From positions 1 through 42,401 of the forward strand of contig JAAETT010000646.1 of the NCBI GenBank assembly GCA_024228115.1: a DNA stretch of 42,401 bases, in the 5' to 3' direction. Source of the DNA: a bacterium (GTDB lineage Bacteria; Myxococcota_A; UBA9160; UBA6930). The notes below the pieces were generated by a model that searched no databases, was not told the DNA's origin, and saw nothing but the letters and a program-made list of their open reading frames with translations. Positions 1 to 42,401 of the stretch are shown here, piece by piece; position 1 is the first letter of the stretch, and each line of letters starts with the position of its first letter. Made by a program: the position numbers and the translations under genes.

Positions 1-61
1 ACCATTGCTGAAGCGTCGCCCGCTGGCTCTTGCTGAGGTGAATCTCGGCTGCGACCCGCAT
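1..61 (-). CDS. IS630-like transposase, N-terminal fragment (runs off the window)
   Basis: The minus strand reads from an ATG at 59-61 to the window edge without a stop and gives 20 residues beginning MRVAAEIHLSKSQRATLQQW. The pattern I-x-L-S-x-x-Q-R-x-x-L-x-x-W is typical of the first helix of IS630/Tc1-type transposases. A GAGGGG ribosome binding site lies about six bases before the ATG. The rest of the gene is outside the window, so the DDE residues cannot be checked. The family call rests on one short motif. Confidence 0.45.
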   Translation of the reverse strand, partial: MRVAAEIHLSKSQRATLQQW

Positions 62-207
62 CGTGCCCCTCTGGCCGTTCGCCGCGAGGGTAACGTGGAT
101 AGTCCAATAGTGCCCTTTATTTATGAATCATATCACTAGCCCCATCAGGCCTTCCTGAGTATCCTCCCGCACCGTCGTCATCCCAACCAATCGCGAGGTG
201 AACGCAG

Positions 208-709
208 ATGGATGCCCAGGCCAAGAAGACCGCACTCCGCATGATTCCCTATGGACTCTACGTTCTCACCGCGGAGTCGAAGGGAAACGTCGCGGCATCC
301 ACTGTGAACTGGGTGACCCAGGCTTCGTTCGAACCCCCGCTGGTTGCGGTTGGCGTGAAGGATGGCTCGGGTGCCCACGAGCTGATCAAGGAATCCAAGG
401 CGTTCGCGTTGAACGTGCTAGGGCAAGGGACAGAACGACATGGCCTTTTCGTTCTTCAAGCCGCTGGAGCGAGAGGGCGACTCGATCGGAGGCGAGGCGT
501 TCACGATCGGTGAGGCCGGCGCCCCGGTCCTGGCCAATGCAGCAGCTTCCCTGGAGTGCAGGCTCGTCGACACGTTGGAGAAGGGTGATCATTCGATCTT
601 CCTCGGGGAGGTCATCGGGGCCGGGCTCAACGCCGAGATCGATGGTAGGCCGGATGACGCGATCCTTGCGCTCGGCGATCTGGGCGAGAGCACGTTCTAC
701 GGCGGGTAG
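208..709 (+). pseudogene. Flavin reductase-like (DIM6/NTAB) FMN-binding protein, frameshifted
   Basis: Two overlapping frames together make one protein of about 166 residues. The first frame (from ATG 208, AGGTG upstream) gives MIPYGLYVLTAES and NWVTQASFEPPLVAVGVK, typical of flavin reductase-like FMN-binding domains. Homology then moves to the next frame, where QNDMAFSFFKPLEREGD continues to the stop at 709. Removing one base near 430 (the A between GGG and CAGAAC) joins the two halves exactly. The protein would bind FMN and reduce flavin or act as a small flavin-dependent oxidoreductase. The frameshift may be a real inactivation or a sequencing error. The family call is firm; whether the gene works is open. 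Confidence 0.75.
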
Positions 710-718
710 AGGAGCGAG

Positions 719-1321
719 ATGGAGATTCGGGAAGAAAGCCTGGCCCATCTCGAAGCTCATGCCCACATCGAGATCGAGTTCGACGTCACCCGCGTCCTCG
801 ATGTCGGGGTTCGGGATCGGGGTCTCGGAGGCTTCGAGTTGACCGAGCGCGCCGTCCTGCCGGTCTACCAGAAGAACTACGACGCGACTTCAGGGAGCCA
901 TCCGACCGAGTGGAGTCGCCAGTTCGATCTGGCCAATTGGGGGCTGCTCTCGGCTTGGGAGGCCGAGAAGCGGATCGGTGGGGCGGTGATCGCCTTCGAT
1001 ACGAAGGGCCTGCACATGCTGGAGGGTCGCACGGATCTCGCGGTTCTCTGGGATCTTCGGGTGGCAAGGGGTAGCCGTCGCAAAGGGGTGGGGGCATCGC
1101 TCTTTGCAGCGGCGTGTGAATGGGCCAGGGGGCGCGGCTGCTGCCAACTCAAGGTCGAGACCCAGAACGACAACGTGCCCGCGTGCAGCTTCTACGCCCG
1201 CCAGGGCTGTGTTCTCCATGGTATCCACCGCTTCGCCTATCCGGACCTTCCAGAGGAGGTCCAGCTGCTCTGGTACAAGAGCCTCGTCGATCCCCCGGAA
1301 CTTCCGACGGGCCACGAGTAG
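719..1321 (+). CDS. GNAT family N-acetyltransferase
   Basis: This is a 200-residue protein whose second half is a GNAT acetyltransferase fold. The acetyl-CoA pyrophosphate loop is seen as RVARGSRRKGVGASLFAAA (R-x-x-G-x-G/A). It is followed by the conserved strand LKVETQNDNVPACSFYARQG, which packs against the CoA. A GAGGAG ribosome binding site sits just before the ATG. The gene starts nine bases after the frameshifted flavin reductase and ends nine bases before the GrpB gene, so the three probably form an operon. The acceptor substrate cannot be told from sequence. Confidence 0.85.
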   Translation: MEIREESLAHLEAHAHIEIEFDVTRVLDVGVRDRGLGGFELTERAVLPVYQKNYDATSGSHPTEWSRQFDLANWGLLSAWEAEKRIGGAVIAFDTKGLHMLEGRTDLAVLWDLRVARGSRRKGVGASLFAAACEWARGRGCCQLKVETQNDNVPACSFYARQGCVLHGIHRFAYPDLPEEVQLLWYKSLVDPPELPTGHE

Positions 1322-1330
1322 GTCGCTCGG

Positions 1331-1885
1331 GTGGGCGACGTGAGCGCACTCGGACTCGACAAACGCGTAGTCCAGCTGGTTCCCCATCGCCAGGAATGGG
1401 CCACGGAGTTCTCGGATGAAGAAACGAGGCTGCGTGGTGCCCTCTCGTCGTTGGCTTGTGAGATCGAGCATGTGGGCAGCACTTCGGTTCTCGGGCTACC
1501 CGCGAAACCAATCCTCGATATCGCGATCGGTGTCGCTTCAGTCAGCGATGTAACGAACGCCCTCAAGGCGCTCGGCCAGCTCGGCTACGAATACATGGTC
1601 GACGCAGGAGCGGAGGGTGGCCACGTGCTGATGCGTGAATCCGATCTTCACGTTCGCACTCATCACCTCCATCTCGTGACGCTGGAAGATCCTCAGTGGG
1701 AGACCTACCTCTTGTTCCGGGATTTCCTGCGTGGCGATGATGCCGCGCGAGATGCCTACGCCGCCGAAAAATCCACGCTCGCAGCCTTGTATCCGACGGA
1801 TCGGGAAGGCTACACCGCCGCCAAAGACGAGATCGTGCAGCGGATCATTCTGGAAGCGCGTCGCAGCGGCCAGGCGGCGGACTAA
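1331..1885 (+). CDS. GrpB family protein (UPF0157 nucleotidyltransferase-like)
   Basis: This 184-residue protein starts with GTG. It has the GrpB/UPF0157 signature: VPHRQEWATEF near the N-terminus, then EIEHVGSTSVLGLPAKPILD, which contains the family's H-V-G-S-T-S-V and K-P-x-x-D motifs, and later LHLVTLEDPQWETYLLFRD. GrpB proteins have a nucleotidyltransferase-like fold; their reaction is not established. The gene follows the GNAT gene by nine bases on the same strand and overlaps the stop of the convergent NUDIX gene by four bases. Confidence 0.88.
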   Translation: MGDVSALGLDKRVVQLVPHRQEWATEFSDEETRLRGALSSLACEIEHVGSTSVLGLPAKPILDIAIGVASVSDVTNALKALGQLGYEYMVDAGAEGGHVLMRESDLHVRTHHLHLVTLEDPQWETYLLFRDFLRGDDAARDAYAAEKSTLAALYPTDREGYTAAKDEIVQRIILEARRSGQAAD

Positions 1886-2502
1886 CGCCAGGCGAAGAGC
1901 GGTTGCTCGAAATGGGCGACGCGGGTCCCTCGTCCCCACATGGCGACCTCTCGGAGCTGGTAGAGGATGGCCGCCGTCGGTGCGTGGATGTGGGTTCCGA
2001 GTAGCGGGATCGAGATGACGGGGCGCTCGCTTTCCGGGATGCGTCGAAGGCGGGGTACGTCCGGGGCGTCGAGGAGTTCGAGGGCAACGCGGTAGATCTC
2101 GGCGACCTCGGTCGGGTCGGGAACGAGTTCCCTGGCTCCACCGGCCCAGGTGACGACCGGGGTGATGACGAAGCCGCTTCGGGTCGGGTAGTCGTCCAGC
2201 AGGCCGAGAATGGAGCTGGGCTCGAGATCCAGGCCTACCTCTTCGTGAAGCTCGCGGAGGGCAGCGGCTTCCGGCGTCTCCCCCGGGTCGAGGCGGCCAC
2301 CGGGAAGGGCCCATTGGCCAGGATGATTGCGCAGCCGGGCCGCGCGTCGTGTAAGGATGAAACACGCACGCCCTTCGTCATCGGGAAGCAGGGCAAGGGC
2401 CACCGCGGCATGGCGACGCTCACCGAGGGTCTCCGCGGTACGATCGAAGCCATCCATGTGGCCCCGGATGCGCTCGCGGAGATCGGGGTCCAGGCTCGTC
2501 AC
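1882..2502 (-). CDS. NUDIX hydrolase, CoA diphosphatase type
   Basis: The protein has about 206 residues. A complete Nudix box is visible as GRLDPGETPEAAALRELHEE followed by VGL (G-x5-E-x7-R-E-U-x-E-E-x-G-U), which binds the catalytic metals. Just upstream, ILTRRAARLRNHPGQWALPGG matches the extra motif of CoA pyrophosphatases (NudL/UPF0035 type), so the likely reaction is hydrolysis of CoA to phosphopantetheine and 3',5'-ADP. A GTG at 2500-2502 is chosen because TSLDPDLRERIRGHMDGF matches the helical N-terminus of this family; an ATG at 2455-2457 is the alternative. No strong ribosome binding site is seen. Confidence 0.85.
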   Translation of the reverse strand: MTSLDPDLRERIRGHMDGFDRTAETLGERRHAAVALALLPDDEGRACFILTRRAARLRNHPGQWALPGGRLDPGETPEAAALRELHEEVGLDLEPSSILGLLDDYPTRSGFVITPVVTWAGGARELVPDPTEVAEIYRVALELLDAPDVPRLRRIPESERPVISIPLLGTHIHAPTAAILYQLREVAMWGRGTRVAHFEQPLFAWR

Positions 2503-2559
2503 CGGTGCAGGGTAACGGACCCGGCGGCCCGAGAAGGGTACGGCTAAGGTGTCCGCCCC

Positions 2560-3471
2560 ATGCAGATCGCAGCCTCTCTTCTTGCCCAGGCCGAGCGTCG
2601 CAGCATCGTTCTGCCCGATCGGGGTGCCGAGATCGCGCTGCTGGATTGGGGCGGGGAGGGCCCGATCGCCCTTCTGCACCATGCCAACGGCTTCTGCAAG
2701 GGCACATGGGCGAGGGTCGCGGAAGGCTTGCGTGCGGACTACCGGGTGGTTGCCATGGATGCCCGCGGGCACGGCGATTCTCCGCAGCCGGCGGGAGATC
2801 CGGCGGACGTCTACGCCTGGGACGAGTTCGCTTTCGACCTGATCGCGGTGGCCGAGCAACTGCTCGCTGAATCGGGAGATCGCCAGATCGCCGTCGGGGT
2901 TGGTCATTCCTTCGGTGGGACTTCGATGCTCGGGGCTGCCTCCCGCAGGCCGGGTCTCTTCGGCAGGCTCGTGCTCGTCGATCCCGTGACCCCGCCACCG
3001 CCGGACCAGGAACCTCCGGAGCGTCCGGTTCACGTGGACAACCTGGTCGAGGGTGCGCTGAAGCGGCGGGCAGATTGGCCAAGCGCCGAGGAAGCCCGGG
3101 AGTGGTGGGCGGAACGGGATTTCTTTGCCGCCTGGCAACCCGAAGCCCTCGACCTCTACACGCTGGATGGCTTGCACAAGCGCGCTGATGGCAATGTGGA
3201 GCTCAAGTGTTCCCCGGAGGTCGAGGCGGCGGTGTTCAACCAGAGCCGCGGGCTCGATGTGCGGGTGTTGGCGCGGCGTACCCAGACGCCGGTTCTGTGG
3301 CTGTGGGCCAGGGGCGGCAATTTCCCGCTGCCCTTTCACCAGGCACTGGTCGCGATGATGCCGGCGGCGCACCTCGAGGAGGTCGACGCCGGGCATCTGG
3401 TGCCGATGGAGCGCCCGGAACTGATCGTGGAGGCCGTGCGCGGCTTCGTTGCGGACCAGGAAGTCTCATGA
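2560..3471 (+). CDS. Alpha/beta hydrolase fold protein
   Basis: This 303-residue protein has a full alpha/beta hydrolase triad pattern. The oxyanion region is LLHHANGFCKGTW, an aspartate strand reads VVAMDARGHGDS, the nucleophile elbow is GHSFGG with Ser117, and a C-terminal DAGHLVPMERPE supplies His279. Such enzymes hydrolyse esters, epoxides, amides or lactones; the substrate is not predictable. The gene is divergent from the NUDIX gene with 57 bases between start codons. The following 195 bases up to sucA show no gene. Confidence 0.85.
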   Translation: MQIAASLLAQAERRSIVLPDRGAEIALLDWGGEGPIALLHHANGFCKGTWARVAEGLRADYRVVAMDARGHGDSPQPAGDPADVYAWDEFAFDLIAVAEQLLAESGDRQIAVGVGHSFGGTSMLGAASRRPGLFGRLVLVDPVTPPPPDQEPPERPVHVDNLVEGALKRRADWPSAEEAREWWAERDFFAAWQPEALDLYTLDGLHKRADGNVELKCSPEVEAAVFNQSRGLDVRVLARRTQTPVLWLWARGGNFPLPFHQALVAMMPAAHLEEVDAGHLVPMERPELIVEAVRGFVADQEVS

Positions 3472-3666
3472 ACCCGGGCTCGCATTGCGGGGTCTCTGTG
3501 GTGGGGCATCCGGTCGGCGCCTAGGCTACGCCTCTCTGTTTGGGCTTCATGCTCGGGCTAGGCCAGCCGATGACCGGAAGGCCATGCCGCGAAGATGTCG
3601 AGGGGCTCCGCAGGCTGGTCTAGGATTCCAGTTGCCAGGTTGCCCTCAAGAAAAGGAAGGTGAGCG

Positions 3667-6546
3667 GTGAGCGCCGTCCGCCAGAAAGGCCGCCCAGAGA
3701 AGGCGTCGGGCGAGGGAGGCGGCGAAAAGCCGGCCCCCGGTAGTTTCGGTGTCAACGCAGGCATCGTCGCGGAGATTCGCGAGCGGTACACCCTCGATCC
3801 GGGTTCGGTCGATGCGAGTTGGGCCGAACTCTTCGGAGACGTCAAGAGCCCTCGCCAGCCGGCAGCCGCCACGAAACCTGCGCCGGCCCCCGCCGTGGTT
3901 TCCAAGACGGAAGCCGATTCGAGGGCAGCGCTTTCCCCTCCCATTGCGAGCCCGCAGGTTGCCGAGAAGCACGCCCGCGTGCTGCGTCTGATTCACGCCT
4001 ATCGTGCCCGCGGCCACCGGATTGCGGATTCGAACCCGTTGGCAGATTCGCGTAGCGAGTTCCCGGAACTCGATCCCGCCCACTACGGTCTCGGCGATGA
4101 CGACCGGGATCAATCGTTCTTCGCGGGCGATCTGCCGGGTGGCCCGATCCAGACTCTTGGGCAGATTCTCGACCGTCTGCGCTCGACCTATTGCCGCAAG
4201 ATCGGTGTCGAGTTCACGCACATCCAGGATCCGGGCCGTCGTCAGTGGCTCTTTCAGCAGATGGAAGAGCATGAGAACGACACCACCCAGCTTCCCGAAG
4301 AGCGTCTGCGCATCCTCGAGAAGATCTGTGCGGCGGAGCTCTTCGAGCGCTTCCTCCACACCAAGTTCCTCGGCCAGAAGCGTTTCTCGCTCGAAGGGGC
4401 CGAAGCGCTGATCCCGCTGCTCGATACGATCGTCGAGGAGGCGCCCGCTCGCGGCGCTCGCGAGCTGGTGCTGGGGATGTCCCACCGTGGCCGGTTGAAT
4501 GTGCTTTCCAATATCCTCGGCAAGAGTCTCGAGGCCATGTTCTCCGAGTTCGAGGATGTGGCGGAGCACGATTCGCCGTTCGGTTCCGGCGACGTCAAGT
4601 ACCACAGAGGCTTTTCGAGCGATCGCCGCACCCGCTCGGGTGAACGCGTTCACCTGAGCCTGACCGCGAATCCTTCGCACCTCGAAGCCGTGGATCCGGT
4701 TGTCGAAGGTCGGACCCGGGCGAAGCAGATCCGAAGCGGCGATGAGAAGGGTGAGCAAACCGTACCGGTTCTCCTGCACGGCGATGCCGCTTTCGCTGGG
4801 CAAGGGATGGTGGCGGAAACCCTGAACCTCTCCCATCTGGACGGCTACTCGGTGGGTGGGACGATTCACGTGATCGTGAACAACCAGATCGGTTTTACGA
4901 CCACACCGAACGAAGCCCGCTCGACGCTGTACGCGACGGATGTCGCGAAGATGATCCAGATCCCGATCTTCCACGTGAACGGTGACGATCCAGAGGCCGT
5001 GGTGTATGTCACGAAGCTGGCCTTCGCCTATCGTCAGCGCTTCGGTGACGACGTGGTCATCGACCTGATCTGCTACCGCCGCCACGGCCACAACGAAGCA
5101 GACGAGCCGAGTTTCACGAATCCGCTTCTCTACGCGAAGATCCGCGCGAAGGATTCCCTGCGCGCGCTCTACACCGAGCAACTGGTTCGCGGCGGAACGC
5201 TCTCCCAGGCCGATGTGGAACGCATCGAAGAGGATCTGGGCGACCAGTTGCAGCAGGCGCTTCAAGTCATCAAGACCAAGCCGCCCGGGCCTGACGAGCC
5301 CTACGAGCCTCGCGGGCCGTGGCAGGGTTTCGAGCGCACGGATTCCCGCGACGAATGCGAGACGTCGGTTCCGGTCGAGCGCCTTGCACAGATCGCCGAA
5401 GGCCTGGCAAGCGTTCCTGCTGAGTTCGAAGTGCATAAGAAGCTCAACGCGATGCTCGACAAGCGCCGCAAGGTGATCGCCGAGGATTCACCGATCGATT
5501 GGGCCACCGGCGAGGCGCTCGCCTTCGGCAGCCTGCTCGTCGAAGGCACGCCGGTTCGTCTCTCGGGGCAGGATTGCTCGCGGGGGACGTTCAGCCACCG
5601 ACATGCCGTGCTGGTTCATCAGCAAACGGGAAACGAGTACGCACCCCTCGATCATCTCTCCGAGACCCAGGCCCGCTTCGAGGTCTTCGATAGCCACCTT
5701 TCCGAGGCTGCGGTGCTGGGCTTCGAGTACGGCTACAGCCTGGCCGATCCAACGACGCTTACGCTCTGGGAGGCCCAGTTCGGCGATTTCGCGAATGGCG
5801 CCCAGGTGATCATCGACCAGTTCATCACTTGCGCTCACGTCAAATGGCAACGCATGAGTGGGCTCGTGATGCTGCTGCCCCACGGCTACGAGGGGCAGGG
5901 GCCGGAGCATTCCAGTGCTCGGATCGAGCGCTTCTTGCAGCTCTGTGCCGAAGACAACTACCAGGTCGTCAACTGCACCACGCCTGCGCAGTATTTCCAC
6001 GTGCTGCGTCGGCAGATGCGGCGGGCCTATCGCGCACCGCTCGTGGTCTTCACTCCGAAAAGCCTGCTTCGCGCTCCTCGAGCGACCTCTCACGTGGCGG
6101 ATTTCGTGAACCGCGGTTTCCAGCCGGTGATCGACGATTCGAGCATCCTGGATCCCTCGTTGGTGCGTCGCGTGCTCTTCTGCAGCGGCAAGGTCTACTA
6201 CGACCTTCTGGCCCATCGCGAGAAACGTGACGGCGTGGCCGCGGGGGACGCGGCCGGCGACGTGGCGATCGTTCGACTGGAAGAGCTCTACCCTTGGCCC
6301 GAAGCGCGGATCCAGCAGATCATGGAGCGCTACGCCGAGGCCGAAGGTGTGTTCTGGGTCCAGGAGGAGCCGGCCAACATGGGGCCGTGGACGTTCGTCC
6401 GCGAGCGACTCCAGGGCCAGTTGCTCACGCTCGCCAAACTGGGCTACGCCGGACGCGTGGACCACGCGAGCCCGGCCACAGGCTCGGGGCGAATCCATCG
6501 GGCCGAGCAGGCGGCGTTGCTGGAGGTCGCCTTCAAGGGCGTGTGA
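3667..6546 (+). CDS. sucA: 2-oxoglutarate dehydrogenase E1 component
   Basis: This 959-residue thiamine diphosphate enzyme decarboxylates 2-oxoglutarate and passes the succinyl group to the lipoyl E2 of the complex in the TCA cycle. The N-terminal E1o motif FGVNAGIVAEIRERYTLDP is at about residues 27-45. GMSHRGRLNVL (about 270), TANPSHLEAVDPVVEGRTRA (about 335), GDAAFAGQGMV (about 372) and NNQIGFTTTP (about 405) form the ThDP-binding E1 domain. The pyrimidine-binding half includes DCSRGTFSHRHAV and QDFYH-like downstream segments. The GTG start at 3667 follows AGGAAGGTG. Length is close to the usual 930-960. No sucB (E2) or lpd (E3) is adjacent, which is unusual since sucAB are normally together. 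Confidence 0.97.
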   Translation: MSAVRQKGRPEKASGEGGGEKPAPGSFGVNAGIVAEIRERYTLDPGSVDASWAELFGDVKSPRQPAAATKPAPAPAVVSKTEADSRAALSPPIASPQVAEKHARVLRLIHAYRARGHRIADSNPLADSRSEFPELDPAHYGLGDDDRDQSFFAGDLPGGPIQTLGQILDRLRSTYCRKIGVEFTHIQDPGRRQWLFQQMEEHENDTTQLPEERLRILEKICAAELFERFLHTKFLGQKRFSLEGAEALIPLLDTIVEEAPARGARELVLGMSHRGRLNVLSNILGKSLEAMFSEFEDVAEHDSPFGSGDVKYHRGFSSDRRTRSGERVHLSLTANPSHLEAVDPVVEGRTRAKQIRSGDEKGEQTVPVLLHGDAAFAGQGMVAETLNLSHLDGYSVGGTIHVIVNNQIGFTTTPNEARSTLYATDVAKMIQIPIFHVNGDDPEAVVYVTKLAFAYRQRFGDDVVIDLICYRRHGHNEADEPSFTNPLLYAKIRAKDSLRALYTEQLVRGGTLSQADVERIEEDLGDQLQQALQVIKTKPPGPDEPYEPRGPWQGFERTDSRDECETSVPVERLAQIAEGLASVPAEFEVHKKLNAMLDKRRKVIAEDSPIDWATGEALAFGSLLVEGTPVRLSGQDCSRGTFSHRHAVLVHQQTGNEYAPLDHLSETQARFEVFDSHLSEAAVLGFEYGYSLADPTTLTLWEAQFGDFANGAQVIIDQFITCAHVKWQRMSGLVMLLPHGYEGQGPEHSSARIERFLQLCAEDNYQVVNCTTPAQYFHVLRRQMRRAYRAPLVVFTPKSLLRAPRATSHVADFVNRGFQPVIDDSSILDPSLVRRVLFCSGKVYYDLLAHREKRDGVAAGDAAGDVAIVRLEELYPWPEARIQQIMERYAEAEGVFWVQEEPANMGPWTFVRERLQGQLLTLAKLGYAGRVDHASPATGSGRIHRAEQAALLEVAFKGV

Positions 6547-6589
6547 CCGGAATCCGCTCAGCCGGGTGGCCATCGGGCGCGGGGCTGCC

Positions 6590-6595
6590 TATAAC
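6590..6595 (+). promoter_or_regulatory. Candidate -10 box (TATAAC) for a leaderless selenoprotein transcript
   Basis: TATAAC ends seven bases before the ATG at 6602, which would place the transcription start at or beside the start codon. No Shine-Dalgarno sequence precedes this ATG, unlike most genes here, so leaderless translation is possible. No clear -35 box is seen, so this is a weak call. Confidence 0.3.
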
Positions 6596-6601
6596 CGGTC
6601 G

Positions 6602-7354
6602 ATGATCAACGAAGGTGACCGGGCTCCGGATTTCACGCTCAAGGACCAGTTCGGGCGGGACGTCTCCCTCTCGGATTTCGCGGGCCGCAGGCACGTCCTG
6701 CTGGTCTTCTACCCTCTCGACTGGACGCCCACCTGAAGCGAAGAAGTGCCTGCGCTGGAAGCGCAGCTCAACGAGTTTCAGGCGGCCCACACCCAGGTCC
6801 TGGGTGTCAGTATCGATAGCCACTATTGCCACGCCAATTGGGCTCGCGATCTGGGTGGTATCTCCTTCCCCTTGCTCGCGGATTTCCAGCCCAAGGGTGC
6901 CATGGCGAGTGCCTACGGCCTGTATCTCGACGGGCCGGGCATTACCGACCGAGCGACGGTCCTGATCGACGCGGGCGGCGTGGTCCGTCATGCCTCTTCG
7001 GTGGGTCCGGCTGGCAAGCGAGATATCGGTGAGCTCGTTTCCCTGGCCGAGGGGGTCGACGGCGGTTTCGACGGCAGCCGTGAAGACTTCGCGGCTGCAG
7101 CCGGTACACCCGGCGCTGTCGTCTATCTGAAGGATGCGTGTGGCTCCTCCCGTGCGGTTCGCGTGGCGATGGACAACTTGCATCTCGGCAGCGTCGAAGT
7201 GCGCAATGTCAGCAAGGATGCGACGGCTCTCGAGGCGCTCAAGGCTGCCTCCGGCGCAGAGACCGCACCTTGTCTCGTCGTGGGCGGGCAGGCAACGCCG
7301 GAATCGGCGGCGATCATCACTCGCCTGGCCGACGACGCAGCTCCGATTCGTTAG
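6602..7354 (+). CDS. Selenocysteine-containing peroxiredoxin fused to a glutaredoxin-like domain (TGA at 6734-6736 read as Sec)
   Basis: Reading TGA 6734-6736 as selenocysteine gives one 250-residue protein in a single frame. Residues 1-155 are an AhpC/TSA (AhpE/BCP-like) peroxiredoxin: GDRAPDFTLKDQFGRDVSL, then FYPLDWTPTU-SEEVP. The family active site is P-x-x-x-T-x-x-C, with P38 and T42 present and the TGA at the peroxidatic position 45. R117 (TDRATVLID) is the conserved active-site arginine, and C76 could be a resolving cysteine. Residues about 170-250 resemble a thioredoxin-fold glutaredoxin: VVYLKDACGSSRAVRVA with a CGSS motif like monothiol CGFS, and TAPCLVVGGQ with the cis-Pro loop. 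Peroxiredoxin-glutaredoxin hybrids and Sec peroxiredoxins are each known; this gene combines both. It would reduce peroxides with the fused domain as reductant. The start is the only ATG near the domain start. The alternative is a nonsense pseudogene, which the intact downstream frame and the hairpin argue against. Confidence 0.85.
6737..6768 (+). promoter_or_regulatory. Bacterial SECIS-like hairpin downstream of the Sec TGA
   Basis: Bases 6750-6756 (CTGCGCT) and 6760-6766 (AGCGCAG) form a perfect 7-bp stem around a GGA loop. With the top pair open this is a 6-bp stem with a TGGAA loop. The loop guanines lie 21-22 bases after the TGA, close to the spacing of the E. coli fdhF element. A guanine at the start of the apical loop is a known feature of bacterial SECIS elements bound by SelB. 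A bulged lower pair (G6748 with C6767) could extend the stem. It lies inside the coding sequence, as in all known bacterial selenoprotein genes. Confidence 0.7.
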
Positions 7355-7383
7355 GCCCGGCTTCAAGGGCCTGGCATCCAGAC

Positions 7384-8412
7384 GTGGCCAGCCTCCGATC
7401 TCCCGAGGCTGAACGCGCGGATCCGCTGCTGCATCGTCAGGAGTGGAGGCTGGACGGGACCTGCGCCTGGTCTGCTTTCGTCAGCGAGGCCCGGTCGCGA
7501 TGGGTTCCGGGCCCCGCCGCCTTCGATCGCGTGCTCTGGCACGGAGGCCTCCAATTCGATCGACAGCCCCTCGACCCGGATCGGCCACCCACGGAGCTGG
7601 CGGCCGGGACCCGCGTGGTCGGTTGGGGTTTCGAGCGCGAGCCCGAGGTTCCGGGTGTCGGGGCAGACGCGGTGTTGCTCGATGCTTCCGGCCTGGTCGC
7701 GGTGAACAAGCCGGCATGGCTTCCGATGCAGCGGACCCGCGCTTCTGTGAGGCACTCCCTCGAGGGGGCGCTTCGCCAGCTTCTCGACTGCCCGACGCTA
7801 GGTGCCGTGCATCGGCTCGATCGCCAGACGAGTGGCGTTGCCGTGTTCGCCCGCACCAGCGCGGCGGCGAGTCATCTCCAACGTTCACTCGAGCTTCGCC
7901 GCGTGCACAAGCGCTACCTCGCCTGGGTCTCACCTCCGCCGGCCTGGCGGGGCTGCAGGATTGCCGGCTGGATGCAGCGCGCACCCAACACCCGGCGCCC
8001 GTGTTTCGCCCTCGGTGCCTGGCCGGGCGATGAAGGGCGCTGGAGCGAGACACGGGTGGGCCTCCGCGAAGAGGTGGACGGTCGAGCGCTCCTGGAAGCA
8101 AGGCCGATCAGCGGTCGGACCCATCAGATCCGTGTCCACCTCTCCTCTCTCGGGCATCCCGTCGTGGGAGACGATCTCTACGGCCCCGCCTATGAAGCCA
8201 GCGCTCCCCACGCAGCCGGCCGCGTGCAGCTCCACGCCCGGAGCATCGCCCTGACCCTGCCCAAGGATTCAAAGCGCACCGAAATCGAGGCTCCACCGCC
8301 CGCAGACTTCATCCCACCAACCAACGCAACCAGCGGCTCTCGGCCAGCCGGTTGGCGGCTTCTACCGGAGGGATGCCGGCGTCTCGGGAGAGTTCGAGCA
8401 GGCGCCGTGTGA
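7384..8412 (+). CDS. RluA-family pseudouridine synthase
   Basis: This protein of about 342 residues isomerises uridine to pseudouridine in rRNA or tRNA. GLVAVNKPAWLPMQ is the usual entry motif of the domain. GAVHRLDRQTSGVAVFAR carries the catalytic aspartate (Asp146, H-R-L-D-x-x-T-S-G), and RPISGRTHQIRVHLSSLGHP with VGDDLYG completes the RluA fold. An N-terminal segment of about 90 residues precedes it. The GTG at 7384 is the first in-frame start after the selenoprotein stop and is only weakly supported. The 3' end overlaps the convergent dehydrogenase gene by 104 bases, so the last 35 residues are antisense to it. Confidence 0.88.
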   Translation: MASLRSPEAERADPLLHRQEWRLDGTCAWSAFVSEARSRWVPGPAAFDRVLWHGGLQFDRQPLDPDRPPTELAAGTRVVGWGFEREPEVPGVGADAVLLDASGLVAVNKPAWLPMQRTRASVRHSLEGALRQLLDCPTLGAVHRLDRQTSGVAVFARTSAAASHLQRSLELRRVHKRYLAWVSPPPAWRGCRIAGWMQRAPNTRRPCFALGAWPGDEGRWSETRVGLREEVDGRALLEARPISGRTHQIRVHLSSLGHPVVGDDLYGPAYEASAPHAAGRVQLHARSIALTLPKDSKRTEIEAPPPADFIPPTNATSGSRPAGWRLLPEGCRRLGRVRAGAV

Positions 8413-9580
8413 CGGCCGGGATCCCGTCTTCCCAGGCCGGGTCGAGGTGCCGCGCGACAGCCGGATCCTTCTCCAGCCGGCCGTACTGCTCGTTGGCGAC
8501 GGCGACGATACCCATCCGATTGACCACGAAATCGGGCACGTAGGTGATACCCCGCTCAGCGAGTGCCGCCCCATCGCGATCCTCTCGCATCAGTGGATTG
8601 TTGGCCGCACCACAGATCATCCTCGTCTGAAGCCGCGGGATGATCTCGGGTCCGATCACGCCCCCGAGTGCATTCGGTACCAGGACGTCGCAGGGCTCGA
8701 GGAGCAGGTCGGTATCTTCCGGGCGTGAGAGGCGCACTTCCACCGGCGCCTCGCGCCAGCGCGTCGCAAGCTCTCCGCAGCGTGTGGCTGAGATTTCGCT
8801 GGCGACGATCGAACCGACACCGCGGGCCAACAAGAGGTCGACCATCACGGTGCCTACGTTCCCAAGGCCCTGCATCGCGATGCGTCGGCCCGCCAGACCG
8901 TCCAGATCCTGGGCTTCGAGTGCGGCTTCCATTCCGCAGACGACGCCGGCTGCGGTGTACGGCGCGGGGTTTCCTGCGCCTCCGCATCTAGCGGGGATGC
9001 AGGTGACGAAACGGGTGCGCTCGAAAACGCTGGCGATGTCCTCGGGCCACGTGCCCGCATCTTCCGCCGTGATGTAGCAGCCGCTGAGTGAGCTCACGAA
9101 ATCGCCGTACTCCTGGTAGAGGAGCCTGCGCGTCGCGTCGTCCGGATTCTCGGGGCCTGCAATGAGGCCCTTGCCTCCGCCCCACCAGAGGCCTGCCAGA
9201 GCATTCTTGCGTGACATGCCCCAGGAGAGGCGCAAGCCGTCGCTCAGGAACGTCGCGAGATCCGGATAGCGCCAACGCCGAAGGCCACCCTGGGCCTGAC
9301 CGCGGGAGGTCGCGTGGAGGAACGCGCCGAAGAGCGCGCCGGTCTCGGGTCCGACCGCCAGGAACACCGCTTCGTGGCCGCGAGCGCCTCCTACCCCCTC
9401 CTCCAGGAAGTCGGAGATCTCCAGCAACGAGTCGTGCGAGGCCTCCAGGTTGGATCCCTGGCGTATCCACGAGGCGAATCCGCCACCAAGCTCCCGCAGC
9501 TCGCCGGCTACGGTTCGAGGCGGAAGATCGAGGAGGCGTTCCATGGCCTCATTGGTTTCGGCTGTCTGGTGCCCCGACAC
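8309..9580 (-). CDS. Glu/Leu/Phe/Val dehydrogenase family amino-acid dehydrogenase
   Basis: This 423-residue enzyme most resembles leucine/phenylalanine dehydrogenases, which oxidatively deaminate amino acids with NAD+. GGLRRWRYP and GMSRKNALAGLWWGGGKGLI contain the two conserved lysines (K125 and catalytic K137). TAEDAGTWPEDI is the substrate-site segment. GRRIAMQGLGNVGTVMVDLL is the Rossmann G-x-G-x-x-G site, and CGAANNPL is also conserved. The N-terminal 60 residues are longer than in typical leucine dehydrogenases. It is divergent from the hydrolase at 9668 with 87 bases between starts, and convergent with the RluA gene. Confidence 0.88.
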   Translation of the reverse strand: MSGHQTAETNEAMERLLDLPPRTVAGELRELGGGFASWIRQGSNLEASHDSLLEISDFLEEGVGGARGHEAVFLAVGPETGALFGAFLHATSRGQAQGGLRRWRYPDLATFLSDGLRLSWGMSRKNALAGLWWGGGKGLIAGPENPDDATRRLLYQEYGDFVSSLSGCYITAEDAGTWPEDIASVFERTRFVTCIPARCGGAGNPAPYTAAGVVCGMEAALEAQDLDGLAGRRIAMQGLGNVGTVMVDLLLARGVGSIVASEISATRCGELATRWREAPVEVRLSRPEDTDLLLEPCDVLVPNALGGVIGPEIIPRLQTRMICGAANNPLMREDRDGAALAERGITYVPDFVVNRMGIVAVANEQYGRLEKDPAVARHLDPAWEDGIPAVTRRLLELSRDAGIPPVEAANRLAESRWLRWLVG

Positions 9581-9667
9581 GAGCCTGCTTGCTGGGCCCG
9601 GAGGTCTGCAGCCTGGAAGCCTGGGACGTGGCGGTTACCCTGCGCTCGCGCCGTGGAGAGACCCATC

Positions 9668-10642
9668 GTGAACGAAGCTGCCCGCCGGCCTGCCTCGCCG
9701 GCCGAGAAAGCCTCCGACCCGGAGGCTGACGAGGCTTTCAGCGCTGCCCGGACCTATCCCGGAGCTCGCCGGCCGGATCGCCGGCGGACGGTCGTGAGCC
9801 ACGGCTTGGAGCTGGCCGTCTTTGAGTGGGGCGCACCTACAGGTCAGCCGATCCTGTTCGCTCACGGCGGCTTCGATTTCTCCGGCACCTATGATCGGTT
9901 TGCGCCTCTGCTCGCCGACGCGGGCTACCGCGTCGTCTGCTGGGATCAGCGCGGCCACGGAGATTCGCCCCATGCCGCGCTCTATAGCTGGGATGCCGAT
10001 GTGCGTGACATGCTGGCGGTGCTCGATTCGATCGGGCCGGATCCGATTCCGCTGCTCGGCCACTCCAAGGGCGGTGGTATCGCCATCCACCTGATCCAGG
10101 CGGTTCCCCATCGGATCAGCCGCTTCGTGAACATCGACGGGATTCCGTCCCAGATGAACCCGCCGGATGTGGCGGACCACGATCGCACCAAGCTGCTCGC
10201 CACCGAGCTTGCGACCTGGCTGGATCACCGCGGGCGGGCGGGCACCAAGGTTCGCCGCGCGGATTCGATCGATGGCCTCGCCCGGCGGCGCCAGAAGATG
10301 AACCCGCGGCTCTCCATCGAATGGCTGCGCTATCTGGTCACCGTCGGTGCACGACGTGACGACGACGGCTGGCGCTGGAAGATCGATCCCGTGCTTCGCC
10401 CCGGTGGCTTCGGCCCTTGGCGTGCGGTCTGGTCCCTGCGCCGCATGGTGGCGATGCCCGTCCCCATGCTGGCCATCCTGGGCCTGAAAGAAGAACCGAT
10501 GGGTTGGGGCACGACGCCCGAAGGAGCGTTGCCCTTCTTGCCGCGAAATGCCGAACTCGTGAAGTTCGAAGATACGGGCCACTTCATTCACATCGAGCAA
10601 CCAGAACGTGTGGCCGCGGCCGTACTCGAGTACCTCTCGTGA
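9668..10642 (+). CDS. Alpha/beta hydrolase fold protein
   Basis: This 324-residue protein starts with GTG at 9668. PILFAHGGFDFSGTYDRFAP is the oxyanion region, VVCWDQRGHGDSPH the aspartate-turn strand, LLGHSKGGGIAIH the nucleophile elbow with Ser133, and FEDTGHFIHIEQPERV carries the catalytic His305. The lysine after the nucleophile serine and the SHGLELAVFEWG opening are common in epoxide hydrolase or dehalogenase-like hydrolases. The first 35 residues are a low-complexity charged tail. The stop overlaps the next gene's GTG by four bases (GTGA), so the two hydrolase genes are translationally coupled. Confidence 0.85.
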   Translation: MNEAARRPASPAEKASDPEADEAFSAARTYPGARRPDRRRTVVSHGLELAVFEWGAPTGQPILFAHGGFDFSGTYDRFAPLLADAGYRVVCWDQRGHGDSPHAALYSWDADVRDMLAVLDSIGPDPIPLLGHSKGGGIAIHLIQAVPHRISRFVNIDGIPSQMNPPDVADHDRTKLLATELATWLDHRGRAGTKVRRADSIDGLARRRQKMNPRLSIEWLRYLVTVGARRDDDGWRWKIDPVLRPGGFGPWRAVWSLRRMVAMPVPMLAILGLKEEPMGWGTTPEGALPFLPRNAELVKFEDTGHFIHIEQPERVAAAVLEYLS

Positions 10643-11301
10643 CGGTGAAGCGTCTACCTCATGTCCACGTCGAGCTGGCCCTTCACACCCTTCGCAGCGA
10701 GGCCGGCCCGCCGCTGCTGTTGCTTCACGGGCTCGGTGAGCGTTCGCCCGGAGAGGTGCCGACAGAGGCTCGAGGCTGGCCTGGCTCGATCCACGCTCTC
10801 GATTTCACGGGTCACGGAGAGAGCAGCATTCCGGCGGGCGGTGGCTATACCGCTGAAGTCCTGATGGGTGATGCGGCGACGGTCCTCGACCATCTGGGCC
10901 AGGGCACATTGTTGGGCCGCGGTCTGGGAGCGTACATCGCGCTACTCCTTGCCGGGGCCCGGCCCAAACAGGTGCGTGGGATCGTGCTTTGTGACGGCCT
11001 GGGTCTGGCGGGCGGCGGCCGCGAGCCCGGTTCCTCGTCGGTGGTCTTTCCGGATCCGGAGGGTGTGGCGCCCCCGGATCCATTCGCCCTGGCGGAGCTT
11101 GCCCGAGACGTTCGGCCGCCGGATTACGCCACGGCGTTTGCGCGTCAGGCGGCCCAGCTTTCGGGCCTCGACCATCCCGTTTCAGTCGCCTGCATGGATC
11201 GGCCCGACTGGCTGGAGGCCGTGGTTCTCGAACCGGGGGTCATCGAGGCGTCGGCGGAGAACGCGCTCGCAGCCTACGCGAAGATCGAAACTTCGGAGTA
11301 G
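10639..11301 (+). CDS. Alpha/beta hydrolase-like protein lacking the catalytic serine
   Basis: The 220-residue product keeps the fold markers LLLLHGLGE and IHALDFTGHGESS. The elbow, normally G-H-S-L-G, reads LLGRGLGAYIALLLAGA, so glycine (G95) replaces the nucleophile serine and arginine replaces the preceding histidine. No C-terminal G-H motif is visible, and the protein is about 60 residues shorter than usual hydrolases. It is therefore probably non-catalytic, perhaps a partner or decoy of the hydrolase encoded directly upstream. The start is a GTG overlapping the previous stop in GTGA. The frame is intact and codon use resembles its neighbours, so decay looks unlikely. Confidence 0.75.
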   Translation: MTVKRLPHVHVELALHTLRSEAGPPLLLLHGLGERSPGEVPTEARGWPGSIHALDFTGHGESSIPAGGGYTAEVLMGDAATVLDHLGQGTLLGRGLGAYIALLLAGARPKQVRGIVLCDGLGLAGGGREPGSSSVVFPDPEGVAPPDPFALAELARDVRPPDYATAFARQAAQLSGLDHPVSVACMDRPDWLEAVVLEPGVIEASAENALAAYAKIETSE

Positions 11302-11348
11302 GGCGCGGCATTTCGATCGGGAGCCGGAATCCCAACGCCGGCATGCCA

Positions 11349-12716
11349 CTACCTGTGTGTCGGGTCGGTTTTCTTCGGGTCCAGATCCGCAAGGCCGTGA
11401 AGCTCCGCGCGTAGCGCCTCCCGCTCTTCTCGGAGCTGTCTCGCACTACGGTGCCTGAGCTTCAGGGAGAGGTAGGCGTCGACTTCGCTCCAGAAAAATT
11501 CGTGGCGCTCGTGAAAGAGCATTGCGAAGAAACCGGTCACCGGCGTCACGATGAGGGAGAAGAATGCCCACCAGGGTCCGGCTGCGCCCCAGACCGCAGC
11601 GGCGACGAGGGCCCAGGTGATGGGGAAGAGGAAGAAGCTGCTGAAGAGTTTCATGGTGGCGGGCAGGTCTTCGGTCTTCATGAACCGCGCGACGACACCG
11701 CAGAGTCGGTACGGAACGAAATGGATCAGCGTGCCAACGAGGGCCATCGGCAACCAGAAGAGCATCAGGGATGCGCTGCCCAGGACGTAGAGTCCGATGT
11801 CCCGCTTGCGATAGCGAGCGGCGATCTGGTCGTCGCGCACGCCAATCCGGTGCAGGTCTTCGGCGTATTTCTCGAGCCGGGCCTGGAGTGCCCGCATTCG
11901 CTCCGGGAAGAGCTCCCGCAATCGTTCGCCGGCCGCGATGAAATCCCGACGCACGGCGAAGGCTTCGTCGAGAGCCATGCGCGACGGGAGTTCCAACTTC
12001 TTGCCGGCCATGAGATCCCCCGCGGTCTCGACGGCGCGGACGTCTTCCGCCGAGGGATAGTTGAGGGTGACCTCGGCCAGCCCTTCACGGATCGCGTCCG
12101 TGAGCGTACGCGCCTGATCGGCTTGCCACGCACTGACATCGATTGGCGTTCCGATGCGAATCAAGGCCCGCGATCGAAACGTGCCCTTCTCTTCGAACGT
12201 CAGACCTACGGGAATGATCCAGGTGCCGAGCGGGCCAAATCGTTCCTCGGCCTCGAGCGCGATCCGCGCCGCGCCGGTCTTGAGTTCTGCAAGGTGGGGG
12301 GCGTCGTGGCTGATGCCTTCTGGAAAGAGCGCAATTGCACCGCCCGCTGCCAGTTCTTCGTGGCAACGCGCAAAGGTCTCCTGGTTTCGTGAGGTATCGG
12401 CGCCCTCGTCCTGGCGGCGATACACCGGGATCACGCTGGCCAGATCCAGGAGCCGGCGCATCACCGGGATGTGCCAGAGAGTGCTCTTGGCCAGGAACCG
12501 CGGGTCTACGTCCAGGTGGGCGAGGAGCAAAGCCGGGTCGACAAGGCTGTTGTGGTGATTCGCGACGAGCAGGAGGGGGACGCCACGGGGGAGCCTTTCC
12601 CGCCCCATGACTTCCACCTCGCGGAAGAAGACGCCCATCAGCGCCTTGCAAAGCCAGGCAACGAATCCGGCGCTTCGGCCCCGCTCGGCCGGGGCTTCAG
12701 CGGGAAGACTATTCAT
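11349..12716 (-). CDS. PlsC-like 1-acylglycerol-3-phosphate O-acyltransferase with C-terminal membrane domain
   Basis: This 455-residue protein has an N-terminal acyltransferase domain. LLLVANHHNSLVDPALL carries the H-x4-D catalytic motif, and ALFPEGISHDAPHLAELKTG carries the F-P-E-G substrate motif. The family transfers acyl groups from acyl-ACP or acyl-CoA to lysophosphatidate in phospholipid synthesis. The C-terminal third has several hydrophobic helices (GLYVLGSASLMLFWLPMALV, SFFLFPITWALVAAAVW, and a third after it), more than the minimal PlsC, so it should sit in the inner membrane. A clear AAGGAG precedes the ATG at 12716. It is divergent from the sigma-54-type regulator gene, with two TGTACA sites in between. 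Confidence 0.85.
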   Translation of the reverse strand: MNSLPAEAPAERGRSAGFVAWLCKALMGVFFREVEVMGRERLPRGVPLLLVANHHNSLVDPALLLAHLDVDPRFLAKSTLWHIPVMRRLLDLASVIPVYRRQDEGADTSRNQETFARCHEELAAGGAIALFPEGISHDAPHLAELKTGAARIALEAEERFGPLGTWIIPVGLTFEEKGTFRSRALIRIGTPIDVSAWQADQARTLTDAIREGLAEVTLNYPSAEDVRAVETAGDLMAGKKLELPSRMALDEAFAVRRDFIAAGERLRELFPERMRALQARLEKYAEDLHRIGVRDDQIAARYRKRDIGLYVLGSASLMLFWLPMALVGTLIHFVPYRLCGVVARFMKTEDLPATMKLFSSFFLFPITWALVAAAVWGAAGPWWAFFSLIVTPVTGFFAMLFHERHEFFWSEVDAYLSLKLRHRSARQLREEREALRAELHGLADLDPKKTDPTHR

Positions 12717-12728
12717 CCGATGCTCCTT

Positions 12729-12747
12729 ACTGTACATGCACTGTACA
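12729..12747. promoter_or_regulatory. Tandem ACTGTACA operator candidate
   Basis: ACTGTACA occurs at 12729-12736 and again at 12740-12747. Each copy holds the palindrome TGTACA, and their centres are 11 bases apart, one helical turn. The pair lies between the divergent acyltransferase gene (start 12716) and the regulator gene (start 12798). Close-set palindromes in such a short gap are typical of an operator bound cooperatively by dimers. The binding protein is unknown. Confidence 0.45.
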
Positions 12748-12797
12748 GATCCGCGGTGCGTCCCGTCTCCGCGCGTCCCAGAACATCGGAGCACCGA

Positions 12798-14348
12798 ATG
12801 ACGCTCATGAGAGGCAAGGAACGTGCCATCGCCGATGCGATGTCGCGCCTGACCCACGTGAATCCGTTCCTGCCCGAGCGGATCGCGATCGAGAAGGATG
12901 TGCTCGGGGGGCGCTTCGTCGCCACGCGAGAAGTCTGGAATGTGGACACGGAACTCGGCGGTCTGAATGCGAACCTGGCGCCAATCGACGACGCCGTGCG
13001 ACAGCTTCTCCCGACTCTGCGGGATCGGCTCTCCCGGGGTGAGCCGGCCAGCGATGAGGAGCTTGCACTCTACGAAGATCTGGTTCTCTATGCCTTGTAC
13101 GCGGAGTATGCGCCGATCTGGTTCGAGGCGATGGAGCGGGACGCAGACGGGCGCCCCCGCAAGGTGCCTGCCTACGATCGCTTTGCGGTAGATGTCGCGG
13201 GCTACTTCGAACCAACGGGCCTCGGGAGCGGAGCTCGCCGGGACGCGGCCTTCTTGTTCGCCTACGGCTACCAGACCCGCCGCGCATTCCACCACGTGTT
13301 TCGTCAGATTTTCGGCGCCTCGCTCCCGGCAGCGAAGCTTCGGGCATCGGTCTGGCAATCGATCTTCAGCCATGATCGCTCGCGCTACCGGCGTGTGCTC
13401 CATGACCGCATGCACGATTTCACGACCCTGATCACCGGTGAATCCGGAACAGGAAAGGAGTTGGTGGCCCGAGCGATCGGTTTCTCCCGCTACATCCCCT
13501 TCGATTCGGACACCCGGACGTTCGCTGAGGGATTCACGCTTGGGTTTCATCCACTGAACCTGTCGGCACTCTCACCGACGCTGATCGAGTCGGAACTCTT
13601 CGGCCACAAGAAGGGAGCGTTCACCGGCGCGGTGGACGACCGGGAGGGCTGGCTCGAGGCTTGCGGCGTGGGCGGCACGGTCTTCCTGGATGAAGTCGGC
13701 GAGCTCGATCCGGAGATCCAGGTGAAGCTGCTGCGGGTGCTGCAGAGTCGCACTTTCCAACGCCTGGGCGAAATCCAGGAGCGCCAATTCGAAGGCAAGA
13801 TCATCGCCGCCACGAATCGGGATCCCGGTGAGGAAATGCAGGGTGGTGCTTTTCGGCAGGATTTCTACTACCGGCTCTGCTCGGATCGCATCCACACGCC
13901 GAGCCTGCGCGATCAGTTGGCGGATCATCCCGGGGATCTCCACAACCTGATCCTGGTGATTGCACGGCGGCTATTCGGACGCGACGAGGCCGACGCAGTG
14001 GCTGGGCAAGTGGAGGCATGGATCCACGCCGAGCTTGGTAGCGACTACGCATGGCCCGGGAACATTCGAGAGCTCGAGCAATGCATCCGCAACGTGGTGA
14101 TCCGCGGAAGTTATGCGGCGCCCACCGCGACGAAGGTGCGGGCTGCCGCCGGAATGCGTGGGGAACTCGCCGCCGCGACCGCCGCGGGGGAGTTGGATAT
14201 GGAAGAGCTGGGCGTGCGTTACGCGACGCTGCTCTATCACCAGACAGGAAGCTACGAGGAAGCGGCCCGCCGCCTCGGCCTCGATCGGCGCACCGTGAAA
14301 GCGAGGGTGGATCCCCAACTTCTCGAGCGCCTCCGCTCGGAGGGCTGA
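12798..14348 (+). CDS. Sigma-54-interacting AAA+ transcriptional activator with an unrecognised N-terminal domain
   Basis: The 516-residue protein has a complete activator core. Walker A is GESGTGKE (214-221), the sigma-54 contact loop is GAFTGA (273-278), Walker B is TVFLDEVGEL (294-303), and AWPGNIRELEQ (418-428) is the sensor II region. A Fis-type helix-turn-helix follows at about 484-503 (GSYEEAARRLGLDRRTVKAR). It should hydrolyse ATP to open sigma-54 promoters. Residues 1-205 match no receiver, GAF, PAS or V4R motif I can see and probably sense a signal. The stretch between Walker A and the ESELFGH helix is longer than usual. ATG 12798 follows a GGAG. It is divergent from the acyltransferase gene. 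Confidence 0.85.
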   Translation: MTLMRGKERAIADAMSRLTHVNPFLPERIAIEKDVLGGRFVATREVWNVDTELGGLNANLAPIDDAVRQLLPTLRDRLSRGEPASDEELALYEDLVLYALYAEYAPIWFEAMERDADGRPRKVPAYDRFAVDVAGYFEPTGLGSGARRDAAFLFAYGYQTRRAFHHVFRQIFGASLPAAKLRASVWQSIFSHDRSRYRRVLHDRMHDFTTLITGESGTGKELVARAIGFSRYIPFDSDTRTFAEGFTLGFHPLNLSALSPTLIESELFGHKKGAFTGAVDDREGWLEACGVGGTVFLDEVGELDPEIQVKLLRVLQSRTFQRLGEIQERQFEGKIIAATNRDPGEEMQGGAFRQDFYYRLCSDRIHTPSLRDQLADHPGDLHNLILVIARRLFGRDEADAVAGQVEAWIHAELGSDYAWPGNIRELEQCIRNVVIRGSYAAPTATKVRAAAGMRGELAAATAAGELDMEELGVRYATLLYHQTGSYEEAARRLGLDRRTVKARVDPQLLERLRSEG

Positions 14349-14356
14349 GGCCCGGC

Positions 14357-14376
14357 CGCACTCATCAAGGAGTGCG
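14357..14376. terminator. Short hairpin between convergent genes
   Basis: CGCACTC (14357-14363) and GAGTGCG (14370-14376) form a 7-bp stem with a 6-base loop, followed by TTCT. It lies in the 40-base gap between the stops of the activator gene and the P450 gene, where a terminator would be expected. There is no long U tract, so the strength is uncertain. Confidence 0.4.
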
Positions 14377-14388
14377 TTCTCGTCGCGG

Positions 14389-15618
14389 CTAGGCCTCCGG
14401 TGTGAAGCGGACCTTCATTTCCGCGCACGTTCGAACCAGGGCCGAGGGGACGAGGACCGGCCCTCCCGCCGTGTACTCCATATCCGGCAGTCGGCGCAGG
14501 ATCTCCTGGATAGCCACGCGCATCTCCATGCGGGCCAGGTTGGCACCGAGGCAGAAGTGATTGCCGATGCCGAAACCCAGGTGGTGGGGAGCGCGATCGA
14601 TGTCGAAGCGATCCGGGTCGTCGAACTGGCGCTCGTCCCGGTTGGCCGAGGGATAGAGCAGCAGCACCGTCTGGCCGGCTTTGATCTTCTGATCGCCGAG
14701 CTCGGTGTCGCGGGTGGCCGTACGCCCGAAGGAGCGCACCGGCGTGGCGAGGCGGACCATTTCTTCGACGGCATTGGGAATCAGGGACGGGTCGTCGATC
14801 AGGCGCTGCCGGGCTTCGGGGTTTTCGATGAGCAGCTGCATGCCGGCGGAGATCCCGTTCCGGGTCGTCTCGTTCCCCGCGACCATCAGGATGACCATCA
14901 GCTTGATCAGCTCGTCGTTCTGCAGATCCGGGTCGCCGATGGCATCAGTGGTGGGACCTGTCTCGTCGTACTTCTTCAGCAGACCCGAATCCTTGGCGCC
15001 GGTGAGGATGCTGACAAGGTCGTCCTTGGGGTTCTTGCGCCGATCCTCGATGATGGGCGTGACGTAGGTTGCGTATTCGAGGTAGGACTGGCCGGCACGG
15101 GCCGTGATGACCGGATCATCCATGTTGCCGTCCGCGGCAATCATGGTGTCCGACCAGTGGTGGAATTTGTCATAGTCCGCGTCGCGGATCCCGATCATCG
15201 CAGCGATCAGGCGGAGGGGCAGGGGAACTGCGATTTCCGTGACGAACTCGCACTCGCCCTTGGCCGCTACGCTATCGATCGCTTCGTCCGTGATCTCGCG
15301 GAACGTCTTCTCGAGGATCTTCACCATCCGCGGGGTGAATCCCTTGTTGATCATGCCGCGCAGCTGACCGTGGCGGGGCTCCTCTTCGTCGATCAGGCCG
15401 AGCTTGACGTCGTTACCGGGGCGCACGCCGAGGCCAGACGTAAAGGTCGCCTGATCCTTCGACACCGCGACGACATCGTCGAAGTTGGCGACGGTCCACA
15501 GCTCATCCTTCTCGGACCAGCGCACGGGCTCGTTCTGGCGAAGCCAGCGCATGCGCTCGAGCATGGCCTCCTCTTCCCAGTTTCCGGAATCGAGGTATGC
15601 GATATCGGCATCGACCAT
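14389..15618 (-). CDS. Cytochrome P450
   Basis: This 409-residue soluble bacterial P450 has all the diagnostic elements. The I-helix oxygen-activation motif is AGNETT (247-252), the K-helix E-x-x-R is EMVR (286-289), and the heme loop is FGIGNHFCLG with the heme-ligating Cys356. The EEPRHGQLRGMINKGFTPRM segment is the C-helix heme contact. It hydroxylates or otherwise oxidises a hydrophobic substrate with electrons from ferredoxin or flavodoxin; no redox partner is adjacent. The ATG at 15618 is chosen because AAGGAGAA lies just upstream; an in-frame TTG 15 bases earlier would overlap that site. The start is 11 bases after the tetR gene stop, so the two form one operon. Confidence 0.95.
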   Translation of the reverse strand: MVDADIAYLDSGNWEEEAMLERMRWLRQNEPVRWSEKDELWTVANFDDVVAVSKDQATFTSGLGVRPGNDVKLGLIDEEEPRHGQLRGMINKGFTPRMVKILEKTFREITDEAIDSVAAKGECEFVTEIAVPLPLRLIAAMIGIRDADYDKFHHWSDTMIAADGNMDDPVITARAGQSYLEYATYVTPIIEDRRKNPKDDLVSILTGAKDSGLLKKYDETGPTTDAIGDPDLQNDELIKLMVILMVAGNETTRNGISAGMQLLIENPEARQRLIDDPSLIPNAVEEMVRLATPVRSFGRTATRDTELGDQKIKAGQTVLLLYPSANRDERQFDDPDRFDIDRAPHHLGFGIGNHFCLGANLARMEMRVAIQEILRRLPDMEYTAGGPVLVPSALVRTCAEMKVRFTPEA

Positions 15619-15629
15619 GGGGTTCTCCT

Positions 15630-16292
15630 TCAAGAGCGAACGGGCTTGTGGTCGAATAGGGCTTCGACCAGGCGGGTGAGAAGGCGGATCTGTCGGGCGC
15701 GAGACTCCGGCGTAGAGAGGTCATCGCCGGAAACCTCGCGGTAGAACGGTGTGATCGAGTGAAAGCCGACGATCACGTGGTAGAGGGCGAGAACGAAGAG
15801 CGGGATCTCCTCCGGTTCGAAACGGCCGGCATCATCGGCTGCCCTCACGGTCTCGAAGGCCCGGCCGAAAAGCGGTGCAAACCGACGCCGGAGGACGGGT
15901 GTGAGCCTGCGTCCGCCGGTCTGGGTCTCCTGGAGAAGCAGGGCCGGGAGGTTCGGGTGGCGCTCGAGAAGTGCCATGACTTGGCTGATCACATCGGCAT
16001 GTTCGGGGCGCTCATTCACGGGTGCCGCGAGAAAGCCGTTCAGGATGTCGAGCACCGGGTCTACGCCGCGGTCGAGGACCGCCGCGTAGAGCAGCTCCTT
16101 GCTCTCGAAATGGTTGTAGAGGCTCGGGATCCGCAAGCCGGCTGCAGCCGCCACATCGCGAAGGGAGGCTCCTGCGTAGCCCCTCTCGGCGAACAACGAC
16201 TCCGCCGCGTCCAGGATGCGTGTCGCCGTCAGCTCTCCCTTGCGCGCGGGCGCAGAGGCAGGCTCGGTGAGAGGGGAGGCGATTTGGGACAC
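15630..16292 (-). CDS. TetR family transcriptional regulator
   Basis: This 220-residue protein has the TetR helix-turn-helix at about residues 20-65. ATRILDAAESLFAERGYAG is helix 1, and SLRDVAAAAGLRIPSLYNHF is the recognition region with the usual Y-x-H/Y-F, followed by SKELLYAAV. The rest is an all-helical ligand-binding domain. It starts with GTG. It is co-transcribed with the P450 directly downstream and probably represses the operon through the near-palindrome at 16309-16324 until a ligand binds. Confidence 0.92.
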   Translation of the reverse strand: MSQIASPLTEPASAPARKGELTATRILDAAESLFAERGYAGASLRDVAAAAGLRIPSLYNHFESKELLYAAVLDRGVDPVLDILNGFLAAPVNERPEHADVISQVMALLERHPNLPALLLQETQTGGRRLTPVLRRRFAPLFGRAFETVRAADDAGRFEPEEIPLFVLALYHVIVGFHSITPFYREVSGDDLSTPESRARQIRLLTRLVEALFDHKPVRS

Positions 16293-16308
16293 CCGGCAAT
16301 AAAAACTA

Positions 16309-16324
16309 ACGATCGATCGCTCGT
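16309..16324. promoter_or_regulatory. Candidate TetR operator upstream of tetR-P450
   Basis: ACGATCGA/TCGCTCGT is a 16-base near-palindrome with seven of eight paired positions matching. It starts 17 bases upstream of the tetR GTG codon, the usual place for an autoregulatory TetR site. A nested GATCGATC palindrome is also present. Confidence 0.45.
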
Positions 16325-16338
16325 CAAGTACCCCGCGG

Positions 16339-16449
16339 GGAATAAGTCAACAAACGGGGACGGGGTTTACAATTGACTTGTTGAAACGGGGCAATGCCCC
16401 GTTTCAACAAGTCAATTGTAAACCCCGTCCCCGTTTGTTGACTTATTCC
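16339..16449. repeat. Perfect 54-bp inverted repeat with a 3-base spacer (REP/MITE-like)
   Basis: Bases 16339-16392 are an exact reverse complement of 16396-16449, with AAT between them. The arms contain GGGGACGGGG and, nearer the middle, a CAATTG core. Each arm has its own smaller inverted repeat (AAGTCAA with TTGACTT, and TCAACAA with TTGTTGA), so alternative folds exist. GGGGAC-rich palindromes scattered between genes are typical of REP elements mobilised by RAYT transposases in proteobacteria, but no RAYT gene is in the window. The right arm includes the stop codon of fabA (16443-16445), so the insertion probably supplied the current stop. The transcript would form an extremely stable hairpin that may also end transcription. 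Confidence 0.85.
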
Positions 16450-17033
16450 GTTGTCTTGCCGCCGATCGAGTTCGGAGAGTGCTTGGGGTAATCCGGGTAG
16501 TCGATTCCACGGAAGACGCCGACCTTGGCGCGCTTCAGGGTGTAGATCTCCTCGTCGTCGACGAGCACCGAGGCATCCCCGATCACGATGCTGGCGCCAC
16601 TTGCCGGCAGGCTGACGAAGCGCACGATCTTCACCTCGTAGCGCACCACCTTGTTGTAGGGACGAATCTCCCCGCCGAAATCCACCTCACCCACGCCGAG
16701 GGCGCGCCCCCCACCGATTCCACCGTTCCAGGCGCAATACATCCCGAGCATCTGCCACACGGCGTCGACACCCAGGCAACCCGGTTGCACCGGGTCGCCG
16801 CGGAAATGGCATTGGAAGAACCAATCGTCGAGACGCACGTCGCGCTCGGCCGTCATCGCGCCCTTGTTGCCTTTTCGGGAGATGTGGGTGACGCGGTCGA
16901 TCATCAGCATCGGGGGGATCGGAAGGCGTGTGACGAAGCCATCCGGCGGATCTTCGATCAGCGTCCCGTGGCCGAGAGCGAGAACCTCTTCCTGGTCGAA
17001 ATGGTCTCGCTGGCAGAATTCGTCGTACTTCAT
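16443..17033 (-). CDS. fabA: 3-hydroxydecanoyl-ACP dehydratase/isomerase
   Basis: This 196-residue protein is a single hot-dog-fold FabA. WFFQCHFRGDPVQPGCLGVD contains catalytic His76 and Asp90, matching His70 and Asp84 of E. coli FabA. IPPMLMIDRVTHI, GRALGVGEVDFGGEI and KRAKVGVF are also conserved. The family dehydrates 3-hydroxyacyl-ACP and, in its classic form, isomerises trans-2-decenoyl-ACP to cis-3 to begin unsaturated fatty acid synthesis. No fabB is next to it. It is about 24 residues longer than E. coli FabA, split between the N-terminus and a C-terminal tail (DYPDYPKHSPNSIGGKTTE). The stop codon lies inside the large inverted repeat. Confidence 0.95.
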   Translation of the reverse strand: MKYDEFCQRDHFDQEEVLALGHGTLIEDPPDGFVTRLPIPPMLMIDRVTHISRKGNKGAMTAERDVRLDDWFFQCHFRGDPVQPGCLGVDAVWQMLGMYCAWNGGIGGGRALGVGEVDFGGEIRPYNKVVRYEVKIVRFVSLPASGASIVIGDASVLVDDEEIYTLKRAKVGVFRGIDYPDYPKHSPNSIGGKTTE

Positions 17034-17096
17034 GCCGGAGAGGTTCGCACAGGCGCATCGGGCCGTGTGTAATTTTCCTGTCGAGACGCTGGCTTC

Positions 17097-18164
17097 TCAG
17101 TCGCCGCTGATTTCGATCGCGTCGGACCCAGCTGGCAGGGAGACCCGAACCCCATCCTTGCCCAGCGTGAAGCCACCCTCGTAGGCGTCATCCACACCGT
17201 CCAGGAATGCTGCGGCCAAACCGGGCACCGGCAGAGCGGGAACGACGTGGTAGAAGAGCAGGTGCCTGGCGCCAGCTCTCTGCGCAGTCTCCGCGGCTTC
17301 CACCGGGGTCGTGTGGTAGTCGAGGATGTCCGTCGTGATCTTGGCCAAGGCGGTCTGCCCCTGCTCTATTGCCGCCTCGGTAATGACCTGAACGAGATGC
17401 GCCGCAAGCGCTTCATGCACCAGAAGATCGACGTCCTTGGCCATTCGCTCGATCTCGGCCGATTGGATGGTATCGCCGCTGATGACGAGGGATCGACCCG
17501 AATAGTCGAAGCGGTAGCCGACGGCGGGGTCGATGGGCGCATGATCGACCCGGAAGGCCGTCACGCGGACGCCGTTCTCGTTCCATACCACGACGGGTTC
17601 CCCGACGGCCGGGGTCGAAAACGGACGTGCCTCGAAGCCCGCTCCAGTTGGCGGCATGGTGGCCGTACCGTGGTGAGCCACCCGGTACCCCACGTCGAGG
17701 CGGTAGGCTTCATTCAATCCGGAGGCAACACGAGCGACACCTTCGGGCCCGTACAGCGGCAGGCGCTGGTCGTCGTTTCCGCCGGCCCAATGCTGGAGCG
17801 CAAGTTCGCCGAGGCCATCGATGTGGTCGGAGTGGAAGTGGGTGAGGAAGGCCGCTTCGAGGTCGCCCGGACGCAGGCCCAACGCGATCATGTTCCGTGC
17901 GGCGGAAGACCCCGCATCGACGATGAAGAGCTGCCCACCCGCCACGACGCCGATACAGGGCCCGGAGCGCTGCGGATCGGGCAGGGGACTGCCGGCGCCG
18001 CAGAGCATCAGATGCAAGCCGTCCGGCAGGGCGCCAAGCGCGTTCGCCGTGATGGCGCGGCCTGCCGCCGCCCGCATGAGTTGCATGGCGAGGGGCGCAC
18101 GCAAGGCGTACACGCCCAATGCGACGATCGCGATCGCTCCCAGCATGAGTCCCTTGCGTCCCAT
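17097..18164 (-). CDS. Membrane-anchored MBL-fold metallo-hydrolase (RNase Z/arylsulfatase-like)
   Basis: This 355-residue protein begins with one hydrophobic anchor or signal segment (LMLGAIAIVALGVYALRAPL), so the catalytic domain is likely periplasmic. The metal site is LTHFHSDHIDGL, with H109, H111, D113 and H114 of the H-x-H-x-D-H motif. Further ligands lie in YHTTPVEAAE and LVISGDTIQ. The region LCGAGSPLPDPQRSGPCIGV matches the strand order of RNase Z-like and alkyl/arylsulfatase-type MBL proteins. The substrate is unknown. It lies 63 bases upstream of fabA on the same strand and is divergent from the methyltransferase at 18268. Confidence 0.85.
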   Translation of the reverse strand: MGRKGLMLGAIAIVALGVYALRAPLAMQLMRAAAGRAITANALGALPDGLHLMLCGAGSPLPDPQRSGPCIGVVAGGQLFIVDAGSSAARNMIALGLRPGDLEAAFLTHFHSDHIDGLGELALQHWAGGNDDQRLPLYGPEGVARVASGLNEAYRLDVGYRVAHHGTATMPPTGAGFEARPFSTPAVGEPVVVWNENGVRVTAFRVDHAPIDPAVGYRFDYSGRSLVISGDTIQSAEIERMAKDVDLLVHEALAAHLVQVITEAAIEQGQTALAKITTDILDYHTTPVEAAETAQRAGARHLLFYHVVPALPVPGLAAAFLDGVDDAYEGGFTLGKDGVRVSLPAGSDAIEISGD

Positions 18165-18267
18165 CGCCTTCCCCTCCCGCGAATGATCGAGGCGGGAGGC
18201 TATCGCAATGGGCGGGGTCTCGAATCCGAACTACATTCAGCGGGCACGCGCGCCAGGAGTCCTCCCG

Positions 18268-18921
18268 ATGTCCGAGGCCCCGAGGTCCTTCGTTCCCGCA
18301 GCCGGCCGTGATTGGCTCTTGCCCCTCTACGACCCGCTCCTCAGGCTGATGGGTGCAGATCGCATTCGAGCCGCGTTGATCGATGAGGTTGCGCCGCAAC
18401 CCGGCGATCGGGTCCTGGATCTCGGATGCGGCACCGGCAGTCTGGCGATCCAACTCCTCACGGCTTGCCCGGAAGCAAGGGTCTGCGGGATGGACCCGGA
18501 CCCCAAGGCGTTGGCGCGCGCCCGTCAAAAGGCGGCTCGGGCGGGCCTGGACATCGAGTGGCAGCAGGGCTTCGCCGATGCGCTGCCGTTCGAGGATGGC
18601 TCCTTCGACTGCGTCGTGTCTTCGCTCGTCTTCCACCATCTTGCGCCCAGTACAGTGCGCGCAGCCGTTCCCGAGATTCGACGCGTATTGCGTCCGGGCG
18701 GCAGTCTGAACGTGTTGGATTTCGGCGCAGCGGGTCACGGCCTCCACGGGCTGCTTTCCCATCTGGCGTCGCACCAGCACGGTGATGAGGATGTGGCGGG
18801 GGAGCTGCCGGGATTGATGGAGATGGCGGGGCTGGTCGAAATCGCGACCCAACCGGCCAGACGAACGCTCTTCGGTGAGCTCTTTCTCACGACCGGAATG
18901 CTGAGGGAGCAGGCCGCCTAG
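18268..18921 (+). CDS. Class I SAM-dependent methyltransferase
   Basis: This 217-residue protein has motif I VLDLGCGTGSLAIQLL, motif II GMDPDPKALARARQKA, and the UbiE-like FADALPFEDGSFDCVVSSLV and RRVLRPGGSLNVLDFG. It transfers a methyl group from S-adenosylmethionine to a small molecule that cannot be named. The ATG at 18268 follows an AGGAG; a longer frame from 18208 lacks a good site. The stop overlaps the convergent ATPase gene by four bases. Confidence 0.85.
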   Translation: MSEAPRSFVPAAGRDWLLPLYDPLLRLMGADRIRAALIDEVAPQPGDRVLDLGCGTGSLAIQLLTACPEARVCGMDPDPKALARARQKAARAGLDIEWQQGFADALPFEDGSFDCVVSSLVFHHLAPSTVRAAVPEIRRVLRPGGSLNVLDFGAAGHGLHGLLSHLASHQHGDEDVAGELPGLMEMAGLVEIATQPARRTLFGELFLTTGMLREQAA

Positions 18922-20648
18922 CGCGCGGGCTCGACACGAAGCGTCCGCAGGCGGTTCAACGCGGCAGCTACTTCGAATCGCCGGGGACGGGCCAGGTTCA
19001 TGGGTCGATCGGAAAACGGGTCGAGGCCTTCTTCGTCTAGGCTCGTCTCGATCCGGTCGAGCAGATTGGCGAACGTGATCTCCGGTCCCATCCACTCTTC
19101 CCTGGCGCGCACGAGGATCTGCGCGATGGCGCGGGTCTGGCTCGGATCGACCAGCTGCTCGACCGAGCGCAAATCGATCTCGCTCGTGCCGAAGAGGAGA
19201 GCGTCCTTGCCACGCGCGTCCACCTTGACATCACGTCGACCGCGAGATGGGTCGAGGCTCCGCCGATCCGGGACCCTGTGGCGCGGTGGCTCGATCCCAG
19301 CTTTCGCTTCGCGCTGTCGCATGCCGTCGCGATGCTGCGCTGCGATGTGCTTGGCCTCTGCCGTGACATCTCGCGGTAGGTAGTCGCGCATCTCGATCAC
19401 CGTATCGGCCACATCGAAGTAGTCGCCGGAACCCCCCATGACGAGCACGCTCGAGACGCCCAGGACGTCATACAGCTCTCGCACCCGATCGACGAAGGGC
19501 GTGATCGGCTCATGGTCCGGGTGCACGAGCGCTTGCATGCGTGCATCGCGCACCATGAAGTTGGCGGCCGAGGTGTCCTCATCGAGGAGCAGCAGGTCGC
19601 TGCCCGCTTCGATGGCCTCCACGATATTCGCCGCCTGGCTGGTGCTTCCGCTGGCGTCGTCGCTCTCGAATGCACGGGTCGATCGCGTCGGGCCGAGGCC
19701 CTGGGGTAGATCATCGATGAAGGCGTGGATGTCGCAGCCTGTGACGCGACGACCTTCTTCGGCACGAATCTTCACTGCCGTGGCACGAGTCGCGACCTGC
19801 TCCCGCCCGTCGCCCGGAACGTGAGGATGCACGCCTCGCTCCAGGGCTCGCAGCAGCGTCGATTTTCCGTGGTAGCCGCCACCGACGATGAGTGTGACGC
19901 CCTTCGGAATCCCCAGCCCACCGACCTCGCCTGCAAAGGGCAGGCAGACGGTGAGCCTCAGCGCATCCGGAGCCCTGAAGGGTACGGCGTTCTTCTGCGG
20001 GGGGTGATCGCTGGCGCCACTCTCCCGGGGCAGAATGGCCGAGTCCGCTACGAAAGCGACGAGACCATGCGTGTCGAGTTCGCGCTGGAGGGCCGCATGG
20101 TCTTCCGCGCATTCGAGTTGGCGGCGCGCATCTTCCTCTCCGAGCGTTTCCATTCGCAGAGCGGTTCGGGCGATGGCAGGAAGTTCGTCCAGCAGGAGTT
20201 CCTCGGCCTCACGGCCCAGCACACGGCGCCCAGCGGCAGGAAGCCCGACTTCCAATCGGGCTTCAATGAACTCGCTGCAGACCGAGGCCGCTGTCCGCTC
20301 GAGGACTTCCTGCCCGCCCGCGTCGATCTCGACCCGGCCACTCTTGCCCGAGCCCCGCCCGCCGCGCGTTTCGTGCCGGATGGCCCGAGCCACGGCACGC
20401 GCCACGAAATCCTCGAACGCGACGCGTCTCACACGATTCGAAAACAGGTCGCTCGGGATGCGTGCCGTCTGCATGGGAACCCGCAGACGCATGCGGGACG
20501 GCGCCGCGAAGGGATCGCCCTGCACGTGGTCTACGAAGAGCTGGCACCCGTTGAGTTCGTAGCGCCCGCGCTGAAGCTCCTTGTAGGCTTTGTAGCCTCG
20601 CCCATCGATGCCGCGCAGCAGCCGTTCGAGCTCCGCTTCCGAGTGCAT
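18918..20648 (-). CDS. Predicted ABC-class ATPase (COG3044 family)
   Basis: This 576-residue soluble protein belongs to the uncharacterised ABC_ATPase family. Its Walker A is VGGGYHGKSTLLRALERG at about residue 255, followed by the family hallmark HPHVPGDGREQVAT. Walker B is SDLLLLDEDTSAANFMVRD, with the catalytic Glu after the Asp. The N-terminus (ERLLRGIDGRGYKAYKELQ) is the usual family opening. There is no transmembrane domain or transporter partner, so it is not a transport ATPase. Its function is unknown in all organisms I know of. The ATG at 20648 is chosen at the family start; an in-frame extension to 20699 is possible. It is divergent from the VOC gene, 53 bases away. Confidence 0.9.
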   Translation of the reverse strand: MHSEAELERLLRGIDGRGYKAYKELQRGRYELNGCQLFVDHVQGDPFAAPSRMRLRVPMQTARIPSDLFSNRVRRVAFEDFVARAVARAIRHETRGGRGSGKSGRVEIDAGGQEVLERTAASVCSEFIEARLEVGLPAAGRRVLGREAEELLLDELPAIARTALRMETLGEEDARRQLECAEDHAALQRELDTHGLVAFVADSAILPRESGASDHPPQKNAVPFRAPDALRLTVCLPFAGEVGGLGIPKGVTLIVGGGYHGKSTLLRALERGVHPHVPGDGREQVATRATAVKIRAEEGRRVTGCDIHAFIDDLPQGLGPTRSTRAFESDDASGSTSQAANIVEAIEAGSDLLLLDEDTSAANFMVRDARMQALVHPDHEPITPFVDRVRELYDVLGVSSVLVMGGSGDYFDVADTVIEMRDYLPRDVTAEAKHIAAQHRDGMRQREAKAGIEPPRHRVPDRRSLDPSRGRRDVKVDARGKDALLFGTSEIDLRSVEQLVDPSQTRAIAQILVRAREEWMGPEITFANLLDRIETSLDEEGLDPFSDRPMNLARPRRFEVAAALNRLRTLRVEPAR

Positions 20649-20701
20649 CAGGGGGAGGATACCATGCCGTCTCGACCTTCCGCCTACCGACGGAGCCATC
20701 C

Positions 20702-21160
20702 ATGTCTGATCTGGGTCTGACTCACGTAGCGTTCATGGTTTCCGATCTTGTTGCCAGTCTCGATTTCTACGAGCGGTACGCGGGCATGCGCACGGTGCAC
20801 GACCGACGGGAACGCAACGGCGCGCGCGTCGCCTGGGTCACGGACGGCACGCGGCCCTTCGTGATCGTGTTGATCCAGGCTCCCCGGCCCGCGTTCCTGA
20901 GGCGGGCGCTTGGACGCATTGGAGCGCGCGTCGTTCCCTCGTTTGCCCACCTCGGTGTCGCGTGCGAATCCCGGGAAGAGGTCGACGAGCGATGTGATCG
21001 TGCTCGAAGAGAAGGGATCCTCGACCGGGCGGCCAGCGACCTCGGCCCTCCGGTCGGCTATTTCGGGCTGATTCGGGATCCAGATGGCCATACGCTCGAA
21101 GTCGCGTTTGGACAGGAGGTGGGACTGGCCGTTCAGGAGGGCGGGATTTCTTCTTCTTGA
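20702..21160 (+). CDS. VOC superfamily (glyoxalase/dioxygenase-like) protein
   Basis: This 152-residue protein is a single VOC domain. LTHVAFMVSDLVASLDFYER holds the first metal-ligand position (His8) and the typical D-x-x-x-S-x-x-F-Y. LIRDPDGHTLEVAFGQ holds the C-terminal Glu ligand. A further histidine, in FAHLGVA, could be a ligand. Members include glyoxalase I, dioxygenases and resistance proteins; the substrate is not clear. The 3' end overlaps the convergent radical SAM gene by 28 bases. Confidence 0.85.
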   Translation: MSDLGLTHVAFMVSDLVASLDFYERYAGMRTVHDRRERNGARVAWVTDGTRPFVIVLIQAPRPAFLRRALGRIGARVVPSFAHLGVACESREEVDERCDRARREGILDRAASDLGPPVGYFGLIRDPDGHTLEVAFGQEVGLAVQEGGISSS

Positions 21161-22248
21161 TCCACGGAATCTCCGAATAGATCCATCTGCCGAGAGGCGC
21201 CCATGCATCGAAACCGCTTCGCGGAGAGCATGGGTCCCTGCGTGTCCAGGCCCGAGCGGCGGCAGGCAAGCCGGAAGAGTTCTTCCGTCTGCTCGGCGAA
21301 GAGGCCCTTGCCGCGGCCCCGGAAGGCGAAATTCGCATCGTAGAGTTGCCCGCCGCGCATCGCGCGTACCCGGTTCAACACTTTTTCCCTGCGATCCGGT
21401 ACGTGTTGCTCGAGCCAATCGGCGAAGAGGTGTTTCACACCATGAGGCAGACGCAGCATGATCATGCCCGCGAAGCTCGCTCCCGCGTCGGATGCGGCGC
21501 GCACGATGGCCGGGATTTCATGGTCGGTCAGCCCCGGGATGACGGGCGCCACGTTCACGCCCACCGGAATCCCAGCTGCTGCGAGTTGCTCGATGGCGGC
21601 CAGCCGCTTGCTCGGCCGCGATGCCTTCGGTTCCATCCGGGTCTGCAGCTTCGCGTCGAGCGTCGTGATCGAGAGGACGACGGAGGCCGCATGGTGGCTC
21701 GCCAGCTCGCCGAGGAGGTCGATATCCCGGGTGATCAGCCAGTTCTTCGTGATGATCGCGACAGGGTTGCGAAATTCCGCCAACACGCGCAGGCAGCGCC
21801 GGGTGATCTCGAGCTTTCGCTCCACCGGTTGGTAGGCATCGGTCACGCCTGAGAAGGCGATCACCTGGGGCTTCCAGCTCGGCAAGCCGAGACGTTTGCG
21901 CAACAACTCCGGCGCTCGCTCCTTCACGAGGATATGGGTCTCGAAATCGAGGCCTGCCGAGAAGCCCAGGTACTCGTGGTTCGGGCGCGCGTAGCAATAG
22001 GCGCAGCCATGCATGCATCCCCGGTAGGGGTTCAGGCTCGTATCGAAGCCCACGTCCGGGCTGTCGTTGGTCGACAGAATGGTCCGGCTGGCGTCACGGA
22101 TCAGTACCGTGCCCGGATCCACCTCGAGGCTCGGGTCGACCGGCTCGCCGCGTTCCCCGTATTGGGGCGGAAGATCCGCTGCCGTTCGTACGTAACGCAG
22201 ACGATCGAAACGGTTGGGCGGATTGTTGGCTGCGCCTCGGCCTCTCAT
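21133..22248 (-). CDS. Radical SAM protein, PA0069 family
   Basis: This 371-residue protein binds a [4Fe-4S] cluster through C78, C82 and C85 in SLNPYRGCMHGCAYCYARP and cleaves S-adenosylmethionine to a radical. The PA0069/Rv2578c pattern is clear: NPYRGCMHGCAYCYARPNHE with LGFSAGLDFETHILVK, then IAFSGVTDAYQPVERKLEIT. The reaction of this widespread family has not been established. A GRGKGLFAEQTEELF tail follows. It is 33 bases after the M1 aminopeptidase stop on the same strand, so the two may be co-transcribed. Confidence 0.92.
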   Translation of the reverse strand: MRGRGAANNPPNRFDRLRYVRTAADLPPQYGERGEPVDPSLEVDPGTVLIRDASRTILSTNDSPDVGFDTSLNPYRGCMHGCAYCYARPNHEYLGFSAGLDFETHILVKERAPELLRKRLGLPSWKPQVIAFSGVTDAYQPVERKLEITRRCLRVLAEFRNPVAIITKNWLITRDIDLLGELASHHAASVVLSITTLDAKLQTRMEPKASRPSKRLAAIEQLAAAGIPVGVNVAPVIPGLTDHEIPAIVRAASDAGASFAGMIMLRLPHGVKHLFADWLEQHVPDRREKVLNRVRAMRGGQLYDANFAFRGRGKGLFAEQTEELFRLACRRSGLDTQGPMLSAKRFRCMGASRQMDLFGDSVDQEEEIPPS

Positions 22249-22281
22249 AGACGAAAGTAAAGCGAAAATCGAACGCGCCTG

Positions 22282-24927
22282 CTACGCCCTCTGTGCCCTG
22301 ATCCACTTCTCCAGCGGCTTCCGGGTCTTCCCGTCGAAGACACGATCCAGGTCGAACTGCTCCAGCGCCTGCTTCACGGCACGCTGACCGGTCGCGACCG
22401 GATGCTCAGCGAAGAAGCGGGCAACCTCGGCGCGATAGCGACGACCGCCGAGGTTCGGGGTCGCCTCGATCGGGCGAGTCACCATCATCGGGGGCATGCG
22501 CTTTGCCAGCCGTTTCCAGCGTCGTTGCATGAAGGCCCAGGTGGCTTCGCGCGCGGCCGGGTTGCCGAGCATTCGGGTCAACAGGATGGCGACGTCCTGG
22601 GTCTTCACCTTTTCCGTGAGGCAGAGATCGAGCGCTCGCCGCACCAGGGAAGGTGCACGGAACGCGCCGAGCGCCATCAGGAAACGCCGCCGCTCCTGCG
22701 GGGTGGCCGAGGCTTCGGCCTCGACGAGGAATCGCTCGAAGAGCGCCTCGTTTCCGTCTCCGGCGCCGATGCCGACGACGGTGTCGGCCAGATTCGGATC
22801 GATCGCCGCTCGGTCATCGAGGTACGCCTCACACCGCTTCGCGGCTTCGGCACGCGTGGCTTCGCGTTCGCCCACGTGACCGACCAGATGGAGCAGCACG
22901 GCGCGCTGCAGCCTTTCGTCGTCCGTCTCCCGTTTGCGAGCATCGAGGCCGCAGGTCTCCAGGCCCGGGCCGAACGCAGACGCAATCCGGGCGCGGAGTT
23001 CTTGCTCCGCTTCGGGCCCGAGGACGCGCTTCGCGGTTTCGCATAGCTCCGCCAGCGGCCCAGCGACGGCCCTCAACACATCCGGGTCCTTCTCATCTCC
23101 AAAGGCCAACAGCAGGTCGAGCATCGGACCCACCTCTGCGTGGCCGCCGCGCACGGCTGCCCAGGCATGGCCGACCAATCCCATGCGCTCGACGGCCGAA
23201 AGCGCACTTCGAGAGGACGCCAGGGCCTGTAGCTCGGCCGGCTCGTGGAGGGGACGAAAGAAGCCACCCTCGTCCGCATTGCCGTAGAGAAAGCGCGGGC
23301 GTACCTGGGGAAGCGGCACGATGTCGCGCTTCCTCGTCATCAGGTGCCGAACGGTCCGGCTGCGTTCCTTGCCCGTACCGACGCGACCCACCCACGGGAT
23401 GGGCCAGCTCGCGGAATCTCGCGCCTTGGCTCGCTTGCTTTTTCCCGGGCGCGGGGCGAAGCGTTCCTGTCGCAGCAGCAGCCGCGTCTGGCCGTCCTTG
23501 CGCTCCCGACGAATGCGAAGCAGAGGAAATCCCGACTGCTCGATCCAGGCGCGCACGATCGGCTCGATTTCCTGTCCCGATGCCTCCGACAACGCATCCC
23601 ATAGATCCGCAGCCACGGTGTTGGATTCCTGGTGGGCGGCGATGTAGTTGCGCACGCCCGAGCGAAAGGACTCCGGGCCCAGATAGCGCTCGATCATCCG
23701 CACGACGGAAGCGCCTTTTTCGTAGGTGATCAGGTCGAAATTCTCGGTGGCTTCCTCGGGGTTGCGCACCTTCGTGTAGATCGGATGGGTTCCGCGCAGG
23801 GCGTCCATCCCGAGGGCCGCTGAACGGTAGTGTTGGAAATCGTTCCACATCTTCCATTCGGGCTTCCAGCCGTCGACGACGTGAAAGGCCATCCAGGTGG
23901 CGAATGCCTCGTTCAACCACAGGTCATCCCACCAGGCCATCGTCACCAGATCGCCGTACCACATATGGGCCAACTCGTGGCATACCACTTCGGCGACGCG
24001 CTTCTTCTCCTGCAACGTCACGGTGGCGGGATCGACGAGCAGCAGGGTTTCGCGGAAGAAGACCGCACCTGCATTCTCCATGGCGCCGGCTTCGAAATCG
24101 GGCACCGCCACCAGATCGAGTTTGGAATAGGGGTACGGCAGGTCGAAGTAGGCCTCCAGGCGGGCGAGGGTTTCCCGAGCCGCTTCCAGGGCAAACGCCG
24201 TGAGTGCGCCCTTGCCCGGCACATGCCAGACACGAATTTCTGTCGGGCCGCACTTCGTGGGGGCCGAGACTTCCAGATCCCCCACCGCCAGAGCGAGCAG
24301 GTACGTGGAGAGCGGCGGGGTGCGCTCGAAATGCACGGTCTTGCGTCCACGGCCCAGCGGAACGGTCTTCTCTGCCGAGCCATTGGAGAGCACCGTGTTC
24401 TCGGCGGCTGTCGTTATCGAGATTCGAAAGCGGGCCTTGAACGAGGGCTCATCGAAGCACGGGAAGAAGCGTCGTGCATCGGCCGCCTCGAGCTGGGTGA
24501 AGGCGTAGCGTCGCTCCCCGGAGCGAGCGGCATACAGCCCGCGCAGATCGCTCCGCAGCTTTCCGCGAAACGCGAGTGAGAGCGTGGCTTCACCTGCGGG
24601 TATGCCTTCGGCAAGTTGGACTTCCACCGTTTCGCGCTCGGGGCAGCGCAGGAGGCTCGCGCGCACTCTCCGACCATCGACCTCTACGCGTACACGGCTG
24701 AGACGCAGGTCGTCGGCATGGAGTTCGATGACCCGGGCGCGCCGCGCCAGTTTCAACCGGTGGACGACCTCACCCTGGAACCCGTCGCTCAGCGTCGGAT
24801 CCACTTCCAGATGCACATCGACTTCCGTTGGTCGCACATGGGGCGACAGCCGGATGGACTTCCGGCGCGGAGTCGCCACCGGCTTGGCCGTTCCGGTGCT
24901 CTTCTTCTTCGTTCGCTTGGCCGCCAT
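22282..24927 (-). CDS. M1 family zinc aminopeptidase
   Basis: This 881-residue enzyme removes N-terminal amino acids from peptides. The exopeptidase motif is FEAGAMENAGAVFF at about residue 280. The zinc site is VVCHELAHMWYGDLVTMAWW at about 313-332, with the third ligand in LWLNEAFATWM. The C-terminal half is a helical ERAP/PSA-like domain. The architecture is that of puromycin-sensitive aminopeptidases rather than the shorter leukotriene hydrolases. A lysine- and arginine-rich start (MAAKRTKKKSTGTAKP) precedes the first beta domain, and no signal peptide is seen, so it is probably cytoplasmic. GGGGGAG lies four bases before the ATG. The next 245 bases (24928-25172) contain no gene. Confidence 0.95.
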   Translation of the reverse strand: MAAKRTKKKSTGTAKPVATPRRKSIRLSPHVRPTEVDVHLEVDPTLSDGFQGEVVHRLKLARRARVIELHADDLRLSRVRVEVDGRRVRASLLRCPERETVEVQLAEGIPAGEATLSLAFRGKLRSDLRGLYAARSGERRYAFTQLEAADARRFFPCFDEPSFKARFRISITTAAENTVLSNGSAEKTVPLGRGRKTVHFERTPPLSTYLLALAVGDLEVSAPTKCGPTEIRVWHVPGKGALTAFALEAARETLARLEAYFDLPYPYSKLDLVAVPDFEAGAMENAGAVFFRETLLLVDPATVTLQEKKRVAEVVCHELAHMWYGDLVTMAWWDDLWLNEAFATWMAFHVVDGWKPEWKMWNDFQHYRSAALGMDALRGTHPIYTKVRNPEEATENFDLITYEKGASVVRMIERYLGPESFRSGVRNYIAAHQESNTVAADLWDALSEASGQEIEPIVRAWIEQSGFPLLRIRRERKDGQTRLLLRQERFAPRPGKSKRAKARDSASWPIPWVGRVGTGKERSRTVRHLMTRKRDIVPLPQVRPRFLYGNADEGGFFRPLHEPAELQALASSRSALSAVERMGLVGHAWAAVRGGHAEVGPMLDLLLAFGDEKDPDVLRAVAGPLAELCETAKRVLGPEAEQELRARIASAFGPGLETCGLDARKRETDDERLQRAVLLHLVGHVGEREATRAEAAKRCEAYLDDRAAIDPNLADTVVGIGAGDGNEALFERFLVEAEASATPQERRRFLMALGAFRAPSLVRRALDLCLTEKVKTQDVAILLTRMLGNPAAREATWAFMQRRWKRLAKRMPPMMVTRPIEATPNLGGRRYRAEVARFFAEHPVATGQRAVKQALEQFDLDRVFDGKTRKPLEKWIRAQRA

Positions 24928-25172
24928 GGCTCCCCCTTGAAACGCGCCGGAGAATAGCCAGAGGGAGGCTCCTCGCTGCCTGCCGTACCTCGGCTTCACC
25001 AGGGGAAGGGGAGAAAAAACCGAATTATTCCGACACGTTAACCGGCAACTCCCCCTGGGGGTGGACTCTCGGCGCTCGCTGGAAAAAACGATGGGCAGGG
25101 GGTTTTTCGTGACGCAACAGCACCCGGCGCACCACGTACCTCCAAGGGCTGGCTTTTCTCGAAGGAGTTCCT

Positions 25173-25289
25173 GTGCCGAATCGAAGATTGTTGGGTGTTG
25201 CGCTGGCATCGTGCGCCTGGCTCGCTTCGGGCGACGCGCACGAAACTGAACGCGTCTGTGTTTCCTGGAAGGCCCGGTCAGCTCGCTGA
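25173..25289 (+). CDS. Small putative secreted peptide (38 residues)
   Basis: A GTG at 25173 is preceded by AAGGAG at six bases. It opens a 38-residue frame that begins MPNRRLLGVALASCAWLASG, a short signal-peptide-like segment with an Ala-x-Ala-like region (SGDA/H), followed by ETERVCVSWKARSAR. The reading frame ends inside a strong hairpin terminator, which is what a real short transcript would show. I do not recognise a family. The mature part would be about 17 residues with one cysteine. Chance ORF is the alternative; the good ribosome binding site and the terminator are the main support. Confidence 0.4.
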   Translation: MPNRRLLGVALASCAWLASGDAHETERVCVSWKARSAR

Positions 25290-25300
25290 CCGGGCCTTCT
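25267..25300. terminator. Bidirectional hairpin terminator
   Basis: AAGGCCCGGTCAG (25269-25281) pairs perfectly with CTGACCGGGCCTT (25286-25298) around a CTCG loop, and a G-C pair extends the stem to 14. The stops of the small peptide gene (25287-25289) and of the convergent marR gene (25278-25280) both lie inside it, so one hairpin can end both transcripts. The flanking T tract is weak. Confidence 0.75.
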
Positions 25301-25748
25301 GCATTTCCGGCTCCTGGTCCTTTGCGTAGGACCGGAGCCGATCGACCAGGCCTTCGCTGAAGCGGGCGAAGCGCGCCAATTCGCGTTCCGGAAGATCGCT
25401 CCAGATCACACGCAGGGCTTCTTCCCGTGCGGTGCGCAGGGCGCGTAGCCGCCGTCCTCCAGCGGCCGTCAACGAGTAGCGTCGCCGGCGTCCGTCCTCG
25501 GAGTCGATTCGGGCTCTGACGAGGCCTGCCTCCTGAAGGGCCCGAAGGGTCTTGGAGACCGCCGCCGGCGTACAGGCCCGTTCTCTCGCAAAGAGAGACG
25601 GCAGGAAGTGCTCGCTCTCGACCTCTTCGAGCATGCGCCATTCGCTCTCGCGCAAGCCAGCCTCGGCGGCCAACTGGCTCCGTCGCCATGCGAATAGATC
25701 CGCGAGCTCCTGGAGGTTCAAGATCAACCGGTCTCGGGCGTCTGCCAT
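25278..25748 (-). CDS. MarR family winged-helix regulator
   Basis: This protein of about 156 residues has the MarR pattern: ESEWRMLEEVESEHFLPSL, ACTPAAVSKTLRALQEAGLV as recognition helix, and the wing RIDSEDGRRRRYSLTAAGGR. Basic residues fill the wing, as expected for DNA binding. ATG 25748 is preferred; an in-frame TTG lies six bases upstream. A perfect palindrome 10 bases upstream of its start is the likely operator. It is divergent from the methyltransferase gene it probably controls, and it ends in the bidirectional terminator. Confidence 0.9.
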   Translation of the reverse strand: MADARDRLILNLQELADLFAWRRSQLAAEAGLRESEWRMLEEVESEHFLPSLFARERACTPAAVSKTLRALQEAGLVRARIDSEDGRRRRYSLTAAGGRRLRALRTAREEALRVIWSDLPERELARFARFSEGLVDRLRSYAKDQEPEMQKARSAS

Positions 25749-25757
25749 GGACAAATA

Positions 25758-25775
25758 GATTAACCTGGGTTAATC
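25758..25775. promoter_or_regulatory. MarR-type palindromic operator
   Basis: GATTAACC-TG-GGTTAATC is a perfect 18-base palindrome in the 60-base gap between marR and the methyltransferase gene. Spacing and symmetry fit a MarR dimer site that could repress both divergent promoters. It stands out as an AT-rich patch in GC-rich DNA. Confidence 0.7.
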
Positions 25776-25808
25776 ATAGGTGCAAGTTAAATAGTTGAGG
25801 AGACCCCG

Positions 25809-26585
25809 ATGCAAGCTTCTGATCCCGGCGATGTAAACGCTGCTGTCCAACGGCAATTTGGCGCTGTCGCGGCCAACTACGGGGCAAGCCATGTCCACGC
25901 CGGCGGGCCCGATCTTGAAGCGTTGGTTGACCGTGCACTGGAGCGAGGCGCCACGGCCGTATTGGACGTGGGCTGTGGGGCAGGCCATACCGCTCTCGCC
26001 CTGGCAGCGCGCGGCCTCGACGTGGTCGCCCTGGATCTGACCGAACCGATGCTGGAACAGGGACGCAGCCTGGCGCGCGAACGCGGTCTCCGCCTCGCCT
26101 TCCAACAGGGGGATGTGGATGCCTTGCCGTTCGCGGATGCCCGCTTCGATCTGGTGACCTCCCGCTACAGTGCCCACCACTATGCGCACCCCGAGTGCGC
26201 CGTCGCGGAAATCGCACGAGTGCTACGCCCGGGAGGAGCCCTGTTGTTGGTCGATATCGTGAGCACACCCGACTCCGCTGCGGATAGCTTTCTCCAGACG
26301 ATCGAGTTGGTACGCGACCCGTCTCACGTGCGGGATCACACGGCCCTGGAATGGTCCCGGATGTTGGGAGCCGCCGGGCTTCAATCTCGAACACCCCTCA
26401 GCTGGTCCTGTCAGATCGATTTCGATGCCTGGATCCGACGGATGGCGACCCCCGAGGCGGAGGAGAAGGTGCTGCGTCGGTTGCTCGACGGTGCCCCCAC
26501 CGTCGCACGAGACTTCTTGCAGATCGGAACGCCGGGGCCCCACGATTTCTGCTTGACCACTGCGCTCATCGAAGCGGAGCGTTGA
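25809..26585 (+). CDS. Class I SAM-dependent methyltransferase
   Basis: This 258-residue protein follows the UbiE/Coq5-like plan. AVLDVGCGAGHTALALAARG is motif I, VVALDLTEPMLEQGRSLARE motif II, QQGDVDALPFADARFDLVTS the post-II region, and RVLRPGGALLLVDIV motif III. It methylates an unknown small substrate using S-adenosylmethionine. GAGGAG lies nine bases before the ATG. Its divergent MarR neighbour and the operator between them suggest induction by a small molecule, perhaps the substrate itself. It differs clearly from the methyltransferase at 18268. Confidence 0.88.
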   Translation: MQASDPGDVNAAVQRQFGAVAANYGASHVHAGGPDLEALVDRALERGATAVLDVGCGAGHTALALAARGLDVVALDLTEPMLEQGRSLARERGLRLAFQQGDVDALPFADARFDLVTSRYSAHHYAHPECAVAEIARVLRPGGALLLVDIVSTPDSAADSFLQTIELVRDPSHVRDHTALEWSRMLGAAGLQSRTPLSWSCQIDFDAWIRRMATPEAEEKVLRRLLDGAPTVARDFLQIGTPGPHDFCLTTALIEAER

Positions 26586-26606
26586 ACTCGGGGCTGCCTG
26601 CCACGC

Positions 26607-29024
26607 TCAGTCGAACAGGCCCGCTTGACGTGCTCGCATCAGGGCTTCGACCGCATCCACGCGCCGAATCGCAGCGCTGAGCTCCTCTGCGAAAGCGGCT
26701 CGCCGCTGCTTCAGGTCCGCCGCCGGGTCGAGTAGACCGCGATTGCGGGCGAGCTTCAAGGCGGTGGCGAAGAGCACCTTCGAAACGGATTCCTGGCGCT
26801 TCACGTGCCGCTGCAAGGCGTACTGGCCGCCGAGAGCCAGGCAACGGTTCAGGAAGGTCGGTTCATCGATGGGGTCGTCCGGATCTGTCCGAACCAGCAC
26901 ATCGGCGACGACACGATAGGCCTCGAGGAAGGGGCGAAGGATGCGATGAGCGCTGAAAGGTCGGATGGTCTGGAGCACTTCGACCACGGCCTCGGCTCCC
27001 TCGTCCAGGGCATTCTCCCAGGTCGGGTCATGTAGCGAGAGTTCGCGGCGCAGCTCGTCCCGGAAGAGTTCCTTCTCTTCGAAGAAGAACTCGAATTTCA
27101 ACAGGTCGCGGAGCCCCATGGCCATGTCCCAGAATTCGTGCCGGCGGTCTTCTACGTCTTCTTCGGCCGCACGCAGCAGCGCCAACTCGCCGATCGCGCC
27201 GGCGACGAAATAGTGGATCACCGAATTGCGGTAGTAGGCTGCTGCCAGATGTTGGTCGTCGGCAATGCGGTAGACCGCCTCGGGGCCCGCGTCGTAGCGA
27301 ACCAGGAGTCCGCCTTCCGTGAGTTCTTCGAGGATCGTGGCGACTCCCTTCTCACTCGAAAGATCGAGCGGCTCGGTGGTGGCGAGTCCCCTGCGCCCGA
27401 CGTAGCCGACCAGGTTGGCCAGGGCGGCGACCATCTCTTCCGCCGTGAGCGCCCGATCGCCGCGCCCGAGCAGGGCCAGGCAGACGAGGGAGATGGGGGT
27501 GATCGGTGTGGCCTGGTTGATGCGAACGCATACCTCGAAGGCGAGCTTCTGGAGCGCCAGGTTCTCTTCGTCGGGGTCGGGCTCGGAATCGGGATTCGAA
27601 GGGCCGAGGCTGGCGGCCAGGGAGATCGGCTCCCCGAACCGGATCACGATCTTTCCCATGCTGCGGGACATCCGGCGCAGGATCTTCAGGAACCAGAAGA
27701 AGCCCTCGCTCTCCTTCACGCCACCGCGAGCTTCGTTCGCGTAGTCCCCAACGTCGGAGATCTGGTCGTAGCAGATCGAGACGGGCACCAGCTGAACGTC
27801 CTCGCTGCACCCTCGCCGGTAGGCGTCCACCACGTAGGCGAGCATGCCGAAGCGCGGCGGCAGGAGCTTGCCAGAGCGGGACCTTCCGCCCTCGATATAC
27901 CACTCGAGGGAGAAGCGTTTCTCGATCAGGTAGTCGACGTAGTGACGAAGAACGGCCTTGTAGACCGGGTTGTCCTTGAAGGTGCGCCGGATGAAGAAGA
28001 TTCCGCTGCGCCGAACGAGGGGGCCCAGCGGAAAGAAGTTCATGTTGATGCCGCCCGCGGTGTGATTGGGCGGAAGACCCTTCTGGTGGAGGAGGGATTG
28101 GAGCACGCCGTGGTCCAGATTCGATTTATGCGTTGGCAAGAAGACCACGGGATGTTGTTGGAGCTGCCCCCGCAAGTTCTCGATCTGGGCGGGCAGATGG
28201 TGGAGCACCCGGCCGTAGGCGCGGGAGTACATGAATGTCCAGAGCTGGACGATCAGGTCGATCACGAAGGGGCTGTGGCTGGCGGCGATTTCCTTGAGGT
28301 AACGGGCGGCTTGCTTTGAAATGGCGGCATCGCTCTTGCCCAGGCTTCGCGCCAGCCCGGCCAGCTCTCCGCGGAACGCGGGGCGCGATAACAACTCATC
28401 GGAGACGAATCGCGGCACCTTGTAGCGCGCGCCCCGGAGCCGGCGTTCCGCGCGCTCGAGCGCAAGAGCGGCTTGGCGCGCCACGAAATCGGCCAGGCCG
28501 ATCGTGCTTCCCATGTCGCCACCCGCGGCTTCGCGCCAGCGCCGACGCAGATCGGAGGCCGGTGCTGGCTCCCCGGTGACGATTCGGCAGCGCTCGGGGG
28601 CGCTCCGGAGGATCCACCGAGCTCGCAAGAAACCCGGGTCGCGGGGATCTCCGAGCTTCAGGATGTCCGAAAGGCGCGCGGTGCGTTGGCCGTCGCGGGT
28701 GACGGGAAGCCAGGCGACGCGCAGCGGTGACAGCATGGGATCATCGCCGGCGGCCAGGGTCGGCTCGAGCCCCGGGTCGATGCCACTGCGGCCGCGCCTT
28801 GGCGACGGGATACGCAAGATCTCCACCTGGTCAGCGGGGTGATCGTCCGGGCGCGCGCGATCGATCCAAGAACGCAGCATGCGCTCTTCGAGGCCACCGG
28901 CGGCCTCGATCAGGAAGCTGATCCTCCTGTTCCCACTCGACTGCCATTTGGGCTCCCGGGGCGCGCTCGCATCTCCAGCGATGCCCGCCAATTCCGGGAC
29001 AGCGGGCGCACTCGGTTCAGCCAT
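26607..29024 (-). CDS. plsB: Glycerol-3-phosphate 1-O-acyltransferase
   Basis: This 805-residue membrane-associated enzyme acylates sn-glycerol-3-phosphate at position 1, the first step of phospholipid synthesis. The H-x4-D motif is FLPTHKSNLDHGV (H299, D304). GGINMNFFPLGPLVRRSGIF is block II, YIEGGRSRSGKLLPP (about 378-389) block III, and VQLVPVSICYD block IV. Length and blocks match the large PlsB family rather than PlsY or PlsX. A unique N-terminal 170-residue region precedes the catalytic part. It starts nine bases after the M20 amidohydrolase stop, so the two are co-transcribed. A separate PlsC-like enzyme is at 11349-12716. Confidence 0.95.
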   Translation of the reverse strand: MAEPSAPAVPELAGIAGDASAPREPKWQSSGNRRISFLIEAAGGLEERMLRSWIDRARPDDHPADQVEILRIPSPRRGRSGIDPGLEPTLAAGDDPMLSPLRVAWLPVTRDGQRTARLSDILKLGDPRDPGFLRARWILRSAPERCRIVTGEPAPASDLRRRWREAAGGDMGSTIGLADFVARQAALALERAERRLRGARYKVPRFVSDELLSRPAFRGELAGLARSLGKSDAAISKQAARYLKEIAASHSPFVIDLIVQLWTFMYSRAYGRVLHHLPAQIENLRGQLQQHPVVFLPTHKSNLDHGVLQSLLHQKGLPPNHTAGGINMNFFPLGPLVRRSGIFFIRRTFKDNPVYKAVLRHYVDYLIEKRFSLEWYIEGGRSRSGKLLPPRFGMLAYVVDAYRRGCSEDVQLVPVSICYDQISDVGDYANEARGGVKESEGFFWFLKILRRMSRSMGKIVIRFGEPISLAASLGPSNPDSEPDPDEENLALQKLAFEVCVRINQATPITPISLVCLALLGRGDRALTAEEMVAALANLVGYVGRRGLATTEPLDLSSEKGVATILEELTEGGLLVRYDAGPEAVYRIADDQHLAAAYYRNSVIHYFVAGAIGELALLRAAEEDVEDRRHEFWDMAMGLRDLLKFEFFFEEKELFRDELRRELSLHDPTWENALDEGAEAVVEVLQTIRPFSAHRILRPFLEAYRVVADVLVRTDPDDPIDEPTFLNRCLALGGQYALQRHVKRQESVSKVLFATALKLARNRGLLDPAADLKQRRAAFAEELSAAIRRVDAVEALMRARQAGLFD

Positions 29025-29033
29025 GAACCCAGC

Positions 29034-30365
29034 TTACCTCGCCTGTGCCTGGCCGGTGCCGTGAATCAGCAGGTCCGAGGTGGTGAGCACCATGGCCCTT
29101 ACCCCGAGCGGAAGCGCGCTCTCGTCGATCACGAAGCGGGGCGAGTGGTTCGGCGCCGCATCCTGTTCTGGCAGCCCCGGTTTCCGGATCCCGAGCCAAT
29201 AGTAGACACCGGGGACTTCACGCGAAAAGAACGAAAAATCCTCGGCCCCGGTTCGAAGCAGACCGCGTACCACGCCTTCGGGCCCAGCGGCCCGTTCGAG
29301 CGCTGGTCGGATCCGTTCGGTCAAGGAAGCATCGTTGTAGGTGACCGGGTAGCCAATGCCGATTTCCACCTCCGCTTTGGTGTCGGCGCTCTCTGCGATC
29401 TTGGTGGCGGTTTCCTCCACCATTCGATGGAGCTCGGCTTGCATCGACGGCTCGGTGTGCCGGATCGTTCCGAGGAGTTCGACTTCGTCCGGAATGATGT
29501 TGCCGCGCACACCGCCGTGGATCGCGCCAATCGAAACGATCGAGGGGAAGCGCGCATCGGCGCGGCGCCCCGGAATCGCCTGCAATGCGAGGACGATCCT
29601 CGAGGCCACCGTGATCGGGTCGATCCCGAGCCAGGGATAAGCCGCATGGGTTTGACGGCCGCGCACGCGGATATGAAGTCGATCCGAGCCGGCCATGGCG
29701 CCTCCGGAAACCACGGCGATCTTCCCGGCTTCGTACTGGGGAACCACATGCAGCCCCAGAACGACATCGGGTCGCGGATCATCGAACACACCCTCTTCGA
29801 GCATCAGCCGTGCGCCGCCTCTTTCGCCAGCCGGCGCGCCTTCCTCAGCAGGCTGGAAGACGAAGAGCACGTTGCCCGGAAGCTGGTCCCGGTGGGCCGC
29901 CAACACCTCGGCGGCGCCCAGCAGGATGGCCGTGTGGGCGTCGTGGCCGCAGGCGTGCATGACGCCGACGTCGGTGCCGTTGTAGGTCGATCGAACGCTG
30001 GAGGCGAAGGGCAGGCCCGTCTCCTCGGTGACCGGCAGGGCGTCCATATCGGCGCGCAAGGCGACCGTGGGCCCAGGGCCGCCGCCACCCCTCAAGACAC
30101 CGACGACGCCCGTGTGTGCGATTTCCCTGCGGACCTCGAGGCCCAGCCCTTCGAGCACCGATGCGACCACTCCGGCGGTGCGGGTTTCCCTGTTGGAGAG
30201 TTCGGGATGGGAGTGAAAATCCCGCCGCCAGGCCTGGACCCTCCCTTCTCCTGCGGCCACGGCGCGCACGAGGGCCGTTTCGAGTTCACCCGCCTCGTTC
30301 GGTTGAGCTCCCAGGAAGACCAGCAATGCCGCCCCTAGCATGAATCTCGTCCAGCCCTTCAGCAC
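29034..30365 (-). CDS. Secreted M20 family amidohydrolase
   Basis: This 443-residue protein starts with GTG at 30365 (AGGAGG nine bases upstream) and has a signal peptide (FMLGAALLVFLGAQPNEAG), so it should act in the periplasm. The dinuclear metal site is visible in WRRDFHSHPELSNRE, VALRADMDALPVTEETGLPF, GVMHACGHDAHTAILLG and FVFQPAEEGAPAGERGG, and the dimerisation lid in LRTGAEDFSFFSREVPG. The family cleaves N-acyl amino acids, hippurate or IAA conjugates (AmaA/HipO/ILR1-like). It is upstream of plsB and divergent from the membrane hydrolase at 30472. The link to lipid synthesis is position only. Confidence 0.92.
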   Translation of the reverse strand: MLKGWTRFMLGAALLVFLGAQPNEAGELETALVRAVAAGEGRVQAWRRDFHSHPELSNRETRTAGVVASVLEGLGLEVRREIAHTGVVGVLRGGGGPGPTVALRADMDALPVTEETGLPFASSVRSTYNGTDVGVMHACGHDAHTAILLGAAEVLAAHRDQLPGNVLFVFQPAEEGAPAGERGGARLMLEEGVFDDPRPDVVLGLHVVPQYEAGKIAVVSGGAMAGSDRLHIRVRGRQTHAAYPWLGIDPITVASRIVLALQAIPGRRADARFPSIVSIGAIHGGVRGNIIPDEVELLGTIRHTEPSMQAELHRMVEETATKIAESADTKAEVEIGIGYPVTYNDASLTERIRPALERAAGPEGVVRGLLRTGAEDFSFFSREVPGVYYWLGIRKPGLPEQDAAPNHSPRFVIDESALPLGVRAMVLTTSDLLIHGTGQAQAR

Positions 30366-30471
30366 GGCGGCTTCCTCCTTCTGACCCGACGGCGTTCGGG
30401 CGCTTCGAAGGGTAACCTCCTTTGGGCCCGGTGAATCTCCTGGCCCAACGCGTACGAAACGAGAGGCGAGC

Positions 30472-31929
30472 ATGACCCAGCCCACGATCATTGACCCGAC
30501 GGATGACCCTCGCGCCTCGCTGCGCAGCCCGAAGGAGACTTGGCCGGCCATCCTGGCGGGATTGCTCTGGTTGTCTCATGCCTTCGATGCGGGCTGGCTC
30601 GGGTTCGCCGTAGCGGCGCTTCCAGGCGCATTGCTCCTGGGGACAGGCGTTCCCGCGTTCCTGCTGCCCGGCGATCTTCGGCTGCATCAGTTCATGGCGC
30701 TCGGCGGCCTGCTCGGGGTCGTGCTCGGAATCGGCGCGGTATTTGCCGTCGGTCCGGGTGCGGGCCTTCTGCTGATCGCCTTGTCCGGAGCTTCCGTGGT
30801 AGCTGCGGGCCATCTGACCGCGGCCATGACACCCTCGACTCCCGATGTACCCCAGAGCCCGCTCACCTGGCGAAAGGCCGCAGAGGTGGCGGGCGACGAT
30901 GTGATTCTTTCTTTCATGGCTTCGACTCTGCAGATACCCAACGGAGGGGAAATCGCGCAGATCGCCCGGGAGGCCGAGGAGGCCCGTGCCCAGTTTGCCG
31001 AGCGCGGCGTGTTGGAGAAACCGGCCTCGTATCATCGCACGCCACCCCCTCTGGAATCCCCGACGCTCTCATCCGCTCGCGCGGGTGGGGTCGACTATCA
31101 ACACTTGCGTTTCGAAAGCGGGTACGAGCCGCCGGTCGATGAGCCCGGGCGCGATCGCTGGCTTTCCTACACGCCGACCCGAACTGCACACGGCTGGTTG
31201 CTGCAGCATGATGCCCCCGATCGCCCGTGGATCATCTGCATCCACGGCTACCAGATGGGTGCACCGCTGATCGATCTCTCGGCCTTCCGTGCCGCCGAGC
31301 TGCACCACGAACTCGGCATGAACGTCTTGCTTCCCGTTCTTCCGCTGCATGGCCCACGCAAGATCGGCCGCATCTCAGGCGACGGTTTCTTGACGGGCAA
31401 CGCAATGGACTCCGTGCACGCCATCTCCCAGGCGATGTGGGACATCCGGCGGATGATCGGCTGGATTCGTGAACGCGGCGGGGAGCGGATCGGTGTCTAC
31501 GGGCTCTCGCTCGGCGGCTACCACACTGCGATGCTGGCGAGCCTCGAGTCGGATCTCGCCTGTGCCATGCCCGGGATCCCCGCCACGGATTTCGCGGATC
31601 TGATCTGGCGTCACGGTCCGCCGACGATGCTTCGCTCCGTGGAGGAGTATGGCATCCACCCGGATGTCATGCGGGAAGTCATGACACCGGCGTCCCCCCT
31701 GGCCCTGGAACCTGTCGTCCCCAAGGAACGCCGCACGATCTTTGGCGCGACCTGCGACCAGCTCGTTCCTGCCCACCAGGTTCGAGACCTGTGGGAGCAT
31801 TGGGATCGCCCGCGGATCGAGTGGTACCCGGGAGCGCACCTCAGCTTTGGCCTTCACGAGAATGTGCGCCGGTTGATCCGGGACACCTTCCAGAACGCAG
31901 AGCTTACCGCTTCCGCGGGGATCAGCTGA
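30472..31929 (+). CDS. Membrane-anchored alpha/beta hydrolase
   Basis: This 485-residue protein has several hydrophobic helices in residues about 25-115 (for example WPAILAGLLWLSHAF and GGLLGVVLGIGAVFAVG), then a soluble alpha/beta hydrolase domain. IICIHGYQMGAPLIDLSAFR is the oxyanion segment, YGLSLGGYHTAMLAS the nucleophile elbow (Ser346), and FGATCDQLVPAHQ with YPGAHLSFGLHENV the Asp and His region. This hydrolase type with an N-terminal membrane segment is often annotated only as a hypothetical esterase. The last eight bases overlap the convergent Xre gene. Confidence 0.8.
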   Translation: MTQPTIIDPTDDPRASLRSPKETWPAILAGLLWLSHAFDAGWLGFAVAALPGALLLGTGVPAFLLPGDLRLHQFMALGGLLGVVLGIGAVFAVGPGAGLLLIALSGASVVAAGHLTAAMTPSTPDVPQSPLTWRKAAEVAGDDVILSFMASTLQIPNGGEIAQIAREAEEARAQFAERGVLEKPASYHRTPPPLESPTLSSARAGGVDYQHLRFESGYEPPVDEPGRDRWLSYTPTRTAHGWLLQHDAPDRPWIICIHGYQMGAPLIDLSAFRAAELHHELGMNVLLPVLPLHGPRKIGRISGDGFLTGNAMDSVHAISQAMWDIRRMIGWIRERGGERIGVYGLSLGGYHTAMLASLESDLACAMPGIPATDFADLIWRHGPPTMLRSVEEYGIHPDVMREVMTPASPLALEPVVPKERRTIFGATCDQLVPAHQVRDLWEHWDRPRIEWYPGAHLSFGLHENVRRLIRDTFQNAELTASAGIS

Positions 31930-32179
31930 GGACGAGTTCCACCGGGTTCCGGTCGAGGCCCGCCGCGATCAGGCAGAGGACGGAGTAGGGGACGGGCTCG
32001 TTCGCTTCCTCGACGCCTTCGAGCACGTTTCGGCTGATGGTTTCGCGCCGCCCGCTTTCACGGAAGGTGGCCTCCGAGATGGCCGCAACCAGGGCACGTC
32101 GGCTCCAGCCGCGATCATGGCGCAGGCCGCGTATCTGTAGGCCATCCGGGATCACGGGCGTTTCGTCGTCGAAGGACAC
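31922..32179 (-). CDS. Small Xre-like helix-turn-helix protein
   Basis: This 85-residue protein is nearly all one helix-turn-helix domain. GLQIRGLRHDRGWSRRALVA is the first helix pair, RRETISRNVLEGVEE the recognition region, and PVPYSVLCLIAAGLDRNPVE the last helices, as in Cro/CI-type repressors. A longer insertion (SEATFRESG) sits between helices 2 and 3. Its target is unknown. It overlaps the convergent hydrolase gene, and the following 120 bases to the transporter gene contain no feature I can support. Confidence 0.7.
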   Translation of the reverse strand: MSFDDETPVIPDGLQIRGLRHDRGWSRRALVAAISEATFRESGRRETISRNVLEGVEEANEPVPYSVLCLIAAGLDRNPVELVLS

Positions 32180-32299
32180 CGGGGCAGGCTAGCCGAAAAC
32201 TCTCGTGTCGATGCTCGGCTCTTTCTCTCGGTGAATGCTGATGCTGGCTCGCGTCTGGCCGGGTTCGATCCCTGGCTGTCGTACCTGGATCCGTTTCGG

Positions 32300-33685
32300 C
32301 TATCCGCGGTCGGTCGACTGCGCTCTTCGCTGTTCGAGCTCCTGGAGGATCTCCGTGTGGCGGGCTCGGCCAAGCGGGTAGCTGAGTGCCACGATGGCGG
32401 CGAGGAAGACGAAGATACCCGGGATGATCGCAGTGAATGCTCGGATCCACAGCACTGGCGCTTCCTCGACGGGCTGACCGCCGCGATAGCCCGCCCAATC
32501 GAGGACGGCGAAGGCCACTGCGACTCCGAGGGCGCCGCCGAGCTTGCGCATGAAGGTGAACAGGCCGAAGTAGATGCCCTCGCGGCGCTCACCGCTTTCC
32601 AGTTCGTCTTCATCGACGACTTCGCCGAGCATCGACCACGGAATCATGTCGGCCGCGGCATACCCCACCCCGCCGATGGCGGCACCCAGGAAGACGACCC
32701 AGGAGGGCCAATCCGGCTGGGCGATGAACAGGAACGTCTGGGATCCGATCCACCAGGCGGCACCGAAGAGGAAGATCGTGCGTTTCTCCGTGCGTCGGGA
32801 GATCGCAGCCCAGATGGGCAATGCGACGGCAACCATGACCATGAAGATCATCAAGGTCGGCGTGAAATCCTCGGGCCGCTGCATGCGGTAGGTGAAGAAG
32901 AGGATGAACATGCTGGAGGTCAGGTCGATGGCGATGCGGCCCAGCAGATACAAGCCGGCAAGGATCTGGTAGGACTTTCGTCGCACGATCGAGCGGACGC
33001 TGGCCACGAAGGGCGCCTGCGGCGATTCCATCGCACCGCGCCGCTCGAACGTGACGGCGTGGACGAAGATCCAGGGCAGCATCGCGTAGAGTCCTGCTGC
33101 AATGCCCATCCGTTGGTAGCCGGGGCTGCCGCCACCGAGACTCGAGGCAACGAGCGGAAGGGTGGCGGCGAGCATCGCGCCGAGGATGGCACCGACGGCC
33201 CGCGCGGCATTGATCGATGTGCGCTCGTCATAACTCGACGTCATCTCGGGGATGAGCGACATATACGGAACCGCGATCACGGTACTGGCCAGGCTGAAGA
33301 ACACGTAGGCGCCTGCGTAGTAGGCGAATTGGGCATGGCCCTCGGAAGCGGGCACCGCCCACCACAACGCGCCGAAGGACAGGCCGAAGGGGACCATTCC
33401 GATCAACAGGAAGGGGCGTCGGCGGCCCGCCTTCCATGTGATGCCATCGGACAGGCGCCCCATCGCCGGGTCGGTGATCGCATCGACGATCCGGCCGATC
33501 AACGGAATCAAGCCGGCCAGGGCGGGCCTCATGCCTGCGACTTCCGTCAAGAACGCCGGGAAGACCGAGAGCAATGCGAAGAGCGCCAGATTCACCGTGT
33601 GGTCGCCCAGGGCGTAGACCAGCTTGGTGCGGAGCGGCAGGATGGTCAGACCTTCCTGATCCCCGTTTTCAGCTCCGGCGGCCAT
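32300..33685 (-). CDS. GPH/MFS_2-type cation:solute symporter
   Basis: This 461-residue protein has about twelve hydrophobic segments. GRIVDAITDPAMGRLSDGIT with KAGRRRPFLLIG is the loop 2-3 signature of glycoside-pentoside-hexuronide:cation symporters (D-x4-D-P-x-x-G-x-x-S-D). AVPYMSLIPEMTSSYDERT and GYAAADMIPWSMLGEVVDED match the melibiose permease-like family. The solute is not predictable. GGGAGG precedes the ATG. It is divergent from the secreted Cys protein at 33770. A paralogous transporter is at 37365-38783. Confidence 0.9.
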   Translation of the reverse strand: MAAGAENGDQEGLTILPLRTKLVYALGDHTVNLALFALLSVFPAFLTEVAGMRPALAGLIPLIGRIVDAITDPAMGRLSDGITWKAGRRRPFLLIGMVPFGLSFGALWWAVPASEGHAQFAYYAGAYVFFSLASTVIAVPYMSLIPEMTSSYDERTSINAARAVGAILGAMLAATLPLVASSLGGGSPGYQRMGIAAGLYAMLPWIFVHAVTFERRGAMESPQAPFVASVRSIVRRKSYQILAGLYLLGRIAIDLTSSMFILFFTYRMQRPEDFTPTLMIFMVMVAVALPIWAAISRRTEKRTIFLFGAAWWIGSQTFLFIAQPDWPSWVVFLGAAIGGVGYAAADMIPWSMLGEVVDEDELESGERREGIYFGLFTFMRKLGGALGVAVAFAVLDWAGYRGGQPVEEAPVLWIRAFTAIIPGIFVFLAAIVALSYPLGRARHTEILQELEQRRAQSTDRG

Positions 33686-33769
33686 GCGCCTCCCTCTCGG
33701 CGCACTGGCGCGCCGGCCGGAGCGTAGCCTGGGCTCCGCGTTCTGGGGGAGAGGCGCTAGCGTTGGGTC

Positions 33770-34147
33770 ATGAGGCTTTCGTTTCTCGTAGCCCTGGTCG
33801 CGCTCACTGCTCTGATGGGTTGGAGCGTGGTGGCAGGAGCCGGTTCCGTCGATCCGAAGACGGAACGCGAAGCATGGAAGGAGAATTGGAACGCCCGGGT
33901 CGACGCACACGAGAGGCTGCGGGAACACCCCTGTGGCGATTTCGAGTTCGATCCCTGGGCCGACGCATTCCTCGCCGGCTGCCAGGGAGGAGACGCCCCG
34001 AAGCAAGCCAAGGCGGTCTGCAAGAGACGCATGGATTGGGTCTGGGAGCGCTCTCGCCAATGCGACGTCTGGCAGGAGTGGCTCCTCCGAAACCACCAGA
34101 AGCACGAACGCAGCAAGGCCGAGGAACCCCCCACCCACGTGAAGTAG
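33770..34147 (+). CDS. Putative secreted protein with four cysteines, unknown function
   Basis: The 125-residue product begins with a signal peptide (MRLSFLVALVALTALMGWSV, then AGAG). The mature part is charged and rich in Trp and Arg. Four cysteines (HPCGDF, AGCQGG, AVCKRR, RQCDVW) could form two periplasmic disulfides. Tryptophans in EAWKENW, DWVWER and WQEWLL suggest a compact helical fold. No family is recognised. It is divergent from the GPH transporter gene, 84 bases away, and may share its promoter region. Confidence 0.65.
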   Translation: MRLSFLVALVALTALMGWSVVAGAGSVDPKTEREAWKENWNARVDAHERLREHPCGDFEFDPWADAFLAGCQGGDAPKQAKAVCKRRMDWVWERSRQCDVWQEWLLRNHQKHERSKAEEPPTHVK

Positions 34148-34176
34148 ACATCCGACCCTCCTCCGGCCGAGAAGGG

Positions 34177-34613
34177 GGCCGCTTCGCTTCTTGTTTCGGA
34201 TCGCGGGGCGGGGGGCGGCCAGCGCGGAATGGCTCGGCCGGGGCTTCTAGGGCCGCGTTCGACCTGGCCGCGGGTTCGCTTACGCGGCTTTCGCCGCTAG
34301 CGAACTTGCGCACGCTCACCCGACGAGATGCCTGCGCTCTATTTCCTTGCTGGCCGCCCCCCGCCCCCCGCCCCGCGACCAGCCGTGCAAGCGACTGGGT
34401 TCGCTTCGGCGGGGCTGGGTACAGGCCGGGCGGAAATAAAGCGCAGGCATAGAATCCGTTCGGCGTGCGCGTAGGTTGCCGGCGGCGAAAGCCGCAAAGG
34501 GCAACACCCAGTCCAGCTTTCTACGCGTCCACCCGATCCCCGGCCGAGCCATTCCGCCCGGCCTGTACCCAGCCCCGCCGACTCGAGGGCCACACCCGAG
34601 AAGCGAAGCGGCC
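34177..34613. repeat. Patchwork of nested and interleaved inverted repeats in a non-coding region
   Basis: The 500 bases between the secreted protein gene and the DUF4097 genes carry no supported gene. They hold six inverted-repeat pairs: 34177-34191 with 34599-34613 (exact, 15 bp); 34224-34243 with 34538-34557 (exact, 20 bp); 34408-34435 with 34552-34579 (exact, 28 bp); 34328-34346 with 34432-34450 (one mismatch); 34203-34223 with 34349-34376 (imperfect, G/C-rich); 34284-34297 with 34482-34495 (exact, 14 bp). Some pairs nest while others cross, so this is not one simple hairpin. It looks like several copies of a GC-rich mobile repeat inserted in opposite orientations. Confidence 0.8.
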
Positions 34614-34647
34614 TCCACCGCGGGCGAGGCGCACTCCGGCAGAGAGG

Positions 34648-35525
34648 TCAGCGGACCTGGATTTGGATGTTTCCGCCCGAGGTGTCGAGGGAGAGGGAGG
34701 GGCCGCCTCCGCCGACCTTTCCTTTGATCTCGGAGCGGGCGCTCTCACCTTCCAGGTGCAGTTCGTCGTCCAGTTCGACTCGTCCGCCACTGGTCTTCGC
34801 GTCCAGGTCGAAGCCCAGATCCGGCGGTACTTCGACCTGGATCGAGCCTCCGGATGTCTCGAGCTTGCCCTCGGGCTGGCCATTGAAGCGAACCTCGATG
34901 GGGCCGCCGCTGGTCTTGGCCCTGACTTCACCTGACGCTTCGCGAACCCGGATGCTGCCTCCGCTCGTGTGCACATCGACATCTCCGGTGACCTCCGAGA
35001 CGTGGATCCTCCCGCCGCTCGTTTCTGCATTCAGGTCGCCGTCAATCTCCTGGGCCTGGATCCGGCCGCCAGAGGTCTCGATGTCCACATTGCCCGTGTC
35101 TGCTCCAAGCCGATTCTTCCGCCGCTCGTGTGTGCACGGACGTCGCCGTGGATGTCTTCGATGTCGATCCGGCCTCCGCCCGTTTCCAGATCGAGCGAGA
35201 ACCTCGTGGGTACGCGGACGTGGATGCTCACCTTGCCCGAGAACCAGCCCAGGAATCCGTCGCTTCGTCCGTGAACGAAGATCTCGTCCTCGCTCTCATC
35301 GACCTCGAAGCGGAAGCGCCCGCTCGAGCGGCCGTTCAGCTCGACGCTCGATTCGTCGTGGCTATCGATTTCGATGCGTCCGCTGGGTAGCTGGATGCGA
35401 AGCCGTCCGCCGGTCTCCATCGGGATCGTCGCCTCGAGGTCATCAGCGGAGCCTGTGTTCGGAATCACCAGGATCAAGAGCAGCCCAAGGGTGGCGGCTG
35501 CAACCGTTCGTAGTCTCTTCGACAT
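34648..35525 (-). pseudogene. DUF4097-type beta-repeat secreted protein, frameshifted
   Basis: Restoring one base gives a 292-residue protein. The start is ATG 35525 after AAAGGA, with a signal peptide (RTVAAATLGLLLILVIPNTG). The body is a DUF4097-like beta-helix repeat with a recurring TSGGRI/TSGGSI unit about every 20 residues (TSGGRIQAQEIDGDLNA, TSGGRIHVSEVTGDVDV, and others). The frame changes near 35102-35106: LEADTGNVDIETSGG is recovered by adding one G on the coding strand. DUF4097 proteins are surface or periplasmic adhesin-like proteins of unknown role. The stop of the upstream DUF4097 gene lies 14 bases before this start, so they were one operon. Error and real decay are both possible. 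Confidence 0.8.
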
Positions 35526-35539
35526 GATCATCCTTTCGC

Positions 35540-36539
35540 CTAACGTCCGTGTACGCGGATCCAGCCGCGAGAGCTGCGGATCAAGAGCCGCGGGCCGCCT
35601 TTTCCGAGGGCGCCCTGGGCGCGGTTTTCCGTCGTTTCGAGGTTCGCAGCGAGGCCCTCGGCAATCTCGACCTTGCCCCGGGTCACGGCTGCGTCCAGTT
35701 CGGCATCGGCATCGGCCGGAAGCTGGACGTCGATGTTCCCCTGCTCTGCGACCAGGCCGCCGACAGGTGCTCCGACGAAGCTGACCGCCAGTTGCCCCTC
35801 TTCCGTGCGCGCCTCCACCGGGCCCGCGGCCTCCGAAACCTCGATGTCTCCTGAGAGGGTCTTGGCGATGGCGTGCCCGCCTACATACATGCTCGAGGTG
35901 GATCCCGCCGTTCGTGGATCGCGCCTCGACATTGCCCGAAACCCAGACGGCCCGGATGCCACCATCACTGCAGCTCGCATCCAGGTCGCCGTTGATCTCT
36001 TCGATTTCTGCGTCGCCATCCTGCACGCGAAGCTTGACCGGGCCTTCGATGCCGCGTACCTCCACGTCGCCGTCCTCGGTGCGCAAGCGGACGGAGCCGA
36101 CGAGGTCTTCGATCCGGACCGGGGCACCCTTCGAGCGGACATCGATGGACGTCTTCTCGGGTACCCAGATGCGAACTCGTATGTTCGGCCCTCCGAACAA
36201 CCAGGAACTCGCACCGGTAACGCGGATTTCGATCCGCACTCGGCCCGCCCGTTCTTCGAGTCTCGGCTCGACATTCCAGCTGCCCCAGCCGTCGGATAGG
36301 ACTTCGACCCGCACCTCATCTACCTGGTGGCTGCGCAGGGTCAGGCTGCCCGGATCCGGACGGAGCCCTTCGCCGAGATCGAATTCCACTTCGACCGTTC
36401 CACCGGGGGCGTCGGGGAGGGCTTCCTCCCAGGTTTCGGCCAGGCTCGGCGTGCCGAGCAGGGCCACGGCCAGGGGCATGGCGAGGAGGAGGACGAGCCG
36501 GTGGGGCATGGTCGCGTTGAAAAGCAAGCGGCGTGCCAT
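35540..36539 (-). pseudogene. Second DUF4097-type beta-repeat secreted protein, frameshifted by a TACA duplication
   Basis: This 1000-base gene encodes a paralogue of the DUF4097 protein beside it. ATG 36539 is a provisional start ahead of a signal peptide (HRLVLLLAMPLAVALLGTPS). Repeats such as RTEDGDVEVRGIEGP, QDGDAEIEEINGDL and STNGGIHLEHV run in one frame. The C-terminal part (VGGHAIAKTLSGDIEVSEAA) continues in another frame. The switch coincides with a tandem TACATACA at 35882-35889 (TGTATGTA on the coding strand). Removing one TGTA restores a single 331-residue frame reading HLEHVGGHAIAKTLSGD. Such a 4-base duplication is the classic product of strand slippage. Confidence 0.8.
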
Positions 36540-36677
36540 CGGGGAGGGGCCCTCGGGAGCGGCGTACGGCGCCTGGAGGCCGCCGCGACACCGGAAGTGG
36601 ATTGAAAGGTGCAGGGTCGGTGCTGCAGCCCGCAGTGTCCAGCCTGCGCCAAAGGCCCGGGTTCCTATTCTGCCGAG

Positions 36678-37280
36678 ATGACGAATGCCCGGGTTGCCGC
36701 TGTGCTCTTCGATCTCGATGGCGTACTGATCGATTCCTATCAGGTCTGGTTTTCGCTGCTGAATGGGGCCAGCTCGGATTGGGGTTACCCGGCCATCTCG
36801 GCCGGGGTCTTCCATGCATGCTGGGGGCAGGGATTGCAAGCAGACCGTGAGCGCTTCTTCCCGCACCAATCCATTCCGGAGATCGAGGCCTACTTCGAGG
36901 CTCATTTCAAGGATCACTGGGCTCGTCTCGAGACGACGCCCGAGGTGCCGGCCGTCTTTGCCCACATCGCGAAGCGTGGGCTCCCAACGGCCGTGATCAC
37001 GAATACGCCCAATCCCCTGGCCAGCGAACTCGTGGAGCGCGCGGGGGCAAAACCGGATCTGGTCGTCGGGGGAACGGATGTCGCTCGTGCAAAGCCAGCA
37101 CCGGACATGGTTCTCTACGCAGCTGAGCGCCTTGGCGTCGATGTTGGGCAAAGCCTCGTCGTGGGAGATTCAGCCTACGATCGCGACGCGGCACGAGCCG
37201 CAGGAAGCCGCTTCGCCGGGCTTGGGATCGAGGGCGACATCACGCTGAGGCAGCTGGACGAGTTGCGCGCATTCCTCTGA
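36678..37280 (+). CDS. HAD-superfamily phosphatase (phosphoglycolate phosphatase-like)
   Basis: This 200-residue enzyme has motif I VAAVLFDLDGVLIDS (Asp12 nucleophile, Asp14 acid), motif II TAVITNTPNP, motif III lysine in VARAKPAPDM, and motif IV VVGDSAYDRDAARAAG. The cap (residues 17-95) is C1-type. The family dephosphorylates small phosphorylated metabolites; the precise substrate is unknown. ATG 36678 is preferred because it starts at the domain edge. It is divergent from the DUF4097 operon and followed 84 bases later by the GPH transporter gene. Confidence 0.85.
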   Translation: MTNARVAAVLFDLDGVLIDSYQVWFSLLNGASSDWGYPAISAGVFHACWGQGLQADRERFFPHQSIPEIEAYFEAHFKDHWARLETTPEVPAVFAHIAKRGLPTAVITNTPNPLASELVERAGAKPDLVVGGTDVARAKPAPDMVLYAAERLGVDVGQSLVVGDSAYDRDAARAAGSRFAGLGIEGDITLRQLDELRAFL

Positions 37281-37364
37281 GGGCCTTCCGTTCGGGAGAG
37301 GTCGGGTATTCAGCAGCTTCGATCCGGTACCCTGGCGCCGTCCTTCAGCCCCTCGGGAGGTGGA

Positions 37365-38783
37365 TTGGAAAGCACCGAAAGGGAAGACATCGAACGCGCC
37401 CCTGGGCCCGTCAGGACGCCTTCCGAGCGCGTTCCCCATTCGGTCATCGTCACCTACTGCCTACCGACCGTCGGCTCCGGCTTCATGTTCCTGCTCTTCA
37501 GCCTCTACATGATGAAGTTCGCGACGGATGTGCTGCTCATCGCTCCGGCCGCCATGGGAACCATCTTCGGGCTGTCACGGATCTGGGATGCGATTTCCGA
37601 TCCGGTCGCTGGCTATCTCAGCGATCGAACCCGGCACCGAACGGGGCGCAGGCGCCCGTGGATCTTCATGTCGCTGTTCCCGATCGGCCTGGCGTACTGG
37701 ATGGCGTGGAGTCCACCCATGGCGCTCTCGGGCGGGGAACTCACGGCCTGGACGGCGATCGGTGTCTTCGGCTTCTACTCGGCGATGACGATCTTCGTCG
37801 TTCCACACCTGTCGCTGGGTGCAGAGCTCACGAGCGACCATCACGAGCGCAGTCGGATTTTCGGCGCCCGCCACGTCGGCTGGACGGTCGGCTCGATCCT
37901 TGCGCTCTTCGGGATGGCGTTCCTGATCCGAGCGGAAGGCATTTCGATCGAAGCGTCGCGGATCGCTGCGTCGCAGCTCGCCGTCGGAGTTGGAATTGCG
38001 ACCGCGGCAATGATCGGGTTCGCGGCGTTCCGGCTCCGGGAGCGCCCGGAGTTCCAGGGACGAGGTGCCGAGAGACCTTTTTCGGCTCTCGCGGACGTCT
38101 GGGGGAACGTCCATGCCCGGCTGCTGTTGACCGTCACCCTGATCGAGAACCTGGGTGCTGCAACGATCGGCGTCCTCACGTTGTATGTCGCCGAGTACGT
38201 CGTTGGTGCCGGGCATCTCGCTCCCATCGTCATCCTCTGTTACATGGTTCCGTCTGGTGCTCTCGTACCGCTCTGGATTCCCCTCTCCCGGCGGTTCGGC
38301 AAGAAGCGCCTTTGGATCTGCGCGCAGTTGCTTACCAGCGCTTCGTTCGGCGGGATGTTCTTCCTCGGCACCGGTGACATCATCATGATGGGGTTGCTTG
38401 CCGTCTCGGCCGGGGTGGCGGCTGGCGCAGGTGGCACGCTCTCGCCGTCGCTACAGGCCGATGTCATCGATTTCGACGAATACCAGACCGGCGAACGGAA
38501 AGAGGGTGCCTACTTCTCGGCCTGGAGCTTCATCTACAAGTCGGCCTACGGGGTGACCTTGATGCTCACCGGCTACGTGTTGCAATTGAGTGGGTTCGAG
38601 CCGAATGTCGACCAGACCGATGCCGTGAAACTGGCGCTCCGCACGCTCTACGGCGGCTTCCCGTTCGTCTGCTATCTCGCCGGAGCGCTCTTGCTTCGCA
38701 CGTTCGCTCTCGACGAAGGGGAGCATGCGCGTATTCGCGAAGAGCTCTCGACGCGTGGTTCCGATCGGCCGGAAGACAAGTAG
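37365..38783 (+). CDS. GPH/MFS_2-type cation:solute symporter (paralogue)
   Basis: This 472-residue protein starts with TTG behind GGGAGG. It has about twelve transmembrane segments. The family signature is LSRIWDAISDPVAGYLSDRT with HRTGRRRPWIFMSLF. VVPHLSLGAELTSDHHERSR and SPSLQADVIDFDEYQTGERK are the conserved loops of the melibiose permease-like family, parallel to the other GPH protein here. The terminal region is charged and cytoplasmic. The solute is unknown. It follows the HAD phosphatase gene by 84 bases on the same strand. Confidence 0.9.
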   Translation: MESTEREDIERAPGPVRTPSERVPHSVIVTYCLPTVGSGFMFLLFSLYMMKFATDVLLIAPAAMGTIFGLSRIWDAISDPVAGYLSDRTRHRTGRRRPWIFMSLFPIGLAYWMAWSPPMALSGGELTAWTAIGVFGFYSAMTIFVVPHLSLGAELTSDHHERSRIFGARHVGWTVGSILALFGMAFLIRAEGISIEASRIAASQLAVGVGIATAAMIGFAAFRLRERPEFQGRGAERPFSALADVWGNVHARLLLTVTLIENLGAATIGVLTLYVAEYVVGAGHLAPIVILCYMVPSGALVPLWIPLSRRFGKKRLWICAQLLTSASFGGMFFLGTGDIIMMGLLAVSAGVAAGAGGTLSPSLQADVIDFDEYQTGERKEGAYFSAWSFIYKSAYGVTLMLTGYVLQLSGFEPNVDQTDAVKLALRTLYGGFPFVCYLAGALLLRTFALDEGEHARIREELSTRGSDRPEDK

Positions 38784-38797
38784 AGGTTCGGGCCGGC

Positions 38798-39208
38798 CTA
38801 ACCGTCTTCGGTTGCTTCAAACTGGTGATCGAGGTGGGCCACACGCGGAGGTTCACCGATCCATTCCGTGAGCAGGCGGACCACGGTCGATTCGAGTTCG
38901 TCGAGGGCGGGTGTGTCCACGACCCGGCTCATGAACAGCATCCGCTTGACTCGGGAAATGAGATGAATTCGGAAGTCGCCCGTAGCGGGATCATCACAAC
39001 AGATGTCGATGGCGAGAGAAACCGGCCCACGCCAAAACCAGATGAACCAGCCCCAATCTTCCTGGTTCGCTCGAACGTGCTCGTAGCGTTCCCGAATGGT
39101 GGGAAGAAGAACGTCCGATACGACGTCGCCGCCGAAACAGCACTCGTTGATGTACTCGTCCGCGTCATTGCTCTCGACGCGTTTCGTGAACGAAATCTCG
39201 TAAGGCAA
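38798..39208 (-). CDS. Hypothetical protein, 136 residues
   Basis: A coherent frame from TTG 39208 to 38798 encodes a soluble acidic protein, MPYEISFTKRVESNDADEY, with aromatic stretches (DWGWFIWFWRGP) and paired cysteines (ECCFGG, ICCDDP). I do not recognise a domain. The TTG is the first start after the in-frame stop of the upstream 71-residue gene, seven bases away, so translation may be coupled. It is probably a real gene because of codon use and tight packing, but no function can be offered. Confidence 0.6.
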   Translation of the reverse strand: MPYEISFTKRVESNDADEYINECCFGGDVVSDVLLPTIRERYEHVRANQEDWGWFIWFWRGPVSLAIDICCDDPATGDFRIHLISRVKRMLFMSRVVDTPALDELESTVVRLLTEWIGEPPRVAHLDHQFEATEDG

Positions 39209-39214
39209 CGCTCT

Positions 39215-39430
39215 TCAGCCTGGTGTCGTTCGCCCGTCAGGGTGCGAACGCTCGAGCTCTTCCACTCGTTTCGAGAGCGTTTCGATCTTCTGGCACAGCA
39301 GGAAGAAGACCACGGGCAGGAACGAGAAGAAGGCCGGAGCCGCCGATTCCCAGCGGCCAGAGGCGAGGCCGGCCATGGCGATCACGCAAAGGGCGGCCGC
39401 AAACATGGCCGGTCCCCATTTTTCTCGCAT
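39215..39430 (-). CDS. Small membrane protein with a C-terminal coiled-coil, unknown
   Basis: The 71-residue product has two hydrophobic segments (GPAMFAAALCVIAMAGLASG and FFSFLPVVFFLLC), then a charged heptad-like stretch (QKIETLSKRVEELERSH) that could form a coiled coil. It should sit in the inner membrane with the coiled coil in the cytoplasm. It shares an operon with the 136-residue protein immediately downstream. The family is not recognised. Confidence 0.6.
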   Translation of the reverse strand: MREKWGPAMFAAALCVIAMAGLASGRWESAAPAFFSFLPVVFFLLCQKIETLSKRVEELERSHPDGRTTPG

Positions 39431-39681
39431 TGTCGGACCTTTCAGCCGGAAGCCGGCAGCTCATCCGGGCGTCCGGCGTGGAACCCGGTAGTCAGGGTGC
39501 GTGCGTCCTGCACAACTGCGGATGACGAGCCTCCTGGTTCAATGATTGCGTCGCGGGACGATCCAACACATGTGGACGCTCACTGATCCACCGGTTGCAT
39601 CATCTTGCTCCCGTCTGAACCCCCTGGACACGGCTCAGGGGCAGCGCCACGGTCCTATTTCGTGACGGTACCATGCCTCGA

Positions 39682-40194
39682 TCAGGGCCGATCGTAATCC
39701 GTGCTCGCGACGCGATAGACGAGCCTGTCAGGGCCGTCAGAGGCGATTTCGCGAACACCTCCGATCCTGAGAACGGCCCGCTGGGATCGGATGTTCTCGG
39801 GGCTGACGAAGAGGACCACCGATTCCACGTAGCGGAAGGCGTGGCGAAGCATGAGGGCCTTCAGTTCGCCATTGTACCTGCCGCCCCAATGGGATCGGGC
39901 CAGAAAGGTCCAGCCGATCTCGACCTCGCTTCGTCGCTCGTCGTAGCCATGGAATCGCGATGAGCCGATCACCCGGCCGGTCGAAACCTCGCTGGCCAAC
40001 AATGCGCCTCCCGACGCCAGTGACTCGCGAAAGAACTCGTCGAATACCGGCCTCTCGTGCCGTGTCTTTTCGGGGTGCTGTTCCCAGATGAGCGGATCGG
40101 CGGCAACAGCGTAGAGATCTTCCCGGTCTTCTTTCCGAAGAGGCACGAGCTCGACGAGCCTACCCCTCAGAGTGGGTTGGTCGTCGAACGGCAT
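39682..40194 (-). CDS. RimJ/RimL-type GNAT acetyltransferase
   Basis: This 170-residue protein has a GNAT fold of the RimJ/RimL branch. LRGRLVELVPLRKEDREDLY is the N-terminal strand-helix. SEVEIGWTFLARSHWGGRYN with GELKALMLRHAF is the acetyl-CoA loop, and VLFVSPENIRSQRAVLRIGG is the C-terminal packing region. It may acetylate a protein N-terminus or a small amine. GGGAG is eight bases before ATG 40194. The 250 bases upstream of 39682 toward 39430 hold only a weak CCCCTG/CAGGGG hairpin (39621-39641) and no gene. Confidence 0.8.
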   Translation of the reverse strand: MPFDDQPTLRGRLVELVPLRKEDREDLYAVAADPLIWEQHPEKTRHERPVFDEFFRESLASGGALLASEVSTGRVIGSSRFHGYDERRSEVEIGWTFLARSHWGGRYNGELKALMLRHAFRYVESVVLFVSPENIRSQRAVLRIGGVREIASDGPDRLVYRVASTDYDRP

Positions 40195-40276
40195 CGCCGT
40201 ACTCCCATGAAACCGACATGCGAGAGGATCGGGGTCCGGATGCCAACGCAAGGCAGGCAGGTGAAGTGTTGCATCG

Positions 40277-40771
40277 TCATCCGCTGGTTTCCTCCGGCCT
40301 GCCATGGTCCGAGGAAGGAGAGCCTTCCGGGCGTTTCGGTTGGAGCATCTCGTCGAGGCTGGCCGCACACGCTTCTGCCGCTGATGCGGCTTCCTTTCCG
40401 GATTCGGAAGGTCCCTCCCGGCCTGCACTCGCGACCAGTTCGTTGAACTCCTCCGGACTCTTTCCCTTCGAAAGGGCGCTCAACAGGCACTCGCAGTAGG
40501 GTTGGCAGACAGCCCCCTGGTTGCCGTCGGCAACACAGCCTTTCTGGCAACCCCCGAGGAAGCTGGAGGTTCTGCCATCGAGAGGTTCGGCTGAGGGAAG
40601 AAGCGTTCCGGCGAGAACGGCGGCTGCACCGAACAGGACGAACGCGCCGAACAGGTTGGGGGCGCCGTGGCGAACGCCATTCCGCACGAGTTGAAACAGC
40701 GCTCTGAATCCAAGGAACAAGGCCGCAAGGATCAGGCCGACGACGGCTCCGCCTATGAAAGTCTCCGACAC
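40277..40771 (-). CDS. Hypothetical membrane protein with a cysteine-rich loop
   Basis: The 164-residue product starts with GTG behind GAGGA. Two membrane helices are visible (FIGGAVVGLILAALFLGFRA and LFGAFVLFGAAAVLAGTLLP). They are followed by a segment with five cysteines in GGCQKGCVADGNQGAVCQPY plus CEC, then a charged, low-complexity tail. The spacing C-x3-C-x9-C-x3-C-x-C could be a periplasmic disulfide knot or a metal site. I cannot place it in a family. Confidence 0.6.
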   Translation of the reverse strand: MSETFIGGAVVGLILAALFLGFRALFQLVRNGVRHGAPNLFGAFVLFGAAAVLAGTLLPSAEPLDGRTSSFLGGCQKGCVADGNQGAVCQPYCECLLSALSKGKSPEEFNELVASAGREGPSESGKEAASAAEACAASLDEMLQPKRPEGSPSSDHGRPEETSG

Positions 40772-40802
40772 GTTGGTCCTCTGCTGCGCCGCGAATGCGG
40801 CA

Positions 40803-41624
40803 TCAGGGTGGGTTGGTTTCGAACTGGATGAGTTCTTCCCAGAGGCTTCGCTCTCGAGCTTCGCCGTCGGCTCGGATCCATCCGCCAGACGTCTCGTCAG
40901 GGCCCCACAGCTGCCCGACGGGGGAGAACGCGTGCGTCACGAGGCGTTCGTAGTGGCGAACCTTGTGTTCGGGTGACGTCTCTCGGCTAGCGGCAGCAAG
41001 CGCTTCGAGGAAATCGGGATCCTCCTGTTCGAGCCACTCGACCGCTGTCTTCTCGCCTTGCCAGGGATGTCCGCGACAGGCGAGGTAGTCGGCGAGCACG
41101 GCGGATAGCGCACCGAGTAGAAGGAACTCCAATGCCAGCCGGTAGGAAGACCCACTGGCTCCCAGCCAGCGGCGCGTCTTGACCAACGTGAAGTTGGCTT
41201 CGACCCAGCGGAAGAAGATCTCGGAATCCGCCGGGCCCGATGCGGGAGGAGCATCGGCAGCGGTGTCGGCCAGAGCCTGGAAATCAGCCGACTTCGAGAA
41301 GACGCTCCTCCCCGTTCCCAGCCAGCGAAGCAGGTCGGCGTCCTTCTTCGACGTCGCGCCCTTCGCCGACAAGCGGCGGATTTCAGCGCGATTCATGAAG
41401 ATGACGTCGGTTGGACGATGCTCGACGTAGGTGAACTCCACATCGAAAGCGGGCCCGTCCGCCGTTGCGACGAGGATGTCGAAATCGCTCCAGGGAGCGA
41501 CGTTCCCTGCGGTCGATCCAAGCAGCGCTGCGCCGATGACTCGCTCGTGGCGTTCGAGTCGTCCCAAGACGTCCGCGAGCGCCAATGAGGCCGAGCACGC
41601 GAGGAATGTCTGGAATCGAGGCAT
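40803..41624 (-). CDS. Nucleotidyltransferase-domain protein (possible aminoglycoside-type)
   Basis: This 273-residue protein has the pol-beta nucleotidyltransferase signature LLGSTAGNVAPWSDFDILV (G-S with D-x-D). A helical C-terminal half follows (for example SYRLALEFLLLGALSAVLAD), like the second domain of many small-molecule nucleotidyltransferases. It would transfer a nucleotide to a hydroxyl of a small molecule or protein. AAGGAA sits six bases before ATG 41624. The fragmentary AAC(3) gene just upstream suggests a local aminoglycoside-modification theme, but the substrate is inferred only from context. Confidence 0.75.
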   Translation of the reverse strand: MPRFQTFLACSASLALADVLGRLERHERVIGAALLGSTAGNVAPWSDFDILVATADGPAFDVEFTYVEHRPTDVIFMNRAEIRRLSAKGATSKKDADLLRWLGTGRSVFSKSADFQALADTAADAPPASGPADSEIFFRWVEANFTLVKTRRWLGASGSSYRLALEFLLLGALSAVLADYLACRGHPWQGEKTAVEWLEQEDPDFLEALAAASRETSPEHKVRHYERLVTHAFSPVGQLWGPDETSGGWIRADGEARERSLWEELIQFETNPP

Positions 41625-41716
41625 CGGGTTCCTTCATTGCTGCGCCTTGCTCGGAGGAGGCGGCCAATCAAGCAGACGGCCTCATTCCACGAGCGGCTCT
41701 CTGGGGGCGTTGGGGA

Positions 41717-42265
41717 TCAGGGACGAATGTTCGGAGCGAGGATAGTCTCCAGCCACTCCACGGCGAATTCCACGAAGGCTGCCGCTTCGAAGAGCTCCGC
41801 TGCGCAACTGCCTACACGCCCCGATCGTGCGTGGCCCGCCGCCAGGAAGTCCACGAGGATCTGGGGGAAGTAGTCACCCCCTTTCCATTCGGCGATTCCG
41901 TTCGAATCGTCGAGGCCTTCGATCCAACACTCCCCAGAGTCCGCTCGTACATAGCGGCGTCGGACGCGGCGTTTGTCTGGAACTGCCGCCAGGTATTCCG
42001 CCCAATGGGTCAGGGTCACGGTGTCGAGGTCCGCTCCGAGGCGTAGGACCCTTCCTCCCGCACCCGCGAACCTCGAAAGAACCGAACCGGGGCCGTGGTA
42101 GTCGTTGTGTGGAACGGGCTCCAGGAGTTCGGCAGCATCGGGCCCCAACGCTCCGTAGCGCGCGGCTGCGTGGTCATTGACCCGGGTTCCAGGCCGCTGG
42201 CGGAAGACCTCGGCCAGCACGCCCATGTCTTCGTCGGCCTCAGAGGAAAGCGCATCGAAGGGATC
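41717..42265 (-). pseudogene. Aminoglycoside N(3)-acetyltransferase (AAC(3)-type), 5' end removed by an IS element
   Basis: The residues from PFDALSSEADEDMGVLAEVF to the stop at 41717 match the middle and C-terminus of AAC(3) enzymes: GALGPDAAELLEPVP, GPGSVLSRFAGAGGRVLRLG, LDTVTLTHWAEYLA and KGGDYFPQILVDFL with GRVGSCAAEL. The first 80-100 residues, including much of the acetyl-CoA region, are missing. Upstream the frame runs directly into the 3' end of an IS3-family transposase gene, so insertion or deletion at the IS border removed the 5' part. The remaining 183 residues are unlikely to be active. The first in-frame ATG is at 42226. Confidence 0.8.
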
Positions 42266-42267
42266 TT

Positions 42268-42401
42268 CCCCGGGAAAAGTGGACGGGTTTTCAAGCTGCT
42301 GAAGTCATCGTCTCATATTCGTCGGGCGAGTGGTAGCCGAGCGTGGAGTGCATGCGGGTCGGGTTGTAGAAGCCCTCGATGAAGTCGAAGATGGCGAGAC
42401 G
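42268..42401 (-). mobile_element. IS3-family insertion sequence, one end only (truncated by the window)
   Basis: The transposase C-terminus and its trailing end lie here on the minus strand. After the stop, GTCCACTTTTCCCGGGG at about 42268-42284 resembles the terminal inverted repeats of IS3-family elements. The AAC(3) coding homology resumes immediately beyond. The other end and any target duplication are outside the window. Confidence 0.65.
42291..42401 (-). CDS. IS3-family transposase (OrfB), C-terminal fragment
   Basis: The minus strand from the window edge to TGA at 42291-42293 reads [20 protein letters not shown] followed by [10 protein letters not shown]. This is the conserved rve-domain end of IS3-family OrfB proteins (F-I-E-x-F-Y-N-x-x-R-x-H-S-x-L-G-Y-x-S-P). 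Only 36 residues are in the window, so the DDE residues and OrfA are not visible. It is the cause of the truncation of the AAC(3) gene next to it. Confidence 0.92.

Follow-up and report, generated by a model that had tools for sequence, protein, structure and literature searches.

A long palindrome at a fabA stop codon: very probably one copy of a mobile, REPIN-like hairpin family, and perhaps rewritten in place

How does a perfect palindrome of 111 bases come to lie at the end of a fabA-like gene, and what keeps its two arms in register? The palindrome occupies positions 16339-16449 of the window (the whole stretch of DNA analysed here, 42,401 nucleotides), and it leads to an old question: are REP-type repeats spread by new insertion only, or are they also homogenised in place? 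A repeat search of the window placed the arms at 16339-16393 and 16395-16449, each 55 nt long, 100% complementary and separated by 1 nt. The first-pass annotation had described arms of 54 bp around a 3-base spacer; the perfect complementarity held, and the difference in length arose because the innermost pair had been counted as spacer. Among inverted repeats with spacers of up to 10 nt this is the longest in the window by far, the next-ranked entries being the same palindrome, and arms of 54 nt are far beyond what chance would produce. Folded as RNA, the palindrome reaches -105.5 kcal/mol (z = -17.7 relative to dinucleotide-shuffled sequences). The window sequence shows no T-run 3' of the hairpin of the kind usual in intrinsic terminators, and Rfam gave 0 matches in window positions 15600-17100. 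Plasmid and phage collections contained no DNA similar to the palindrome, so a plasmid or phage origin was rejected.

The repeat search and comparison with the rest of the family resolved the palindrome into two REP-like units, the left arm on the plus strand and the right arm inverted on the minus strand, and GGGGACGGGG was found in both. An outer foot, AAGTCAAC (16344-16351, plus strand), is conserved across the family, although some copies carry the symmetric variants AACGCAAC, AAGTAAAT and AACTCAAC. Inside it lies a conserved core, CGGGGACGGGGTTTACAATTGACTT, present as a left copy (16355-16379, plus strand) and an inverted right copy (16409-16433, minus strand); the CGGGGACG tag of this core also flanks a transposase gene described below. 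Comparison of copies marked out the middle of the hairpin as a variable central stem (16380-16408; GTTGAAACGGGGCATTGCCCCGTTTCAAC in minus-strand spelling, with a loop of 3 nt). Its sequence varies among copies and among orthologous loci, and its self-complementarity is kept.

The first-pass annotation had proposed searching the genome for the arm sequence, and many dispersed copies were found. The window's own genome (G000) is represented by an assembly of 6.41 Mb in 700 contigs, against which the 111-nt query gave 80 BLAST matches, each palindrome being matched as a rule on both strands. The core CGGGGACGGGGTTTACA had 51 + 44 matches at up to two mismatches, and a reversed control had 1. About 55 loci were retrieved for comparison; at least 38 are full copies and others are partial, with about fifty scattered copies overall. 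A full copy consists of AAGTCAAC, a short variable triplet, CGGGGACGG(G/A)GTTTACAATTGACTT, the variable central stem and then the mirror image. Pairing was perfect in 16 of the 38 full copies that could be analysed, and 34 mismatches were counted in 1745 pairs; the 39 centres compared comprised 32 distinct half-stems. A general claim that palindromy extends outward as copied flank was dropped, since over all copies outer palindromy is no higher than background once more than about 15 nt separate it from the core, and only the copies at L074 and L091 are clearly longer. Palindrome matches occurred in 3 of the 41 genomes searched, G000 and its relatives G003 and G004, all of one genus.

Which enzyme could have moved these copies? 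Contig C203 of G000 carries a gene with a Y1_Tnp profile match (328 aa; L073:1750-2736). A core motif stands at each end of this gene, both reading in the same direction, and the contig ends inside the upstream palindrome. The protein matches NCBIfam REP_Tyr_transpos at E 1.1e-13, which is below the model cut-off, and PF01797 at E 3.3e-10. The HVH and Tyr positions (N84, H85, H87 and Y144) were invariant among homologues in an alignment that leaves out row L141. The best fold match of the predicted model (pLDDT 66.8) was 4er8, TnpAREP bound to a REP hairpin, and the DNA-binding domain of DnaA (3pvp) was a weak further match at E 0.039. In the C-terminal part HTH_23 was matched at E 0.011, below cut-off, and Bac_DnaA_C was matched at 0.0042 in a paralogue on contig C653, a second REP-type transposase of G000 with a different repeat at both ends. 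The C203 protein may have a C-terminal DnaA-like domain. Most homologues in the genus and family have their own GGGG[AC]CG repeats adjoining the gene, and in seven of them (L136, L137, L139, L140, L142, L143 and L144) these repeats are inverted at both ends.

With dispersed copies and a Y1/REP-type transposase gene bearing the core motif at both ends in one genome, the proposal of a REP- or MITE-type mobile palindrome is supported. The palindrome very probably belongs to a dispersed family of mobile hairpins that are non-autonomous and built like a REPIN from two inverted REP-like units around a self-complementary spacer. As judged from sequence, the HUH/Y1 transposase of C203 would most likely be the enzyme that spread it. 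G003 lacks the transposase at the orthologous locus, where on one contig the upstream gene is joined via a single REP to the end of a CBS-domain gene; the family was kept in G003 all the same, and its current mobility there is doubtful. The G004 homologue of the transposase has an in-frame TGA. At the orthologous locus of a further genome, G001 (L231:3054-3150, contig C396), the transposase is absent and a palindrome of another family, CGGGGACGTTGCTTTCAGAGTTGCA, is present. Distinct from the palindrome's transposase is another family of Y1_Tnp-like proteins that G000 has in multiple copies (..HGWGGRREGAGRKRGPNPRVAHLQRAPLASRHPCHVT.., loci L049-L056 on contigs C200, C20, C277, C62, C183, C333 and C61); the copies listed are nearly identical to each other.

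At the locus itself, the fabA-like gene (16443-17033, minus strand; 196 aa; PF07977, E 1.2e-39) ends in the right arm. Its stop codon TAA (16443-16445, minus strand) is made by the element's TAAGTCAAC foot, and its last codon, GAA (16446-16448), also lies inside the arm, where the first-pass annotation had placed the stop and part of the last codon. That insertion had set the end of the protein was not upheld, however. FabA is 196 aa long in both G000 and G003 and nearly equal in length in relatives, and the idea that the element shortened or lengthened it was rejected, since homologues that lack an intact element stop at nearly the same residue. A palindrome copy also stands at the fabA stop of G003; its centre has another sequence and is nearly self-complementary, and the G003 contig stops within the copy. 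In G004, the fabA stop TGA is followed by GAAGGGGGCCGGAGTCAAC, which by its sequence is a relic of the G004 version of the palindrome, and the end of a convergent regulator gene comes about 20 nt further on. Because of this orthologous copy in G003 and the relic in G004, the palindrome is not recent at fabA, contrary to one of the options first offered. Gene comparison identified a TetR-family gene (15630-16292, minus strand) on the side of the palindrome opposite fabA, paired with a cytochrome P450 gene (14389-15633, minus strand). In G000 this pair lies between the regulator gene and the palindrome; in G004 it is absent there and located elsewhere. A palindromic ACGATCGATCG site lies upstream of the TetR gene of the pair (window 14389-16292).

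Gene ends are the usual setting of the family. By a simple codon model, 23 copies have convergent neighbours, 11 tandem and 2 divergent ones, and 3 stand at contig ends. Of 60 neighbouring gene 3' ends, 57 were no further than about 60 nt from the edge of the element; many overlap the element. In many copies the overlap involves merely the last codons of genes, and the copies lie mostly outside coding sequence. Nineteen ORFs, some of which may not be genes, stop at the TGA that lies within an arm, and their tails resemble KSTSGDGVYN. When orthologues 75-95% identical were compared, KSTSGDGVYN or variants of it ended the proteins in G000 and in several G003 cases, and KKRGRS or a close variant did so in three G004 cases. 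The arms thus supply stop codons and C-terminal tails (...KSTSGDGVYN* and, in G004, ...KKRGRS*) to adjoining genes, and the notion that the element sets protein ends, which failed for fabA, applies to other genes. Many unrelated proteins are thereby seen to receive a stop codon and a short C-terminal tail from a small mobile element.

The palindromes appear to be targets themselves. An insertion element of about 1 kb lies inside one of them (L076:142-1143), with inward-facing ends CTGCCTATCCGATCGGCTCAGC and a 305-aa ORF, presumably an IS1595-type transposase. The CTGCCTATCCGATCGGCTCAGC end motif was also observed directly after ATTGACTT or the palindrome centre at five more loci in G000 and G003 (L107, L152, L161, L162 and L219), and from this recurrence the insertion element seems to target palindromes.

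How do the copies compare between species? G004 has its own version, CGGGGCCGGAGTTAAGAATTCACTT, with 36 matches at up to three mismatches; this version was not found in G000, and G003 had only two distant matches to it. Conversely, no G000-type core was found in G004 beyond two-mismatch intermediates. At no fewer than eight loci, a gene end that bears the G000 version in G000 bears the G004 version in G004. Arms were 96% identical to one another in G000 and 92% in G004, and at shared loci the identity from one species to the other was 77%; the within-genome values are inflated somewhat by the type-specific patterns with which the samples were gathered, while the cross-searches argue against a hidden mixture. 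Eight of the approximately 28 G004 loci matched one of the approximately 55 G000 loci, against an expectation of about 1.5 if 1000 sites were equally likely (P 2e-4) or 3.1 if 500 sites are assumed (P 0.014). From these comparisons, chance sharing appears unlikely, and a strong site preference could still contribute. Of the 27 loci in G003, 18 were common to G000. No transposition was observed, nor any clean empty site: at the site of the first L074 copy, a partial REP is left in G003, and G004 carries a small element of the G004 type. The G004 orthologue of the L082 copy (L199 end and L193 start) has a half-arm duplicated in tandem.

Two species of one genus with different palindrome versions at the same loci make the question of in-place homogenisation directly testable. 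Arms were compared at six intact loci orthologous between G000 and G003, covering 216 arm positions. Eleven changes were symmetric in both arms (7 transitions and 4 transversions) and 4 were of other kinds; independent divergence at the flank level of 13% would be expected to give 1.2 symmetric and 49 other changes. Centres at the same locus differ between the two genomes in sequence and sometimes also in length. Species-specific variants at shared loci suggest that existing copies may be rewritten in place, a mechanism to which the pattern gives an even chance. The transposase would act on a single-stranded hairpin, as in IS200/IS605 and TnpAREP, and new copies would survive mainly at gene ends. 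Existing copies would then be held symmetric and alike through copying: in the folded hairpin one arm could template the other by a template switch, and a copy could be overwritten by the sequence of another, perhaps when single-stranded hairpins that have been excised anneal at a replication fork.

Symmetry might instead be kept by selection on an RNA hairpin that protects 3' ends or terminates convergent transcripts, with ordinary compensatory mutations and no copying. The very stable RNA fold, the position of copies at gene 3' ends and between convergent genes, and the conserved pairing of a variable centre are all in keeping with this. Yet wobble types were not in excess among the mismatches (A.C 7 and G.T 5 of 34), so that selection at the RNA level finds no backing here as the chief cause, though selection of this kind may still act. 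The palindrome may also have a role in RNA, as the first-pass annotation had suggested for fabA mRNA. The four transversions among the 11 symmetric changes have no route through a single G-U intermediate, orthologous loci swap centres with a change of length, no T-run follows the hairpin, and selection for pairing leaves unexplained why it is always the same core positions that have changed in G004, at every shared locus. Overall, this explanation is unlikely. A simpler structural role, that of a plain intrinsic or bidirectional terminator with no tie to mobile DNA, would suit a hairpin between gene ends but not the 55-nt arms, the high-copy and near-identical core, the linkage to a transposase and the absence from most relatives; it is very improbable, and the palindrome is no lone terminator. 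Nor is a fold-back assembly artefact at fabA more than barely credible. Assemblers do have trouble with this family, many copies of which stand where a contig breaks off; nevertheless, different genes lie on the two sides of the window copy, the same element is found at the fabA stop of G003, and dozens of loci, many with unique flanks on both sides, were recovered in three separately assembled genomes. The artefact was rejected in practice.

The copies of G000 and G004 at the same loci could also be independent insertions into preferred targets rather than rewritten orthologues. Elements at stop codons would look alike if inserted separately at one gene end, some pairs have edges that are a few to about ten bases apart, and repeated insertion at preferred sites could account for part of the sharing between G000 and G004. 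Against this, the sharing exceeds both expectations given above, two thirds of the G003 loci are common to G000, and no clear relics of either type were found in the other genome, the fabA site of G004 having a relic of the G004 type. Independent insertion is thus somewhat unlikely. The rewriting account holds that palindromes keep their gene ends while their sequence is rewritten from arm to arm and from copy to copy, in step with a diverging transposase, so that each species would acquire its own uniform version and its own C-terminal tails; as a whole, this account is evenly poised between right and wrong.

The palindrome resembles the REPINs of Pseudomonas, hairpins of a REP doublet with two inverted repeats and a less conserved, pairing spacer, which are extragenic and linked to an HUH/Y1 transposase (PMC3116915). 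Compensatory changes in the spacer have been reported for REPINs too (PMC3116915). Three of their features were found here, namely an inverted pair within one hairpin (38 full copies), dispersal, and linkage to an HUH/Y1 transposase. The palindrome differs in that its pairing, spacer included, is near-perfect for about 100 nt, and in its tie to a transposase that is probably of another subclass. The GTAG/GTGG tag at the foot of a REP is lacking, the foot being AAGTCAAC and the tag CGGGGACG; the palindrome is therefore called REPIN-like and not a canonical REP or REPIN. In CGTC-tagged REPs, an 8-9 bp stem with CGTC at one of its ends is closed by a loop of 4-5 nt, and there is no dedicated transposase; this long, transposase-linked hairpin differs from them.

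By its features the transposase is probably of the TIRYT type, subclass 2.1. TIRYTs, or TIRtrons, have GGGGWSAS inverted repeats (PMC3733652) and belong mostly to TnpAY1 subclass 2.1 (PMC6006769). Shared with them are the Y1-family HUH motif and catalytic Tyr and a GGGG-tagged repeat at each gene end (PMC3733652; PMC6006769). TIRYT transposases also have an HTH or Bac_DnaA_C-type domain at the C-terminus (PMC3733652; PMC6006769), and the C203 protein may have one too. Moderately abundant dispersed copies have been reported for TIRYTs in some genomes (PMC3733652; PMC6006769), whereas the dispersed copies here are long, near-perfect REPIN-like palindromes. The motif here, GGGGACGG or GGGGCCGG, departs from the consensus at position 7 (and, for CC, also at position 5), just as the GGGG[AC]CG of most homologues, inverted at both ends, is close to but outside GGGGWSAS; the two copies adjoining the G000 gene share one direction. 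That REPs give stop codons to flanking ORFs was already known (PMC3733652).

The idea of rewriting also has precedents. In the REP orthoswitch, orthologous transposases in related strains are likewise bordered by different repeat classes (PMC3686654). That model predicts that old repeats stay and decay as new ones spread, whereas here it is the new sequence that occupies the shared loci, and in G004 no copies of the old type turned up. Gene conversion had been proposed for REP repeats by Higgins and colleagues in 1988, as cited in a later study (PMC3116915). In template-switch correction of quasipalindromes, imperfect inverted repeats are made more perfect, one arm templating the other (PMC7202029; PMC8604942). 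Such correction is familiar as a mutational process acting on individual sites; the proposal here would make it the means by which a dispersed family is maintained.
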